Made by a program: the position numbers and the translations under genes
Shown: positions 1 through 64,000 of the stretch, one piece after another
Layout: every line of letters begins with the position of its first letter
Numbering within the stretch: the stretch's first letter is position 1
The notes under the pieces: model-generated
Databases searched by the model: none
Told to the model about the DNA's origin: nothing
What the model saw: only the letters and a program-made list of their open reading frames with translations
NCBI RefSeq assembly: GCF_014193515.1
Contig: NZ_BLXX01000008.1
Coordinates: 62,001-126,000, forward strand
Length of the DNA stretch: 64,000 bases
Source: Geomonas silvestris
GTDB lineage: Bacteria > Desulfobacterota > Desulfuromonadia > Geobacterales > Geobacteraceae
Reading direction: 5' to 3'

Positions 1-616
1 AGGTCACCTGCTTCGGACGGTGCACCGGGTGGCACTTCAAGCAGGTGGAGTACTCCTGGCCCTGGAAGTGCGGCTTGTGGCACTCGGCGCAGGACGGCTT
101 GTAGCCGTGCTTGGTGTGGTGGCACTTGTCGCAGGAGAAGCTGCCGTGCTTGCTCGGGAACTTGACAATCTCTTGCTTCTCTTCCGCGTGGCAGGTGGCG
201 CAGGAGTTGGTCAGGCGCGGGGTGGTCGCCACGACGCGCGGGGTGTGCGGGTTGGTGTGGCAGGAGGAGCAGTCCTTGTTGGCCGGGCCGTGGATGTCCG
301 TGTGGCAGGAAGCGCACTTGGGCATCAGCTCGTCGTAGTTGGCCTTCTTCGGGTTGTAGGCGTGGAAGGACTTGTGGCAGTCCTGGCAGGCGAAGCGGTG
401 CTTGCCCCCCTTCTCCTTCAGGTTCCCGAACTGGGCGTTGTGGCACTGGGCACACTGGGCGGGGGCGAGCGGTGCCGGAGCCGTGGCGTACATCTCGGTG
501 TTCACCGGTATTTCGACGGTGGCAACCTTGGCCGCAAAGGACGTGGCAGCCACGAGCAGCAGGGCAACCACTAACAGGGACAGACGCCCCAGCGCGAGAC
601 ACTCTCTCTTCTTCAT
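1..616 (-). CDS. Multihaem c-type cytochrome, 3' end outside window
   Basis: Periplasmic electron-transfer protein. Reading the minus strand from ATG 616 gives a signal peptide (MKKRE, then a Leu/Val-rich core ending near AATSFA) followed by eight CxxCH haem-attachment motifs inside the window: CAQCH, CQDCH, CASCH, CSSCH, CATCH, CDKCH, CAECH and CLKCH. The frame is still open at base 1, so more haems may follow. A GGAGGAGAG ribosome site precedes the start. The spacing of about 15-25 residues between motifs is typical of Geobacter multihaem cytochromes used in extracellular or respiratory electron transfer. The exact family cannot be decided from this fragment. The plus-strand ORFs over this stretch are shadows. 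Confidence 0.9.
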   Translation of the reverse strand, partial: MKKRECLALGRLSLLVVALLLVAATSFAAKVATVEIPVNTEMYATAPAPLAPAQCAQCHNAQFGNLKEKGGKHRFACQDCHKSFHAYNPKKANYDELMPKCASCHTDIHGPANKDCSSCHTNPHTPRVVATTPRLTNSCATCHAEEKQEIVKFPSKHGSFSCDKCHHTKHGYKPSCAECHKPHFQGQEYSTCLKCHPVHRPKQVT

Positions 617-661
617 CTCTCCTCCAGATTTATTACAGAATTCATTCCAACTCGATTGGTC

Positions 662-691
662 TTAATACTACCTAACCGAAGCTTCTGTCAA
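662..691 (-). promoter_or_regulatory. Sigma-70-type promoter for the cytochrome gene
   Basis: On the minus strand a perfect -35 TTGACA (691-686) is followed by 18 bases and a -10 TATTAA (667-662). Transcription would start about 40 bases before the cytochrome ATG at 616. Confidence 0.55.
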
Positions 692-706
692 GAGAGATGT
701 GTAAAC

Positions 707-1606
707 TTAAAGGCGGTTTAGGTCTTCGTGGGGCTCGTCGGAAGGGTTGATATGGATCATCACGTCCCCCACATTCGAGAAGCGCTCGAAGATGCGCTCC
801 TTGACGCGGGTCGCGATGTCGTGGGAGCGCTTGACGGTCATCTCGGGATCCATGTCGAGCTTCAAATCGACGATGAGGAACTGCCCAGAGCGGCGCGCCC
901 TGATCTCGTGCACCCGGTCCACCCCCTCGGTCGCCGCGGCGAGCGCCGCGATCTCGGCGACCTCCTCGGTCGCGGGCTGGCCGTCCATCAGTTCGTGCGC
1001 CGAGATCCGGAACCCCTGGAAGCCGATGTGCAGGATGAAGAACGAGGTGAGCCCGGCGGCGATGGGGTCCATGATCCCGACCCCGAAGAAGGCCCCCCCC
1101 ACGCCGACCAGGGTGGCGATCGAGGTGAGGGCATCCTTGCGATGGTCCTTGGCGATGGCCAAAAGCGCCGGGCTCCCCAGCGCGCCGCCGACCTGCACGG
1201 AGTAGCGGTAGAGCGCCTCCTTGATGACGATGGTGAGGGCGGCGGCGATAACCGCGATCAGCCGGGGATCCTGGTACCTGGCGTCCAGGATGGTGTGCGC
1301 CGCGCCGTAGAGGATCCAAAGGCCGGTGGCGCAGATGATGACCGCAACAAAGACCGCGGCCAGGCTCTCCACCTTGCCGTGGCCGTAGGGGTGGTCGGCG
1401 TCGAAGGGCTTGCGCCCCATCTTGAGCGCGACGAGGGTGAGCACGATCCCGACGAAGTCGCAGGCGCTCTCCACGCCGTCGGCGAAGACCGCCTCGGAAC
1501 GGCCGAAGTGGCCGGCGGCCAGTTTCAGCACCATGAGCCAGGCGTTGATCCAGAAACCGATCTTGATGACCCGGTCCGCCCTGTTGAAGCGCTCCCCTCT
1601 CTGCAC
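707..1606 (-). CDS. Cation diffusion facilitator (CDF) metal transporter
   Basis: A 299-residue inner-membrane exporter of divalent metals (Zn, Co, Fe or Mn; not decidable here), driven by proton exchange. The N-terminal half holds the transmembrane helices. The paired DGVESACDF (TM2) and HPYGHGK loop plus the later DALTSIATL segment are the family signature; the HxxxD/DxxxD acidic and His residues bind the transported metal. The C-terminal cytoplasmic domain (VDRVHEIRARRSGQFLIVDLKLDMDP region, then SHDIATRVKERI) is the ferredoxin-like CDF dimerisation domain ending with MIHINPS. It starts 4 bases after the recJ stop, so it is co-transcribed with recJ. Length matches FieF-type members. Confidence 0.9.
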   Translation of the reverse strand: MQRGERFNRADRVIKIGFWINAWLMVLKLAAGHFGRSEAVFADGVESACDFVGIVLTLVALKMGRKPFDADHPYGHGKVESLAAVFVAVIICATGLWILYGAAHTILDARYQDPRLIAVIAAALTIVIKEALYRYSVQVGGALGSPALLAIAKDHRKDALTSIATLVGVGGAFFGVGIMDPIAAGLTSFFILHIGFQGFRISAHELMDGQPATEEVAEIAALAAATEGVDRVHEIRARRSGQFLIVDLKLDMDPEMTVKRSHDIATRVKERIFERFSNVGDVMIHINPSDEPHEDLNRL

Positions 1607-1609
1607 GAA

Positions 1610-3319
1610 TCAACCCTCCAGGCGCAGATCCTTGACGGTGAGCTGCAGCGAGCTCTTCCCGTTCCAGACGTTGATCCCCGGCGTACACAAAAGATCCACC
1701 CGCCCCCCGGTCACCTCTTTTTCGGCAAGGCCAAAGCCGATGGCGTCGAAACTCCGCCCCCCGAGGGAGATCTGGAGCTTTAGGTGCCCACCCTTGAGCA
1801 CCCGGCTGGAAGAGACCGCGGCACCGCGCACCAAGAAGAGCGGCTCAGGGTTCGCCATGCCGAAGGGGCGCATCCGCTCCAGTTCCTCGACCAGCGACTC
1901 GGTGATCTCGCCGGCGCCGATCTCGGCATCGTAGGAGATGCAGGGGACCAGGGCGTCACCGTCGAGCACGCTCGAGGCGGCCTCGTCGAACTTAAGCGCG
2001 AAGCGCTCCAGCTCCTCCTGGGCGATGGAGAGCCCGGCGGCATGGCTGTGGCCGCCGTAGCGCAACAGGTGCCCCGCACAGCTCTTGATGGCGTCCAAAA
2101 GGTGAAACCGGGAGATGCTGCGCCCCGAACCGCGCCCGGTGCCGTCCTCAAAGGCGAACAGGATCACCGGACGGTGGAAAAGCTCGGCGATGCGCGAGGC
2201 GACGATGCCGATGACCCCGGGGTGCCAGAGTTCCGAGCCGAGCACGATGCTCTTTCTCCCCCGGCAGGCCCCCTCGTCGAGCATGCTGCGCGCCTCCTCC
2301 AGGGTGGCCCGCTCCAGGGCCTGGCGCTCTGCGTTCGCCTCGTCGAGCGCCCGCGCGATCTCGCGCGCCCGGACAGGGTCCTCGGTGAGCAGAAGCTCCA
2401 GCCCGAGCGCGGCGTCCTCGAGCCGCCCGGCCGCGTTGATGCGCGGTGCGAGCCGGAAGCCGACCGCGCCGCACCCCACCTCGCCGGTAACCCCGGCGAC
2501 CTCTTTGAGCGCCTGGATCCCCGGGCGGTTCGCGGTCCCCAGCTGCTTCAGGCCGTAGCTTGCCAGGATTCGGTTCACCCCGAGGAGCGGGACCACGTCG
2601 GCGATGGTGCCGAGAGCCACCAGGTCGAGGTAGTCGCGCAGGTCGGGCTGGCCGGCGCCGAAGCGGCCGGCGGCACGCAGCCGCGCCCTGAGGGCGATCA
2701 GCAGGTGGAAGGCGACCCCTACCCCGGCCAGCGACTTGAAGGGGTAGCGGCAATCCGGCAAAAGCGGGTTCACGATGGCAAAGGCGTCGGGGAGCCGCTC
2801 CGGCGGCGAGTGGTGGTCGGTTACGATGAGGTCGATCCCGAGCTCGCGGCAAAGCTCGGCCTCGGCCAGCGCCGTGATGCCGCAATCAACGGTGATGAGG
2901 ATCCGCGCCCCCCGGTCGCAGGCGGCGCGCACCCCCTGCTCGGAGAGGCCGTACCCCTCGGAGAGCCGCTTCGGGATGTAGTGGAAACAGTCGATCCCCA
3001 CGCTGCGGAAAAAGGAGATGAGCAGCGCGGTCGAGGTGACGCCGTCCACGTCGTAGTCGCCGTGCACGCAGACCCGCTCGCCGCGCTCGAGGGCCGACTC
3101 GAGGCGCTCGGCGCTCTCGGCCACCCCTTTGAGGAGCTGGGGGTCGTGCAGGTTATTGAGGGTGGGGCTTAGATAGCTGCCGGCGGCGTCGGGATCGCCG
3201 ATACCGCGGTTGGCGATGAGGCGCGCGGTAAGTGGGGCGAACCCCGCGCGGGAGAGCGCCTCAAGTGCGGCGGGGTCGGCCTCGCGCTCGCGCCAGGTGC
3301 GTTGGGTGATAGGTTGCAT
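1610..3319 (-). CDS. recJ: Single-stranded-DNA-specific exonuclease RecJ
   Basis: 5'-3' exonuclease on single-stranded DNA, acting in RecF-pathway recombination, mismatch repair and base-excision repair. The DHH phosphoesterase core is plain: HGDYDVDG near residue 86, VTDHHSPP (DHH motif) near 165, and in the DHHA1 half GSGRS and GGHSHAAG. A C-terminal OB-like domain follows. I place the start at ATG 3319 (MQPITQRTW), which has a GAGGG element upstream and gives 569 residues, close to the family's usual 560-580; the longer open frame to 3391 adds 24 residues without resemblance to RecJ. The downstream CDF gene follows after 4 bases. Confidence 0.95.
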   Translation of the reverse strand: MQPITQRTWREREADPAALEALSRAGFAPLTARLIANRGIGDPDAAGSYLSPTLNNLHDPQLLKGVAESAERLESALERGERVCVHGDYDVDGVTSTALLISFFRSVGIDCFHYIPKRLSEGYGLSEQGVRAACDRGARILITVDCGITALAEAELCRELGIDLIVTDHHSPPERLPDAFAIVNPLLPDCRYPFKSLAGVGVAFHLLIALRARLRAAGRFGAGQPDLRDYLDLVALGTIADVVPLLGVNRILASYGLKQLGTANRPGIQALKEVAGVTGEVGCGAVGFRLAPRINAAGRLEDAALGLELLLTEDPVRAREIARALDEANAERQALERATLEEARSMLDEGACRGRKSIVLGSELWHPGVIGIVASRIAELFHRPVILFAFEDGTGRGSGRSISRFHLLDAIKSCAGHLLRYGGHSHAAGLSIAQEELERFALKFDEAASSVLDGDALVPCISYDAEIGAGEITESLVEELERMRPFGMANPEPLFLVRGAAVSSSRVLKGGHLKLQISLGGRSFDAIGFGLAEKEVTGGRVDLLCTPGINVWNGKSSLQLTVKDLRLEG

Positions 3320-3475
3320 CAAGCCCTCGAAATCATGGAAGTACAGTCGTTCACGGGATCGGAAGCCCCCGACCCCGAGCAATAATACCACCTCGGGCCG
3401 GGGTTCCTAAGGGAAAAATCGGGCAAGGAGGGAAGCTGTCGGAGCTGGGGCGGCAGTTGTGCCAGGTTCAGCCAC

Positions 3476-3506
3476 AAAAAAAGAACCCGCCGGAGCGGGT
3501 TCTTTT
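3476..3506 (-). terminator. Rho-independent terminator after the secDF-TPR operon
   Basis: AAGAACCCGC / GCGGGTTCTT stem with a CGGA loop, flanked by A-run on the left and T-run on the right, so it can stop transcription in both directions. It lies just after the TPR gene stop. Confidence 0.85.
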
Positions 3507-3530
3507 GGTCACTGCATAAGGTTCAGCCTG

Positions 3531-4079
3531 CTACTTCATGCCGGCCATGTCGGCCTTGATCTGCTGGGCCGTCGGGCTCGTGGAGTCGAACTGGAGGTAC
3601 TTGGTCCAGATCTCCCGCGCCTTTTCCGGCTGCTTCAGGTCCTGGAAGTAGACGACCCCCAGGTTGTAGAGGCTCTGCAGGTGCTTCGGGTCCTTCTGCT
3701 GTGCCTTCTCGAAGTTGGCGATCGCCTTGTCGTACCACCCCACCTTGCGGTACATGATCCCCTGATCGGTGAGGACGTTCACGTTGTTGGGCTCGATTTC
3801 CAGCACCTTCGAGTAGGCGTTGATCGCCTTCTGGGCCTGGTCGGTATCGAAGTAGTCGTTGCCGAGCTGGGCCCAGACCTGGGCGTTCTTCGGATCCCGC
3901 GCCACGATCTTCTCGGCCTCGGCGATGCGCCGCTGGTAGTCGGTCGGGGTGCCGGCGCCCTGCGGCACGGCGACGTTGGCAGGAAGGTCCTTGTTGCCAG
4001 CGATGTTGAAGATCAGGTATCCGCCCAGCAGACCCACGATCAGTGCTACCACTACGGTGAGGACGTTCTCCTTGTTCAA
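3531..4079 (-). CDS. Membrane-anchored TPR protein
   Basis: A 182-residue protein with an N-terminal signal anchor (VLTVVVALIVGLLGGYLIFNIAG, residues 6-28) and a periplasmic solenoid of about three to four tetratricopeptide repeats (NAQVWAQLGNDYFDTDQ, AINAYSKVLEIEPNNVN, AIANFEKAQQKDPKHLQ, SLYNLGVVYFQDLKQ). TPRs bind partner proteins. It is the last gene of the yajC-secD-secF run, 13 bases after secF, so a role near the Sec translocon is possible but is inference. The start is TTG, supported by a strong AAGGAGG seven bases upstream. Confidence 0.8.
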   Translation of the reverse strand: MNKENVLTVVVALIVGLLGGYLIFNIAGNKDLPANVAVPQGAGTPTDYQRRIAEAEKIVARDPKNAQVWAQLGNDYFDTDQAQKAINAYSKVLEIEPNNVNVLTDQGIMYRKVGWYDKAIANFEKAQQKDPKHLQSLYNLGVVYFQDLKQPEKAREIWTKYLQFDSTSPTAQQIKADMAGMK

Positions 4080-4092
4080 CTTGAGGCCTCCT

Positions 4093-5001
4093 TTATGCCT
4101 TAACTTCAGCCGGATTTTTTTCCCAAAGAGCCACGATCGGGCTCGCCACGAAGATCGAGGAGTAGGTACCGACCAGCACGCCGACCACCAGGGCGAAGGC
4201 GAAGTCGTGGATCACCTCGCCGCCGAAGGCGAACAGCGAGCAGGAGGCGAGGAAGGTGGTGAGCGAGGTCACGATGGTACGGGAGAGCACCTCGTTGATG
4301 GAGCGGTTGAAGATCGGGATGACCGGATCTTTCAGGCTCTTGTGCAGGTTTTCCCTGATGCGGTCGAAGACGACGACGGTGTCGGTGAGCGAGTAACCGG
4401 CGATGGTCAGGACGGCGGTGACCAAAAGGAGGTTCACCTCCTTGTGCATCAGGTAGAAGACCGCGATGATGGCCAGGACGTCGTGCAAGGTGGCGAGCAC
4501 GGCACCCACGCCGAACTTGAAGTCGAAGCGCCAGGCGATGTAGAGCACGATCCCCAGGAGCGAGAGCGCTACCGCCATCAGAGTGTCGCTCTTCAGCTTC
4601 TCACCGATGGAAGGGCCGATCTCGGTGGAGCTCTCCACCACGAAGGGGTTCGAGGCGAACTCTTTTTTCAAGGCGTCCTGGACGTGGTCGGCAACCTTCA
4701 CGTCACCGGTGGAGCTCTTGCGCATCTTGATCAGGAGCTTGTTGCCGTCGGTGATCTCCTGCAGGTCGACTTCCTTGATCCCCTCGCGGGCCAGGGCGTC
4801 GCGGGCGGCCTGGGTGGTGACCGGCTGGGTGAACTTGAGCTGCATCGAGGTACCGCCGGAGAAGTCGATACCCATGTTGGCGACGCCGCGGCTGATCTGG
4901 ATGATCCCGATGATGCCGATGATGGATATGATGCCGGAGATGATGAAGGAGATCTTCCTCATCCCGATGAAATCTATGTTGGTTTTTCCCAGAAGTTCCA
5001 T
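4093..5001 (-). CDS. secF: Protein translocase subunit SecF
   Basis: Inner-membrane partner of SecD; the SecDF complex uses the proton gradient to complete export of proteins through SecYEG. Six transmembrane segments are visible: one N-terminal (ISFIISGIISIIGIIGI) and five in the C-terminal half, with a periplasmic P1-like domain between them. Signature segments are GIDFSGGTSMQLKF and the VVVFDRIRENL motif after TM4 (GYSLTDTVVVFDRIRE). Length of 302 residues is typical. It follows secD by 14 bases in the same operon. Confidence 0.96.
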   Translation of the reverse strand: MELLGKTNIDFIGMRKISFIISGIISIIGIIGIIQISRGVANMGIDFSGGTSMQLKFTQPVTTQAARDALAREGIKEVDLQEITDGNKLLIKMRKSSTGDVKVADHVQDALKKEFASNPFVVESSTEIGPSIGEKLKSDTLMAVALSLLGIVLYIAWRFDFKFGVGAVLATLHDVLAIIAVFYLMHKEVNLLLVTAVLTIAGYSLTDTVVVFDRIRENLHKSLKDPVIPIFNRSINEVLSRTIVTSLTTFLASCSLFAFGGEVIHDFAFALVVGVLVGTYSSIFVASPIVALWEKNPAEVKA

Positions 5002-5015
5002 TGTCTCCCCCTTCC

Positions 5016-6617
5016 TTAAATGCTGAGTCTCTTCACGTGGACGCGATCAAGGAAGGCATCGAAGAGCACCCTCGTAGCCAACAGCGACGTGAACAGGTTG
5101 ATGATGATACCAAGGCTCAAGGAAACGGCGAAGCCCTTGACCGGACCGGTGCCGAACTGGAACAGCACGGCCGCGGTGATGAGCGCCGTCACGTGCGAGT
5201 CCATGATGGTCAAGAACGCCTTGTCGTAGCCGGCGTCGAGCGCCGCGTGCGGCGTCTTGCCGAGCCTCAGCTCTTCGCGGATCCTCTCGAAGATGAGCAC
5301 GTTGGAGTCGACGGACATACCGACCAAGAGGACGATAGCGGCGATGCCGGGGAGCGTAAGGGTAGCGCCCAGGGCGGCCAGGGCACCCATCAGGTAGACG
5401 ATGTTGAGGACCATGCCGAGGTTCGCGACCATGCCGGAGATCTTGTAGTAGATCCCCATGAAGATTACGACCAGGACCACGCCGATGAGACCGGCTACGA
5501 GCCCCTTCTTGATGGAATCGGCACCCAGGGAAGGTCCGACGGTGACGTTCTGCAGGATCTTGACCGGAGCCGGCAGCGAACCGGCGCGCAGGACGATGGC
5601 GAGGTCGGAGGCGTCCTTCTCGGTGAAGGAGCCGGAGATCTGCGCGGAACCGCCCGAGATCCTCTCGCGGATCACCGGAGCGGAGTAGACGTTGCTGTCC
5701 AGGACGATGGCGAAGCGCTTGCCCACGTTGGCGGCGGTCACCTGGTCGAAGAGGCGGGCACCGGTCGAGTTGAATTCGATCCCCACGTAGGGCTGGTTGT
5801 ACTGCGAGTCGATGCGCACCTGGGCGTCGGTCAGAAGCTCGCCGGTGATCATCGCCTTCTTCTTCACCACGAGCGGGGTCTCGGAGACGGCGCCGGTCTG
5901 CGGGTCGGTGCGCTTCTCGAAGAGGAGCTCGTCGTCCTCGGGGATGCTCCCGGGGCTCGCGGTGGCGGCGTTCACGTTCTCGTCCACGAGCTTGAACTCG
6001 AGGCGGGCGGTCTTGCCGATCAGCTCGATGGCGCGCTTGGGATCCTTGATGCCGGGGAGCTGCACCACGATGTGGTTGATCCCCTCGCGGGCGATGATCG
6101 GCTCGGAGACGCCGAACTGGTCGATCCTGTTGCGGATGGTCTCCAGCGCCTGGGCAACGGCGCGGTCCTTGCGCACCTGGGCCTCTTTCTCGTTCACCCT
6201 CAGCTGCAGGTTCACGAAGCCACCCTCGTCGACCAGCGGCAGGGTCTCGAGGTCCGGGTACTTCTTCTTGACCAGCTTGACCACCTCGTCGGCGGAGCCG
6301 CGATCGTACAGGGTAAGCTGCACCTTGTCGCCGCCCAGCTTCCCGATCTTCTTGAAGCGGAGGTTCTTCTGGGTGAGCGAGTCCTCAAGATCGGTGGCGA
6401 TCAGGTCCAGCGAGCCTTCCACCGCCTTCTGGGTCTCCACCTCCATCACCAGATGAGTACCCCCCTGCAGGTCGAGACCCAGGTGGATCTTGTCCTTGGG
6501 GAGCACACCGCCCCACCAGGAGGGGAGCGACGAAACCAGCGTCGGCGTCAGGTAAACCGCCGAGGCGACAATGAACAGTACAATCAGTGTGATGCGCCAG
6601 GTATAACCCTTGCTCAT
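5016..6617 (-). CDS. secD: Protein translocase subunit SecD
   Basis: Inner-membrane RND-type subunit of SecDF, which pulls exported proteins into the periplasm using proton flow. Seen: N-terminal TM (ITLIVLFIVASAVYLTPTLV), the D1 signature HLGLDLQGGTHLVMEV, a large periplasmic P1 domain with a DQFGVSEPIIAREG segment, and a C-terminal bundle with GMSVDSNVLIFERIREEL. At 533 residues it is a normal bacterial SecD. An AAAAGGAG site precedes ATG 6617. Order yajC-secD-secF is the common bacterial arrangement. Confidence 0.96.
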   Translation of the reverse strand: MSKGYTWRITLIVLFIVASAVYLTPTLVSSLPSWWGGVLPKDKIHLGLDLQGGTHLVMEVETQKAVEGSLDLIATDLEDSLTQKNLRFKKIGKLGGDKVQLTLYDRGSADEVVKLVKKKYPDLETLPLVDEGGFVNLQLRVNEKEAQVRKDRAVAQALETIRNRIDQFGVSEPIIAREGINHIVVQLPGIKDPKRAIELIGKTARLEFKLVDENVNAATASPGSIPEDDELLFEKRTDPQTGAVSETPLVVKKKAMITGELLTDAQVRIDSQYNQPYVGIEFNSTGARLFDQVTAANVGKRFAIVLDSNVYSAPVIRERISGGSAQISGSFTEKDASDLAIVLRAGSLPAPVKILQNVTVGPSLGADSIKKGLVAGLIGVVLVVIFMGIYYKISGMVANLGMVLNIVYLMGALAALGATLTLPGIAAIVLLVGMSVDSNVLIFERIREELRLGKTPHAALDAGYDKAFLTIMDSHVTALITAAVLFQFGTGPVKGFAVSLSLGIIINLFTSLLATRVLFDAFLDRVHVKRLSI

Positions 6618-6650
6618 GAGAAGCTCCTTTTCAGGGATAAAAAATCGATG

Positions 6651-6971
6651 CTAGTCCTGCTTGACCGAGGCGATGAACCCCTTGTTGTACTTGACGTTGA
6701 CGCCCGGTGCGATCTCCAGCATCACCGACTGGTCGTCGATGGAGGTGATCTTGCCGTGCATGCCGCCTGCGGTCACTACCTGGTCTCCCTTTTTGAGGGC
6801 GTCGAGCAGGGTACGGTGCTCCTTCGCCTTCTTCTGCTGGGGACGGATGAGCAGGAAGTAAAAGATGGCGAACATCAAGATGAGGGGGATCATCCCCTGG
6901 AACTGGGCCATCATGCCACCGCCGGCAGCACCGGCTGCGGGGGCCCCTTCTGCAAACGCCAAAGAAAACAT
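6651..6971 (-). CDS. yajC: Preprotein translocase accessory subunit YajC
   Basis: Small single-pass membrane protein of the SecDF-YajC complex. One hydrophobic helix (MIPLILMFAIFYFLLIRPQQKKAKEH) is followed by a cytoplasmic SH3-like part (LKKGDQVVTAGGMHGKITSID). The IRPQQKK junction is the family hallmark. Its 106 residues match the usual size. It has an AGGAGG ribosome site seven bases before ATG and heads the secDF operon. Confidence 0.94.
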   Translation of the reverse strand: MFSLAFAEGAPAAGAAGGGMMAQFQGMIPLILMFAIFYFLLIRPQQKKAKEHRTLLDALKKGDQVVTAGGMHGKITSIDDQSVMLEIAPGVNVKYNKGFIASVKQD

Positions 6972-7054
6972 GTTGTTACCTCCTGTTTTGGTTTCCCGTT
7001 AGTGCATTGAAAAATATGTCGCGATCCGGCTTGCAGCTGCAGGTGTGCGTTTTA

Positions 7055-7185
7055 AGCTGTGAGTCCTCCCTCCCCCCTGGCGGGGGAGGGTCGGGGTGAG
7101 GGGGAAGCTGAACACTGACGGTTCCGCCGCTGGCTCCTTCACCCACCCCCCTACCCCCGCCCGTCAAGGGAGGGGGAAAGGTGAG
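7055..7185. repeat. REP/BIME-like dispersed repeat, copy 1 (inverted orientation)
   Basis: A roughly 120-bp element with two GC-rich palindromes at its ends (CCCCCTGGCGGGGG and CCCCGCCCGTCAAGGGAGGGG types) around a less conserved middle containing GCTTCCCCCTCACCC. The same architecture occurs at 25523-25640 and 47550-47665 in the opposite orientation. It fills the space between yajC and tgt. Confidence 0.8.
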
Positions 7186-7220
7186 ACGTGCTTCTACGAG
7201 ATAGCGACGGGTCCCTGCCC

Positions 7221-8417
<1,197 letters not shown>

Positions 8418-8418
8418 C

Positions 8419-8447
8419 TATATAACGGGCGGCTCACACCGTGTCAA
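8419..8447 (-). promoter_or_regulatory. Sigma-70-type promoter for tgt
   Basis: Minus-strand -35 TTGACA (8447-8442), 17-base spacer, -10 TATATA (8424-8419). It indicates that tgt can be transcribed separately from queA. Confidence 0.6.
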
Positions 8448-8564
8448 TGCTGTAGACAGGACGATTCCGACAGGTTAAAGCCCTGCCCTCTCCCGTCGTT
8501 TCGCTAAACCTGCCGAAAGCCGCCTGTTTTCCCGGAGCGGCCCGAAGCGGAACCCGCCCCCGCC

Positions 8565-9590
8565 TCACCCGATGAACATGGCGTCGCCGTAACTGAAGAA
8601 GCGAAAGCGCCGCTCCACCGCTTCGCGGTAGGCGTTCAGCATGCGCTCCTTGCCGGCAAAGGCGCACACTAACATAAACAGGGTGGATTTGGGGAGATGA
8701 AAATTCGTTATCAGTGCATCGACGACCCGAAACCGGTAGCCGGGGAGGATGAAGATATCGGCTTCACGCTCGCCCGCCTCGAGTTCGCCCGAGGCCGCCG
8801 CATGCTCCAGCGCGCGGAGCGCCGTGGTCCCCAGGGCGATCACCCGCCCGCCCCGCTCCCGACAGCGCCGGATGGCCGCAGCGGTCTTTTCGGGGATCCG
8901 GTACCACTCGCGGTGCATGGTGTGCTGGGAAAGGTCCTCGACCCGGACCGGCATGAAGGTCCCCAGCCCCACGTGCAGGGTGAGCGGCTCGATCTCGGCA
9001 CCGGCGGCGCGGATCTGGTCCAAAAGCTCGGGGGTGAAGTGCAGGCCCGCGGTGGGTGCGGCAACGGCCCCCTTTTCCCGGGCGAACACGGTCTGGTAAC
9101 GCTCGCGGTCCTCCCCCTTGGGCTCACGCTTTATGTAGGGGGGAAGCGGCAGGCGCCCCACCGCGTCGAGCCACCCCCAGAAGTCGTCGGTCCCGGTGAA
9201 CCGGACCCGCCACTCGCCGTCGCCGCGCTCGAGGACGCTCGCCTTAACCCCCTCTTCCATGAGGATGCGGCAGCCGGCTCCGGGGCTCTTGGAGGCCTTC
9301 ACCAGGCAGCTCCAGACCTCCCCGTCCCCAGGAACCCGGCGCACCAGGAAGATCTCCACGGCGCCGCCGGTCTCCTTGCGCCCGAAGAGCCGGGCCGGGA
9401 TCACCCGGGTGTCGTTCACGACCAGAAGGTCGCCCGGGCGGATCAGGGAGGCGATGGAGGCGATTCCAAGCTCGCTCACGGCGCCGCTGGCGCGGCTGAC
9501 GGCCAAAAGCCGCGAAGCGTCGCGGCGCTCGGCCGGATGCTGGGCGATGAGCTCGGGGGGGAGGTGGTAGTCGAAATCGGAGAGCAGCAC
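8565..9590 (-). CDS. queA: S-adenosylmethionine:tRNA ribosyltransferase-isomerase
   Basis: Makes epoxyqueuosine by transferring and isomerising the ribosyl part of SAM onto preQ1 in tRNA. Family segments seen: [14 protein letters not shown] at the start, [64 protein letters not shown], and [15 protein letters not shown]. The GTG start at 9590 shares its G with the TAG stop of the upstream SpoIID-like gene, so the two are translationally linked. This gives 341 residues, normal for QueA; the longer open frame upstream is an overlap with the previous gene. Confidence 0.95.
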
Positions 9591-10714
9591 TAGCGAGCGT
9601 CCCCCTTCGTGAGCGTCACGCCGGGGTAGTAGTAGGAGAGGATTTCGCGGTAGTTGAATCCGTCGCCGGCACGCTGCTTGGCGCCCCACTGGCAAAGGCC
9701 GACACCGTGGCCGCTCCCTACCCCGCTCACCAGGATATCGTCGCCGAAGCTTCTGATCTCGAAGTTGGTGCTCTTCACTGCGCCGTACCCGAGCGCCTTG
9801 CGAAAGGCGACGCCCGGGACCGCGACCCGGCCCCGCGCCGCGTAGGCGGCCACTTCCTGGACCCGGCCGCTGTCGTTGCGCCCGTTCACCCGCAGCTCCC
9901 TCAGTCCGGCGACCTGGTACCCCGCCGCGCGCAGAGCCGCCTCGGCCTTTTTCAGGGTGAGGTTCAGCTCCCAGCGCACCGGGTTGGCCTGTTGGCAGTA
10001 TTGGCAGGGGACGCCGCGCAGGTAGGGGATCGCAAGCCCCCAGACCCGCTCCGAGGACTCGGTGTGGCCGGCGCAGTTGGAATGGTAGAAGGCCTGGATC
10101 ACCTTCCCGTCGTAGGTCAAAAGCTCGCCGGCGGTCTCAGCCACCCCGCGCGCCGCCCGGCTGTCCTCGAGGTCGCACCCCTCGTAGACCTGGTCCATCA
10201 CGGTCGATTCCAGCTGGTAGGGGGCGCCGCGACGCGCCTGTTTCTGGTAGACGGCGTAGGTGCGGGCGATCACCGCCTGCGCCTTGATCGCCTCCATGGG
10301 CCAGGCCGAAGAGATCTCGCAGTTGATGAGCCCCACCAGGTACTCTTCCAGGGGGAGCTCGTTTACCACCAAAAGGCCGCGCTCGCCCGGCGTCACCTCG
10401 AGGAGCCCGCGGTACCCCTTGCCGTTCACCGTGACCCGTGCCGGCGCCGAAGCGATCAGCCCGGGAAGGCTTTTGCCGTTCACCAGGATGCCGTCCCTAC
10501 TCCGCTTCACCTCGAGCGGCATCTCCAGCCTGAGCGGGTACCCCTTGCTGTCGGTCAAAAGGATGCCGGTGCCGTCGATGCGCAGGGTCTCGACCCCCTT
10601 GACGAGTGCTACCCTGACGGTCTCCGGCCTAAGCGCCGCTGAACTTCCGGCGGCAACCAGACACAAAACCAGTATGAGAAACAACCTGAAACAGTTCATC
10701 GATCCCGCGTGCAC
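9590..10714 (-). CDS. SpoIID/LytB-domain cell-wall protein
   Basis: Predicted secreted peptidoglycan enzyme or amidase enhancer; SpoIID proteins are lytic transglycosylases acting on denuded glycan. A signal peptide ([18 protein letters not shown]) leads to the SpoIID domain: [35 protein letters not shown] (the catalytic Glu in the E-I/M-S-W region), [17 protein letters not shown] and [12 protein letters not shown]. Start GTG 10714 has AAGGAAGG eight bases upstream; ATG 10699 is the alternative and keeps the signal peptide. No sporulation genes are nearby, and such proteins are common in non-sporulating Geobacter relatives. It overlaps queA by one base. Confidence 0.85.
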
Positions 10715-10739
10715 CAGTTTCCTTCCTTAAAGCCTCAAC

Positions 10740-10769
10740 TATAAACCATGGAACAGCGTGCAAAGTCAA
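10740..10769 (-). promoter_or_regulatory. Putative promoter for the SpoIID-queA unit
   Basis: Minus-strand TTGACT (10769-10764), 18 bases, TTTATA (10745-10740). The rest of the 315-bp divergent region (10715-11029) holds a GC-rich leader with a perfect 8-bp stem, GGCGCCGG at 10935-10942 against CCGGCGCC at 10957-10964. Confidence 0.4.
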
Positions 10770-11029
10770 TAATTTTATCATTCTAACTTCGCGCAAAACC
10801 GTGTATTATTGGCAAGTCTATTGCTTGAGCTCTCATTAGAATATCGCGGCCCGCGACTGCGCATCCCCCCGAAGGGAGCCGGGGGCCGCGCAAATCCCGC
10901 ACCGCCGCCGAACCACGGGAAAACGCGCCGTTTGGGCGCCGGCCGGACCACGGGGCCCGGCGCCGCGCCACTCCGCCATTGCACGGCGAGCCGGCGGCCA
11001 TATCACGTACTCTTTACCACGGACGGACT

Positions 11030-13090
11030 ATGCTCAACTCGCTGAAAATAAAAATTCTGACCCTGGTCACCCTGATCATGATGCTGATCATCGGGACGGT
11101 AGCCTTTCTCAACTTCAGCCATCAAAAGGAGATGCTGCACGAGATCGCCAACCGCAACACCCAGGTGCTCATCGAGACCATCAAGAGCTCCATCGGCAAC
11201 GCGATGCTCTCGGGACACTCGGAGGAGATCGGCAACGTCTTCGCCCGGATCAGGACCCGGGAGTTCGTGAAGTCCCTGCGCATCGTGGACGCCAACGGTA
11301 AGGTCCTGGTCTCCGCCTCGCACGACGAGGTGGGGAAACAGGTCCCCGGTTTCGGCCCGGAGGGGACCGGCGGGCGCAGGACCGGCGCCCCAGGCGATGA
11401 CGGCACGTTCGTCTCCTTTGCCCGGATCACCAACGCCCCGGCCTGTTTCAAGTGCCACGCCGCCGGGCAGGACACCCTCGGCTTTCTGGAGATCAGGCTC
11501 TCCCTCGACTACCTAAAGGAGTACATCACCCACGAACGCGACACGGCGGTCTACTCGAGCCTCCTTTTGGTAAGCCTCATCTTCTGCACCATCGGCATCT
11601 TCCTCATCGTCTACGTCGACAAGCCGATCCAGAGACTCATCTCCTTCATGAGGGACGTGGAGCGCGGCGACTTCGAGCAGCGCATCGAGCTCTCCTCGAG
11701 CTACGAGATGCGCACCCTGGGGGAGAGTTTCAACCGCATGGTGCAGCGGGTGAAGATGCTCATGCAGTCGACTGTGGCCCACGAGCGCGAACTGGCGCGC
11801 GCCCAGGAGAAGCTGAACCACCACCGGGAAACCCACCTGATGAACGGCCGGCTCGAGGAGCAGATCCGCGAGATCGAGACCCTGAACGTCACCCTCGAGG
11901 AGCGCATCGAGGAGATCGAGGAGGCGAACTACAAGATCGCCGACCTGGCCGGGGAGCTCGAGGACAAGAACACCAACCTGGAGAAGGCGGTGGCGAAGCT
12001 CTCCACCCTGTACAAGCTGGGGCTCGCCATCAACTCGACCATCGAGGTGGAGAGCCTGTACCATCTGGTGGTGCAGACCACCATGGAGACCCTGCAGGCC
12101 CAGATCGGCTACATCATCCTCTACGATGCCGAGGCGGGGGAGCTCAAGGTCACCAACCTGCTCGGCACCGGCAACGACGCGGAGCACCAGGAGGCGCGCA
12201 TCCCGATGAAGGAGTCCGGCGTCTCCACCTGGGTGATCAGAAACGGCCGGCCGCTGCTCATCGCGGACATGGCGCAGACGCCGGAGTTCGACCGGCACTC
12301 GGCCCTGGGCTACGAGAGAAAGACCCTGATCTGCGCCCCCCTGCAGGTAAAAGACGAGATCATCGGCACGCTCACCGTGGTGAACAAGCAGCACAACACC
12401 ACCTACAACCACGAAGAGCTGGAGCTTTTGAGCACCATCGCCGCGCAGGCCTCCATCGCCATCAAGAACGCGAAGCTCTACGACGAGCAGCAAAAGACCT
12501 ACCTGAACACCATCCAGGCGCTGGTCTCGGCCATCGAAGCGAGCGACTCTTACACCCGGGGGCACTCGGAGCGGGTCACCCGCCTTTCGCTCTCCCTGGC
12601 GCGCCGGCTTGACCTGCCGCAAAACCGCCTCAAGGTGATCGAGCGCGCCGCCATCCTGCACGACATCGGCAAGATCGGCATCGACCTGTCGCTTTTGCAC
12701 AAGGAGGAGCAGCTGACCAAGGCCGACGTGGCCGAACTGCAGTTGCACCCGACCATCGGCATGAAGATCCTCGAGCCGATCGAGTTCCTCTACGACGTAA
12801 GGCTCTGCATCGGGCAGCACCACGAGCGCTACGACGGGCTGGGGTACCCCAACAACCTGGCCGCCGAGGACCTGCTCCTCGAGTCGCGCATCCTGGCCAT
12901 CGCCGACTCCTTCGACGCCATGACCTCGGACCGCCCCTACCGCAAGGCCCTCGAGGTCGAGGTGGCCATCAAGGAGCTCTCCGAGAACGCCGGGACCCAG
13001 TTCGACCCCGAGCTGGTCCCCATCTTCATCGACCTCTTGATGACCCCCAACTTCCTGCCGCACCGCGACCTGGAGGCGGCAGAGGCCTGA
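11030..13090 (+). CDS. Haem-sensor HAMP-GAF-HD-GYP cyclic-di-GMP phosphodiesterase
   Basis: Membrane signalling protein predicted to hydrolyse cyclic di-GMP. Order: TM1 (ILTLVTLIMMLIIGTVAFLNF); a periplasmic sensor with a single c-type haem motif CFKCH at residues 139-143; TM2 (SLLLVSLIFCTIGIFLIVYV); HAMP (DKPIQRLISFMRDVERGDFEQRIEL); a long coiled coil; a GAF domain (STLYKLGLAINSTIEVESLYHLVV onward); and HD-GYP with ILHDIGKIGID (His-Asp near residue 544) and QHHERYDGLGYP. The HD, HH and GYP residues are all present, so catalysis is likely. I use ATG 11030 (MLNSLKIKI), which places TM1 at the N-terminus. It is a single gene, divergent from the SpoIID-like gene. Confidence 0.9.
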   Translation: MLNSLKIKILTLVTLIMMLIIGTVAFLNFSHQKEMLHEIANRNTQVLIETIKSSIGNAMLSGHSEEIGNVFARIRTREFVKSLRIVDANGKVLVSASHDEVGKQVPGFGPEGTGGRRTGAPGDDGTFVSFARITNAPACFKCHAAGQDTLGFLEIRLSLDYLKEYITHERDTAVYSSLLLVSLIFCTIGIFLIVYVDKPIQRLISFMRDVERGDFEQRIELSSSYEMRTLGESFNRMVQRVKMLMQSTVAHERELARAQEKLNHHRETHLMNGRLEEQIREIETLNVTLEERIEEIEEANYKIADLAGELEDKNTNLEKAVAKLSTLYKLGLAINSTIEVESLYHLVVQTTMETLQAQIGYIILYDAEAGELKVTNLLGTGNDAEHQEARIPMKESGVSTWVIRNGRPLLIADMAQTPEFDRHSALGYERKTLICAPLQVKDEIIGTLTVVNKQHNTTYNHEELELLSTIAAQASIAIKNAKLYDEQQKTYLNTIQALVSAIEASDSYTRGHSERVTRLSLSLARRLDLPQNRLKVIERAAILHDIGKIGIDLSLLHKEEQLTKADVAELQLHPTIGMKILEPIEFLYDVRLCIGQHHERYDGLGYPNNLAAEDLLLESRILAIADSFDAMTSDRPYRKALEVEVAIKELSENAGTQFDPELVPIFIDLLMTPNFLPHRDLEAAEA

Positions 13091-13122
13091 GAACCGTCTT
13101 AAGTCCTTAGAACCCGTAACGA

Positions 13123-13151
13123 TTGCCCCGTTTGGCAATACATGCTATAAA
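13123..13151 (+). promoter_or_regulatory. Putative promoter for oppD-oppF
   Basis: TTGCCC (13123-13128), 17-base spacer, TATAAA (13146-13151) with an upstream TGC. It sits about 110 bases before the chosen oppD start. Confidence 0.4.
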
Positions 13152-13257
13152 TGGCAGGTCCACTCCGGCCCGCGCCCAGGCGACGGGCCGGCTCACGTTG
13201 GGCCGGCCGGGTCCCCTCAAGGCCCCCGCACCTATAAAGAACGCAATCGGAGTACTC

Positions 13258-14216
<959 letters not shown>

Positions 14217-14220
<4 letters not shown>

Positions 14221-15197
14221 AGCCCCTTTTGAGCGCGCACAACCTGGTCAAACAGTTCCCGGTGCAGGCAGGCCCCTTCGAGCCCAAGCGCATCCTTACC
14301 GCGGTGGCCGGGATCGACCTCGAGCTCTACCCGGGGGAGACCCTGGGGCTCGCCGGCGAGTCCGGCTGCGGCAAGTCGACCGTGGCCCGACTCCTCACCG
14401 GACTGATCCCCGCAAGTTCCGGGTCGATCAGCTTCGACGGCAAGGACCTCGCCTCCCTCGATGCCGCCGGGACGGCGCGCTTTCGCAAGGAGGTCCAGAT
14501 GATCTTCCAGGACCCCTTCTCCTCGCTCAACCCGAGGATGCGGGTGGCGGAGATCATCGGCGAGCCGCTGGCGATCCACGGCATCGGCACCCCCGCCGAG
14601 CGGCGCGACCGGGTGGCGAGCCTGGCGACCCGGGTGGGGCTTGCGCCGGACCACCTGCAGCGTTTTCCCCACGAGTTCTCCGGCGGGCAGCGCCAGCGGA
14701 TCGGCATCGCCCGCGCCCTCGCGGTCGCGCCGCGGCTCATCATCGCCGACGAGCCGGTCTCGGCGCTGGACCTCTCGATCCAGGCCCAGATCATCAACCT
14801 CCTGCAGGATCTCAAGGCGGAGCTCGGCCTCGGCTTTTTGTTCATCACCCACGACCTGTCGGTGCTCAGACACCTAAGCGACCGGGTCGCCATCATGTAC
14901 CTGGGGCGCATCGTGGAGACCGGCAGCCGCGAGGCGGTGCTCGACCGGCTCCTGCACCCCTACACCGAGGTGCTCTTGAGCGCGATCCCGCGGATCGACG
15001 GGGGCAAGGAGCGCCGGGTCATCGCCCGTGGCGAGCTCCCCTCGCCGCTGGCACCGCCGTCGGGGTGCCCGTTCCACACCCGTTGTCCCTACGCCAAGCC
15101 GGTCTGCGCCAGCGATCCCCCTCCCCTGGAGGAGAAGGAGCCGGGGCACTGGGCGGCCTGTCATTTTAGTAAAGAGATCTATCGCTCACAGCGATAG
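14217..15197 (+). CDS. Oligopeptide/dipeptide ABC transporter ATPase (OppF/DppF type)
   Basis: Second ATPase of the pair. Walker A GESGCGKST, Q-loop IFQDPFSSLNPRM, signature FSGGQRQRIGIARAL, Walker B LIIADEPVSALD, H-loop ITHDLSVLRHLSDRVAIMYLGRIVE, and the family's C-terminal CPFHTRCPYAKPVC cluster. The 326-residue length is normal. It starts inside the last codon of oppD (ATGA overlap), so the two are translated together and probably form a heterodimer. Which substrate is carried cannot be told from the ATPases. Confidence 0.9.
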
Positions 15198-15205
15198 CTT
15201 TTCCA

Positions 15206-15292
15206 TTGACAAGATAGCTTTCATACTACATATAGATAATCAAGAACAACGGGGGGTGGCAGCGACCCGTTCCGGGGCAAGGCCCCGCGGGT
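15206..15292 (+). promoter_or_regulatory. Promoter-like region and strong stem-loop before the ArsR-type gene
   Basis: A consensus -35 TTGACA (15206-15211) is followed by AT-rich sequence with -10 candidates CATATA at 15229 (17-base spacer) or TATAGA at 15231 (19). GATAGCTTT occurs twice (about 15193 and 15213) as a possible operator half-site pair. Downstream, ACCCG (15265-15269) and CGGGGC (15273-15278) pair with GCCCCG and CGGGT (15282-15292), forming a stable hairpin in the 5' leader. Confidence 0.4.
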
Positions 15293-15374
15293 TCGGGCGA
15301 AAAGGTGGAAAATCGCACCCTGAGGTCCGATCCCGCACCGGCGCCAGGATCACATTGAAGCGGAGGAAAGAGAT

Positions 15375-15656
15375 TTGGCATTTGACAAGACGAAGGATTT
15401 CACTAAGGAAGCGGAGATGCTCAAGGTGCTCGGGCATCCGATCCGGCTCAAGATAGTGGCGGGGCTCTGCACCAAGGAGTGCAACGTGAAGCACATCTGG
15501 GAGTGTCTGGGGTTGCCGCAGGCCACGGTATCGCAGCACCTGGCGCTTTTGAAGAACAAGGGGATCATCGAAGGGACCCGGGACGGGGTCGAGGTGCACT
15601 ACGCGGTGGTGAGCCCCTTCGCCCGCAGGCTCATCGAGATCCTGGACCAGCCCTAA
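15375..15656 (+). CDS. ArsR/SmtB-family winged-helix repressor
   Basis: A 93-residue DNA-binding regulator. The winged-helix core is clear: AEMLKVLGHPIRLKIVAGLC, recognition helix LGLPQATVSQHLALLKNKGIIEG, and wing RDGVEVHYAVV. Cysteines in GLCTKECNVKHIWEC lie at the position of the metal-sensing CxC motif of arsenic/cadmium sensors, but the spacing (CxxxC) differs, so a metal or redox ligand is possible only as inference. Start TTG 15375 has GGAGG eight bases upstream. No metal-resistance gene adjoins; the next gene is convergent tldE. It may act on its own promoter or a distant target. Confidence 0.85.
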   Translation: MAFDKTKDFTKEAEMLKVLGHPIRLKIVAGLCTKECNVKHIWECLGLPQATVSQHLALLKNKGIIEGTRDGVEVHYAVVSPFARRLIEILDQP

Positions 15657-15671
15657 GGAGCTTGACCGGCC

Positions 15672-17018
15672 TCAGGAGCCACTCACATCGAGCTCGCCGA
15701 TCCTGAGCGAAGGCGAGCCGACCGAACCGAAGAAGCGCAGGTCGTCAGCCACCAGTTCCACGTTGTTGAAGAGCTCGAACAGGTTGCCGGCGATGGCGAT
15801 CCCCTTGACGGGGTGCACGAGTTCCCCACCCTCCAGGTAGTATCCGGTTGCCCCCACCGAAAAATCGCCGGAGATGGCGTTGGCGGTATGCATGCCGAGC
15901 ACGTCGGTAATCAGGACGCCGCGCCCAATTCCGGCGCGCAGCTCTTCCGGGGTGCTCCTCCCCGGCTGAAGGTGCAGGTTGTGCGCGGCAAGCCGCGGAG
16001 GGCCCTTGACCCCGCCGCGCACCGAGTTGCCGGTAGAAGCGGCCCCCAGGCGGATCCCCCAGTAGCTGTCGTAGAGAAAGCCCTGCAAAATGCCTGAGGT
16101 CACCAGCGCGGTATCCTGCTGTGGCACCCCTTCCCCGTCGCACGGGGCGCTCCCCATCCCGTTTTCCAGCAGGCCGTTGTCGCGCACGCTGACCTGCTCC
16201 GAGAAGATCCGCTCGCCGGTGCGCCCGGCCAGCCTCGACTTCCCCTTGTGCACGTTTTCACCCAGGAAGGAACCCGCGAGTACCTCGAGGAGCTGCGCGG
16301 CCACGTGCCGGTCCAGCACCACCGGGCAGCGCATGGTGGCAAACGGGCGTGCCCCCAAAAGTGCGACCGCCTTGCCGGCGGCGCCGGCCGCCACCTTTTC
16401 CGGGTCCACGCCGTCCAGGCGGTGCGAGAAAGCGAAGTCCCACCCCATCTGTGCGCCGCCCTCGGCTTCGGCAACCGCCGAGGCGCTCAGGCTCAGCTGG
16501 GTCCCCTGGTACTGCGCCGCGACCCCGAGCGAGTTCTGAATCAGCACCTGGTAGACCGATTCGCTGTAGCTGCACTTGCGTACCCGTTTCACCCGCGGGT
16601 CCTGCGCCAGCACCCGGCGTTCCAGTTCGAGGGCGCGCTCCACCTTTTCCTGGTCCGGCGTCGCAAAGAAGGCGGGATCGTACAAATGGGGGAGCACCGG
16701 GTACCCCCCCGGCAGCGGCGCCGGTAGCACGCAGAAGGGGTCGGGGGTCTGCATGGTGGCCCCCACCACCGCCCCCTCCACCATCTGCTTCAGGGCGGCC
16801 TCATCGAACGAGGTGGAAAAGGAGAACCCCAGCCCCGACCCGACCTTGACCCGCACCGCGACGCCGAAGGGTTCCGCGCAGCGGAAGGTGTCGAGCTGGC
16901 CGTTGCGCGCCTCGACTGCAAGGTCGCGGGAGCGGGTCAGCATGATCTCGAAGGCATCGGGATGGCGTGCCTCGAGCAGCGCGGCTACCTGGTTGGCGTA
17001 AGGGGTGAGGTCGGTCAT
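15672..17018 (-). CDS. pmbA: TldE/PmbA metalloprotease-family protein
   Basis: Subunit of the TldD/TldE heterodimeric protease, which trims peptides such as modified-peptide precursors and CcdA antitoxin. The protein starts MTDLTPYANQVAALLEARHPDAFEIMLTRS and shows family blocks RDLAVEARNGQLDTFRC, GLGFSFSTSF, GFLYDSYWGIRLG, STGNSVRGG, GVLITDVLGMHTANAISGDFSVGATGYYLEGGE and the C-terminal IAGNLFELFNNVE. TldE itself lacks the TldD HExxxH site, as here. At 448 residues it is full length. tldD is not in the window. Confidence 0.92.
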   Translation of the reverse strand: MTDLTPYANQVAALLEARHPDAFEIMLTRSRDLAVEARNGQLDTFRCAEPFGVAVRVKVGSGLGFSFSTSFDEAALKQMVEGAVVGATMQTPDPFCVLPAPLPGGYPVLPHLYDPAFFATPDQEKVERALELERRVLAQDPRVKRVRKCSYSESVYQVLIQNSLGVAAQYQGTQLSLSASAVAEAEGGAQMGWDFAFSHRLDGVDPEKVAAGAAGKAVALLGARPFATMRCPVVLDRHVAAQLLEVLAGSFLGENVHKGKSRLAGRTGERIFSEQVSVRDNGLLENGMGSAPCDGEGVPQQDTALVTSGILQGFLYDSYWGIRLGAASTGNSVRGGVKGPPRLAAHNLHLQPGRSTPEELRAGIGRGVLITDVLGMHTANAISGDFSVGATGYYLEGGELVHPVKGIAIAGNLFELFNNVELVADDLRFFGSVGSPSLRIGELDVSGS

Positions 17019-17042
17019 GGTGCCTCTTGTTGGTTTCAGATG

Positions 17043-17085
17043 ATCGGACCGATCCGGCCGATCGGACTGGTCGGACCGATCACTA
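17043..17085. repeat. Short GATCGGACC-type palindromic repeat
   Basis: Between pmbA and the acetyltransferase start region, about four copies of a TCGGACC / GATCGG motif are stacked with roughly 10-bp steps, forming nested palindromes such as GATCGGACCGATC. It is followed by a T/G run. It has the look of a dispersed repeat, not an operator. Confidence 0.6.
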
Positions 17086-17108
17086 TGTTTTTGGGGGGAG
17101 GTCCGCTG

Positions 17109-17558
17109 CTACAGGTCCAAGATCATGGCGATCTCGTCGCAGTCGGGGAACTTCACGCACTTGATGCAGTCGCCCCACACCTTGTGCGGCAATTCCGACT
17201 TGTCCACCACCTTGAAGCCGAACTTGGCGAAGAAGTCCGGCTTGTAGGTCAGGCAGAAGACGCGCTTGAGGCCGATTACGCGGGCCTCCTCGAGACAGGC
17301 GCCCACCACCTGGCTGCCGATGCCGCGGCGCCCGGCGTCCTCGGCGACCGCCACCGAGCGCACCTCGGCCAGGTCCTCCCAGACGATGTGCAGGGCCGAG
17401 GCCCCGAGCACCCGCCCGTCCTCTTCCCAGATGTAGAAATCCCGTATCGCGTCGTAGAGTTCGGAAAGCGAGCGGGAGAGCATCTCGCCGCGGCTCGCGT
17501 AGTTGGTGAGCAGTTTCTGGATGTCTTTTACGTCGCTGATTTTTGCCTTTCTCAACAT
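17109..17558 (-). CDS. argA: Short-form N-acetylglutamate synthase (GNAT)
   Basis: Predicted to acetylate glutamate with acetyl-CoA, the first step of arginine synthesis. A 149-residue stand-alone GNAT domain: IRKA-like start MLRKAKISDVKDIQKLL, acetyl-CoA-binding motif SVAVAEDAGRRGIGSQVV, and the end LPHKVWGDCIKCVKFPDCDE, which resembles the C-terminus of N-acetylglutamate synthases. It lacks the amino-acid-kinase domain of classical ArgA, as known for short NAGS enzymes. It overlaps recN by seven bases, with AGGAGG seven bases before its ATG. A different small-molecule acetyltransferase remains possible. Confidence 0.75.
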   Translation of the reverse strand: MLRKAKISDVKDIQKLLTNYASRGEMLSRSLSELYDAIRDFYIWEEDGRVLGASALHIVWEDLAEVRSVAVAEDAGRRGIGSQVVGACLEEARVIGLKRVFCLTYKPDFFAKFGFKVVDKSELPHKVWGDCIKCVKFPDCDEIAMILDL

Positions 17559-19216
17559 GTTGCTGCCTCCTGAATCAATTCCCGGGCGTGCTCCAGGGTC
17601 TTCTCGGTTATCTTCGCCCCGCCCAACATCCGTGCTACTTCTGCCACCCTCCCCTCGCCTTCCAGGCGCTGGACACAGGTGGAAGTGCGGCCGTCGGTGA
17701 CCGCCTTTTCGACCCGCAGGTGCTGGTCCGCGAAGGCCGCCACCTGGGGGAGATGGGTGATGGCGAGCACCTGCTGCGCTCCTGCCACTTTTTTCAGTTT
17801 GACCCCGACCAGCGCCGAGGTGGCGCCGCCGATGCCGGTGTCGACCTCGTCGAAGATGAGCGTCGGCACCTCGCTCTCGGGGTGGAGCTGCTTCAAGGCC
17901 AGCATGAGCCTGGAGAGCTCGCCGCCGGAGGCTACCTTGGCCAGTGGCCTCGGCGGCTCGCCGGGGTTGGGCGAGAAGAGGAACTCGGCCCGCTCGAAAC
18001 CGTAGGAGCGCGGCTCCGTGAGCGCCTCGAAGCTGGTCTCGAACACGGCGTGCTTCATGGCGAGCTCGCCAAGCTCGCGCTCCATCCCCGTCTTGAGGGC
18101 CGCCGCACCCTTGTGCCGCTCCTCGCTCAAACGCTTCCCGAGCCGGGCCAGCTCGTCCTTCAGGGCCTCGATCTCCGCGCTGAGGTGGTCGCGGGCCTGC
18201 TCCCGCCCGGTGAGGCCGGCGAGCTCGGCTGCGATCCCCTCCTGGTAGGAAAGGATCTCCGCGATGTCCGCGCCGTACTTGCGCTTCAACTTGTTGATGG
18301 CGTCGATCCGGTCGTCCAGCTGCTCGAGCCTCCCGGGGTCCGCCTCCACCCCTGCCGCGTAGTCGCGCAGGGTGAGCGAGGCGTCCTCCAGTTGCGCGAA
18401 GGCCCCCTCGAGGTTCTCGCAGACAGGAGCCAGGTTGCGGTCAATGGCGCTCGCCTCGGACACGCTCCCGATCACCCGGCGCAGCCTCCCAAGAAGTGCT
18501 GCATCGTCGCCGTAGAGGGCGTCGAAAGCCTGCTGGCTTGCAGCGAGGAGCTTCTCGCCGTGCGCCAGGCGCCCGCGCTCCTCGGCGAGCTCTTCCTCCT
18601 CGCCGGCGTAGAGCTTCGCTGAGGCGATCTCCTCGTTCTGGAAGGAGAGCAGGTCCAGGCGGCGCGCAGCCTCGCGCTCCCCCTGTTCCAGCGCCTCGAG
18701 CTCCGCCCTCGCCTTCTGGTACGCCTCGAAGCGCGACTGGAACTCCTCGCGCAGCTTGAGGCAGCCGGCAAAGCCGTCCAGAAGCCGCAGGTGCTGGTCG
18801 ATCTTCAAAAGGGTCTGGGAGTCGTGCTGGCCGTAGATGTTGATGAGGCCGCGGGAGAGTTCGGCGAGCATGGTGGTGGTCGCGAGCCCCCCGGAGATGA
18901 AGACACGGTTCTTGCCGCCGCGGGAGACCACCCGGCGCACCAGGAGTTCCCCGTCGCACTCGATCCCGCTTGCCGCGAGGCTCTTCGCCAGTTCGGGGCG
19001 CTCGGTCAGGTCGAAGAGCGCCTCCACCGAGGCCTCCTCGGCACCGGAGCGGATCAGCTCGGAGCTCGCCCGCCCCCCCAGGATCAGGTTCACCGCATCG
19101 ATGATGATCGATTTGCCGGCACCTGTTTCGCCGGTCAGTATGTTGAGCCCGGGCTGAAACTCGACGTGCAGCTTGTCGATGATGGCGAGATTGCTGATCT
19201 GCAGTTCTCTCAGCAC
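17552..19216 (-). CDS. recN: DNA repair protein RecN
   Basis: SMC-like ATPase that gathers broken DNA ends during double-strand-break repair. Begins LRELQISNLAIIDKLHVEF, with Walker A GETGAGKSIIID near residue 30, a long central coiled coil, signature LAKVASGGELSRLMLALK, and Walker B LIFDEVDTGIGG near 452. 554 residues is normal. The GTG start shares its first base with the TAG stop of nadK, which argues against the longer open frame that runs back through nadK. recN is usually SOS-regulated; no LexA box was identified because transcription probably begins upstream of nadK. Confidence 0.95.
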   Translation of the reverse strand: MLRELQISNLAIIDKLHVEFQPGLNILTGETGAGKSIIIDAVNLILGGRASSELIRSGAEEASVEALFDLTERPELAKSLAASGIECDGELLVRRVVSRGGKNRVFISGGLATTTMLAELSRGLINIYGQHDSQTLLKIDQHLRLLDGFAGCLKLREEFQSRFEAYQKARAELEALEQGEREAARRLDLLSFQNEEIASAKLYAGEEEELAEERGRLAHGEKLLAASQQAFDALYGDDAALLGRLRRVIGSVSEASAIDRNLAPVCENLEGAFAQLEDASLTLRDYAAGVEADPGRLEQLDDRIDAINKLKRKYGADIAEILSYQEGIAAELAGLTGREQARDHLSAEIEALKDELARLGKRLSEERHKGAAALKTGMERELGELAMKHAVFETSFEALTEPRSYGFERAEFLFSPNPGEPPRPLAKVASGGELSRLMLALKQLHPESEVPTLIFDEVDTGIGGATSALVGVKLKKVAGAQQVLAITHLPQVAAFADQHLRVEKAVTDGRTSTCVQRLEGEGRVAEVARMLGGAKITEKTLEHARELIQEAATC

Positions 19217-20082
19217 TAGCGCTCCCCCCACTTCAGCTTGGCCCGGAGCACGGAGAAGTAGTCCTTGCTGCGCGACTGGACCAGGCGGGCCACATGGTCG
19301 GACTTCTTGATGTGCACCTGGTCGCCGCAGATAAGCTTCACGCCGACCTGGCCGTCCAGGGTCAGGAACACCGCCTCGTCCTCCTGGGCGTCGATGCGGA
19401 TGGCGATGCTCGCGTCGGCCCCCACCACCAGCGGGCGGTTGGTGAGGGTGTGCGGGCAGATAGGGGTGATCGAGATGCAGTTCAGCGCCGGGTGGATGAT
19501 CGGCCCGTTGGCGGAGAGCGAGTAGCCGGTCGATCCGGTCGGCGTGGAAATGATCAGGCCGTCGGCCTTGAAGGTGGTCAGATGACGCCCGTCCACGGAG
19601 GTCTCCATGTCCACGATGCGCGCCAGGGCCCCCTTGTTGATGACCACGTCGTTCAAGACGCGGTGCCGCTCGATCTGCTCGCCGCCGCGCAGCACCTGGG
19701 CCAACAGCATCATGCGCTGGCTCAGCTCGAAGTCGCCCGCGAGGCAGCGCTCCATGGCCGGATACATCTCGTCCAGCGTGATCTCGGTGAGAAAGCCGAG
19801 GCTCCCGAGGTTGACCCCCAGGATGGGGACCTCGCGCGAGCCGACCATGCGGCAGGCGGCGATGAGCGTCCCGTCGCCCCCGAGCACCACCACCAGGTCG
19901 GCGCCGGTGGCCACCTCGGAGCTCTCGGCGCTCTCGGCCAACCCCGGATGCCTGAGCTGCTTGGAGAGGTGTTCCTCCACCCGGGGGACGATTTCGCGCT
20001 GGGTCAGCCAGTCGATCAGTTCCTCGGCAACGCCCAGGCAACGGGGGTCGTGCACTTTCGCTATGATGGCGATTTTTTTCAT
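19216..20082 (-). CDS. nadK: NAD kinase
   Basis: Phosphorylates NAD to NADP in the cytoplasm, the only route to NADP. Motifs: VVVLGGDGTLIAA (residues about 64-76, catalytic GGDG), GVNLGSLGFLTEI, ALNDVVINKG, STPTGSTGYSLSANGPIIHP, and TNRPLVV. At 288 residues it is the usual size. AAGGGGG sits just before the ATG. It is the first gene of nadK-recN-argA, a common gene order in bacteria for the first two. Confidence 0.95.
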   Translation of the reverse strand: MKKIAIIAKVHDPRCLGVAEELIDWLTQREIVPRVEEHLSKQLRHPGLAESAESSEVATGADLVVVLGGDGTLIAACRMVGSREVPILGVNLGSLGFLTEITLDEMYPAMERCLAGDFELSQRMMLLAQVLRGGEQIERHRVLNDVVINKGALARIVDMETSVDGRHLTTFKADGLIISTPTGSTGYSLSANGPIIHPALNCISITPICPHTLTNRPLVVGADASIAIRIDAQEDEAVFLTLDGQVGVKLICGDQVHIKKSDHVARLVQSRSKDYFSVLRAKLKWGER

Positions 20083-20101
20083 CAGACCCCCTTTACTTGT
20101 A

Positions 20102-20130
20102 TTGTAATCTAGGATTTACTAGCATATAAG
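20102..20130 (+). promoter_or_regulatory. Putative promoter for glgP-rarA
   Basis: TTGTAA (20102-20107), 17-base spacer, TATAAG (20125-20130), leaving a leader of about 80 bases before glgP. The divergent nadK promoter must overlap this 137-bp region; no clear match was picked for it. Confidence 0.5.
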
Positions 20131-20219
20131 TTGTACCATGTCCAATGGAAACTAGATCTGGCGCGGCCTCGCGGGGAGGGGTCCCAGCCGGTGCAATCGG
20201 GCTGGGAACAGGGTGACTA

Positions 20220-22727
20220 ATGAATGAACCGGTCATAGAAGAATCCAACGGGATCGTCGAACAGCTCGACCAGGAAATGGCCATCATCAAATCCTTCCTG
20301 GAGCACCTCGAATACACCCTGGGCAAGGACAAGTACTCCGCGACCAAGTACGACGGTTTCAACGCCCTGGCCTACGCGGTCCGCGACCACCTGGTGGAGC
20401 GCTGGCTGGACACCCAGCAGGCCTACTACAATTCCGACGACAAGAGGGTCTACTACATCTCCATGGAGTTCCTGATGGGGCGCGCCCTGGGCAACAGCCT
20501 GATCAACCTTGGGATGTACGAGGACTTCAAAGAGGCGATCACCTCGCTGGGGTACGATTTCGAGGCGATCCTCGCCGAGGAGCAGGACGCTGGTCTCGGC
20601 AACGGCGGCCTGGGGCGCCTCGCCGCCTGCTTCCTCGATTCCATGGCCACCATGTCCATTCCCGCCTACGGCTACGGCATCCGCTACGAGTACGGCATCT
20701 TCCGGCAGCACATCGTGGACGGCGCCCAGCTCGAGATCCCCGACAACTGGCTGCGCTACCGAAACCCCTGGGAGCTGGACCGCCAGGAGCACCTGCACAC
20801 CGTCAAGTTCTACGGCCGGGTCATCACCACCATCAATTCGCAGGGACAGCTGGTGCGCGAGTGGGTGGACACCGAAGACGTCATGGCCATGGCCTACGAC
20901 ACCCCGATCCCCGGCTACCAGACCCACTCGGTCAACACCCTGAGGCTTTGGAGCGCCAAGTCGAGCCGCGAGTTCGACCTCAAGTTCTTCAACGAGGGAA
21001 ACTACATCCGCGCGGTGGAAAAGAAGATGCAGTCCGAGACCATCTCGAAGGTCCTCTACCCCGCCGACAACGTCATCGAGGGGAAGGAGCTGCGCTTCAA
21101 GCAGGAGTACTTCCTCGCCTCGGCAACGGTGCACGACGTCCTGTACCGCTTCAAGAAGAAGCACAACGACCTGAAGCTCCTCCCCGACAAGGTAGCCATC
21201 CAGTTGAACGACACGCACCCCGCGCTCGCCATCCCGGAGCTGATACGGGTGCTCATCGACCTGAACAGCTTAAGCTTCGACGAGGCCTGGGAGATCACCC
21301 GGAAGGTCTTCGGCTACACCAACCACACCATCCTCCCCGAGGCCTTGGAGCAGTGGCCGGTCTGGTTCTTCGAGCAGATCCTGCCGCGGCATCTGCAGAT
21401 CATCTACGACATCAACGACCGCTTCATCAAGGACATCCAGGCCCGCTTCCCGGACGACCCGGAACGCGTCGCGCGCATGTCCATCGTCGAGGAGCACTGG
21501 GAGCGCAAGATCCGCATGGCGCACCTGGCGATCGTCGGGAGCCACTCGGTGAACGGCGTGGCGGCCCTGCACTCCGAGATCCTGAAAAACGAGCTATTTC
21601 GCGATTTCTACGAGATGTACCCGGAGCGCTTCAACAACAAGACCAACGGCATCACCCAAAGGCGCTGGCTCAAGATGTCCAACCCGCAGCTCTCCGGGCT
21701 GATCGACGAGTACATCGGCGACGCCTGGACCCGCGACCTTTTCGAGCTGGAGAAGCTGCGCGCGGTAGCCGGCGACCCGGAATTCAAGGAGCGCTGGAAA
21801 CAGGTGAAGCGCGCCAACAAGGAAGCGCTCTGCACCTATATCCTGAAGCACAGCGGCCTCGTGGTCGATCCGGACTCGATGTTCGACGTACAGGTGAAAA
21901 GGATCCACGAGTACAAGCGCCAGCTCTTGAACGTCCTGCACATCATCACGCTCTTCAACCGTATCAAGGACAACCCGCAGGCCCGCGTGGTGCCGCGCAC
22001 CTTCATCTTCGCCGGCAAGGCCGCCCCCTCCTACTCCATCGCCAAGCTGATCATCCGGCTCATCACCGCGGTCGCCGAGGTGGTGAACCGCGACCCGGAC
22101 GTGGCCGGCCGGATCAAGGTGGTCTTCCTGGCCAACTACGGGGTGTCGCTCGCCGAGAAGATCTTCCCGGCTTCGGATCTCTCCGAGCAGATCTCCACTG
22201 CCGGGACCGAGGCATCCGGCACCGGCAACATGAAGTTCGCCTTGAACGGCGCGCTCACCATCGGCACCCTGGACGGCGCCAACATCGAGATCATGGAAGA
22301 GGTCGGCCGGGACAACATCTTCATCTTCGGGCTCACCGCGGCCGAGGTGGCCGAGCTGAAAAACCGCGGCTACAACCCAAAGGAATACTACAACAGCAAC
22401 CTGGAGCTTAGACGCGTTTTGGACATGATATCTTCCGGCTTCTTCTCACCTGGAGCCCCCGACCTGTTCCACCCCATCACCGATTCCCTCTTGAACCTTG
22501 GCGACCACTACATGCTTTTGGCCGACTACGCCTCGTACGTGAAGTGCCAGGAGCAGGTAAGCGAGCTCTTCCTGAACCAGGACGAGTGGACGCGCCGCGC
22601 CATCCTGAACAGCGCCGGCATGGGTAAATTCTCCAGCGACCGGACCATCGAAGAGTACGCCCGGGAGATCTGGGGCATCAAGCCGCTGGACATCCGCCCG
22701 GGTGCCGTCGAGTTGCAGAGGCACTGA
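20220..22727 (+). CDS. glgP: Glycogen/maltodextrin phosphorylase
   Basis: Cytoplasmic PLP enzyme releasing glucose-1-phosphate from the ends of glycogen. Seen: [102 protein letters not shown], and the PLP-binding [27 protein letters not shown] with the lysine near residue 671. Its 835 residues are full length. Only a weak ribosome site (CAGGG) precedes ATG 20220. It feeds glycolysis together with the nearby phosphofructokinase and shares one base with rarA (TGATG junction). Confidence 0.96.
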
Positions 22728-24040
22728 TGACCGATCTCTTCAGCGCCGTCCACACCGAAGTCGCCCCCCTGGCGGAGCGCATGCGCCCGCGCTCGCTTGC
22801 CGAGTACCTGGGACAGGAGCACCTGCTCGGCCCGGGGAAGATGCTGCGCCGCCTCATCGAAACCGACCGCCTCACCTCGCTCATCTTCTGGGGCCCGCCG
22901 GGCTCCGGCAAGACCACCCTCGGTCGCGTCATCGCCAATGCCACCGAGAGCCACTTCATCTTCTTCTCCGCCATTATGTCCGGGATCAAGGAGATCCGGG
23001 AGGTGGTGAAGGAAGCCGAGGACACCCTCAAGTACCGCGGCAAAAGGACCATCCTCTTCGTCGACGAGATCCACCGCTTCAACAAGTCGCAGCAGGACGC
23101 CTTCCTCCCCTACGTGGAGCGCGGCACCTTCACCATGATAGGCGCCACCACGGAGAACCCCTCCTTCGAGGTGATCGCGCCGCTGCTGTCGCGCTGCAAG
23201 GTGCTGGTTCTCAACCCCTTGGCCGACGAGGTGGTGGTGCAGATCCTGGAGCAGGCTTTGACCGACACCGAGCGCGGCCTGGGCGAGCTGCAGCTGAGCG
23301 CGACACCGGAGGCCCTGCAGCAGGTGGCGGCCTTGGCCGGCGGCGACGCCCGCGTGGCGCTCAACACCCTCGAGACCGCCTCGCGCCTGGCCCTGGAAGG
23401 GGTTATCAGCGCGGAAACCGTGCAGGAAGCCGTGCAGAAGAAGGCGCTGCTCTACGACAAGGGGGGCGAGGAGCACTACAACGTGATCTCCGCCTTCATA
23501 AAGTCGATGCGCGGCTCCGACCCCGATGCCGCGCTGTACTGGCTGGCGCGCATGATCGAGTCAGGAGAAGACCCTATCTTCATCCTGCGCCGCATGGTGA
23601 TTTTCGCCTCCGAGGACGTCGGTAACGCCGACCCGCGCGGGCTGCAGATGGCGGTGTCGGCCCTGCAGGCCTTTCAGTTGGTCGGCATGCCGGAAGGGCG
23701 CATCATCCTGGGACAGGCGGTCACCTACCTCGCCACCGCACCAAAATCGAACGCCTCGTACCTGGGGATCAATCAGGCACTCTCCGAGGTGAGAAAAAGC
23801 GGCGCCCTCCCCGTTCCGATGCAGATCAGGAACGCCCCCACCAAGCTCATGAAGAACTTGGGGTACGGGCAAGGGTATCTCTACCCTCACGACTACGACG
23901 ACGGCAAGGCCGCGCAGGATTACCTCCCCGACCAGTTGCAGGGGCGGCGTTTCTACGAGCCGAAGCCCAGCGGCTACGAGAAGAGCATCAAGGAGCGCAT
24001 GGAGTGGCTCAAGTCCGAGAAGGAAAGGTCCGGGCGCTGA
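22727..24040 (+). CDS. rarA: Replication-associated recombination ATPase RarA (MgsA)
   Basis: AAA+ ATPase of the clamp-loader clade acting at stalled replication forks. [27 protein letters not shown] opens the protein; Walker [10 protein letters not shown] at about residue 55, Walker [21 protein letters not shown] near 109, sensor [11 protein letters not shown], arginine finger LLSRCKV, and the C-terminal tetramerisation part ([40 protein letters not shown]-like) are all there. Its ATG shares a base with the glgP stop, although the two functions are unrelated. Confidence 0.95.
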
Positions 24041-24080
24041 CCCGCTGCCCCCCTCCCCGGCAGCATTCACGCTTCCCCCG

Positions 24081-24116
24081 AAGGGGCGACTCATGTCCGC
24101 CCCTTTTTCTTTTTCA
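24081..24116 (+). terminator. Rho-independent terminator after rarA
   Basis: GGGGCG (24083-24088) pairs with CGCCCC (24098-24103), followed by a T-rich run TTTTTCTTTTT. Confidence 0.75.
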
Positions 24117-24186
24117 GCACAAAATCAGACGCACCGTCGGGTAGCTAGCACGAGGTGCCGTCATCTTCAGCTTCGGAAACCCAGGC

Positions 24187-24370
24187 AACTAGCTCCGGGC
24201 CGGCAGGATGATTTCCTCCGCCGTCGAGATGAGCCTCATCATCGTCGTCATGAGCTTTATCATCGTCGTGATGAAGCTCATGGTCGCCATCCTGAATTTC
24301 ATCAAGGCGGCAATAATTTTCAGGATCGCCACGATGACCTTCATGATAGCTGTCCTGACCTCCTCCGCTA
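24187..24370. repeat. Array A: 21-bp phased degenerate palindromes
   Basis: Eight or nine consecutive 21-bp units with registers at 24187 (weak), 24208, 24229, 24250, 24271, 24292, 24313, 24334 and 24355. The core is ATGA-N3/4-TCAT (for example ATGAGCCTCAT at 24229, ATGAAGCTCAT at 24271, ATGACCTTCAT at 24334), separated by a less conserved CATCGTCGTC-like spacer. Units at 24250 and 24271 together make a 13-bp inverted repeat with one mismatch. No indel breaks the period. It occupies the space between the rarA terminator and the pfkA promoter. Confidence 0.8.
24189..24344 (-). CDS. Possible 51-residue cationic heptad-repeat peptide within array A
   Basis: Reading the minus strand from ATG 24344 to TAG 24189 gives a hydrophobic peptide built from seven-residue units of pattern x-K-hydrophobic(3)-A/T-A/T. 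Basic residues fall at positions 2, 9, 16, 30 and 37 (Ser at 23, Glu at 44), so they line one face of a helix. A perfect GGAGGAGG lies upstream (24366-24359), but 14 bases from the ATG, which is long. The opposite strand is also open and hydrophobic (ATG 24208 to TAA 24387, 59 residues) but without a good ribosome site. It may be a small membrane or toxin-like peptide, or only a by-product of a 21-bp DNA repeat. No family recognised. Confidence 0.3.
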   Translation of the reverse strand: MKVIVAILKIIAALMKFRMATMSFITTMIKLMTTMMRLISTAEEIILPARS

Positions 24371-24435
24371 ACCTTACAGCTCTCTAATTATCTTGAATCA
24401 TTGGACATTTCAGCCACACTTCCTGCCCGGGGCTG

Positions 24436-24463
24436 TTGTAAAGCAAGGACTCCATGATATATT
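24436..24463 (+). promoter_or_regulatory. Putative promoter for pfkA
   Basis: TTGTAA (24436-24441), 16-base spacer, TATATT (24458-24463), about 65 bases before the pfkA ATG. Confidence 0.45.
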
Positions 24464-24535
24464 CAATCTGGCCCTGAAAGGGAATGACCCACGGGAGCGC
24501 CGTATTGGTGTTCCTAGACCATATCCGGAGCAGAC

Positions 24536-25495
24536 ATGAAGAAGATCGGGATAATCACGAGCGGCGGCGACTGTTCGGGGATGAACGCCGCCATAAGGAG
24601 TGCCACCCGCACCGCACTAAGCCACGGGGTGCAGGTCGTCGGGTTCCGTAAAGGGTACGTCGGCCTTTTGAAGGGCGAGTACCTGGAAATGGGGACCAAG
24701 GACGTTGCGGGGATTCTGCACCGCGGCGGCACCTTTCTGCAGTCCGCGCGCAGCGAAGAGTTCAGGACGGTCCTAGGACGGGAAAAGGCGGTGCGCCACC
24801 TAGAAGAGTTGGGGGTCGACGGACTGGTGGTCATCGGCGGCGACGGCTCCCTAAACGGTGCGCTTGCCCTGCACCGCATGGGCGTCCCGGTGGTGGGGAT
24901 TCCGGCCAGTATCGACAACGATATCGCCTTCACCGACATGGCACTTGGGGTGGACACCGCGCTCAACAACATCATCTACGCCGTCGACTGCATCAAGGAC
25001 ACGGCAAGCTCCCACGACCGCGCCTTCGTCATCGAGGTGATGGGGAGAAACTCAGGCTATCTGGCAGGCACCGCGGCAATCGCAACCGGCGCCGAATACG
25101 CCATCGTGCCGGAAATCGAGTGCGACATAACCGACCTGTGCAACCAGCTGCGCCAGCGCTACGAGGAGGGTCGCAGTAACGCCATCATCATCCTCGCCGA
25201 AGGTGCCGGCCGGGCCCAGAACATCGCCGACACCATCAAGGACGCGATCGGCTTCGAGACCCGGGTCACGGTCCTCGGGCACTACCAGCGCGGCGGTGCG
25301 CCCTCGGTCTTCGACCGGCTGCTGGGAAGCCGTTTCGGGCATGCGGCGGTCGAGTTGCTGCTCTCGGGCGACAAGGGGAAGATGGTCGGGCTCTGCTGCA
25401 ACGCGATCGTGCCAACCCTCTTGGAGACCGTGGTGGTAAGCGAAAAAAGGCCGCAGGACGATCTGCACGGCATGTCACAGATCCTGGGGATTTGA
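24536..25495 (+). CDS. pfkA: 6-phosphofructokinase
   Basis: Phosphorylates fructose-6-phosphate to the 1,6-bisphosphate in glycolysis. Motifs: GIITSGGDCSGMNAAIRS, GFRKGYVGLL, VVIGGDGSLNGA (the GGDGS form is that of ATP-using enzymes; PPi users usually have GGDD), IPASIDNDI, the substrate site MGRNSGYLAG, and GHYQRGGAPSVFDR. The 319-residue length is that of the bacterial A-type. GGAGC lies six bases before ATG 24536. It is likely a single-gene unit between its own promoter and the terminator at 25676. Nucleotide specificity is inferred only from the motif. Confidence 0.93.
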   Translation: MKKIGIITSGGDCSGMNAAIRSATRTALSHGVQVVGFRKGYVGLLKGEYLEMGTKDVAGILHRGGTFLQSARSEEFRTVLGREKAVRHLEELGVDGLVVIGGDGSLNGALALHRMGVPVVGIPASIDNDIAFTDMALGVDTALNNIIYAVDCIKDTASSHDRAFVIEVMGRNSGYLAGTAAIATGAEYAIVPEIECDITDLCNQLRQRYEEGRSNAIIILAEGAGRAQNIADTIKDAIGFETRVTVLGHYQRGGAPSVFDRLLGSRFGHAAVELLLSGDKGKMVGLCCNAIVPTLLETVVVSEKRPQDDLHGMSQILGI

Positions 25496-25522
25496 TACGT
25501 CAACGCACGAGCTACAACCGGA

Positions 25523-25640
25523 ACTACACCACCCCCTCCCTTGACGGGAGGGGGCTGGGGGGTGGGTGAAGCTGCCATCGGCAATGATGTGGCACCTTCC
25601 CCCTCACCCTGTCCCTCCCGTAGGGAGAGAGGGGACTCAT
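25523..25640. repeat. REP/BIME-like dispersed repeat, copy 2
   Basis: Starts with CCCCCTCCCTTGACGGGAGG followed by GGGGTGGGTGAAGCTGCC, ATCGGCAATGATGTGGCACC, CTTCCCCCTCACCC and a second palindrome CCCTCCCGTAGGGAGAGAGGG. It is nearly identical over most of its length to 47550-47665 and related to 7055-7185. Confidence 0.85.
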
Positions 25641-25675
25641 GTGGATGGCGTTCCCTGAAATTCCCGCAAGAACAG

Positions 25676-25707
25676 AAAAGGCGCGTACCCGAGGGTCGCG
25701 CCTTTTT
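25676..25707. terminator. Terminator between pfkA and the VOC gene
   Basis: AAAAGGCGCG pairs with CGCGCCTTTTT around an eleven-base loop; A and T runs on the two sides suit the convergent genes. Confidence 0.8.
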
Positions 25708-25730
25708 CGTTTCTACTTGATGCCGCCCTG

Positions 25731-26111
25731 TTAGCTGCGGCTGTAGGTAATTGCGGTTATCGTGTGCCCCAGCGGGTCCCGGATCACACAGTAACGCCCG
25801 ATCTTGGGGATGTTCGTCGGCTCAACCAGCACGGTGCCGCCGTACTCGGGAACCCGCGCAGCAGTCTCATCCACGTCGGTAACCGTGACGTAGATCCCCC
25901 ACCCCAGCCTCGGATCTTGCGGGTCGCTGTTTTCCACCATGCCTCCCACGTCCTTGCCGTCCACCTTGATAAGCGTGTAGGCCCCCTCACCGACCCAGGG
26001 TTCGGTGTTCCAGCCAAAGAGCCTGCTGTAAAAGGCTTCCGCAGCATGAACATCGGTGGTAGTCAACTCGAACCAGCTGAAAGCACCCTGAACCCGGAAA
26101 TGATCCGTCAT
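25731..26111 (-). CDS. VOC-family (glyoxalase/dioxygenase fold) protein
   Basis: A 126-residue single-domain protein of the vicinal-oxygen-chelate fold. It begins GAFSWFELTTTDVHAAEAFYSRLFGW, continues with a second beta-alpha-beta half GWGIYVTVTDVDETAARVPEYGGTVLVEPTNIP, and ends FCVIRDPLGHTITAIT-like (YCVIRDPLGHTITAITYS). Such proteins include glyoxalases and antibiotic-binding proteins, and many have unknown substrates. GGGAGGGGG precedes the ATG. It stands alone; no substrate can be named. Confidence 0.8.
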   Translation of the reverse strand: MTDHFRVQGAFSWFELTTTDVHAAEAFYSRLFGWNTEPWVGEGAYTLIKVDGKDVGGMVENSDPQDPRLGWGIYVTVTDVDETAARVPEYGGTVLVEPTNIPKIGRYCVIRDPLGHTITAITYSRS

Positions 26112-26321
26112 GTTCCCCCTCCCCTCTCGGAAATGCTTTAATTATATTTACTTTATATTGCCTGACAAGGGTACGGAATGGGGCTCGAGGGTATTGCAAG
26201 GATCTCAGCGGTTTGGCTTTACGGATAGGAGGTGACAGAAAGGGGAACCGGGGGGAAGGTGCAACAGCGGGGGCAAACTCATGTGACCGATGGTGGGAAA
26301 CGGGTTCAGGGGGAAGGAGAG

Positions 26322-26771
26322 TCAGCGCAGCTTCAGGCGGTCGAACACCAGACCGGCCACCCGGTTCAGGGCGTGATCGCGGGACAGGAAGGAGAATACC
26401 GGGGGTTTGCGGGTGCCGATCTTTTCCAGCAGGGTAGCGATCTCGGAATTCCCCCCGCAGGACATCCCTTCACGCAGCGCCTGCAGGGCTTCATCCTTCT
26501 TGCCGGCAACCAGGTGGATCTTGGCGAGATTGAGAAAGTGAGCGGGATTTTCAGGTTCCTGCTGAAGTGCGGTGCCGCACAGTTCGGCCCCTTTCCTCAC
26601 CTGCCCCCGTTCCTTGGCGATGCAGTAGCCGAGGTACGAGTACCAGCAGGCGTTGTCGGAGATCTTCAGCGCCCGCTCTAAAAAGGCGAGTGCCGATGAG
26701 GTCTCGCCGGCATCCAGGGCAGCGACGGCGCGACCGTACAGCTTTACAGCCTCTTCCGAATTAACCTGCAT
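26322..26771 (-). CDS. Small TPR protein
   Basis: A 149-residue cytoplasmic protein of tetratricopeptide type: EEAVKLYGRAVAALDAGETSSALAFLERALKISDNACWYSYLGYCIAKERGQVRKGAELCGTALQQEPENPAHFLNLAKIHLVAGKKDEALQALREGM. The C-terminus (LLEKIGTRKPPVFSFLSRDHALNRVAGLVFDRLKLR) is basic and is a recurrent tail of small TPR proteins in this group. I prefer ATG 26771 (MQVNSEE) because GGGGGATG precedes it. It probably binds a partner protein; none is indicated by the neighbours. Confidence 0.75.
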   Translation of the reverse strand: MQVNSEEAVKLYGRAVAALDAGETSSALAFLERALKISDNACWYSYLGYCIAKERGQVRKGAELCGTALQQEPENPAHFLNLAKIHLVAGKKDEALQALREGMSCGGNSEIATLLEKIGTRKPPVFSFLSRDHALNRVAGLVFDRLKLR

Positions 26772-26852
26772 GCCATCCCCCTTGCACAAAAGAGCCGCAC
26801 TCGGTACATCTCCCGCATCGACTGGTACCAGCCGGGTCCCGAAGCGGCAGAG

Positions 26853-26874
26853 CTATTACAGTCTGTGATAATAG
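26853..26874. promoter_or_regulatory. 22-bp imperfect palindrome, possible operator
   Basis: Outer arms CTATTA and TAATAG with inner CAG/CTG give a symmetric site, and the right half contains TGTGA as in CRP/FNR-type sites. It lies about 80 bases before the small TPR gene start on its upstream side. No regulator can be assigned. Confidence 0.35.
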
Positions 26875-26950
26875 GGCATCTTATGAAGCGATTTCAATCC
26901 CTATTTAAGGCACGAGACCGGCAGGCGCCGGAAAAACTGAAGTACTCCTT

Positions 26951-27571
26951 TTAAAAAAGGGACAAAAGCTCGGGATGACGATCGATCCGGGCCAGGGCTT
27001 TCATCTCCCCCCGGTAGGCAACGAAGGGGACCCCGGCCGCCTCGGCTGCTTGGCGGTCCACCTCGGAGTCGCCAACGAAGAGCGCCTGCCGGGCGGAGAT
27101 GCCGTAGTGGTCCAGCACCTTGAAAAGCGGCTCCGGATGCGGCTTGGGGTTGGCGACCTTGGCGGCCGTCATTACACAGCTGAAAAAGCCGGTAAGGCCG
27201 AACGACTCGAGGAGCAGGTCCATCGAGCTTGCCCGGTTGGTGCAGACGGCAAGTTCCACGCGCCCCTTGAGGGCGGTAAGCGTTTCGCGCAGCCCCTCCT
27301 CCACCACCATGAGCGGGAAGAGCTTGCGGTAGTCGAGTGAGGCGGAGAACTGGCGCACCTCGGCCAGACGCGGGTCACCCTGGAACAGGTAGGCGAGCAC
27401 GTCCTTGTTGGAGTAGGTATGCAGTACCCGCATGGTCTCGCGGTCGTTGCGGTCCAGGGGGGGCATCCCGAAATGGTCCATCACCTGTACGTAGAAGTTG
27501 AGATTCGCCTCGAAAGAATCGAAGAGGACGCCGTCGCAGTCGTAGATTACAGCCTTGATATCGTTCAGCAC
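26951..27571 (-). CDS. HAD-superfamily phosphatase (phosphoglycolate phosphatase-like)
   Basis: Cytoplasmic phosphatase of the haloacid dehalogenase superfamily. Motif I DCDGVLFDS near residue 11, cap domain, motif II CTNRASS, motif III lysine in KPHPEP, motif IV GDSEVDRQAAEAAGVPFVAY. 206 residues, typical of Gph/PGPase-like members that dephosphorylate 2-phosphoglycolate or similar small phosphates. It starts with GTG 27571, ten bases after GGAG. It is the last gene of a run plsC-rnhA-HNH-HAD on the minus strand. Confidence 0.85.
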   Translation of the reverse strand: MLNDIKAVIYDCDGVLFDSFEANLNFYVQVMDHFGMPPLDRNDRETMRVLHTYSNKDVLAYLFQGDPRLAEVRQFSASLDYRKLFPLMVVEEGLRETLTALKGRVELAVCTNRASSMDLLLESFGLTGFFSCVMTAAKVANPKPHPEPLFKVLDHYGISARQALFVGDSEVDRQAAEAAGVPFVAYRGEMKALARIDRHPELLSLF

Positions 27572-27598
27572 CGGTCAGGTTCTCCGGGAGAAGCGCAT

Positions 27599-27904
27599 CT
27601 AGCTCTCCTCCGTGCCGCCGTGGGCGGTCAGGTACTCTTCCCATTCGATGGGAAGCATGTGTTTCTTGCGGTTGTTGCATTCCTTGCAGCAGGGGACCAC
27701 GTTGCCGCGGCTACTGGTCCCGCCGCGGATGACCGGGACGATGTGATCCATGGAGAGTTCGTCGGGCGGGAAACTGCCGCGGCAGTAGTGGCAGATCCCC
27801 TTGGCGACCCTGTTCTTCCACCACTGGCTCTTGCGCAGCTCGCGCGCCTTGTTGCGCTCCCGCTTGATCTCCTCCTCGGTCGCGGTGACGATGAAGTAAT
27901 CCAC
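27599..27904 (-). CDS. HNH endonuclease-domain protein
   Basis: A 101-residue protein with a zinc-supported HNH fold: CHYCRGSFPPDELSMDHIVPVIRGGTSSRGNVVPCCKECNNRKKHM. The two CxxC pairs (CHYC, CKEC) hold the structural zinc; DHIVP supplies the catalytic His, and N in GNVV/CNNRK the rest. The N-terminus is basic and helical (EEEIKRERNKARELRKSQWWKNR), as in McrA-like or housekeeping HNH proteins. GTG start with a GGGGGG ribosome site. It lies 10 bases from rnhA. Its DNA target is unknown; no restriction partner is nearby. Confidence 0.85.
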   Translation of the reverse strand: MDYFIVTATEEEIKRERNKARELRKSQWWKNRVAKGICHYCRGSFPPDELSMDHIVPVIRGGTSSRGNVVPCCKECNNRKKHMLPIEWEEYLTAHGGTEES

Positions 27905-27914
27905 TACGTCCCCC

Positions 27915-28352
27915 CTAACCGTTGCGAAAATTTACAATGGCGGCCCGCGCCAGCTCGTCGCAGCGCTCGTTCTCCGGGTGGCCGTTGTGGCCGCGCACCC
28001 AGACCCAGCGCACCTTGTGCACCTTGGTCAGCTCCACCAGGCGCTCCCAGAGGTCGCGGTTTACCACCGGCTCCTTTTTGCTGTTCACCCAGCCCCGTTT
28101 CTGCCATCCCGGGAGCCATTCGGTCATCCCCTTGACCAGGTACTGGGAGTCCGTAGTCAGCACTACCTCGCACGGGCGGTTCAGCGCCTCAAGGCCCGCA
28201 ATGGCAGCGCTCATCTCCATCCGGTTGTTGGTGGTGGCCCCATCGGCCCCGGAGAGCTCCTTCTCCTTGCCGCCGCAGCGCAGGATGCTGCCGTACCCCC
28301 CAACACCGGGATTGCCGCTGCAGGCCCCGTCGCAAAAGATCTCTACCATCAT
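27915..28352 (-). CDS. rnhA: Ribonuclease HI
   Basis: Degrades RNA in RNA-DNA hybrids. Catalytic residues are visible: Asp in [18 protein letters not shown], Glu in [16 protein letters not shown], Asp in [24 protein letters not shown], and the final His/Asp in [17 protein letters not shown]. 145 residues, same as typical RNase HI including the basic handle. Its ATG overlaps the plsC stop by four bases. Confidence 0.95.
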
Positions 28353-28996
28353 GAGGCAATCCTCCCTTCGTTGGGAAGCATAGCCGCAATGGCGTGCATC
28401 ACCCGGTCCACAATCAGTTGGTGGGTCTCTTTACAGTCCGGCAGCGCAAAGAGGTCCTCGAAGTTAAGCGGCGCCCCGAAGCTCACGCATCCTTCGGCTC
28501 CCAGGCTCGGGAACCGCCACCTGTTGATGCCGGCAAGCGCGGTGGGGATCACCACCGGTTTGGTATCGTAGATGATCTTGCCGACACCACGGTTCCCCTT
28601 CCCCAGCACGCCGTCCTTGTGCCGGGTCCCTTCGGGAAAGAGCATCACCTTCTGATCGAGCAGCAGGTCGTTTATGTGCTTGCCGGCGCGCACGTCGCGG
28701 CCGCGCTTTACCGGAAAGGCGCCCCAGGAGCCGTACAGGGTACCGGTAAACCAGTTACGGAAGAGCTCCTCCTTGGCGGGGGCCCAGAGCATCTGCAGCG
28801 GGTGGTGCCGAATTACGGCCCAGGGGAGAAAGACGGTATCGTAGGCGGAGATGTGGTTGGAGGCGATCAGGACCCCACCGCTGGAAGGGATCTGCTCCAC
28901 TCCCTTCACGGCGAAGCGGTTGAGGCCCGAGGCATAACAGCCGATTACCCAGACAGAAAACGTCACCCAGAAGCGACGCACAAGAGAGACCTTCAA
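28349..28996 (-). CDS. plsC: 1-acyl-sn-glycerol-3-phosphate acyltransferase
   Basis: Membrane-associated acyltransferase making phosphatidic acid. Block [12 protein letters not shown] (the NHxxxxD catalytic pair; here NHISAYD), block [12 protein letters not shown], block [14 protein letters not shown], block [11 protein letters not shown]. One N-terminal hydrophobic segment ([17 protein letters not shown]). 215 residues. TTG 28996 is the start used, with AAGAGG upstream. It leads the plsC-rnhA-HNH-HAD run. Confidence 0.9.
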
Positions 28997-29082
28997 GACG
29001 ACCTCTTTAAGGCAGGATTTTATTGCAAGTCAGCTGGAATCTATACCATGAAGTCGAGATGCGGGGCAACCTGTTTACACCC

Positions 29083-30096
29083 TCACTCCCAGATCCCCTC
29101 GATCTGCGAGCCGCAGCCCGGGCACTTGCCGCGCTGTAGCAGGTTTTTCTCGATGAGGTATCCGTAGCGCCTGATCAGCAGACCGCCGCAGGACGGGCAC
29201 ACCGTGTTCTCGCCCCCCTCGCCCGGGACATTCCCTTCGTACACGTAGCGCAGCCCGGCCTCCTGGCCAATCCGCCTGGCGGCACGCAGGGTGCCCACCG
29301 GTGTACGCGGCTCATCGGTTAGTTGGAAGGTCGGGTAGAACTGGCTGACGTGCCAAGGGGTCTGCGGTCCGATTTCATTTACGATGAACTCGGCAATGCC
29401 CCGCAACTGCGCCTCGGAATCGTTGTGGTGCGGGATGATGAGGGTGGTGATTTCCAACCAGATGCCCAACCGATGGTACTCGCGGATGCACTCCAGCACC
29501 TGGTCGAGGTCGGCTCCGACCACGTCGCGGTAGAACTCCCTGGTGAATCCCTTGAGGTCGATGTTGGCAGCGTCCAGATAGGGTGCGATGGTGGCGAGCG
29601 CCTCATTGGTGATGTAGCCGTTGGTCACGAAGATGTTTTTCAAGCCGGCGGCATGCGCCAACTTGGCTGTTTCGTAGGCATATTCAAAGAAGATGGTCGG
29701 CTCGGTGTAGGTATAGGCTATCGAGCCGCCCCCGGCGCTGAGCGCCCTTTCCACGATAGCATCCGGGGGCAGGTAACTCCCGGAATTCTCAATCCGGGTA
29801 GGTTCCGGCTGCGAGATGCTGAAGTTTTGGCAATGCTGGCAGCGAAAGTTGCACCCGACGGTGGCTACCGAATAGGTGCGGCTGCCGGGAAGCAGGTGGA
29901 AAAGCGGTTTTTTCTCGATCGGGTCGACCTGTTCGGCGACCGCCCGGCCGTACACCAGGGAGCAGAGGGTGCCATCCCGGTTCTCACGCACCAGGCAATG
30001 CCCGCGCTTCCCCGGATCGATGAGACAATGGAAACGGCACAATCCGCAGCGAACCCTGCCGGCGTCGAGTCTTTCGTAGAACATGGCCTCTTTCAT
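29083..30096 (-). CDS. AmmeMemoRadiSam-system radical SAM enzyme (AmrS-like)
   Basis: Radical SAM protein related to pyruvate-formate-lyase activating enzymes. It begins MKEAMFYERLDAGRVRCGLCRFHCLIDPGKRGHC with an N-terminal Cys-rich part, then CNFRCQHCQNFSISQ (the CxxxCxxC cluster that binds the SAM iron-sulfur centre), SIAYTYTEPTIFFEYAYE, NGYITNEAL, DLKGFTREFYRDVVG, WLEITTLIIPHHND, and a C-terminal zinc ribbon CPSCGG...CPGCGSQ. I use ATG 30096 (GGGAG upstream, 337 residues); the frame extends to 30249 without family resemblance. In many genomes it neighbours MEMO1 and AMMECR1 genes; neither is in the window. Substrate unknown. Confidence 0.85.
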   Translation of the reverse strand: MKEAMFYERLDAGRVRCGLCRFHCLIDPGKRGHCLVRENRDGTLCSLVYGRAVAEQVDPIEKKPLFHLLPGSRTYSVATVGCNFRCQHCQNFSISQPEPTRIENSGSYLPPDAIVERALSAGGGSIAYTYTEPTIFFEYAYETAKLAHAAGLKNIFVTNGYITNEALATIAPYLDAANIDLKGFTREFYRDVVGADLDQVLECIREYHRLGIWLEITTLIIPHHNDSEAQLRGIAEFIVNEIGPQTPWHVSQFYPTFQLTDEPRTPVGTLRAARRIGQEAGLRYVYEGNVPGEGGENTVCPSCGGLLIRRYGYLIEKNLLQRGKCPGCGSQIEGIWE

Positions 30097-30629
30097 GGCA
30101 AAAACTCCCAGCGAGTCGCTCAATGTAGAACAGAAAGCTCCTCGCCACCTTGTCCAAAGGTGATTTACAGCCGGGCTCACCGCAGGTGGAGACAAAACCA
30201 AACATCTCTCAAAATTGGTGGACCCGTAGCGGGAGAACTGTCTCGGCAATAAATCACGCGGCTCGGACCGGTTGGTGAGCGCGTCCCGAATGGATCTAAC
30301 GTCCCGGAAATTCCGATGAACAGTCTCTTACCTTCTCTTGGTGAAGATACCATTCGGTAAACAGGAATTCAAACCAATGTTTCGGTTTGATCAGACAAAA
30401 AAAAATTTTGCGGCGTTGCGTTTTGACTTCTTCTCACCCGGTTTTGTCATCAGAATAAACATACTTACGTTTTATTCCGGACAACGTTTTGAATTACAAT
30501 TACTTACACTCAGACCAATGCGTCACAAATCCGGTTTTAGCCTTCGTGTTATAAAATATAAGCTCAAATCGACTGCAGAGCGAATCATGTAAACAGCTGT
30601 TTTATGTCACTTTTCGGCAAAAATTACAC
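30097..30629. other. AT-rich intergenic region with no supported gene
   Basis: About 530 bases, clearly richer in A and T than the genes around it. It contains scattered GTTTTG and AATTAC words and a palindrome AAACAGCTGTTT near 30592, but no reading frame with a ribosome site. An open frame at 30338-30592 (84 codons from TTG) has no supporting signal. Confidence 0.6.
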
Positions 30630-30658
30630 TTGCACGTGCAATTCCTGTTCTATATATT
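30630..30658 (+). promoter_or_regulatory. Promoter with overlapping palindrome for the zinc-ribbon gene
   Basis: TTGCAC (30630-30635), 17-base spacer, TATATT (30653-30658). The -35 box is half of a perfect 12-bp palindrome TTGCACGTGCAA (30630-30641), a likely operator. Confidence 0.55.
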
Positions 30659-30694
30659 TAACCTACCATTACCCCTGTGACAGGAGAAAAAACC

Positions 30695-30850
30695 ATGCAT
30701 TGCCCGAAATGTAACAGCAAGAAAGGTATCGAGATCGACATGCACTCCGACGGTTACGCCAAAGACCTGCTCGAGTGCACCTCGTGCGGCACGATCTGGC
30801 TGGAGAAGTACAACGAAATCATCACCATCAACGAGCAGGCGGCAGCCTAA
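30695..30850 (+). CDS. 51-residue zinc-ribbon protein
   Basis: Starts MHCPKCNSKKGIEIDMHSDG and carries two Cys pairs, CPKC (residues 3-6) and CTSC (28-31), 22 residues apart, the spacing of a single rubredoxin-like zinc ribbon. It ends NEQAAA. Strong AGGAG lies eight bases before the ATG and the promoter at 30630-30658 is well placed, so expression is likely high. No function is known to me; small zinc ribbons bind nucleic acid or partner proteins. The gene is too short for ordinary gene finders and lies before array B. Confidence 0.8.
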   Translation: MHCPKCNSKKGIEIDMHSDGYAKDLLECTSCGTIWLEKYNEIITINEQAAA

Positions 30851-30859
30851 CCGGGAAAA

Positions 30860-30879
30860 GGGGCGCCTTCGGGCGCCCC
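30860..30879 (+). terminator. Strong GC hairpin after the zinc-ribbon gene
   Basis: GGGGCGCC / GGCGCCCC with a TTCG tetraloop, ten bases after the stop codon. The following sequence is pyrimidine-rich (TCCTCTACC) but not a pure T-run. The 13-base word CTACCACCTTACC follows twice. Confidence 0.6.
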
Positions 30880-31068
30880 TCCTCTACCACCTTACCTCTA
30901 CCCTACCACCTTACCTTCAAACAGACATCTCCTCATCACCCCAGTTTTGCACATCCCCGAGGCTATTTTGTTCCCCTGCGCGCCTTCCTTTGCGGCCAAG
31001 GTGAATGCGTTCCCCTTGAGACAAGCATCTCTCCACCCACCGTTGCGGCGAAGCTTCAGCGAATTTGT

Positions 31069-31288
31069 AAATTCTCATGGAGAATTTCAAAACTTTTTTT
31101 AAAATTTGCAATTTTCCTGGAAAATGAACAAATCTCCGGGAGATTTCTTCGTTTTCAAAAAAATTTGTCAAATTTCTCGAGAAATGAGAAATTTTCCAAC
31201 CAAATTTTAAATTTCCCCAGGAAAATTCTTAATTCTCCAGAAGATTTCGACATTCTCCAAAAATATCGTCAATTCTCCAAAAAAATCA
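31069..31288. repeat. Array B: eleven 20-bp phased degenerate palindromes
   Basis: Eleven consecutive 20-bp units with registers 31069, 31089, 31109 and so on to 31269. The core is a palindrome of the kind AATTCTCCNGGAGAATT; examples are ATTCTCATGGAGAAT, ATTTTCCTGGAAAAT, AATCTCCGGGAGATT and AATTTCTCGAGAAAT. A second symmetry centre of AAATT/AATTT type lies 10 bp from each core. The symmetry decays toward the right end, where units read AATTCTCCAAAAA. The period is not a multiple of three, so the open frame crossing it is accidental. It is extremely AT-rich for this genome and lies between two converging genes. Confidence 0.85.
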
Positions 31289-31362
31289 TTGAACCACTAC
31301 GCTGCTCGCTCTCCTTTCGCCCCTCGGCACGGAGCGAAGCAGGCCTGCAGAGCTAAAAGAGG

Positions 31363-32499
31363 CTACCAGGTGGGAACTTCGGGGATCAGACGAGGGTTTG
31401 TGGCGAGTGCTTCGAGGAAGGAATCATACACAAGAGCCAGCCTGCTCCAGTCGTAGCGTGACACGAAATCCGCGGGCCCAGCCGGTGCCGCTGTGCCGTT
31501 AACCAGCAGGTCGCGCAAGCGATCCGCGAGGTTCTCCTGTAGCCCGTAAACCACCTGGGAGCGCGCGGCAGGAGGAACGTGCTCAGGGTAGGCCAATCGC
31601 TCAGGGAGCAGCGCCTGACAGCCGCAGTACATCGCCTGCACGACGCTCGCTCCGAAGAACTCCTGGCGGGAGGTTACCGGCAGGATATCCGTGCGCCACA
31701 GCCAGTGCGCGTACTGCGCGAAGCTCTCCAGGTAGCCCCACTGGACCACCCGGTGACCCAGGCGCTTGCGAGCTTCCTCGAAGATCGCCGGGGCGCGGCC
31801 AAACGACTCTCCCAAGACCGCCACCTGGAAATCGTGCCCCTCTTCGGCCAGCAGGTACAGCGCCGCAAAGAACTCCTCGGGGTTCTTGTCGTACTCCCAA
31901 CGGTGATTCCACAAGATGAGCGGCACTCCTGATCCGGATGGTTCCGGGCGGTGTCGGTCCAGCTTACCGAGGTCGAGTCCCAGCGGCAGCACCCGGCTTT
32001 TCAGGGTCAGTTCCTGCACCGACTGCGGCTCGTTATGGTCCGGAAAGGCGCGCAGGAAACCGGGGAGCGCCCCCAGAAAACTGTCGCGGTGGTAGCGCGA
32101 GTTGAACAGTACGGCATCGGCCGCAAGGGCGCTCGTGTAGTTGAGGAAGGCGTAGTGCAGGTCGCGCTTGCTGCCGGGATCGGGGTCCCCCGGGGACCAG
32201 GGATAGGTGAGCTGGTTTTCGTGGAAATAGATGGCGCTGGGGCAGTTGCCCGTAACCCTGCGGGTGAGCCCCAGAAAGGTTCCCAGGTCGAGCATGTCCG
32301 TCGCCAGGATGAGGTCCGGACGCGAACCGGACGCGAGGAAGCGGTTCGCCAGGGTCACGGCGCCGCCGTGCATGCGCCACTTCCAGTTGCGCCCCGGCAG
32401 CGTGAAAAGCTCCACCTGGTGGCGGCTGTGGCTGGCGTACTCGTGGAGCCAGGCGGCGTGTGAACCGGTGCAGTAGGGCTCGACGAGGGCGATGCGCAT
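31363..32499 (-). CDS. GTDC1/DUF3524-family glycosyltransferase (queuosine-tRNA mannosyltransferase family)
   Basis: A 378-residue GT-B glycosyltransferase. The N-terminal half is the DUF3524 domain: ALVEPYCTGSHAAWLHEYASHSRHQVELFTLPGRNWKWRMHGGA, LILATDMLDLGTFLGL, IYFHENQLTYPWSPGD and HYAFLNYTSALAADAVLFNSRYHRDSFL. The C-terminal half is glycosyltransferase-1-like: ILWNHRWEYDKNPEEFF, VAVLGESF, VVQWGYLESFAQYAHWLWRTDILPVTSRQEFFGASVVQAMYCGC. The human member GTDC1 (QTMAN) mannosylates queuosine in tRNA-Asp. Bacterial function is inferred. AAAGGA precedes the ATG by seven bases. It stands before rodA and shares no obvious pathway with it. Confidence 0.8.
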   Translation of the reverse strand: MRIALVEPYCTGSHAAWLHEYASHSRHQVELFTLPGRNWKWRMHGGAVTLANRFLASGSRPDLILATDMLDLGTFLGLTRRVTGNCPSAIYFHENQLTYPWSPGDPDPGSKRDLHYAFLNYTSALAADAVLFNSRYHRDSFLGALPGFLRAFPDHNEPQSVQELTLKSRVLPLGLDLGKLDRHRPEPSGSGVPLILWNHRWEYDKNPEEFFAALYLLAEEGHDFQVAVLGESFGRAPAIFEEARKRLGHRVVQWGYLESFAQYAHWLWRTDILPVTSRQEFFGASVVQAMYCGCQALLPERLAYPEHVPPAARSQVVYGLQENLADRLRDLLVNGTAAPAGPADFVSRYDWSRLALVYDSFLEALATNPRLIPEVPTW

Positions 32500-32572
32500 C
32501 GGGTGGTCCTTTGGGGATGAAAGGGTGGTACGGGGACGAGGGAGAGCTGCACCCTGCCCCTGCGCCGGACGG

Positions 32573-33673
32573 CTAGAACATGAAGCGCCGCATGCTGATG
32601 TTGAGCAGGATCCCGACGCCGACCATGGAGGTGACCATGGAGGTCCCGCCGTAGGAGAAGAAGGGGAGCGGTACCCCGACCACCGGGAAGAGGCCGATCA
32701 CCATCCCCATGTTGATGACGATGTGCCAGAAGAGCATGGCGGAGACGCCGACAGCCATCAGCGAGCCGAAACGGTCGTTACAGCGCTTGGCGATCCCCAG
32801 CCCCCAGAAGATCAGGAAGAGGTAGAGGGTGAGCATGACCAGGCAGCCGACAAAGCCCCACTCCTCGGCGAAGACCGAGAAGGCGAAGTCGGTATGCTGC
32901 TCGGGAAGAAAGCGCAGCTGTGACTGGGTGCCGTGCATGAACCCCTTGCCGAAGGTGCCCCCCGACCCCACCGCGATCTTGCTCTGGATGATGTGGTAGC
33001 CGCTCCCCTGCGGATCGAGGTCCGGGTTCAGGAAGTTGTAGATCCTCTTTTTCTGGTAGTCGTGCAGGGCGAAGCGCCACCCCAGGAAAATGGTGGGGAT
33101 CGCGGCAGCGGCGAGCGTGGCGAGCGCGGACCAGCGCACCCCGACGAAGAGGAGCATGGTGCCGGCGATGAGCGAGACCAGGATCGCGGTCCCCAGGTCG
33201 GGCTGTTTCATGATGAGCAGCGCCGGTGCACCCAGCAGTGCCAGCGGGTAGAGGAGATCCTTCAGGGTGAGCCCCTGGAAGACCGGGTACCGGCTGAAGA
33301 ACCGGGCGAAGGTCATGATGATGACGATCTTCATCGGCTCGGAAGGCTGGACGGTGAAAAAGCCCAGGTGGATCCAGCGGGTGGCACCCATGGAGGTCTT
33401 GCCGATCACCAGCACCAGGACCAGCAAAATGAGCACGGCACCGTAGAGCCAGTAGGCGAAGTCCTCCAGCATGTGGTAGTCGATGCTGCAGACCGTGAGA
33501 CAGAGCATGATGCCGGCCACGGTCCAGTAGATCTGCTTCAGGAAATAGGGGGTGCCGATCTCCCGGTAGGACGAGGAGGCGCTGTAGATGTTGATCACCC
33601 CGAACCCGGTAATGAGCAGCACCAGGGCCAGAAGGGTCCAGTCGAAGTTGGTAAAGAGCCTGCGGTCAAACAT
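32573..33673 (-). CDS. rodA: Rod-shape-determining SEDS glycosyltransferase RodA
   Basis: Polymerises lipid II into glycan strands for lateral wall growth, working with PBP2. About ten transmembrane helices; family signatures include NFDWTLLALVLLITGFGVINIYSAS, GATRWIHLGFFTVQPSEPMKI, KQPDLGTAILV, GSGGTFGKGFMHGTQSQLRFLPEQHTDFAFSVFAEEWGF and the C-terminal VVGVPLPFFSYGGTSM. 366 residues. It follows the PBP2 gene by 77 bases, completing the mreC-mreD-mrdA-rodA cluster. Confidence 0.95.
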   Translation of the reverse strand: MFDRRLFTNFDWTLLALVLLITGFGVINIYSASSSYREIGTPYFLKQIYWTVAGIMLCLTVCSIDYHMLEDFAYWLYGAVLILLVLVLVIGKTSMGATRWIHLGFFTVQPSEPMKIVIIMTFARFFSRYPVFQGLTLKDLLYPLALLGAPALLIMKQPDLGTAILVSLIAGTMLLFVGVRWSALATLAAAAIPTIFLGWRFALHDYQKKRIYNFLNPDLDPQGSGYHIIQSKIAVGSGGTFGKGFMHGTQSQLRFLPEQHTDFAFSVFAEEWGFVGCLVMLTLYLFLIFWGLGIAKRCNDRFGSLMAVGVSAMLFWHIVINMGMVIGLFPVVGVPLPFFSYGGTSMVTSMVGVGILLNISMRRFMF

Positions 33674-33750
33674 GAAATCCCCAGGAATCCGGTACTCAGC
33701 GGTACCGCGGTGTTATCGGGAACCCGGCCAGGAGGCGCGGGCCTTGCCGG

Positions 33751-35676
33751 TTATTCGGTGTCGGTGTCGGCAGCGGGTGCCGCTGCGGGAGCGGTCGGGG
33801 TGCCTGAGCCCGGCGCGCCACCCTTTTCGTCCTTGGGCTCCTGCTTGGGCACCGGCTTCTTGATGACGCCCTTCCCCTCGAAGTAGGCGCGCAGGAGCCT
33901 CCCTGCGATCGGGGCCGCGGCTGAACCGCCGTGCTCGCCGTGCTCCACGATGACCGCAACAGCGATCTCGGGTTTCTCGAGCGGGGCGAAGGCCACGAAG
34001 AGCGCGTGATCGCGGAACTGGTAGGGGACCTCCCCCTTGCTGTCGCGCATCTTGACGACCTGGGAGGAACCGGTCTTGCCGGCCACCTTCACCTCGGAAA
34101 GCCGCGCCATCCCCCCGGTCCCGTGCGGCTCGTTGACCACCGCGAAGAGCCCCTCCTTGATCAGCTTGAAGGTGGAAGGCTTGATGGCGGCGCGCCCCAC
34201 CTGCTGCGGCGGGAACTCCTTGATCGGTTTGCCGTCCAGGTCGACGATGCGCTTCACCAGGTGCGGCTGGTAGATCACCCCGTCGTTGGCGACGGTGGCG
34301 ATCATCGAGGCGAGCTGCACCGGGGTGGTCAGCACGTACCCCTGGCCGATCCCCACCGAGAGCGTCTCCCCGGAGAACCACTTGGTGCCGAAGCGCTTCT
34401 TCTTCCACTCCTCGGTCGGGATCACCCCACCCTTCTCGTTGTCCAGCCCGATCCCCATCGGGGCACCCAGCCCGAACTTCTTGGCGTAGGCGGCGATCCG
34501 GTTCACCCCGAGCCTTTCGGCGAGCTTGTAGAAGTAGACGTCGCAAGACTCCCGGAGCGCCTTTCTCAGCTCGACGTGGCCGTGTCCTTTTTTATCCCAG
34601 CACTTGAAGGTGGCGTTGCCGAACTTGTAGTACCCAGGGCAGTCGACCGAGCTGTGGGCGTCGATGAGCCCCTCCTCGATCCCGGCGATGGCGGTGATGA
34701 TCTTGAAGGTCGAGCCCGGCGGATACATCCCCTTGAGTGCCTTGTTCTCCAGCGGGTGGCGCTTGTCCTCGAGGTACTCCTTCCACTTGTCGGCGGGGAG
34801 CCGCCCGGTGAAGAGCGCCGGGTCGAAACCGGGATTGCTGGCAAAGGCGAGCACCTCGCCGGTGTTGACGTCCATGGCGACCGCGGCGCCCGCCTTGTCC
34901 CCGAAGGCCTGCTCGGCGACCTTCTGCATATCGAGGTCGATGGTGAGCATGACCGAGTTGCCGACCGTGGAGGCGGTCTCCTCGACGGTGCGCAGGAAGC
35001 GGCCGCGCGCGTCGACCTCGATCTGGCGCCCGCCGTCGGTGCCGTGCAGGAAGTTCTCCCAGCTCTTCTCGATGCCGCTTTTACCGGTGTAATCCCCGGC
35101 GTTATAGTCCTTGTAGCGCTCGTTCCCCAGCTCCTCCTCGGAGACCTCACCCAGGTACCCCAGAAGGTGCGAAGCGAGCTCGCCGTTGGGGTAGGCGCGC
35201 ACCGGCTTCATCTCGATGTTGACGCCGGACAGGGAGAGCCGGTTCTCCTCGAGGAACTCCATCTGGTCGCGGCTTATGTTGGAGGCCACCACCAGCGGGT
35301 AGTACTTCGCCCTCCCCTGCCCCTTGTTCCACTTGTCCTGGATCTCCTTGGGATCGAGCTTCAAAAGCCGGGCGAGGCTGGAGACCAGCTGCTCGCGGTC
35401 TTTGACGTCCTTGGGGATCACGGCAACCGAGAAGGAGGGGGTATTGGAGACCAGCACCTTGCCGTTTCGGTCCAGGATGGCGCCGCGCGGGGCCGCCACC
35501 GGGACGAAGCGCAGCCGGTTGTTCTCGGACTGGTCCAAGAGGTTCTCGGTGTCGACTACCTGCAGGTACCAGAGCCGGGACAACAGCAGGAAGAACATGG
35601 CGAAGGCGCCAAAGGAGATCCAGATGATGCGCCGGGAGCCGTCACCGTCGGGGATGATGCCGCTGTGTGCCTTCAT
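33751..35676 (-). CDS. mrdA: Penicillin-binding protein 2 (transpeptidase)
   Basis: Class B PBP crosslinking new wall in the elongasome. N-terminal TM anchor (IIWISFGAFAMFFLLLSRLWYLQVV), pedestal domain with RGAILDRNGKVLVSN, and transpeptidase domain with the active-site GSTFKIITA (Ser near residue 318), SCDVYFYKL (SxN-type motif) and VAGKTGSSQ (KTG near 532). 641 residues, with a Pro/Ala-rich tail ending TDTE. It overlaps mreD by four bases (ATGA). Confidence 0.95.
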   Translation of the reverse strand: MKAHSGIIPDGDGSRRIIWISFGAFAMFFLLLSRLWYLQVVDTENLLDQSENNRLRFVPVAAPRGAILDRNGKVLVSNTPSFSVAVIPKDVKDREQLVSSLARLLKLDPKEIQDKWNKGQGRAKYYPLVVASNISRDQMEFLEENRLSLSGVNIEMKPVRAYPNGELASHLLGYLGEVSEEELGNERYKDYNAGDYTGKSGIEKSWENFLHGTDGGRQIEVDARGRFLRTVEETASTVGNSVMLTIDLDMQKVAEQAFGDKAGAAVAMDVNTGEVLAFASNPGFDPALFTGRLPADKWKEYLEDKRHPLENKALKGMYPPGSTFKIITAIAGIEEGLIDAHSSVDCPGYYKFGNATFKCWDKKGHGHVELRKALRESCDVYFYKLAERLGVNRIAAYAKKFGLGAPMGIGLDNEKGGVIPTEEWKKKRFGTKWFSGETLSVGIGQGYVLTTPVQLASMIATVANDGVIYQPHLVKRIVDLDGKPIKEFPPQQVGRAAIKPSTFKLIKEGLFAVVNEPHGTGGMARLSEVKVAGKTGSSQVVKMRDSKGEVPYQFRDHALFVAFAPLEKPEIAVAVIVEHGEHGGSAAAPIAGRLLRAYFEGKGVIKKPVPKQEPKDEKGGAPGSGTPTAPAAAPAADTDTE

Positions 35677-36155
35677 CGCGCCTCCTCGACCGCGCCGCGC
35701 TTGAACATGAAGAAGAGCGAGGCGGCGAGCGCGTTCACCAGTGCCTGCGGGACCAGGACCGGCAAGAGCGTCGCGTAGACACCCTTGGAGACCGAGAAGA
35801 TCATCAGCATCACCAGGTTCAAAAGCGCGCAGAAGAAGGTCCCCAGGAAGACCACCAGGACCAAAAGCGCCCGGTTGTCCGTGTAGAGCCGGTCCGCGAC
35901 CTGCGACAGGAGCGTGTAGAGGCAGAGGTAGCTGAAGGCGTGCAGCCCGAGGTAGATGCCGGAGAAGCTGTCCTGCAGCAGTCCCAGGGAGAAGGCCGCC
36001 AGCGCCGCGAAACGGTGCTGCAGCTTAAGCCCCAGGTACACCACCAGGATGATGATCAGGTTTGGTTGGAAAGGGTCCTGCAGGTAGCGCGGCAAAAGGG
36101 TCATCTGCAGCAACACTGCGGCCAGGACCAGGCCGACTATCTTTAGGTAACGCAT
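35673..36155 (-). CDS. mreD: Rod-shape-determining protein MreD
   Basis: Small integral membrane protein of the elongasome. Five to six hydrophobic segments cover almost all of its 160 residues (IVGLVLAAVLLQMTLLPRYL, LIIILVVYLGLKLQ, FAALAAFSLGLLQD, LHAFSYLCLYTLL, LLVLVVFLGTFFCALLNLVMLMIF). The GLLQDSFSGIYLGLHAFSY segment is the conserved MreD block. It lies between mreC (22-bp gap) and mrdA. Confidence 0.9.
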   Translation of the reverse strand: MRYLKIVGLVLAAVLLQMTLLPRYLQDPFQPNLIIILVVYLGLKLQHRFAALAAFSLGLLQDSFSGIYLGLHAFSYLCLYTLLSQVADRLYTDNRALLVLVVFLGTFFCALLNLVMLMIFSVSKGVYATLLPVLVPQALVNALAASLFFMFKRGAVEEAR

Positions 36156-36177
36156 CAGTTTCTACCGTCCGTGGGGT

Positions 36178-37002
36178 CTATTCATGAGGTTGTTTAAGGA
36201 GCACCAGCATCTCCTCGAGCCTGCCGATGTTCACCGTGGGGCGCACCTCGATGGTCTGAAACACGCCGTACTCCCCCTTCTTCACCATGGTCACCTCGCC
36301 GATCGGCACCCCTTTCGGGAACACCCCGCCGATGCCGGAGCAGATGACCGCATCCCCCACTTTAACATCTTCATCTTTGACCGTGAACTCCATTGAGCAG
36401 CGGCCGCCCCCCATGCCGCGCACCACGCCGCGGGCCCGGGAGCGCTGCACCATGGCGGCGATGGCCGAGGCGTGGTCGGTCAGAAGGAGCACCCTTGAGC
36501 TGTGCGGCGCCACCTTTACCAGGCGCCCCACGGCGCCACCCGCCGCCAGTACCGGCATCCCCTCGGCAAGGCCGTCGGCGCTGCCGCGATCGACCACCAG
36601 GGTCTTGAACCAGGCCGAGGAGTCCTCGCCGATCACCGAAACCGCCACCGACGGCGTCTCCTGGGTCTCCTTCAGGTTCAAAAGGGCCTGCAGCCGGGCG
36701 TTGGCCACCACCGCCTCGTTCCCCGCAAGGATCCGCTCGTTGAGGCGTTTCACGCTCTTTCTCAGGGCGATGTTTTCCTGGCGCACCTCGACCAGGTCGA
36801 TGTAGTCGCGCCAGATCCCTTCCACGAAGTTGTCGGCGCCGGCCAGCGCATTGGCAAACGGGGCGGTCAGTGCCATCACCGAGCGCTCCACCGGGTTGGC
36901 GTGTTCCTTGTAGCGCAGGTTGAGTGCGTAGATCAAAAAGGCGGTCACCAGGAAGGTGGCGGTGATCAGGAAGCGTTTGTAGCGCAGTAGCAGCTCTTTC
37001 AT
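36178..37002 (-). CDS. mreC: Rod-shape-determining protein MreC
   Basis: Bitopic protein that links MreB and PBP2 on the periplasmic side. N-terminal TM (RFLITATFLVTAFLIYALNL), coiled coil (DYIDLVEVRQENIALRKSVKRLNERIL), then the beta-rich MreC core with VIGEDSSAWFKTLVVDRGSADGLAEGMPVLA, GAVGRLVKVAPHSSRVLLLTD, and ICSGIGGVFPKGVPIGEV. 274 residues. mreB, normally just upstream, is absent from this window; the gene before mreC is the sugar-nucleotide pair instead. Confidence 0.94.
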   Translation of the reverse strand: MKELLLRYKRFLITATFLVTAFLIYALNLRYKEHANPVERSVMALTAPFANALAGADNFVEGIWRDYIDLVEVRQENIALRKSVKRLNERILAGNEAVVANARLQALLNLKETQETPSVAVSVIGEDSSAWFKTLVVDRGSADGLAEGMPVLAAGGAVGRLVKVAPHSSRVLLLTDHASAIAAMVQRSRARGVVRGMGGGRCSMEFTVKDEDVKVGDAVICSGIGGVFPKGVPIGEVTMVKKGEYGVFQTIEVRPTVNIGRLEEMLVLLKQPHE

Positions 37003-37007
37003 TCGGT

Positions 37008-37041
37008 CTCAAAAATGGCTTAGGGGGCCGCCGAGCCCCCT
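37008..37041 (-). terminator. Likely terminator between the rfb pair and mreC
   Basis: AGGGGGC / GCCCCCT stem (37022-37028 with 37035-37041) and, on the minus strand, ATTTTTGAG following after a short gap. Confidence 0.5.
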
Positions 37042-37086
37042 ATGAAAATATCCTTGCATTACCGGTTCCGGTCCGTGGGCGCGCCC

Positions 37087-37575
37087 CTACTCCAACTGAA
37101 ACGGCGAATCCGCCTCGTCCTCGTGCCGGATCTCGTCGACCTTCTCCCGTTTGCCGGGCCCCGCGTAGAGCCGGTTGGGGCCGTTGAAGACGATGCCGTT
37201 TTCGTGGCTTACGTTCTTGTAGGCGTGCACCACCCCCGGCGGCACGATGAGCATGGTCGGCGCATCGACACCGGCGAAAAAGATCTGCTTCACGCCGTAG
37301 GTCGGGGAGTCCTTGCGGGCATCCCAGAGGTACACCTTGAAGTTCGCCGGCCCGATGAAGCAGAAGTAGTCGGTCTGGTCGACGTGCTCGTGAGGGCCGC
37401 GCGCCACGCCGGGCTGGGTCATCGAGACGTAGGCCATGGTCGGCATGAGCGCCGGGTCGAGTTCGTCCGAGCGGAACAGCTCGGAGAGCCAGCCGCGCTC
37501 GTCGAGAAACTTGGTCAGGGGGCGGGTCACCACATCGTGGATGCGCCCTTTCTGGTAGCTTACGGTCTTGCTCAT
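37087..37575 (-). CDS. dTDP-4-dehydrorhamnose 3,5-epimerase-related cupin protein
   Basis: A 162-residue RmlC-like cupin. Seen: [61 protein letters not shown], with GPHEH matching the catalytic-His strand of RmlC, and [15 protein letters not shown]. The catalytic tyrosine region of true RmlC is less clear, so it may be a related epimerase or isomerase acting on the product of the next gene. It overlaps rfbA by four bases (ATGA), which supports a shared sugar-nucleotide pathway for surface polysaccharide. Confidence 0.75.
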
Positions 37576-38477
37576 GAACGGATACCTCCCCCGCAGAGCT
37601 GGGTCTCGTTGTAGACCCGCTGCAGGTAGTCACGGTAGGATGATTTCGGGGTGTCGGCGATAACGGCGGCCATGCGCGCGCAATCCAGGTATCCCATGCG
37701 CAGGGCGATCTCCTCGAGGCAGGCGATCTTGAGCCCCTGCCGTGCTTCCAGGGTCCCGATGAAGTGGGAGGCCTCCAGAAGGCTTTGGTGGGTGCCGGTG
37801 TCGAGCCAGGCGATGCCGCGCCCGAGTTTCTGGACCGACAGCTCGCCGCGCCTGAGGTACTCGAGGTTCACGTCGGTGATCTCCAGCTCGCCGCGCGGCG
37901 AAGGTTTGAGCGCCTTGGAGATCTCCACCACCTTGCCGTCGTAGAGGTAGAGCCCGGGAACCGCGTAGTTCGACTTCGGTTGGGCGGGTTTTTCCTCGAT
38001 GCTCAGCACCTTGCCGTCGTTGTCGAAGTCGACCACGCCGTAGCGCTCGGGGTCCTGGACGTAGTAGCCGAAGATCTTGGCGCCCTGCTCGAACTGGGCG
38101 ATCAGGCGGTCGAGTTCCATCTTGCCGTAGAAGATGTTGTCCCCGAGGATCAGGCAGACCGGCTCACCGGACAGGAACTGTTCGCCGATCACGAAGGCCT
38201 GGGCGATCCCCTTGGGTTCGGGCTGCACCGCGTAGCTCAGCTTGATCCCCCAGCGGGAGCCGTCGCCCAGAAGGGCCTGGAAGCGCGGCGTGTCCTGAGG
38301 GGTGGAGATGATCAGGATGTCGGCGATGCCGGCCATCATGAGGGTCGCCAGCGGGTAGTAGATCATCGGCTTGTCGTACACCGGCTGCAACTGCTTGCTC
38401 GCCACCATGGTCAGCGGGTAGAGCCTGCTTCCGGCGCCACCTGCGAGCAAAATGCCCTTTTTGATACCTGGTACCAT
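37572..38477 (-). CDS. rfbA: Glucose-1-phosphate thymidylyltransferase
   Basis: Makes dTDP-glucose for rhamnose and related surface sugars. Motifs: [44 protein letters not shown] (nucleotide binding), [65 protein letters not shown] use ATG 38477 (MVPGIKKG), which has GGAGCGGGGG upstream, giving 301 residues; the GTG at 38504 lacks a ribosome site. rfbB and rfbD are not in the window. Confidence 0.93.
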
Positions 38478-38670
38478 AACCCCCGCTCCAGACGCTAAAA
38501 TCACATTAAGAAACTATTTTTTCTACCATAGGGACGCATCCGGAGTCAAACAGTAAACAGGGAAAGGACCAAGTAAAGGTACCGGTTCGCTGCGGATTGC
38601 TGCAAAAGGGGTCAAAAGCCGCACGGGAAACGCCGTGGCGGCCGGGAAGGTGTGGGCGGTCCGGGTCGGG

Positions 38671-39048
38671 TCAGGGGATCAGGCGCTCCTTGAGCTTCTC
38701 GTCGATGAAGCTTTCCTCAATCGCCTCGCGGGCCCAGGGTTCCTTGCAGCGCGCCAGCACCAGTGCGGCACCTTCGGCCACCGCGGGGACGTCGCTCCAA
38801 AGCGCGTTGCGGATCGCCCTCAGCCGGTGGGTGTCGGCCTCGCGGGAGTCGGCCAGGGCGCGGCAGGCGTCGCACAAAAGGGCGAGATTCTCCTCGGCGG
38901 GTTCGTCATCGGGGCGGTACTCCCAGAGCTTCAGCCCGTCGTTTCCCGCGCACCATTCGCAGTGAAAGCCGGCGCGCTTGCCGATCGACTTGCCGAAGCG
39001 CTGCACCGCCTCGAGGTGTTCCTGGTGCATCCACTGTCCCTTTGCCAT
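38671..39048 (-). CDS. PhnA-like zinc-ribbon protein
   Basis: A 125-residue protein of the kind annotated as PhnA protein in Geobacter relatives. The N-terminus MAKGQWMHQEHLEAVQRFGKSIGKRAG leads into CEWC and, 28 residues later, CDAC, a zinc-ribbon pair; the rest is helical (THRLRAIRNALWSDVPAVAEGAALVLARCK). Despite the name there is no evidence for phosphonate metabolism here. GGGGGGAG precedes its ATG. It has its own promoter and is divergent from sfsA. Confidence 0.7.
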   Translation of the reverse strand: MAKGQWMHQEHLEAVQRFGKSIGKRAGFHCEWCAGNDGLKLWEYRPDDEPAEENLALLCDACRALADSREADTHRLRAIRNALWSDVPAVAEGAALVLARCKEPWAREAIEESFIDEKLKERLIP

Positions 39049-39092
39049 GCATCTCCCCCCTCACGTACCAGCCATGCCGGCAACAGCCACCC

Positions 39093-39120
39093 ATTTTAGC
39101 AGATTTGACAGGCACTTCAA
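39093..39120 (-). promoter_or_regulatory. Putative promoter for the PhnA-like gene
   Basis: Minus-strand TTGAAG (39120-39115), 16-base spacer, TAAAAT (39098-39093), about 45 bases before the ATG at 39048. Confidence 0.5.
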
Positions 39121-39261
39121 TGATTTTCATGGGAAACGCCGCCCCGGTGCCGACCGCCAGTTTTGTCTGGACAAGGACCTTAACTCTGTGATTTCATGGG
39201 CGCCCGCGTGCGGCGGTTCCGGTTGGGGATGCGGCAGTGCGAAACAGCACCTGGAGGATTC

Positions 39262-39957
39262 ATGAAATTACCGCAGCCGCTTGTCTCCGGCACCCTGATA
39301 CGCCGCTACCATCGGTTCCTGGCCGACGTCGAGCTGGAGGACGGCAGCATCGTCACCGCCCACACCCCGAATACCGGGAGCATGATGGGGTGCGCGATTC
39401 CCGGAAGCCGGGTCGCCCTCTCCTTGAGCCCCAACACCGCCCGGAAATACCGGCACAGCTGGGAGCTCGTCGAGGCGGACGGCATCTGGATCGGCATCAA
39501 CACCCAGCTCCCCAACCTTTTGGCCCGCGAGGCGATCGAAAACGGGACCATCTCGGAACTCGCCGGCTACCAGACCATCCGGGGGGAGGTCCCTTACGGC
39601 GAGGGGAGCCGCATCGACCTGTTTCTCACGGGCCCCACGGGGTACTGCTACGTCGAGGTGAAGAACGTGACCCTGGTGGACAAGGGGCGCGCGCTTTTTC
39701 CCGATGCGGTGAGCGCCCGGGGGCAGAAGCACCTGAGAGAACTGATGGGGATGGTGCGCCAGGGGCACCGCGCGGTGAACCTCTTCGTGGTGCAGCGCGC
39801 CGACGGCGACTCGCTGTCACCGGCCGACCACATCGACCCGACCTACGGGAAGCTCCTGCGCGAGGCGGCACGTTCCGGGGTGGAACTCCTCGCCTACCGG
39901 GCGGCGGTGAGCCACGCGGAGATCCGCCTGGAGCGCCGGCTCGCGGTCGAGCTCTAG
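39262..39957 (+). CDS. sfsA: Sugar fermentation stimulation protein SfsA
   Basis: A 231-residue protein of the SfsA family, nuclease-fold and DNA-binding in E. coli, of unsettled role. Seen: [101 protein letters not shown] (the Glu-x-Lys of a PD-(D/E)xK-like site) and [27 protein letters not shown]. Start ATG 39262 has CTGGAGG five bases upstream; the frame upstream is not homologous. Confidence 0.92.
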
Positions 39958-40025
39958 GCGCGGCGCCGCGTTGACAAGCGAGGAGTTGGGCGCTACAGTT
40001 GAGCGTATTTTTTCCGGGAGGTCAC

Positions 40026-40463
40026 GTGAGAATTCCCAGGTTCACCATCTACGCCAAGGAGAGCGGAGTCGAGATCTCGGCGACCGAGAAGCGCCAGGCG
40101 GGAAAGGCCGACGAGGGACGCATCGCGCTCCGTTTTTTCCGGTTGGCGAGCGGCAGTCACCAGATCCGCTTCGTGGTGGAACCGTGGGAGGCCTTCGAGC
40201 TGCAGCGCAAGATCCTGGCGGTGCACGCCGCGCCGGGGAAAGAGGGGCTGACCCACAAGTTCGACGGCGGCGAGGGTGAGACGGTGACCAAACTGTTCGT
40301 CGAGGGGTACGAGCGAAACGGCAAGAAGGGGTACGCCTTTTCCATCCAGCGCAACGAGGAGAGCATCAACGTGGCGGCGCCGCAGGGCGAGTTCCTGTTC
40401 GCGGCCGAGTTCTTGAAGCAGCTTTCAGTGGCCCAGTCCTGGGTAGAGCAGGCGGAACGATGA
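40026..40463 (+). CDS. Conserved-looking protein of unknown function
   Basis: 145 residues, beta-rich and charged, with no signal peptide or membrane segment: IPRFTIYAKESGVEISATEKRQAGKADEGRIALRFFRLASGSHQIRFVVEPWEAFELQRKI... It ends with an amphipathic helix (FLFAAEFLKQLSVAQSWVEQ). GTG 40026 has GGGAGG five bases upstream. Its stop overlaps the start of the RsbW-like gene by four bases, so the two are translated together and may share a regulatory role. The compact size and single-strand-binding-like pattern suggest a nucleic-acid or partner-binding fold, but I do not recognise it. Confidence 0.75.
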   Translation: MRIPRFTIYAKESGVEISATEKRQAGKADEGRIALRFFRLASGSHQIRFVVEPWEAFELQRKILAVHAAPGKEGLTHKFDGGEGETVTKLFVEGYERNGKKGYAFSIQRNEESINVAAPQGEFLFAAEFLKQLSVAQSWVEQAER

Positions 40464-40975
40464 CAGTGACGGCAGCAGCGGCAGCAAAAAGCACGGCCTC
40501 CGGCGCGACACGCGCCCTCTCGAAATCCGGCCACCCCGCCCCCTCAAGCAAGACCCTCCACCTGAGCATCGACAGCAAATTGAGCGATGTCGCCCTGATC
40601 GGTCACGCGGTGCGCGGCGTGTGCGCCTGCTCCCCCTTGACCGAAGAGGCCTACGGCGAGATGGAAGTCTGCGTCGTGGAAGCGGTCAACAACGCGATCA
40701 CCCATGCCTACCGGCGCCAGGACGGGTTCAAGGTCGAAGCCGCCATCACCCTGCACCCGGACCGGATCAGCTTCGAGGTGAGCGACTTCGGCACCGCGAT
40801 CATCGATTTCGCCCCGCGCACCCTGGAATTCGACCCAGAGGACATCGGTTCCCTCCCCGAGAACGGCATGGGGCTCTTCATCATCGAGACCATCATGGAC
40901 GAGGTGAGCTACCGCACCGAAGACGGGCGCAACACCCTCTCCTTCTGCCGCTACTTCACCCAGCCCAGCGCCTGA
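40460..40975 (+). CDS. RsbW-type serine kinase / anti-sigma factor ATPase
   Basis: A 171-residue HATPase of the GHKL family as in RsbW and SpoIIAB, which phosphorylate anti-sigma-factor antagonists and hold sigma factors. N box EVCVVEAVNNAITHAYR, G1 VSDFGTAIIDF, G2 NGMGLFIIETIMDEVSY. The first 35 residues are Ala/Ser/Thr-rich and disordered. No antagonist (STAS), PP2C phosphatase or sigma gene is next to it, so the partner-switch partners are elsewhere. It overlaps the preceding unknown gene by four bases. Confidence 0.85.
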   Translation: MTVTAAAAAKSTASGATRALSKSGHPAPSSKTLHLSIDSKLSDVALIGHAVRGVCACSPLTEEAYGEMEVCVVEAVNNAITHAYRRQDGFKVEAAITLHPDRISFEVSDFGTAIIDFAPRTLEFDPEDIGSLPENGMGLFIIETIMDEVSYRTEDGRNTLSFCRYFTQPSA

Positions 40976-41040
40976 ACCAGCCTACCTGAAAGTTCCCACC
41001 CGACTACACCACACCAGCTTTTTAGAAAATCGAAAAAGGT

Positions 41041-41098
41041 ACAGGACGTAAAGGACTTTAGAGACTTTAGGGACTTAAAGGACATAAAAGGGATGAAG
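41041..41098. repeat. 9-bp tandem repeat
   Basis: About six units of consensus WAAGGACTT in exact 9-bp register (ACAGGACGT, AAAGGACTT, TAGAGACTT, TAGGGACTT, AAAGGACAT, AAAAGGGAT). Located between the RsbW-like gene and the end of the convergent SNF2 gene. Confidence 0.8.
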
Positions 41099-41175
41099 GC
41101 GGAGAGAAAGACCGCCGATGCGACTCCTCGGCGGACAATGGTGTCGCATTATCAAGTGTCAATCGTAAATTGTCT

Positions 41176-44100
41176 TTAATTCCCCAGCAGGAACTCGAAG
41201 TCTTCCCTTCCCAGCGACTGGCCGGCGTCGCTCTCGGCGTCTTCCAGCAGGGCCCGGTACAACTTCAGCTTGCGCTTTTTGAGCTCCATCATCTTCTCCT
41301 CGATGCTGTGGCGCATCAAAAGCCGGGTGATGGTGACCTGGCGCTGCTGGCCGATGCGGTGGGCCCGGTCCGAGGCCTGGTTCTCGACCGCCGGGTTCCA
41401 CCAGGGGTCCAGGTGGAAGACGTAGGAGGCACGGGTCAGATTGAGCCCACGCCCCCCTGCCTTCAGGCTGAGCAGGAAGACCGCCGGCTCGGCGGAGTCC
41501 TGGAAGCTCTCTACCAGCGCCTTTCTGCGCGACACCGGGGTGGAGCCGTCCAGCCGGAAGTTCAAGATCCGCTCGCCGTTGAGCGCCTCCTGCACCAGGT
41601 CGAGGAAGGAGGTGAACTGCGAGAAGACCAGGACGCTGTGCCCCTCGGCGAAGAGCTCCTGCACCTGCTCGACCAGAAACTCGATCTTCGGGGAGGCGTC
41701 GTGCGCCTCGGTCAGCATGAGCCGGGAGGAGAGGCAGATCTGGCGCAGCTTTAAGATGGCGGTGAGGGCGATGATCCGGGCCTGCCCCGGCGCCTTGGAG
41801 GCGTAGGCCTCGGCGACGGTCGCCTTCACCTGGGCCACGGTGCGCGCGTAGAGCGCTTTCTGGCGCGGACTCATCTCGAGGTAGAGGTCGGTCTCCACCT
41901 TGGGGGGGAGCTCGGCGGCGATCATGTCCTTGGTCCGCCTGAGGATGAAGGGGCGGGTGCGCCGCACCAGGAGGTCCAAAAAGGCGCTCCCCTCGCGCCC
42001 CATGCCGCGGCGGAACAGCTCGTAGTTCCCCAAAAGCCCGGGGAGCGCCAGGTCCATCACCGAGTAGTACTCGCCCAGGTGGTTCTCCACCGGCGTCCCG
42101 GTGAGGCTCACCTTGAAGCGCCCCTTGAGCCGGCGCACCGCCCCGGTGGTGTCGGCGTGGATGTTCTTGACCGCCTGCGCCTCGTCGAAGACGATGACGT
42201 GGAAGTTGAGCCGGGAGAGCTGCTCGATGTCGCGCTGGATCACCCCGTAGCTGGTCAGCACCAGATCGAACCCGGCGAACTCGGCCTTCCTCCCCTGCCC
42301 CCGGTACACCCCGACCTTGAAACCGGGATAGAACCGGGCGATCTCGCTCTCCCAGTTGAAGATGAGGCTGGGGGGAACCACCACCAGGTGCGGCTGTTCT
42401 TGGGGGAGATCGGACGGGATGATCCCCTCCTTGAGCCCGGCCAAAAGGGCGATCGCCTGGATGGTCTTCCCGAGCCCCATGTCGTCGGCGAGGCAGGCGC
42501 CGAAGCGGTGCCGGTAGAGAAAGGCGAGCCAGCTGTACCCTTCCACCTGGTAGTTGCGCAGGGTCGCCTTGAGCCCCGCGGGGATCTGGCTCCGCTCGAT
42601 GCTCTGGAAGTTGAGCAGGCTGTCGATGATCCGCTCTTCCTCGGGGGCCAAGAGGACCCGCACCCCGCTGCGCCTGAGCACGATCCAGTCCAGGATCTGC
42701 AGCCTGGGAACCCGCACCACCTCGCGCTTGGCGTGGCCGGCAAAGAGCGAGAGGGCGCGGCTGCTCTCCTCGTCCAGCAGCACCATCTGGTTCCCCTTAC
42801 GGAACAGGCCGCCCCCCTTGACCGCCTCCTGGAACTCCCGCTCGTCGACCAGTTCCCCCTCGAAGCGGATCTCGGGGCGCAGCTCGAACCAGTCGATGGA
42901 GCTGCGGGTCGCGTCCAGGGTGAAGGACCAGGATACCGTCTCCAGCTCCTCGCCGCCGATGGCGAGGCCGAAGCCGCCCGCCACGCACGCCTCGCGCAGC
43001 CTGGTGAGCCCCTTCAGGAAGGTCTTGCGGTCCAGGTACATCTCTCCGGGTTCGGTCGCGGGGGTGAATATCTCGGCGCCGAAGAGCCGGTAAGGGATCT
43101 CGAGCAGCTGGGCCTGGCGCACCCCGTCGACGGCAAGGCCCAGCCACCCCCCCTCGCCCAACTGCAAGAGGGTGCGCGGCTCGCCGGCCATCTCCCAGAA
43201 GCCGTTCACGATCTGGCGCGCCTCGGCGCGCACCCCGCGCTTGGCGAATTCCGGGGTGTCCAGGGCAAGCCGCGCGATGCGCTCGCGCTCGGTACGGGTG
43301 TGGCCGGAAAGCGCGCTAAAGCAGGCGTCGAGGATGGCAGCCACGCGCTTCTTGGCGCGCAGTGGCTGGGGGTGGTGCTGCCTTCCCGAGGCGGGGAAGA
43401 ACCAGAAGAGATCACGGGAGAGCGGGAACCTGAGCTCCTCGGCAACCCCCTCGGTAACCAGGTGCACCGTGTCGCCCAACTCCTCGATGTTCAGGCGGTA
43501 CGAGGGGTGGATGGTGCGCAACTGGCAGCGTGCCCCGTCGCGGCTCAAGACCGCCCGTTTCAAAAAGGCCGCGAGTTCCACATCTTTCAGGGTGAACTGC
43601 AACCGGTTGAAGTCCTCCGCCAGGGCGAGAAACCCTTGGCGGTCCTCGTTGAGCGAACTCTCCGGCAGGGCCGCGAGATCCCCGGCAAGCCTCTGGTAGT
43701 AGCGCTCGTGCCCGGCCTCGGCCAGTTTCTGGATCCGGGCCTGACGCAGGTCGAAGTAGTAGTGTTCGGATACGAAGGAGTCGTCGTCGAAGAGCGTGCC
43801 GTCGTCGAGGCTCTGCGAGCCGCGCAGTTCGCCGCGGCGCAGGTCGAGGTGCACCAGCACCGAACGGAGGGTGGAGCTGTCCATGCGCATGGGGACGAGC
43901 CCCCGGTCGTCCGAGAAGCAGATCGGGTAACGCCCCTGGAAGCGGTTCACGAACTCCTCGTGGGAGCGCCCCCCCAGGGCCGGAGAGTTCAACAGGCGCA
44001 GGAAGTCTTTCAGCGACGCGGGGAGTCCGCTCTCCGCGAGGGTTACCGGTTCCCCCTCCTGGAACAGGTGCTGCTGCACCTCCCCGTCATGCCTCTCCAG

Positions 44101-44559
44101 CACCAGGGCGAAGGGGGCGCTCAGGTCGGCCTTCACGCCGGTGGCCTCGGCGGCAGGTGCCACCTGGGTCAGCTCGCGGCGGATGCCGTCCAGGTACTTC
44201 GGGGGGAGTTGCAGCATGGGAAACGAGGCGGGGGAGACCGCTTTTTTCAGGGTGGCCAGAGAAGCGACCAGGTGGGGGCAGCGCCCTTCCGGGCTCCAGA
44301 CCCCGCAGTCGCAGGAACCGGAAAGCTCCCCCTGCTCAAGCGAGAAGGTGACGTTGAAGTCGTTTTGGACGGTGAAGGAGAGGTTGAGAACGGCGCCGTC
44401 CTCGCTCCAGGCGAGCCGGGTGATGGGGTGCTGCTTGCAGAGTTCGAACCCGTTGAAGAGCTGCCCCTTGGCGGCCAGGGCATACACGGCCGAGGCGGGC
44501 ATCTCCAAAAGATGCCGCAAAAGGGCGCTGCTCTTTCTATTAGGCGTCAGGTCTGCCAA
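41176..44559 (-). CDS. SWIM-zinc-finger SNF2-family ATPase/helicase (first copy)
   Basis: A 1127-residue Swi2/Snf2 DNA translocase. Near the N-terminus a SWIM zinc finger CDCGVWSPEGRCPH (residues about 82-96). The middle is a bacterial SNF2-associated region. The motor follows: Walker A LADDMGLGKTIQAIALL near residue 690, DEAQ box VFDEAQAVKN, SLTGTPVENHLGEYYSVMDLALPGLLG, and in lobe 2 VFSQFTSFLDLVQEAL, LDGSTPVSRRKALVESFQ, SLKAGGRGLNLTRASYVFHLDPWWNPAVENQASDRAHRIGQQRQV. TTG start with GAGGTG upstream. Such proteins remodel DNA-protein complexes, and some belong to defence or RNA-polymerase recycling; no partner defence gene adjoins. A second, larger one lies at 48696. Confidence 0.9.
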   Translation of the reverse strand: MADLTPNRKSSALLRHLLEMPASAVYALAAKGQLFNGFELCKQHPITRLAWSEDGAVLNLSFTVQNDFNVTFSLEQGELSGSCDCGVWSPEGRCPHLVASLATLKKAVSPASFPMLQLPPKYLDGIRRELTQVAPAAEATGVKADLSAPFALVLERHDGEVQQHLFQEGEPVTLAESGLPASLKDFLRLLNSPALGGRSHEEFVNRFQGRYPICFSDDRGLVPMRMDSSTLRSVLVHLDLRRGELRGSQSLDDGTLFDDDSFVSEHYYFDLRQARIQKLAEAGHERYYQRLAGDLAALPESSLNEDRQGFLALAEDFNRLQFTLKDVELAAFLKRAVLSRDGARCQLRTIHPSYRLNIEELGDTVHLVTEGVAEELRFPLSRDLFWFFPASGRQHHPQPLRAKKRVAAILDACFSALSGHTRTERERIARLALDTPEFAKRGVRAEARQIVNGFWEMAGEPRTLLQLGEGGWLGLAVDGVRQAQLLEIPYRLFGAEIFTPATEPGEMYLDRKTFLKGLTRLREACVAGGFGLAIGGEELETVSWSFTLDATRSSIDWFELRPEIRFEGELVDEREFQEAVKGGGLFRKGNQMVLLDEESSRALSLFAGHAKREVVRVPRLQILDWIVLRRSGVRVLLAPEEERIIDSLLNFQSIERSQIPAGLKATLRNYQVEGYSWLAFLYRHRFGACLADDMGLGKTIQAIALLAGLKEGIIPSDLPQEQPHLVVVPPSLIFNWESEIARFYPGFKVGVYRGQGRKAEFAGFDLVLTSYGVIQRDIEQLSRLNFHVIVFDEAQAVKNIHADTTGAVRRLKGRFKVSLTGTPVENHLGEYYSVMDLALPGLLGNYELFRRGMGREGSAFLDLLVRRTRPFILRRTKDMIAAELPPKVETDLYLEMSPRQKALYARTVAQVKATVAEAYASKAPGQARIIALTAILKLRQICLSSRLMLTEAHDASPKIEFLVEQVQELFAEGHSVLVFSQFTSFLDLVQEALNGERILNFRLDGSTPVSRRKALVESFQDSAEPAVFLLSLKAGGRGLNLTRASYVFHLDPWWNPAVENQASDRAHRIGQQRQVTITRLLMRHSIEEKMMELKKRKLKLYRALLEDAESDAGQSLGREDFEFLLGN

Positions 44560-44996
44560 GGGTCACCTCGTCAACGAACCGCCTATGCTACCAAAAAGCC
44601 GCCCCCATTACAACAACCCCCTGTCGGCAATTCCGGTACAGCATCTGCGGGAGCGCCCCGGTCGATCTCACACGTGGAAGAAAAGGCGAATCCCCCCTGC
44701 CCCCCCTTTTGCAAAGTGGGGAACGTGAGGTCAGCCGCAGCGCTTCGTGGAAGGGAGCTCTGAGCGCCCCCGGCATTCCCGGAAGGACCTTTCTAAGGGA
44801 AGGGACGTGCGTGAGGCGGCTCAGGTGCCAAGCTACTTGACAGGTAAAAACATACCCGGATGAAGGAAATAAAAAGAGGGACGGCGCGAACCGTCCCCAA
44901 AAAGGAGACCCTGGAGATTTCGAGGTGATTTCTCTGGGTGTTAATCAAGCTATCGGTAGAGGCGACGAGAACTTTAGAGATATTTTGTAAGTTTCT
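44560..44996. other. Intergenic region, no gene; terminator for nudC
   Basis: Holds a dispersed-repeat-like block (AATCCCCCCTGCCCCCCTTTTGCAAAGTGGGG type, near 44690) and a minus-strand terminator: GGGGACGG / CCGTCCC stem at 44878-44898 followed by CTTTTTATTT. A TTGACA at 44838 has no good -10 downstream. Confidence 0.6.
44868..44903 (-). terminator. Rho-independent terminator after nudC
   Basis: GGGACGG (44878-44884) and CCGTCCC (44891-44897) with a CGCGAA loop; the minus strand continues with TCTTTTTATTT, about 100 bases after the nudC stop. Confidence 0.7.
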
Positions 44997-45911
44997 TCAG
45001 AGGGGAGCCGATCCGCAGAGCCCACCCGGCTCGCAGAGCGCGCTGGCCGGGGCCGGCGGCGCCGCGGGCTCGCCACACCCCAGCGCGAAGCGATCGATGA
45101 TCCAGCGGGCGATGCTGCGCTCGGGCGGCAGGGAGTCGGGCATCCGGTCGGGGCTAAACCACTGGGCGTCTTCCAGTTCGTCGCCGTCCACCGTGATCTC
45201 CCCGGAGGCGTAATCGGCGACGAACCCCGCCATCATCTGGCTCGGGAAGGGCCAGTTCTGGCTCCCCACGTAGCGGAGGTTGGCGACCTTGAGCCCGGTC
45301 TCCTCGAACACCTCGCGGTCCACGCACTCCTCGAGCGACTCACCGAAGTCCAGGAACCCGGCCACCAGGCTGTAGCGTCCCTGGGGCCATTCCGGCTTGC
45401 GCGCCAAGAGGAACTTCTCGCCGCGCCGGATCAGCACGATGACGCAGGGGTGGATGTGGGGGAAGTGCTCGTGGCCGCAGCCGGTGCAGCGCTTGCCCCA
45501 GGTAAGCCGGATCCGCTTCATGCTGGCGCCGCACTTGGAGCAGTGCCGGCTCATGCGCTCCCAGTAGAGGATCTGGCGCGCCAGTCCGTAGAGGGTCATC
45601 AGGCCGTAGGGAAGATCGGCGGAGGGGACCGCCTGGAATTCAGGGGTGAGCAGCTGGTCGGGCGCCACCGTCATGAGGCGGACCGGCTCGCCGTCCCACT
45701 CTCCGAAGAGCAGCGGTGTCCCCTGCATGGTGAAGGTGGCGGGGAGGTCGCCCCGGTACAGGGCGCCATCGGCGAGGATCAGCGCATCCCCCTGCAAAAA
45801 GACCCAAAAGCCGGCGGCAGTCTCGTCGAGCTCGCCGGGTTTGCGTTGGGTGAAGCGCTTCTTGATGATCTCGCCGTTGAAGGGGAGATGGACAGCGTCG
45901 GGAAATGCCAT
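44997..45911 (-). CDS. nudC: NADH pyrophosphatase / RNA NAD-decapping hydrolase NudC
   Basis: Nudix enzyme that cleaves NAD(H) and removes NAD caps from RNA. Zinc ribbon CSKCG...CTGCG precedes the Nudix box GFLDFGESLEECVDREVFEETG (all catalytic Glu present) and the NudC hallmark SQNWPFPSQMM. I place the start at ATG 45911 (MAFPDAVHLPF), with CAGGAG six bases upstream; the frame opens 14 codons earlier. The C-terminus is extended by about 25 Gly/Ala/Pro/Cys-rich residues (CGEPAAPPAPASALCEPGGLCGS), which is unusual. Confidence 0.93.
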   Translation of the reverse strand: MAFPDAVHLPFNGEIIKKRFTQRKPGELDETAAGFWVFLQGDALILADGALYRGDLPATFTMQGTPLLFGEWDGEPVRLMTVAPDQLLTPEFQAVPSADLPYGLMTLYGLARQILYWERMSRHCSKCGASMKRIRLTWGKRCTGCGHEHFPHIHPCVIVLIRRGEKFLLARKPEWPQGRYSLVAGFLDFGESLEECVDREVFEETGLKVANLRYVGSQNWPFPSQMMAGFVADYASGEITVDGDELEDAQWFSPDRMPDSLPPERSIARWIIDRFALGCGEPAAPPAPASALCEPGGLCGSAPL

Positions 45912-46031
45912 GTGCCACTCCTGTCGATAACGTTTCGGGTAGTGGGCCATCATACAGAAACGGGCGAGGGAATCAATGCCATTTCGGCGCTGCCGGGGGG
46001 GAGCCTGCCAGGTGGTAACGGCACGCGGTAT

Positions 46032-46172
46032 TCAGTAGTCGAGCGATCCCTTGCGCTCCGAGAGGAATCTCGCCTTGTTCAGCGCTCCCGCCTGGCATTC
46101 GGACCAGAAACCTTCCAGCACTCTGAGCAGTTCGTTGGTTAACGCTTCGATTTCCTTAAGTTCCTCGTCCAT
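46032..46172 (-). CDS. Small acidic helical protein, 46 residues
   Basis: MDEELKEIEALTNELLRVLE begins a short amphipathic, probably coiled-coil peptide with one Cys and a basic end (KARFLSERKGSLDY). Strong AAGGAGG eight bases before ATG 46172 supports translation. Function unknown. It stands between nudC and the divergent aguA and may be regulatory or structural. Confidence 0.6.
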   Translation of the reverse strand: MDEELKEIEALTNELLRVLEGFWSECQAGALNKARFLSERKGSLDY

Positions 46173-46491
46173 CGCGCTCCCTCCTTCTGGATATCCCGGC
46201 GCCGGCACCGTCGCGCCCGGCACACACCCACCTCATGAAATAGACCACATGCTGTTTTTTATCGGCAGCGTCTGCCCGCACTTTAGAGTTTTTTCAGGGA
46301 AATTGCCCCCGCGACAGCGCTTAGCGCCCCCCTTTTAGCTTGCATTGCCAAGGCTCGATATGCTAACTCTTTCTCCTTTGAGCAGGCCAGCGCGCCAGAG
46401 CGAAAAAGCACCTGATTTTGCGCCGCTATGCGGGAGCCGCAGGTGCGCGCCCGCGGCCCGCTCGACCAATCTTTAGCTGCAGGAGAGAAGT
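46173..46491. other. Divergent intergenic region, no gene seen
   Basis: Leader space for aguA. It contains TTGCAT and TTGCCA words near 46341 that could form -35 boxes, but no -10 matches well enough to call, and a T-rich stretch near 46290. No open frame has a ribosome site. Confidence 0.5.
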
Positions 46492-47523
46492 GTGACTAGT
46501 GAACGTCGATTGCCGGCGGAGTGGGAACCCCAGGACGGGGTGCTTTTGGCCTGGCCCCATGAGGAGAGCGACTGGCAGCCCTACCTGGAGCTGGTGGAGC
46601 CGGTATTTGTCGAGATCGTAAAAGAGATCAGCCGCTTCGAGCAGGCGGTCATAGCCGCCCCGGACCCCGAGCGGGTACGCGGACTCTTGGAAGCAGCTGG
46701 TGCCCGGCTGGAGCGGGTGCGGGTCTGCCAGGTGGAGACCAACGACACCTGGGCCCGGGACTTCGGCCCGATCAGCGTCGAGGAGGGGAGCGCCCTTCGG
46801 CTGCTCAACTTCGGCTTCAACGGCTGGGGGCTCAAGTTCCCCTCCGACCTCGACAACCGGATCAACAAGAAGTTGCAGTTCCACTCGGTCTGGAAGGCAC
46901 CGCTGGAGACCGTCGGGCTTATCCTCGAGGGGGGGAGCATCGAAAGCAACGGCGCGGGGACCATCCTGACCACCGAAGAGTGCCTGTTGAACGACAACCG
47001 CAACCCGCACCTGACCCGCGAGGAGCTGGAGCAGGAGTTGCACGGCCTGTTCGGCAGCGACCGGTTCCTCTGGCTTGCCAACGGCTACCTGGCCGGCGAC
47101 GACACCGATTCCCACGTGGATACCCTGGCGCGCCTCTGCCCGGACGACACCATCGCCTACGTCGGCTGCGACGATCCCGACGACGAGCACTACCATGCAC
47201 TCAAGGCGATGGAGGCCGAGATCGCGGCCTTCCGCACCAGGGATGGCAAACCGTACCGGATGATCCCCCTCCCCTGGCCCGGAGCGCGCTTCGACGAGGA
47301 AGGTACCCGGCTCCCGGCCACCTACGCGAACTTCCTGGTGGTAAACGGCGCGGTACTGGTGCCGACCTACCAGGACCCGAACGACCAGGCGGCGCTTGAG
47401 GCCATCGGCCGAGCCTTTCCCGGGCGCGAGATCGTGGGGATCGACTGCCTGCCGCTCATCCTGCAGCACGGCTCCCTGCACTGCATCACCATGCAGCTCC
47501 CCAAGGGGACCCTGAACCGGTAG
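46492..47523 (+). CDS. aguA: Agmatine deiminase
   Basis: Converts agmatine to N-carbamoylputrescine, step two of the arginine-decarboxylase route to putrescine. Guanidino-modifying (PAD-fold) enzyme. Seen: RLPAEWEPQDGVLLAWPHEESDW, VETNDTWARDFGPI, LILEGGSIESNGAGTILTTEECLLNDNRNPHLT, ANGYLAGDDTDSHVDTLARL, ATYANFLVVNGAVLVPTY and the catalytic Cys331 in GSLHCITMQLP. GTG start with AGGAGAG upstream. 343 residues. It is followed by aguB after a repeat element. Confidence 0.95.
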   Translation: MTSERRLPAEWEPQDGVLLAWPHEESDWQPYLELVEPVFVEIVKEISRFEQAVIAAPDPERVRGLLEAAGARLERVRVCQVETNDTWARDFGPISVEEGSALRLLNFGFNGWGLKFPSDLDNRINKKLQFHSVWKAPLETVGLILEGGSIESNGAGTILTTEECLLNDNRNPHLTREELEQELHGLFGSDRFLWLANGYLAGDDTDSHVDTLARLCPDDTIAYVGCDDPDDEHYHALKAMEAEIAAFRTRDGKPYRMIPLPWPGARFDEEGTRLPATYANFLVVNGAVLVPTYQDPNDQAALEAIGRAFPGREIVGIDCLPLILQHGSLHCITMQLPKGTLNR

Positions 47524-47549
47524 GCTTATCGGGTTTTCCCGAGACCACA

Positions 47550-47665
47550 TCCCCCCCTCCCTTGACGGGAGGGGGCCGGGGGGTGGTTAAGCTGGCATCG
47601 GCAATAACGTGGCACCTTCCCCCTCACCCTGGCCCTCTCCCGCAGGGGGAGAGGGGACCCGGTTG
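47550..47665. repeat. REP/BIME-like dispersed repeat, copy 3
   Basis: Same element as at 25523-25640: CCCCTCCCTTGACGGGAGGG, GGGGGTGGTTAAGCTGGC, ATCGGCAATAACGTGGCACC, CTTCCCCCTCACCCTGG, CCCTCTCCCGCAGGGGGAG. It separates aguA and aguB, an insertion into what is usually a tight pair. Confidence 0.85.
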
Positions 47666-47801
47666 GGCGGGTTCCCCGATTTTTTCGGATAACCGACAGG
47701 TAGGCGGGTCCACTTCGAAACATCTGCACGGGCCTCATGCCCCTTACACCGGCCAGGTGCGGCAACGAGCGCAAAAGCCGGCAGTTAGCACGGAGGATTT
47801 A

Positions 47802-48683
47802 ATGAACAAGTTAAAGGTCGCCCTGGTACAGCAGAGCCTGCGCCAAAACCGCGACGAGACCATAGCGGCAACCGTCGCCGCGATCCGCGAGGCCGCGGCC
47901 CAGGGGGCGCAGCTGGTGACGCTCCAGGAGCTGCACACCGGCAGCTACTTCTGCCAGACCGAAGACACCGACTGTTTCGAGATGGCCGAGAGTATCCCCG
48001 GCCCCTCTACCGAACTCTTCGGAGCGCTGGCCCGCGAACTCGGCATCGTGCTGGTGACCTCGCTCTTCGAGCGCCGCGCCCCCGGCCTGTACCACAACAC
48101 CGCGGTGGTCCTGGACCGCGACGGCAGCATCGCCGGCACGTACCGCAAGATGCACATCCCGGACGACCCCGCCTTCTACGAGAAGTTCTACTTCACCCCG
48201 GGGGACTTGGGCTTCGAGCCGGTGCAGACCTCGCTGGGGAAACTCGGCGTGCTGGTCTGCTGGGACCAGTGGTACCCGGAGGCCGCGCGCCTGATGGCCC
48301 TGGCCGGTGCCGAGCTCCTCATCTACCCGACCGCCATCGGCTGGGACCCGCGCGACAGCGACGCGGAGAAAAAGCGCCAGCAGGACGCCTGGATCACCAT
48401 CCAGCGCGCCCACGCGGTCGCCAACGGCATCCCCGTCCTGTCGGTGAACCGCGTCGGCTTCGAGGCAGACCCAAGCGGCGTGGGTGCCGGGATCCAGTTC
48501 TGGGGCTCGAGCTTCGTGGCCGGGCCGCAGGGTGAGTTCCTGGCACACGCCGGGCAGGAAGAGGAGCTCCTCGTGGTCGAGGTGGACCGCCGGCGCAGCG
48601 AGGACGTGCGCCGCATCTGGCCTTTCCTGCGCGACCGCCGCATCGACGCGTACCAGGACCTGGTGCGCCGCTACCGCGACTAA
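47802..48683 (+). CDS. aguB: N-carbamoylputrescine amidase
   Basis: Hydrolyses N-carbamoylputrescine to putrescine, CO2 and ammonia. Nitrilase superfamily with Glu-Lys-Cys triad: Glu43 in LQELHTGSYFCQTED, Lys in TYRKMHIPDDPAFYEKFYFTPGD and Cys153 in VLVCWDQWYPEAARLMAL. IQRAHAVANGIPVLSVNRVGFE and FWGSSFVAGPQGEFLA are typical of AguB. Start ATG 47802 has CGGAGG five bases upstream; 293 residues. Confidence 0.95.
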   Translation: MNKLKVALVQQSLRQNRDETIAATVAAIREAAAQGAQLVTLQELHTGSYFCQTEDTDCFEMAESIPGPSTELFGALARELGIVLVTSLFERRAPGLYHNTAVVLDRDGSIAGTYRKMHIPDDPAFYEKFYFTPGDLGFEPVQTSLGKLGVLVCWDQWYPEAARLMALAGAELLIYPTAIGWDPRDSDAEKKRQQDAWITIQRAHAVANGIPVLSVNRVGFEADPSGVGAGIQFWGSSFVAGPQGEFLAHAGQEEELLVVEVDRRRSEDVRRIWPFLRDRRIDAYQDLVRRYRD

Positions 48684-48695
48684 AGGAGAGCGCAC

Positions 48696-51600
48696 GTGCC
48701 CTCCCCCTTCACCCCTTCGAAAGAGCTGCTGGCGAGCCTTGCCGCCCTGGAGCCCGCCGAGCGCACCCTGGTGCAGCTCCTCTCGGTCGCCTACGCGCCG
48801 GTCTCCAAGAACGTCCTGTTGAACCTCGCCCGGCGCTTCAGCCTGAGGCTGCCGGGCGACGGGAAGCTGAACGCCGTAAACCTCGCCGAGCTGTTGGGGC
48901 GCCTGAGCCAGGCGCAGCTCGTCGAGGTCGCGCGCGACGGGGTGCGCTGCAACCGGCAGATCGCCCACCAGGCAACCCTGAGCGCCGTGCGCAGCGGGAG
49001 CTTCGAGGGGATGGTCCTGGCAGTGCAGATCGAGATCCCCATGGTAAGCGAGTGGGGGAGCAGCTACTACCGGGTCCCCCAGCACGCCCTGCGCGACATC
49101 CGGATCGGGTTTTACCGCCAGGATGCCAAATTCGTCTTCGACAAGCTGGCCCGTTTCGAGCGCCAGTTCCCCTACGAAACCCTCACCTGCCACCCCTTCG
49201 TTCTCGTCTGCAGCTTCCCCTTCGATGCCGAGTGGTTCGCCACCCTCCCCCGCCAGCTCTCCGACCCCGCCCTCGCCGAGATCTTAAGCTATGCCCTGGC
49301 CACCTTCCTCCCGGTGCGCGAGGCGTTCGAAGTCCTGGAACAGCGGGTAGCCCAGGGGGAACTCCCGCAGATCCTCCACGACACCTACTGCCAGGAACTC
49401 TTGCTGCGCGGCCAACCAGAGCAGGCAAGGTACGCGGCCCAGGCCTGGGCGACCTCGCGCGAGGTGGCCGTCGTGGCCTGGGAGGCGCTCACCAGAAACG
49501 CAGTAGATCAGGCGCTGGCCGGCTTCGAGGAAGCGCTCTCCCTGTTACGCAAGGAGACCGGCAAGCGCAAGACCTTCTTCAGCGACCTCTCGGGACCGTT
49601 CTACGTAGTTGCCCTGATCGCCGCCGGAGAGCAGCCCCTGCTCACCCGCGCCGACGAGTTCTGCTCGTGGGTGATCGCCAAGCGCGACTGGCCCCACCAG
49701 GACATCTACCGGATGCTCAGCCTGGTCATCGAGGAGCGCAGCGGTTCGCGCGGCGCCGGGGCGATCCTGCAAACGCTGATTCCGCGGCTTTCCAACTCCC
49801 CGTTCGTCGGGCTCTTCGCGGCACTGACGCTTTCCTGGAGCGGCTGCGCGGTGAGCGAGGTGCAGGCCAGACTGGTTGCCGACCTGGCGCAGCCGGCGCG
49901 GGAGGCGGGGTACCAATGGCTTGCCGACGAGTTCGAGTTCTCCGCCCGCGCCAGCGGCCACGCCTCGGCCCAAGCCGAAGCGCTACGGCAGCGCTACCGC
50001 ACGGAGGGTCGAACTCCCCTCATTGAATTGATCAAGCGCACCGAGTTCTGGGAGAACGCCCTCAAGGCGCTCAGTTCCCTGAACCGCCCCGAGGAGCAGG
50101 CGAGCGTTGCGGAGCGTTCCACCTCGCGTCTTATCTGGCACTTCCTGGATCAGGGGCGCTACGTTGAGCTGCAGCCGCGCGAACAGAAGCTCTCGGCCGC
50201 CGGCAAGTGGAGTGCCGGGAAAAACGTCTCACTGCGCAGGCTCGCCGGAGAAAATCCCGAGCTCGACTTCTTAAGCGAGCAGGACCTGCGCATCTGCCGC
50301 TGCATCAAGAAGGAGCGCGAGTCGGGGTACTACGGCCGCGAGGTGTACCGTCTCGACCTGGACCGCGCCCTCCCCCTTCTGGCCGGTCACCCCCAGGTCT
50401 ATCTCGACGCGGCCGCAACCGTGCGGGTGGAATTCGTCGCGGGTGAGCCCGAGTTGCAGCTTTTAAACGAAGGCGACCACCTCCTGATGTCCCTCTCCCC
50501 CCCTTTCGAGCCGGACCAGCGCACTTACCTGCAAAAGGAGAGTCCTACTCGGATCAAGGTGTTCCAGATACGTGACGAGCACCGAAAGATCGCTACTATC
50601 GTGGGGAGCGGGCTCAAGATCCCGGCCCACGCCCGCGACAAGACGCTCGAGGCGATCAAGTCGCTCTCCGGCATCCTCACGGTGCACTCGGACATCGGTG
50701 CCGGCGAGGCGGAACTTTTAAGCGGGGATCCGACACCGTGCTTCCACCTGCTCCCCTACCAGGAGGGTGTGAAGCTCGAACAGTTGGTGCGCCCCTTCGG
50801 CGACGCCGGGCCGTACCTCAAGCCGGGAATCGGCGGCGAGACCATCATGGCGGTCCTCGAGGGCAAACGGGTGCAGGCGCGCCGCGACCTGCGCCTGGAG
50901 TTGCGCAAATCCGCCGAGGCGCTCGCCGCGCTGCCGGTCTTGGCCGAGCGCGAGGAGGAAGACGGCCTGTGGCTCCTGCCGGCCCCGGAAACGGCCCTGG
51001 AGCTCCTGGTCCAGTTGCAGGAACTGGGCGACGGCATCCGGGTCGCCTGGCCCGAGGGGGCACGGTTCAAGGTGCGCCAGCAGGTCGGGATCCGGCAGAC
51101 CAAGGTGAACATCAGGCAGGCGAAAGACTGGTTCGAGCTGGAAGGGACGCTCACGGTGAACGAGGGGCTCACCCTCGATCTCCAGGAACTCGTGAAGCTC
51201 ATGAAGGATTCCAGCGGCCGCTTCGTCGCCGTGGGGGAAAACGAGTACCTGGCGCTCTCGACGGAGCTCAAAAAGCGCCTGGAGGAGCTCTCCAGCTACG
51301 CCGAGCCGCACGGTAAGGGGTTCCGCTTCCATCCCCTGGCCGCGGGTATCTTCGAGGACTTGGCCCAAGAGGCCGGGGAGTGCCAGACCGACCAGCACTG
51401 GACGGAGCAGCTGAAGCGGCTGCGCACCGCGCAGAACTTCGAGCCGGTGCTTCCGAGCACGCTGCGGGCTGAGTTGCGCGGCTACCAGGAGGAGGGTTTC
51501 CGCTGGCTGAACCGCCTGGCCCACTGGGGGGTCGGCGCCTGCCTGGCCGACGACATGGGGCTCGGCAAGACGGTGCAGACCCTGGCGCAGCTCCTCAGCA

Positions 51601-52850
51601 TGGCGAACCGGGGGCCGTCGCTGGTGGTCGCCCCCACCTCGGTCTGCCTGAACTGGGAGAGCGAGACCGCCCGGTTCGCCCCCACCCTCAACGTCATCAT
51701 GTTCGGCCCCGGCGACCGCGCCAAGACCTTGCAAAGTTTGAAGCCCTTCGACCTGGTGATCGCAAGCTACGGCCTCTTGCAGCAGGAAGCCGAACTCATG
51801 GCGGCGGTTAACTGGCAGGGAATCGTGCTCGACGAGGCACAGGCGATCAAGAACCTCGCCACCAAGCGGAGCCAGGCCGCCATGGGGCTTAGCGGCGCCT
51901 TCAAGATGGTCGCCACCGGCACCCCCATCGAAAATCACCTGGGCGAGCTGTGGAACGTGTTCCGCTTCATAAACCCGGGGCTGCTCGGCTCGCTCAAACA
52001 GTTCAACGTGAAGTACGCCGCCCCCATCGAGAAGGGCGAGGAGAAGAAGGCCCGTGGGCGGCTCAAGAAGCTGATCCAGCCCTTCATCCTGCGCCGCACC
52101 AAGAACCAGGTGCTGGAGGAGCTCCCCTCGCGCACCGAGATCACCATCAAGGTGGAGCAGAGCGAAGAGGAGGCCGCCTTCTACGAGGCCCTGCGGCGCA
52201 GCGCGCTGGAGAACCTGGCCGGGGTCGGCAAGGTGGAGGGGAAGGCAGAGCTCCACATGAAGATACTGGCGGAGATCATGCGGCTGCGGCGAGCCTGCTG
52301 CAATCCGCGGCTGGTGCTGCCGGAGAGCCCGGTCCCCAGCAGCAAGCTCGCGGCCTTTACCGAGATCGTCGAGGAGCTTTTGGAGAACCGGCACAAGGCG
52401 CTGGTTTTCAGCCAGTTCGTCGGGCACCTGGCCATCATCCGTGAACACCTGGACCGGGCCGGGATCCCCTACCAGTACCTGGACGGCAGCACCCCGCCGC
52501 GCGAGCGCAAGGAGCGGGTCGACGCCTTCCAGGCCGGCGAAGGCGAACTCTTCCTGATCAGCCTGAAGGCCGGTGGGGTCGGCCTCAACCTCACCGCGGC
52601 CGATTACGTGATCCACATGGATCCCTGGTGGAACCCGGCTGTCGAAGACCAAGCCTCGGACCGGGCGCACCGGATCGGGCAGCAGCGCCCGGTAACCATC
52701 TACCGCCTGGTGGTCAAGGGGACCATCGAAGAGAAGATCGTTGGCCTGCACCAGCACAAACGCGGTCTGGCCGACAGCCTTTTAGAGGAGAGCGACCTGA
52801 GCGGCAAGGTAGGCGCCGACGAGCTCCTGGAATTGCTGCGCCAGGGGTAG
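48696..52850 (+). CDS. Very large SNF2-family ATPase/helicase (second copy)
   Basis: A 1384-residue Swi2/Snf2 translocase with a long N-terminal region (about 900 residues) rich in helices, showing no SWIM Cys cluster like its neighbour at 41176. The motor is at the C-terminus: Walker A LADDMGLGKTVQTLAQL near residue 948, DEAQ box VLDEAQAIKN near 1045, VATGTPIENHLGELWNVFRFINPGLLG, VFSQFVGHLAIIREHL, LDGSTPPRERKERVDAFQ and the RAHRIGQQRPV end. GTG start with AAAGGAG upstream. It is 12 bases downstream of aguB and is likely transcribed with it. It resembles bacterial SNF2 proteins of the RapA/HepA-like broad group; its substrate is unknown. Confidence 0.9.
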   Translation: MPSPFTPSKELLASLAALEPAERTLVQLLSVAYAPVSKNVLLNLARRFSLRLPGDGKLNAVNLAELLGRLSQAQLVEVARDGVRCNRQIAHQATLSAVRSGSFEGMVLAVQIEIPMVSEWGSSYYRVPQHALRDIRIGFYRQDAKFVFDKLARFERQFPYETLTCHPFVLVCSFPFDAEWFATLPRQLSDPALAEILSYALATFLPVREAFEVLEQRVAQGELPQILHDTYCQELLLRGQPEQARYAAQAWATSREVAVVAWEALTRNAVDQALAGFEEALSLLRKETGKRKTFFSDLSGPFYVVALIAAGEQPLLTRADEFCSWVIAKRDWPHQDIYRMLSLVIEERSGSRGAGAILQTLIPRLSNSPFVGLFAALTLSWSGCAVSEVQARLVADLAQPAREAGYQWLADEFEFSARASGHASAQAEALRQRYRTEGRTPLIELIKRTEFWENALKALSSLNRPEEQASVAERSTSRLIWHFLDQGRYVELQPREQKLSAAGKWSAGKNVSLRRLAGENPELDFLSEQDLRICRCIKKERESGYYGREVYRLDLDRALPLLAGHPQVYLDAAATVRVEFVAGEPELQLLNEGDHLLMSLSPPFEPDQRTYLQKESPTRIKVFQIRDEHRKIATIVGSGLKIPAHARDKTLEAIKSLSGILTVHSDIGAGEAELLSGDPTPCFHLLPYQEGVKLEQLVRPFGDAGPYLKPGIGGETIMAVLEGKRVQARRDLRLELRKSAEALAALPVLAEREEEDGLWLLPAPETALELLVQLQELGDGIRVAWPEGARFKVRQQVGIRQTKVNIRQAKDWFELEGTLTVNEGLTLDLQELVKLMKDSSGRFVAVGENEYLALSTELKKRLEELSSYAEPHGKGFRFHPLAAGIFEDLAQEAGECQTDQHWTEQLKRLRTAQNFEPVLPSTLRAELRGYQEEGFRWLNRLAHWGVGACLADDMGLGKTVQTLAQLLSMANRGPSLVVAPTSVCLNWESETARFAPTLNVIMFGPGDRAKTLQSLKPFDLVIASYGLLQQEAELMAAVNWQGIVLDEAQAIKNLATKRSQAAMGLSGAFKMVATGTPIENHLGELWNVFRFINPGLLGSLKQFNVKYAAPIEKGEEKKARGRLKKLIQPFILRRTKNQVLEELPSRTEITIKVEQSEEEAAFYEALRRSALENLAGVGKVEGKAELHMKILAEIMRLRRACCNPRLVLPESPVPSSKLAAFTEIVEELLENRHKALVFSQFVGHLAIIREHLDRAGIPYQYLDGSTPPRERKERVDAFQAGEGELFLISLKAGGVGLNLTAADYVIHMDPWWNPAVEDQASDRAHRIGQQRPVTIYRLVVKGTIEEKIVGLHQHKRGLADSLLEESDLSGKVGADELLELLRQG

Positions 52851-52897
52851 CTATCGGCAGCGGAAAACCCTCAAGAAAAGAGAGATTCCCCCGAAGA

Positions 52898-52940
52898 GAC
52901 TGGTGACCTGATCTGGGAGATCGGCGCCGGTCTTTTTTTT
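52898..52940 (+). terminator. Rho-independent terminator after the large SNF2 gene
   Basis: GACC...GGTC outer stem and GATC/GATC inner stem followed by eight T. Confidence 0.7.
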
Positions 52941-53065
52941 GGTCACCGGGCCGAGCATCGTCAGGTAGATTTCCAGACACGTGATAAACTTGCGGCTGGC
53001 CAGCAGTTCCTAACGCACCTTTCGTGACACCGCATTGCGAGCCACGTCATAAGGAGACCGAGACC

Positions 53066-53473
53066 ATGGCACAAATCGAATGGAATCCCGAACTGAGCGT
53101 CGGCATCGAGCCGATCGACGAGCAACACCTCAAGCTGATCGAACTCCTTCAGGGGCTGGAGGATGCCGTGCGTGACGGCAAAGATGCCGCCCTCATCGAA
53201 GACACCATCACGAACCTCTTCAACTACGCGAGAGTTCACTTCACCGCGGAAGAGGAGCTTCTGAAAAAGCACAAATACCCGGAAGAGAAACTGCACCAGA
53301 TGGAGCACAACAAGTTCATAACCAAGGCGTTCGAGTTCAGGGAGAGCTTCGACGCGCGCAAGCCGGGGCTCAACATCGAGGTGGTGAACTTCCTCTCCAG
53401 CTGGATCTTAAGCCATATCCAGATTACCGACCAGCGCTACACCAGGTACCTGAAGAAACACGGCCAGGTCTGA
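53066..53473 (+). CDS. Bacteriohemerythrin
   Basis: Di-iron oxygen- or iron-binding four-helix bundle. Ligand pattern is complete: H in EPIDEQHLKLIELL with a following Glu, HFTAEEELLKKHKYPEEKLHQMEHNKF, and HIQITDQRY (HxxxE, HFxxEE, HxxxH, HxxxxD set). 135 residues, as single-domain bacterial hemerythrins. Start ATG 53066 with AAGGAG nine bases upstream; the open frame to 53024 is not needed. It probably stores or senses O2 or supplies iron in microaerobic conditions, as in related bacteria. Confidence 0.93.
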   Translation: MAQIEWNPELSVGIEPIDEQHLKLIELLQGLEDAVRDGKDAALIEDTITNLFNYARVHFTAEEELLKKHKYPEEKLHQMEHNKFITKAFEFRESFDARKPGLNIEVVNFLSSWILSHIQITDQRYTRYLKKHGQV

Positions 53474-53492
53474 TCCTTTCACCGTTGCATCC

Positions 53493-53543
53493 AAGCGCCC
53501 CATGGCACAGACGCAGCTCACTGTCCATGGGGCGCTTTGCTTT
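53493..53543 (+). terminator. Long perfect-stem terminator after bacteriohemerythrin
   Basis: AAGCGCCCCATGG (53493-53505) pairs with CCATGGGGCGCTT (53525-53537), 19-base loop, then TGCTTT. Confidence 0.75.
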
Positions 53544-53810
53544 ACCATCCCTGCACGGCATCGATCTCCCGCTTCTTCCTCAACGTTCCGCACCCCCCAC
53601 CGACCCGCCTTTCCCTTAGCCATTACTTTTAAACTTGTAATCCTGCGTCATCACAGGTAGAACTGGCGCTCAGGCTGCTTGCCAGTGAAGTCCCTTCAGT
53701 TACAATAGTGCGATCCTGACGCTCGTTCAGAGAAACCGGTCATCTGGTTCAGATTTGTGAGGGCTGCACCTTTGTTGCGGGTAGGAGAGACGGATCTCAA
53801 GTCTTCTTTT
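53544..53810. other. Intergenic spacer with no gene seen
   Basis: About 270 bases between the hemerythrin terminator and array C. No frame with a ribosome site and no recognisable repeat. Confidence 0.5.
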
Positions 53811-54125
53811 CCAGTTCGGCGTCACCCAAAACAACTTTGTCGTCTCTTGCTGGATTTTGGAGCTCCAAAAATGCAAAGTGCCACTACCTTTTGCAATTTT
53901 GCAGCTACCAAAAACAACTATCTACTCCTACATTTGTTTTTTGGAGCGCTGAAAAACAACAAGGCCATGCCTTGCGGTTTTTTGGAGCCCCGAAAAACAA
54001 CTATCTAGTCCTACATTTGTTTTTGGGAGCTCTGAAAAACAACTATCTACTCCTACATTTGTTTTTTGGAGGTACCTTTTGCAATTTTGGCGTCTCGAAA
54101 AACTTTTTGGGGTTACCTCGTGCAA
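53811..54125. repeat. Array C: palindromes at about 42-bp spacing
   Basis: Symmetry centres of the type TTTTTGGAG|CTCCAAAAA fall at 53821.5, 53862.5, 53904.5, 53946.5, 53987.5, 54029.5, 54071.5 and 54112.5, that is 41 or 42 bases apart. The copy at 53855-53870 is a perfect 16-bp palindrome. Midway between several centres lies a second symmetric word AAACAA...TTGTTT (for example centre 53925.5) with a repeated CTATCTACTCCTACATTTG segment. Steps of both 41 and 42 bases shift any reading frame, so the in-frame extension of the following gene is accidental. Confidence 0.85.
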
Positions 54126-54146
54126 TTATCTCGCTAGATAATTGCA
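54121..54146. promoter_or_regulatory. Perfect 26-bp palindrome at the end of array C
   Basis: Arms TGCAATTATCT (54121-54131) and AGATAATTGCA (54136-54146) around CGCT. Its centre, 54133.5, is 21 bases after the last array C centre, so it is in phase with the array. It lies 62 bases before the dehalogenase start and could be a strong operator or an RNA hairpin. Confidence 0.7.
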
Positions 54147-54208
54147 GCGGGTCAATTGGCGCTGAAAAAGAGCTGCTCCGCAACGGCACCAAGAGGAGAA
54201 TGTCCCAT

Positions 54209-54895
54209 ATGTCCGTAACGATTGCTTTCGATGTCTATGGCACGCTCATCGACACTCACGGAGTTGTAGTCATGCTGCAGCGGCACCTGGGTGACCGAGC
54301 TGCGGAGTTCTCCCGCTGCTGGCGCGAAAAACAGCTGGAGTATTCCTTCCGGCGTGCCCTGATGCAGAACTACCAGACCTTCGCGGTCTGTACGAGCCAG
54401 GCGCTCGACTACGCCTGCACCTGTTACAAGGTGGCGCTCAGCCAAGAGCAGAAGCAGGAACTCCTGGACGCCTACCGGGTGCTCCCCGCGTTCAGCGACG
54501 TGGAACAGGGGCTGCGCCTGGCACAGCAGAGCGGCTTTAGGCTCTACGCCTTCTCAAACGGCAGCCGCGAGGCGGTTGAGAAACTCCTTGCGACGGCGGG
54601 GATCCGCGACTTTTTCCTCGACGTAGTGAGTGTCGACGAGATGAAGTCCTTCAAGCCGAATCCCGGCGTCTACTGCCACTTCCTGCGCCGCGCCGGGAGC
54701 GTGGGCAAGGAGGCCTGGCTCGTCTCGTCCAACCCCTTCGACGTCCTGGGCGCCGACTCGGCCGGACTGCGCACCGCCTGGCTGCAGCGCTCGCCCGAGG
54801 CGATCTTCGACCCCTGGGGGAGCGATCCAACCGTGACCATCACCTCGCTCGTCGAGTTGGCCTCCGCCGTGGAGCGCCAGCCGCGCCTGGGCTGA
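54209..54895 (+). CDS. Haloacid-dehalogenase type II family hydrolase
   Basis: L-2-haloacid dehalogenase-like HAD enzyme of 228 residues. Motif I FDVYGTLIDTH (nucleophile Asp), motif II YAFSNGSREAV, motif III KSFKPNPGVY (Lys), and the dehalogenase-type motif IV SSNPFDVLGADSAGLRTAWLQR. These match (S)-2-haloacid dehalogenases, but real substrates are often other carboxylates. ATG 54209 lies ten bases after AGGAG; ATG 54200 is too close. The frame stays open 120 codons upstream through array C, but nothing there resembles a HAD N-terminus. Confidence 0.85.
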   Translation: MSVTIAFDVYGTLIDTHGVVVMLQRHLGDRAAEFSRCWREKQLEYSFRRALMQNYQTFAVCTSQALDYACTCYKVALSQEQKQELLDAYRVLPAFSDVEQGLRLAQQSGFRLYAFSNGSREAVEKLLATAGIRDFFLDVVSVDEMKSFKPNPGVYCHFLRRAGSVGKEAWLVSSNPFDVLGADSAGLRTAWLQRSPEAIFDPWGSDPTVTITSLVELASAVERQPRLG

Positions 54896-54937
54896 GGCCA
54901 CCCCATTTTGCAGCAGCTTTTGGAGGTTCCGCACCGC

Positions 54938-55855
54938 ATGAAACGTCCCGCCCTTATATTCGCCCTCTTCCTGGCTCTCCTCGCCTTTGCCGCGCCCAGC
55001 CGCGCCGAAGAAGACTCCCCTGCCGATTCAGCAGAAGAACTGATGACGCCTCCCGCGTCCCGCCCTGCCCCGCGTCCCTGGGAGTTCTCCGTCGAGGGCG
55101 CCTGGTGGCCCAAGAGCGACAGCAGGGACGCCGGCGGCCAGGTAGGACTCGGCGAGTTCCGGGTGAAACTCGGCCGCGCCGTGAAGATCGACCGCCAGCT
55201 GAGGCTTACCCCGGAGCTGAGCTATGCCCAGGTCGAGGTGAGTGCTCCCGCTGCCGCCCGTCTGCCGGGGAGCCTGTACAGCACGACGCTTGGGCTGCGC
55301 CTCGATCACCAGCGCGACCGGGAATTCGGCTACTCGCTCTTTCTGGCCCCCGGCATCGCCGGCGACTACCGCGCGATAGGCAGCGACGACGTGCGGGTGC
55401 GCCTCGGCGTGATCGGCCGGTTCAGCACCACGCAGCGCCTCACCCTGCTCGCCGGCCTCATCTACTCCCAGGGCTACCACTCCCTCCCGGTCTTGCCGAT
55501 CGTCGGCCTGGTCTACCGCCCCGACGAGCGCTGGACCATCAGCATCGCGGCGCCGCGTCCCGGGGTGAGTTACGCGCTGACTCCGGAGCTGAAGCTCGCC
55601 CTGAACGGCGAGTACCACGGGACCGAGTACCAGTTGCACCAGGAAAGTCTGGGGGCCAGGGTCATTCGCTACCGCGACTTCCGGGTGACCGGCGGAGCCG
55701 AATGGAACCTGGCCGACCGGGTGACCGGGGAGCTTGCCGCGGGTTACGCCTTCGCCCGGAAGTTCATCTTCTACGAGCAGTTCGCCGCAGGGCATCCGGA
55801 CCTCTCGCTCGACGACGGCCCCTTTGCCCGGGCCTCGCTGAACCTGCGCTGGTAA
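54938..55855 (+). CDS. Outer-membrane beta-barrel protein (DUF6268-like)
   Basis: A 305-residue exported protein. Signal peptide RPALIFALFLALLAFAAPSRAEE, then amphipathic strands of alternating residues (FSVEGAWWPKSDS, LRLTPELSYAQVEV, YSTTLGLRLDHQRDREFGYSLFLAPGIAG, RLTLLAGLIYSQGY, LPIVGLVYRPDERWTISIAAP, VTGELAAGYAFARKFIFYE) ending in the C-terminal ASLNLRW, typical of outer-membrane insertion signals. ATG 54938 has GGAGG eleven bases upstream. It probably forms a small pore or structural barrel; no substrate can be named. Confidence 0.75.
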   Translation: MKRPALIFALFLALLAFAAPSRAEEDSPADSAEELMTPPASRPAPRPWEFSVEGAWWPKSDSRDAGGQVGLGEFRVKLGRAVKIDRQLRLTPELSYAQVEVSAPAAARLPGSLYSTTLGLRLDHQRDREFGYSLFLAPGIAGDYRAIGSDDVRVRLGVIGRFSTTQRLTLLAGLIYSQGYHSLPVLPIVGLVYRPDERWTISIAAPRPGVSYALTPELKLALNGEYHGTEYQLHQESLGARVIRYRDFRVTGGAEWNLADRVTGELAAGYAFARKFIFYEQFAAGHPDLSLDDGPFARASLNLRW

Positions 55856-55944
55856 TCGCGCGTCGGCTCTCGCCGCAGCTTGCGTGTGCCGGTGTTTTGA
55901 AGAGTTGACGTATCTGCTTTGAAGTTTTTCTGGAGGGTCCCACC

Positions 55945-57603
55945 ATGGTGCTGCGTCCGCTGCTGTTCTCCCTGATCTTCTTGGTTCTTCTCGCCACGGC
56001 CGTTCAGGCTTCCGGCGATCCCGTCCTCGTCGCCTCGCAGATAAGCTCCGTAACGGTGTACGCCGACCAGGCACAGGTAACCCGGAAGGGAAGCGTCAAC
56101 CTGAAGGCCGGCCTCAACCTGGTGAGCATCGACAACCTGCCACTCACCTTGAACCAGGAATCGTTGCGGGTCTCAGGAAAAGGGACCGGCGTGGCGCGCA
56201 TTGCGGGTCTCACCGTGAAGCCGGTATTCCTGGAGCGGCTCCAGGAGCAGCGCATCCGCGAGCTGGAGGAGCAGGTCGAGGTAGTGCAGCGCAAGGTGGC
56301 AACCCTGGAGGCGCGCCGCAAGGGGCTCTCCGCACAGAAGGCGTTTCTCGAGTCGATCCGGGTGGGCTGGGGCGAGCGGATCTCCAAGGAGCTGGGACAG
56401 GGGAAGCCGGCCACCGGCGAGTTGAACGAGGCGGCGAGATTCGTGGGTGATGGGGTTGGCAAGGTGGAAGAGAGCATCTACGACACCGATGCCGCCAAGA
56501 AGCCGCTGCAGGAGAGGATCAACGCGCTCAAGCAGGAGCTGGAGCAGGCCAAGGGGAACCGCAGCAAGGAGGTGCGCAACGTCGAGGTCGCCATCGAGGC
56601 GGAGCGTCCGATGAGCTTCGACCTCGAGCTGAGCTATCTGGTCAGCGATGCGCACTGGATCCCGACCTACGATCTGCGCCTCAACGCCGAGGGGACCGCG
56701 GCAGAGCTTACCTACCGGGCCCAGGTCTGGCAGCTGACCGGGGAGGCCTGGCCCAAGGTCAGGCTGGCGCTCTCCAGCGCGCGTCCCGAGGCGGGTGGCG
56801 CGCCGCCCGAGCTTTTCCCGTGGCACGTCGGCTTCTACCAGCCCCCCATCCCGCTGCCGCGTCCGGCCGCCAAAAGGGCGCTTACCTTTGGTGCCGCCGC
56901 TCCCCCCGAAGCGCAGGCGCTGGAGGCAGTGGACGGTGCAGCTCCCCGCCCGGCCCCGGCACGCCCGGTGGAGGCGGAGCTCGCCGAAGGGCAGACCTCG
57001 GTCCTCTTCGGGGTGCCCCAGCCGGTGGACATCCCGGCTGACGGCAGCCGCACCGGCACGGTCATCGCGCTGGCCACCCTCCCGGTAAGCGCCGAGTACC
57101 AGGCGACCCCGAAGCTCTCGCCGCGGGTCTATCTGAAGTCCGAGGTGACCAACGCGTCCAACTACCCGCTGCTGGCAGGCGAGGTGAACATCTTCAACGA
57201 TGCGGTCTTTACCGGGAAGAGCCTGCTGAAAACCGTGGCCGCCGGCGAGAAGTTCGATCTCTTTTTCGGGGCCGACGACCGCGTCAAGGTGAAGCGCGAG
57301 GTCAACCGGGTCGGCAAGCAGGGAGGGATCCTGGGCAACAGCCGGATCAGCTACCGGGTGAGCGTCGAACTGGACAACTTCAAGAAGCAGCCGATCCGCC
57401 TGTCTCTTTTGGACCAGCTGCCGCTTGCGGGGAACGAAGAGATCAAGGTGAAGCTCGAGGAGGAAAAGCCCGCACCCGACGAGCGCAAGCCCGACGGCAC
57501 GCTGGTCTGGAAGCTCAACCTGGCCCCCGGGGAGAAGAAGAAGCTCAGCTACGACATAGTGATCGAGTACCCGAAGGGGCGCACACTCACTGGTGCCGAA
57601 TAG
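55945..57603 (+). CDS. MuiA-family protein (DUF4140-DUF4139), exported
   Basis: A 552-residue secreted or periplasmic protein. Signal peptide VLRPLLFSLIFLVLLATAVQA. An N-terminal DUF4140-like part (ISSVTVYADQAQVTRKGSVNLKAGLNLVSIDNLPLTLNQESLRVSG), a coiled coil (LQEQRIRELEEQVEVVQRKVATLEAR), then the DUF4139 beta domain (SYLVSDAHWIPTYDLRLN, AQVWQLTGEAWPKVRLALSSARP, and the C-terminal NFKKQPIRLSLLDQLPLAGNEEIKVKL, KPDGTLVWKLNLAPGEKKKLSYDIVIEYPKG). Family members were named mucoidy-inhibitor proteins. TCTGGAGG precedes the ATG. It forms an envelope cluster with the barrel gene before it. Confidence 0.85.
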   Translation: MVLRPLLFSLIFLVLLATAVQASGDPVLVASQISSVTVYADQAQVTRKGSVNLKAGLNLVSIDNLPLTLNQESLRVSGKGTGVARIAGLTVKPVFLERLQEQRIRELEEQVEVVQRKVATLEARRKGLSAQKAFLESIRVGWGERISKELGQGKPATGELNEAARFVGDGVGKVEESIYDTDAAKKPLQERINALKQELEQAKGNRSKEVRNVEVAIEAERPMSFDLELSYLVSDAHWIPTYDLRLNAEGTAAELTYRAQVWQLTGEAWPKVRLALSSARPEAGGAPPELFPWHVGFYQPPIPLPRPAAKRALTFGAAAPPEAQALEAVDGAAPRPAPARPVEAELAEGQTSVLFGVPQPVDIPADGSRTGTVIALATLPVSAEYQATPKLSPRVYLKSEVTNASNYPLLAGEVNIFNDAVFTGKSLLKTVAAGEKFDLFFGADDRVKVKREVNRVGKQGGILGNSRISYRVSVELDNFKKQPIRLSLLDQLPLAGNEEIKVKLEEEKPAPDERKPDGTLVWKLNLAPGEKKKLSYDIVIEYPKGRTLTGAE

Positions 57604-57735
57604 AGGGAGGTTAGACAACGCCGCGCGGTGCTGTACACTAGCAGGACCTTTCATCTTCAGTCCGTTACGGTTACAGCACAGTACCAGAAGCACTGAAGTA
57701 GAGAAAGGGAGTTCGGTTAAGTCAGGGAGGTCGAC

Positions 57736-58152
57736 ATGAAAGACAATCTTGCCGCCGGCATTACCCATACCCATACCTTCCGCGTCCCCTTGGAAAAGAC
57801 GGTGCCGCGGCTCTACCCCGAATCGGCGCTGTTCCGGGAGATGCCCGAGGTCTTCGCCACCGGCTACCTGGTCGGGTTCATCGAGTGGGCCTGCATGGAG
57901 GCGCTGCAACCCTTCCTGGACGAAGGGGAGCGCTCGGTCGGGACCATGATCAACGTGAGCCATTCCGCCGCGACGCCGCCGGGGATGGAGGTGACCGCGC
58001 AGGTGCGCCTGGTCGAGGTGAACGGCAAGAGGACCCTTTGGGAGGTCGAAGTCCACGACGAAAAGGATCTGATCAGCAAGGGGAGCCACGAGCGCTTCAC
58101 CATCAACCTGGAACAGTTCAAGGAACGACTCAAGAAAAAAGAGCAGGGATAA
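57736..58152 (+). CDS. Hotdog-fold acyl-CoA thioesterase (fluoroacetyl-CoA-thioesterase-like)
   Basis: A 138-residue single hotdog domain related to FlK-type thioesterases: RVPLEKTVPRLYPESALFREMPEVFATGYLVGFIEWACMEALQPFLDEGERSVGTMINVSHSAATPPGMEVTAQVRLVEVNGKRTLWEVEVHDEKDLISKGSHERFTINLEQF. The FATGYLVGFIEWACMEAL helix and HSAATPPG loop hold the Thr/Glu/His-type residues of the family. It probably hydrolyses a short or toxic acyl-CoA. AGGGAGG precedes the ATG by six bases. It is followed by the repeat-rich region and the protease-barrel gene. Confidence 0.8.
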   Translation: MKDNLAAGITHTHTFRVPLEKTVPRLYPESALFREMPEVFATGYLVGFIEWACMEALQPFLDEGERSVGTMINVSHSAATPPGMEVTAQVRLVEVNGKRTLWEVEVHDEKDLISKGSHERFTINLEQFKERLKKKEQG

Positions 58153-58437
58153 AACGGATAAAACCCTAAAACTAACAGGGATGAATGGAATTAACGGGAT
58201 AAGGCTACTGCAAAACTAACAGGGATAAATGGAATTAACGGGATAAGGCTACTGCAAAACTAACAGGGATAAATGGAATAAGGCAAAACTGGGCCTAAAT
58301 CCGTTAAGTCCACGTCTAAGTTACGGCATTTGATGTATCCCTTCGTCCCTTTCATCGCATTAATCCCCGTTAGATAAGAGTTTATCCCATCAATCCCATT
58401 CATCCCTGTTAGATTAGGTTTTATCCCATTATCCCTG
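58144..58437. repeat. 44-bp direct repeats with a distant inverted copy
   Basis: A 44-bp unit (AAAACTAACAGGGATGAATG / GAATTAACGGGATAAGGCTACTGC) is repeated from 58168, 58212 and 58256 (last copy partial). About 100-200 bases downstream (58358-58437) the reverse complement of the same words (CATCCCTGTTAG, TTTATCCCAT) appears, so the transcript could form a long imperfect stem. It fills the space before the protease-barrel gene. Confidence 0.8.
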
Positions 58438-58458
58438 TTTCTTTCACGAAAGGAGCTT

Positions 58459-61400
58459 ATGAGATCATCTGTTATCGCTGTCCTGGTCACCCTGGCCATG
58501 CTCTGCCTGGCTTCTGTTTCCCGCGCCGCGCACCTCGACACCTCGTTCGTCTTTTCCACCATCGAGACGGCCAACTTCTCGGTCCACTACCACCAGGGGC
58601 TCGAACCTGTGGCGCGTAAGGCGGCGGCCATCGCCGAAGAGGTGCACGATTCGCTCGGCAACCAGTTCGGCTGGCGGCCGGTAGAGAAGACCCAACTGGT
58701 GCTGATCGACAACTCCGACTTCACCAACGGGCTCACCACCGCCCTCCCCTACAACTCCATCCTGATCCAGGTGGTACCGCCGGCGCTCGACTCGACCATC
58801 GGCGAGTACGACGACTGGCTCAAGGTCCTGATCACCCACGAGTACACCCACATCGTGAACCTCGACCCCTCGCGCGGCTTCTGGCGCACCACGCGCAGCA
58901 TCTTCGGCAAGTCGATCCCCGGGGCGGATCCTTTCTCCGAACTGGTCTTTTTCCTCTCGGCCCCTCCGAACATCTTCCTCCCCCGCTGGTGGCACGAAGG
59001 GATGGCGACCTGGGCCGAGACCGAGTTCAACGGCCAGGGGCGCGGCACCAGCAGCTACTACGACATGGTCTTCCGCATGGCCGTGGCGCAAAACAGGCTC
59101 CCCCGGGTGGACCAGATCAACGGCGACGTCCCCTTCTGGCCCTCCGGGAACCTGCGCTACCTCTACGGCTACCGGTTCCAGAAGTTCCTTGCGGACCGCT
59201 ACGGCAAGGATGCCCTCGGCGTCCTGAACCTGAGCCATGCCGGCCGCTTCCCCTACTTCATCAACGGGGCGCCGGAGCAGTTCTTCGGTAAAAGCTACGA
59301 CCGGCTCTACAACGACATGCTCCTGGAGCTGCGCGCGGAGCAGCAGAAGAAGATCGCGAAACTCTCCCAAAAGCCGTTTACCCCGACCCTCATCCTGAGC
59401 GACCGCGGGGAGCGGCTCACCAACCCGAGGTTCTCTCCCGACGGCAGCCGCCTCGCCTACACCCGGCGCGACCCGCACGACCACACTACGGTGGTGGTCA
59501 CCGACCGCACCGGCGCGAACCAGGTCGCCGAGTTCCGGCGCCTCCCCTCGGACGGGAACCTGAGCTGGTCGCCGGACGGCTCGAAGCTCTACTTCACCCA
59601 GGCAGAGATCAACCGCGGCTTCGACGTCTACCAGGATCTCTACGAGTACGGCATAGCTGAAGACCGGATCACCCGGCTCACCCGCGGCGAGCGGCTCTCC
59701 GGTGTCGACGCAAGCCCCGACGGCAGCCGCTTCGTGGCGGTGGCGAGCAACCGCGGCAGCCAGAACCTGGTTCTCTTGGAGCGCGACCTGAAGCCGCGCC
59801 AGCTTACCCGCTACAGCGACCAGAGGGTCTCGAACCCGCGCTGGTCGCCGGACGGCAGCAGCGTCTGCTATGCCCTGCGCGACAACGCCGGCCACAGCTC
59901 GCTGCACCTTTTCCGCGTGGCGACCGGTGAGGACTCCACCCTGTTCAGCGCCCCCTTCAGCGTGGACCAGCCGAGCTGGTCGCGCGACGGCTCCTTCATC
60001 GTCTATGTCTCCGACGAGACGGGGGTCTTCAACCTCTTCGCCTTCCGGCTCGCCGACCGGCAGAGCTACCAGGTGAGCCACCTCCTGGGGGGAGCGCTCC
60101 AGCCTGGCCTCGCCCCCGACGGCAAGGCCGCAGTCTTCTCAAGTTACGAAAGCCGCGGCTTCCGGATCGCCCAGCTAGCATTCGATCCCGGGAACTTCAG
60201 CACGGAGCGGGGCCCCTCCCTGCCGCTTACCCGCAAGCTCCCGGTCGAGCAGGCAGGCCCGGCAACCGGCGCGCCGGTAAACCAGCAGCAGGCAACAGCC
60301 CCCGCGGCACCTGGGGGCGCGACTCGCGCGCCGAGCGCTGCGGCTGCGGCCGCTGTGGCCACGACTTCCGAACCGGCCCTTCCGGCGGTGACCGGCGCCC
60401 CCTACCGGGCCTGGCCTACCCTGCTGCCACACTTCTGGCTCCCCCGGCTGACCGGCGACGGTTCCGACTCCCCGGTCCTCGGGGTCTTCACCGCGGGGGC
60501 CGACGTGCTCGGCTACCAGTCCTACGCCCTTTCGGCCGATTACAGCTTCGGGAGAGAGCGCGGCTATTTCGACCTCATCTACCGCAACGATTACTTCTAC
60601 CCGACCTACACGCTGCTCGGGCACGTGCAGCCGGTCCTCTACGGCAACCTGCAGCAGCGCGGCGACTACTGGGAGCTCGACCAGGGGTTCACCGCCCAGG
60701 TTTCCTACCCGATCAACTTCCTGGAATCGCGCTACCTCTTAACCGGCGGCTACCAGTTCGAAGACCAGAGCGCGCTCACCGGCCTGAGCCCGTCGGGGAG
60801 GTTCAACGGGCTCAACGTCTTCCAGGGGAGGCGCACCAACCTCTTCGCCGGGCTCATCATCGACAACGCCTTAAGCTACCCCTACTCGATTTCCCCCGAG
60901 GAAGGGCGCACCGTCGACCTCACCTACCGCCGCTTCGACCGGGCCTTCGGGGGCGACCTGGACTACTCCCAGCTCGAGGCCCGCTACCAGGAGTATCTGA
61001 AGCTCCCCTTCGGCTCAGAACGGCACCAGGTGCTCTACCTGCGCCTGTCCGGCGGCATCGCCGACCTGAGCCAGAGGTACGCGCAGCAGGCCTTCCAGAT
61101 CGGCGGCGTCCCTTCCGATCTGAACCCGTACCCGGTGCGCGGCTACCCGTCCCGCTCCCAGACCGGTAAGTTCGTGGCCACCGGCACCGCGGAGTACCGG
61201 GCGCCGCTCTTCTACCCGATGGCCGGCCCCGGCACCGGTCCGGTGTTCGCCGAGAAACTGCACGGGGCCCTCTTCGTCGACGCGGGCGAAGTCTGGGACG
61301 ACCAGAACCATTTCGACACCGACCGGCTCAAGGTCGGGATCGGCGCCGAGGCCCGCCTGGACCTCACCCTGGGATACTGGCTCAAGGTGACGCCGGCGCT

Positions 61401-61470
61401 CGGCGTTGCACACGGCTTCCGCGCCGGAGGAGAAAACCAGGTATACTTAACGATATACGTCAACCTGTAG
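58459..61470 (+). CDS. Fusion: peptidase-MA-like zinc protease, TolB-like propeller, Omp85-type barrel
   Basis: A 1003-residue exported outer-membrane protein. Signal peptide SSVIAVLVTLAMLCLASVSRA. A gluzincin-type domain with HEYTH at residues 127-131 and the third zinc ligand Glu180 in WWHEGMATWAETE (peptidase MA pattern). From about 310 to 590, WD40/PD40-like TolB repeats (RFSPDGSRLAYTRRD, SWSPDGSKLYFTQ, DASPDGSRFVAVAS, RWSPDGSSVCYALRD, SWSRDGSFIVYVSD). After an Ala/Pro linker (about 610-650), a C-terminal Omp85/surface-antigen-like barrel ending VYLTIYVNL. AAAGGAGC is five bases upstream of the ATG. Zinc-site residues are intact, so proteolysis at the cell surface or periplasm is likely but untested. 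Confidence 0.85.
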   Translation: MRSSVIAVLVTLAMLCLASVSRAAHLDTSFVFSTIETANFSVHYHQGLEPVARKAAAIAEEVHDSLGNQFGWRPVEKTQLVLIDNSDFTNGLTTALPYNSILIQVVPPALDSTIGEYDDWLKVLITHEYTHIVNLDPSRGFWRTTRSIFGKSIPGADPFSELVFFLSAPPNIFLPRWWHEGMATWAETEFNGQGRGTSSYYDMVFRMAVAQNRLPRVDQINGDVPFWPSGNLRYLYGYRFQKFLADRYGKDALGVLNLSHAGRFPYFINGAPEQFFGKSYDRLYNDMLLELRAEQQKKIAKLSQKPFTPTLILSDRGERLTNPRFSPDGSRLAYTRRDPHDHTTVVVTDRTGANQVAEFRRLPSDGNLSWSPDGSKLYFTQAEINRGFDVYQDLYEYGIAEDRITRLTRGERLSGVDASPDGSRFVAVASNRGSQNLVLLERDLKPRQLTRYSDQRVSNPRWSPDGSSVCYALRDNAGHSSLHLFRVATGEDSTLFSAPFSVDQPSWSRDGSFIVYVSDETGVFNLFAFRLADRQSYQVSHLLGGALQPGLAPDGKAAVFSSYESRGFRIAQLAFDPGNFSTERGPSLPLTRKLPVEQAGPATGAPVNQQQATAPAAPGGATRAPSAAAAAAVATTSEPALPAVTGAPYRAWPTLLPHFWLPRLTGDGSDSPVLGVFTAGADVLGYQSYALSADYSFGRERGYFDLIYRNDYFYPTYTLLGHVQPVLYGNLQQRGDYWELDQGFTAQVSYPINFLESRYLLTGGYQFEDQSALTGLSPSGRFNGLNVFQGRRTNLFAGLIIDNALSYPYSISPEEGRTVDLTYRRFDRAFGGDLDYSQLEARYQEYLKLPFGSERHQVLYLRLSGGIADLSQRYAQQAFQIGGVPSDLNPYPVRGYPSRSQTGKFVATGTAEYRAPLFYPMAGPGTGPVFAEKLHGALFVDAGEVWDDQNHFDTDRLKVGIGAEARLDLTLGYWLKVTPALGVAHGFRAGGENQVYLTIYVNL

Positions 61471-61522
61471 GGCGGCCGGGCACTGTCAAAGCCGACGCCC
61501 TCACACAGAGGAGGATAAGGCT

Positions 61523-62125
61523 ATGAGAGTCATCGTCGTGGGAGCAACCGGCACCATCGGCAAAGCTGTCGCCAAGCTCCTGAGCGCAGAACACGAGGTA
61601 GTGAAGGTTGCCTCGAAAAGCGGGGACATCCGCGCCGACATCACCAGCAAGGAATCGCTGCATAAGCTCTTCAAGGAGGTGGGTCCGTTCGATGCGCTGA
61701 TCTGCGCGGCCGGCGTGGCGCGCTTCGCACCGCTCACCGAGTTAAGCGATGCGGACTTCCAGCTCGGCCTGGACAGCAAGCTCATGGGGCAGGTGAACCT
61801 GGTGCGAGTGGCCTTGAACCACATCAAGGACCAGGGGTCCATCACCCTCACCAGCGGCGTCTTGAGCCAGCAGCCGATGCCGGGAAGCAGTTCGATCAGC
61901 ATGATCAACGCGGGCATCGAGGGTTTCGTCCGGGCGGCGGCGCTGGAGATGCCCCGCGGCATCCGGATCAACGTGGTGAGCCCGCCGTGGGTGAAAGAGA
62001 CCTTGCTGGCCCTGGGGATGGACACCTCGCTGGGGATTCCGGCGGAACGTGTGGCCGAGGCGTACCGCTCCAGCATTTCCGGGGCGCGCAGCGGTATCGT
62101 CATCAATGCGAGGGATTTTGCCTGA
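61523..62125 (+). CDS. Short-chain dehydrogenase/reductase family protein, atypical active site
   Basis: A 200-residue Rossmann-fold SDR. The nucleotide-binding start MRVIVVGATGTIGKAVAKLL has the TGxxxGxG loop, and CAAGVARFAPLTELSDADFQLGLDSKLMGQVNLVRVAL and ITLTSGVLSQQPMPGSSSISMINAGIEGFVRAAALEM follow. The usual catalytic YxxxK is missing: the position reads SMINA, so it may bind NAD(P) without classical catalysis or use another residue. AGGAGGA lies five bases upstream of ATG 61523. It is followed by glutathione peroxidase after 14 bases. Confidence 0.85.
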   Translation: MRVIVVGATGTIGKAVAKLLSAEHEVVKVASKSGDIRADITSKESLHKLFKEVGPFDALICAAGVARFAPLTELSDADFQLGLDSKLMGQVNLVRVALNHIKDQGSITLTSGVLSQQPMPGSSSISMINAGIEGFVRAAALEMPRGIRINVVSPPWVKETLLALGMDTSLGIPAERVAEAYRSSISGARSGIVINARDFA

Positions 62126-62139
62126 CTGGGAGGGAGCAG

Positions 62140-62628
62140 ATGCAGGAACGGGAGAGTATCTACGACATCGAGGTGACGAGCCTCGAAGGCGAGCGCCAGA
62201 CCCTGGAGCAGTACCGCGGCAAGGTGCTGCTCATCGTCAACGTGGCCAGCAAGTGCGGCTTCACCCCCCAGTACGCGGGGCTGGAAGAGCTCTACCGCAG
62301 CTACCGCGACCGGGGTCTGGTGGTGCTCGGCTTTCCCTGCGACCAGTTCGGGCACCAGGAACCGGGAGACGCCGAGGAGATCCGCTCCTTCTGCTCCCTC
62401 ACCTACCAGGTGAGCTTCCCGATGTTCGCCAAAATCGAGGTGAACGGCCCGGGGACCCACCCGCTCTACCGGCTGCTCAAGTCGGCACAGAAGGGGCTTT
62501 TGGGGAGCGAGGCCATCAAGTGGAACTTCACCAAGTTCCTGGTGGACCGCGGCGGAGAGGTGGTGCAGCGCTACGCGCCGACCGCTACCCCGGAAAGCAT
62601 CGCAAAGGATATCCTCCCCCTGCTCTAG
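62140..62628 (+). CDS. Glutathione peroxidase-family peroxidase
   Basis: A 162-residue thiol peroxidase reducing H2O2 or lipid peroxides, in bacteria often with thioredoxin. Seen: VLLIVNVASKCGFTPQYAGLEELY (peroxidatic Cys near residue 37), VVLGFPCDQFGHQEPG, FPMFAKIEVNG and IKWNFTKFLVDRGGEVVQRYAPTATPESI (Trp/Asn of the active tetrad). GGGAGGGAG precedes ATG 62140. The coding frame upstream overlaps the SDR end and is not used. Likely co-transcribed with the SDR. Confidence 0.92.
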   Translation: MQERESIYDIEVTSLEGERQTLEQYRGKVLLIVNVASKCGFTPQYAGLEELYRSYRDRGLVVLGFPCDQFGHQEPGDAEEIRSFCSLTYQVSFPMFAKIEVNGPGTHPLYRLLKSAQKGLLGSEAIKWNFTKFLVDRGGEVVQRYAPTATPESIAKDILPLL

Positions 62629-62668
62629 CGGCGTGCGTAAGGAGCCGGGGCAGGCACCATTATTTTTC

Positions 62669-62697
62669 TTGCATTAGATTTTCGGGTGATTTAATCT
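62669..62697 (+). promoter_or_regulatory. Putative promoter for the PAS gene
   Basis: TTGCAT (62669-62674), 17-base spacer, TAATCT (62692-62697). The leader to the ATG at 62854 is about 150 bases and carries no other gene. Confidence 0.45.
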
Positions 62698-62853
62698 GGC
62701 AAACTTAGAGTCATCTTACGACCGAATCAGCATTTTACCCACAGGCAGGAGAGAGACAGCACAGCCACCACGGCTTCAACGTATCAAGCCAGCTACCGTG
62801 CACGGGGTTTCTCTGCAGCAGACCAGATTCAGCAAACGAGGTCTTCGCGTGAC

Positions 62854-63375
62854 ATGAAACAGATTTGTGCGTGGTGCGGCAAGAAATTGAGTGAGAGCGA
62901 CAGCTCGGGCAAAGGCATCTCCTACGGCATCTGTCTTCCCTGTGCCAATGCGGTCATCATCAACATCCCCAACGACCTCCGGAAATTCCTGGACCTGATT
63001 TCCATCCCGGTACTGCTGGTAAGTTTCGAGGGCATCGTCAAGACGGCAAACGACAAGGCCCTGAGCCTGCTCGGCAAGGACGCCTCCCAGTTTGCCGGGC
63101 ACCGCGCCGGCGAAGTCTTCGAGTGTGCCTACTCGCGGCTCCCCGGCGGCTGCGGCAACACCTACCACTGCTCCGGTTGCGTGATCCGGCGCTCGATCCT
63201 GGAGACGCATGCGACCGGAGCGCCGCAGGTCCGGGTACCGGCGACGCTCATGCAGCACGCTCCGGATCACCCCCAGGAGGTCCGTTACCTCGTCTCCACC
63301 GAGAAGTTCAGCGACTACGTCTTGTTGAAGATCCACGGTGACGAACCGGGTCCCGGCCCCACGTTGGGCTACTGA
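62854..63375 (+). CDS. Cys-rich zinc-ribbon/PAS protein
   Basis: A 173-residue cytoplasmic protein. N-terminal zinc-ribbon-like pair CAWC (residues 5-8) and CLPC (27-30), then a PAS fold (LISIPVLLVSFEGIVKTANDKALSLLGKDASQFAGHRAGEVFECAY...) with a cluster of Cys in the PAS loop ECAYSRLPGGCGNTYHCSGC. The Cys cluster could bind a metal or sense redox state; this is inference. There is no kinase or output domain, so it would act through a partner. No clear ribosome site precedes ATG 62854. The gene has its own promoter-like element and terminator. Confidence 0.75.
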   Translation: MKQICAWCGKKLSESDSSGKGISYGICLPCANAVIINIPNDLRKFLDLISIPVLLVSFEGIVKTANDKALSLLGKDASQFAGHRAGEVFECAYSRLPGGCGNTYHCSGCVIRRSILETHATGAPQVRVPATLMQHAPDHPQEVRYLVSTEKFSDYVLLKIHGDEPGPGPTLGY

Positions 63376-63392
63376 AACACCTTTTTCGCACC

Positions 63393-63436
63393 AAAAAAAG
63401 ACGGCGCAACCTGATGTGGTTGCGCCGTCTTTTTTG
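63393..63436. terminator. Bidirectional terminator after the PAS gene
   Basis: AAAAAAGACGGCGCAACC pairs with GGTTGCGCCGTCTTTTTT around TGATGT, with A and T runs on both sides, so it serves the convergent chemoreceptor gene too. Confidence 0.9.
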
Positions 63437-63457
63437 TCTAGTGCTGCCGCAGGACCG

Positions 63458-64000
63458 TCAGCTGCGGGAGATCTCTTCCAGGTTGCTCGCGATGATCGTG
63501 GCAGTCGCGGCCTGCTCTTCCGAGGCGGTCGCGATCTGGGAGATCACCGTTTCGATCAGCTCGATGGAACCCACGATGTTGGTGAGCGCCTCGTCCGCCT
63601 GTTGGGAGAGACTCTCGCCTATCTCGGCCTCGGCCTTCCCCTTCTCGATCGATTCCACCGCAAGACCCGTTTCCTTCTGGATCTCGTTCACCATGAGGCG
63701 GATCTCCTTGGTGGAGGCCACGGTCCGGTCCGCGAGGCTGCGCACCTCGTCGGCCACCACCGCGAAGCCGCGCCCCTGCTCGCCGGCGCGCGCCGCCTCG
63801 ATGGCCGCGTTCAGGGCCAGAAGGTTGGTCTGGTCGGCGATATCGTTGATGACGCTGACAAACTCGCCGATCTTCTCGGACTTGGCCCCCAGGCTCCTGA
63901 CGATGACGGCGGAGTTGCGCACGATCTCCGCCACCTTCTGCATCTCGAGCACCGCCTGGTTCACCACCTGCTGCCCTTCCCGCGCGCTGTTGGCGACGTT
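63458..64000 (-). CDS. Methyl-accepting chemotaxis protein, C-terminal end
   Basis: The signalling domain of a chemoreceptor, cut by the window edge at its N-terminal side. The hairpin tip that binds CheA and CheW is present: [65 protein letters not shown]. The end shows the usual A-S-S-E-E-Q-like helix ([23 protein letters not shown]). The sensor, membrane and HAMP parts are outside the window, so the ligand is unknown. Confidence 0.93.

Follow-up and report, generated by a model that had tools for sequence, protein, structure and literature searches.

What does a protein do that joins a predicted zinc protease, a beta-propeller and an outer-membrane barrel in a single chain, and on which side of the membrane would it work? 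Such a chain is encoded at positions 58459 to 61470 of the window, by which we mean the whole stretch of 64,000 nucleotides of Geomonas silvestris DNA that was analyzed. A first-pass annotation had described it as a self-anchored surface or periplasmic protease of uncommon build, an interpretation that we find partly supported.

The open reading frame lies on the forward strand, as do all of its features given below. It starts with ATG, has no internal stops and comprises 1003 codons plus the stop, yielding a protein of 1003 amino acids. A ribosome-binding-site-like AAGGAG (58450 to 58455), read from the sequence, ends three bases 5' of the ATG. Residues 1-23 (58459 to 58527) appear by eye to form a Sec-type signal peptide with cleavage near SRA-A, and the AlphaFold2 model has an N-terminal helix at this position. 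No lipobox was seen when the translated signal peptide was inspected by eye. The nearest named match to the protein comes from Geomonas limicola (L032, 87% identity). Compared with the nearest homologue, dN/dS is 0.166 for the whole gene, 0.106 for the protease, 0.183 for the propeller, 0.131 for the barrel and 0.546 for the linker. These values and the conservation of the zinc site rule out a chance reading frame, and the locus is confirmed as a genuine, intact gene of this 5.1-Mb genome.

The DNA upstream of the gene (58136 to 58444) carries 44-bp direct repeats (AAAACTAACAGGGAT...) together with inverted copies (34 nt, 88% complementary). The 19-nt repeat core occurs in 33 copies genome-wide when at most one mismatch is allowed, against 0 for the reversed control. 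The repeats are a dispersed intergenic repeat family.

Domain architecture and membrane topology

Structure prediction was in line with the three domains proposed earlier. The full-length AlphaFold2 model, built from 25 sequences (pLDDT 76.0, pTM 0.72), shows a gluzincin-type head followed by a propeller and a barrel. The propeller spans residues 306-590 (59374 to 60228) and is recognized as TolB-like by Pfam (PD40, five stretches, 3.7e-22, above cut-off), by NCBIfam (TolB, 1.8e-26) and by its fold, the model superimposing on the TolB structure with a Z of 26.4 and an rmsd of 2.5 over 240 aligned residues. It scores 93 bits and so stays below the TolB equivalog cut-off of 343; the N-terminal domain of TolB is absent and the peptidase domain occupies the N-terminus instead. 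A separate TolB gene is found elsewhere in the same genome, and a Pal-interface His of E. coli TolB already differs in this TolB. Between propeller and barrel lies the Ala/Pro linker noted in the first-pass annotation (residues 591-646; 60229 to 60396), in which 18 of the 56 residues are Ala and 8 are Pro. Its length varies from 20 to 107 residues across the alignment rows, and the pLDDT is about 30 over much of it. Since the linker is disordered in the model, the propeller is not docked to the barrel there in the way of a POTRA domain.

The C-terminal part of the protein (residues 661-1003; 60439 to 61467) is predicted to be an Omp85-type barrel, which agrees with the membrane anchor that had been suspected here. 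Pfam matches Omp85 (PF01103) to residues 692-964 at 7e-11, above cut-off, the secondary structure of the model contains 16 barrel strands, of which the first is short (residues 661-665), and comparison with the BamA and Sam50 folds gives a Z of about 20-21. A BLASTP comparison of the barrel with the genome's own BamA returned no significant match, and hence its kinship to BamA rests on the Pfam match and the fold. The sequence VRGY (residues 893-896; 61135 to 61146) sits in a 31-residue loop that separates strands 11 and 12 in the model, and its R894 and G895 are invariant across the 20 rows of the barrel alignment. We take this loop to correspond to loop 6 of BamA and VRGY to be a form of the Omp85 loop-6 motif, (V/I/L)RG(F/Y). 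Because 16 strands with VRGY between strands 11 and 12 fit the canonical Omp85 topology, the N-terminal domains should face the periplasm, and on the modeled topology the protease head would lie on the periplasmic, not the surface, side. Of the two locations offered at first, the periplasmic one is thus favoured over the surface, also by comparison with PlpD, whose enzyme domain was found to be periplasmic (PMC11116518).

No POTRA family was detected in the protein by Pfam at E values up to 1. Under the definition set out in PMC4104836 the protein belongs to the Omp85 superfamily by virtue of its barrel domain, and POTRA-less subfamilies are still counted as members there; under the definition in PMC11116518, as worded there, it lacks the required POTRA domain.

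The protease head

Residues 26-302 (58534 to 59364) form a gluzincin-type zinc protease domain, judging from fold matches, conservation and alignments. The intact active site that had been read from the sequence is placed correctly: HEYTH covers residues 127-131 (58837 to 58851), and Glu180 (58996 to 58998) is part of WWHEGMAT. From established gluzincin chemistry we assume that H127 and H131 are zinc ligands, that E128 is the catalytic Glu and that E180 is the third ligand. All four residues are invariant in the 25-row alignment. HExxH and Glu180 are also present in 39/39 aligned sequences (the query, a copy from its own genome, L001, and 37 others, near-duplicates included). In a wider survey spanning several phyla, 74 of the 75 homologues that cover the site retain HExxH plus the Glu; the survey had 76 rows, and L142, in which the site is missing at a contig edge, was left out. 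The exception is L145 (genome G061, contig 75), a full-length protein of 967 amino acids in which Y-E-K replaces H-E-H and Lys replaces Glu180. L145 keeps propeller and barrel and, judged by its sequence, is probably a naturally protease-dead relative.

Assignment of the head to a peptidase family is less straightforward. The query matches Pfam Peptidase_MA_2 weakly (1e-3, below its cut-off), and no Pfam peptidase family exceeds its cut-off for this protein. Peptidase matches among 23 sequences were all weak (Peptidase_MA_2 in 16/23, M48 in 3/23), with no M1 or M9 match to the query or within this set, and the protease profile matched no sequence among the solved structures. PF00149, a metallophosphatase family, has no Pfam match in the query either. 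This family defines the 'Metallo' subfamily of Omp85 proteins as described in PMC4104836, which resembles our protein in the name Omp85-metalloprotease but differs in its defining domain.

The head alone was also modeled with AlphaFold2 (23 sequences; pLDDT 76.7, pTM 0.79). For this model Foldseek returned 20 matches at E values up to 0.001, headed by collagenase G, the insulin-regulated aminopeptidase and other gluzincins (best 5.3e-5), and VIA-align superimposed the head on an M1 peptidase with a Z of 14.9 and an rmsd of 4.6 over 223 aligned residues. In the full-length model HExxH is carried by the helix of residues 117-134 and the downstream Glu by a second helix, residues 176-191. Both the motif arrangement and the catalytic fold of gluzincins are predicted. 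The head thus shares the gluzincin fold and the HExxH...E arrangement with the catalytic domains of M1 aminopeptidases and M9 collagenases, but at the sequence level it matches neither those Pfam families nor a chain of solved structure. Although the Peptidase_MA_2 match is weak, fold and conservation support the protease identity, and on the model the head has a gluzincin fold outside any peptidase family that could be named. It is also the most conserved domain, with a mean column identity of 71% compared with 58% for the propeller and 64% for the barrel.

Distribution and inheritance of the architecture

A full-length search (E up to 1e-25) found the gene in 26/297 genomes of its own phylum. 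With partial matches counted, it was found in 20/247 genomes of a second phylum, that of the Aminicenantes record L063, and in 2/77 genomes of a third, that of L051, titled Nitrospirae. The combination is therefore not as uncommon as had been supposed, and the joining of a propeller to an Omp85 barrel was already given a class of its own in 2014 (PMC4104836). All 18 congeners searched carry the gene at full length or nearly so, one match beginning at query residue 76 and another at residue 22, at a contig end. Among 20 relatives outside the genus only one has it. This patchy presence suggests horizontal transfer or repeated loss.

Profiles of the single domains recover nearly the same genes. 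The barrel-only profile hits 21/297 genomes and the protease-only profile 24/297. Both domains stand on one frame in 18 of the 21 barrel genomes (G061 with its lost zinc site included); in the other three the parts lie on two contigs (G298) or a contig end truncates the frame (G133, G268). Five genomes were hit by the protease profile only; four of them match the barrel more weakly (E 3e-7 to 2e-26), and the fifth has a cut frame. Pairwise identities of the domains correlate at 0.949-0.962 in 41 non-redundant sequences. The co-divergence test drew on the 48 of 78 sequences in which all three domains cover more than 75% of each model; L145 stands outside its 48/48. Given the close overlap between the barrel and protease searches and the parallel divergence of the domains, we regard the architecture as old and inherited, not as a chance fusion. 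A recent fusion or an assembly artefact is ruled out by this co-inheritance and by recurrence in three phylum-level searches.

Across 40 surveyed loci the protease was recognized in 38 (the two others being cut by contig ends), the propeller in 38 and the barrel in 30. Three of the ten loci without a barrel match are cut by contig ends. The other seven frames (L164, L165, L171, L174, L175, L176 and L179, all from the same phylum as L063) are complete and encode 980-1076 amino acids, with a protease and a weak propeller match; one of them, L165, includes a run of unknown residues. Their C-termini go unrecognized by the barrel profile and perhaps hold a diverged barrel. L063 itself was dropped, since its frame joins propeller parts to an N-terminal stretch that is unrelated and includes unknown residues; it is probably a scaffold artefact.

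In the query genome the gene is flanked by a DUF4140/DUF4139 protein (55945 to 57603) and a short-chain dehydrogenase, SDR (61523 to 62125), as in Geomonas/Citrifermentans-type genomes, with a FlK-type thioesterase (57736 to 58152) between the DUF4139 gene and our gene. DUF4139 and SDR neighbours appear at 24 and 30 listed loci, respectively, same-genome duplicates included. No dedicated operon partner was found: these neighbours recur only around Geomonas/Citrifermentans-type loci, and no neighbour cluster is common to more than 5/25 loci. The same genome encodes a BamA with five POTRA stretches, a TamA-like protein, three M48 matches and two short Omp85 proteins of 411 and 414 amino acids (L184 and L185, on contigs 3 and 15). 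Given this set, the protein described here is best seen as an accessory Omp85 protein. The two short proteins have no POTRA match and resemble the 'noNterm' subfamily as described in 2014 (PMC4104836).

Candidate function

Several known systems frame the question of function. In 2014 Heinz and Lithgow described ten Omp85/TpsB subfamilies, one of which, WD40-Omp85, has a TolB-like propeller and was likened to a BamA-BamB fusion (PMC4104836). Our protein agrees with this subfamily in its propeller nearest to TolB, placed ahead of an Omp85 barrel, in the absence of POTRA and in a scattered taxonomy that was read there as horizontal transfer. It differs in its peptidase, since the main text of PMC4104836 mentions none for the subfamily and uses the word 'peptidase' 0 times. 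A 2024 paper keeps metalloprotease, WD40-like and patatin-like subfamilies separate in the text available (PMC11116518). Literature searches of open-licence papers yielded no description of the three-domain architecture. Thus, the class of propeller plus barrel is already known, while its protease head has seemingly escaped notice and is apparently unreported. The patatin-Omp85 protein PlpD likewise has an enzyme domain ahead of its Omp85 barrel in one chain, but that enzyme is a phospholipase and is accompanied by POTRA, whereas here a zinc protease is combined with a propeller. The E. coli zinc protease BepA acts in the periplasm at the BAM complex, where it degrades stalled LptD and misassembled BamA (PMC8423444). 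The likeness is that of a zinc protease acting in the periplasm at an Omp85 barrel, with a propeller as partner (BamA and BamB); in E. coli, however, these are separate proteins and the protease is of the M48 family, whereas the query is one chain with a different peptidase family.

The most plausible reading, which we hold tentatively and would not yet call probable, is a zinc metalloprotease that is anchored in the outer membrane, bears a propeller arm and serves envelope-protein quality control or maturation in the periplasm. It is favoured because BepA acts at BAM and because PlpD shows that an enzyme on an Omp85 barrel can remain periplasmic and act on envelope components. The computed support comprises the gluzincin fold with its conserved zinc-site residues, the TolB-like propeller, the linker, the Omp85 barrel and their co-inheritance, to which the export signal, seen by eye, may be added. 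The barrel would sit in the outer membrane and leave the N-terminus on the periplasmic side, and the flexible linker would let propeller and protease move below it. The propeller might capture envelope protein clients, which the head, by its predicted activity, would cut beneath the outer membrane. The most likely clients would be outer-membrane proteins or lipoproteins, subjected to quality control or matured, and the single chain may work much as BepA does alongside BamA and BamB. We are surer of the class of function, a tethered periplasmic protease, than of the client. The patchy presence, in one of the 20 relatives searched outside the genus, speaks against a core part in the assembly of the outer membrane. 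Further observations count against the reading itself: BamA, a TamA-like protein and three M48 matches are present in the genome, so that no vacant role is proved, no partner gene is common to more than 5/25 loci, and the propeller is not docked to the barrel in the model.

Unlikely, yet to be taken seriously, is a barrel that is an inert anchor, with a tethered protease whose clients have nothing to do with outer-membrane assembly but are ordinary proteins or peptides of the periplasm. The disordered, length-variable linker (20-107 residues), the patchy occurrence and the want of a conserved partner outside the genus group would all suit such a protein. However, an Omp85 barrel would be an odd choice as a mere anchor, and its invariant loop-6 RG and low dN/dS (0.131) speak for more than that. 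It is improbable, in our view, that the protein is an assembly platform of the BamA-BamB type whose peptidase fold has only a structural role: HExxH plus Glu in 74/75 homologues and the strongest constraint on the head stand against it, even though it comes close to the Heinz and Lithgow account of the propeller-barrel class (PMC4104836) and L145 keeps the architecture minus the zinc site. Quite improbable is a self-secreting surface protease, whose barrel would carry the N-terminal domains to the outside. The surface location offered in the first-pass annotation and the older autotransporter view of PlpD (cited in PMC11116518) speak for it; against it stand the canonical Omp85 topology, the need to unfold two folded domains of about 570 residues for passage, and the PlpD domain, which was shown to remain periplasmic (PMC11116518). 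A two-partner-type exporter, whose cargo crosses the barrel and is clipped and matured by the head, is very improbable, since an adjacent cargo gene is absent and neighbour clusters are common to at most 5/25 loci, although the superfamily does include TpsB exporters (PMC4104836).

L145 also weighs against the tethered periplasmic protease that we favour, in that the scaffold might have a role that needs no proteolysis. It is possible, though rather doubtful, that the whole WD40-Omp85 subfamily consists of outer-membrane-embedded zinc proteases, each uniting protease, client-binding propeller and Omp85 barrel in one chain, that inspect or mature envelope proteins at the membrane, with occasional protease-dead scaffolds such as L145. 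Searches of open-licence literature found no experimental work on propeller-bearing Omp85 proteins. The architecture is of a known kind, plus a catalytic domain that is apparently unreported, and not a new category. With its conserved predicted catalytic head, what was a vague notion of an assembly platform becomes an enzyme that can be tested, and the protein offers a natural one-chain case in which predicted proteolysis would be coupled to an Omp85 barrel, with an apparently protease-dead homologue for comparison.
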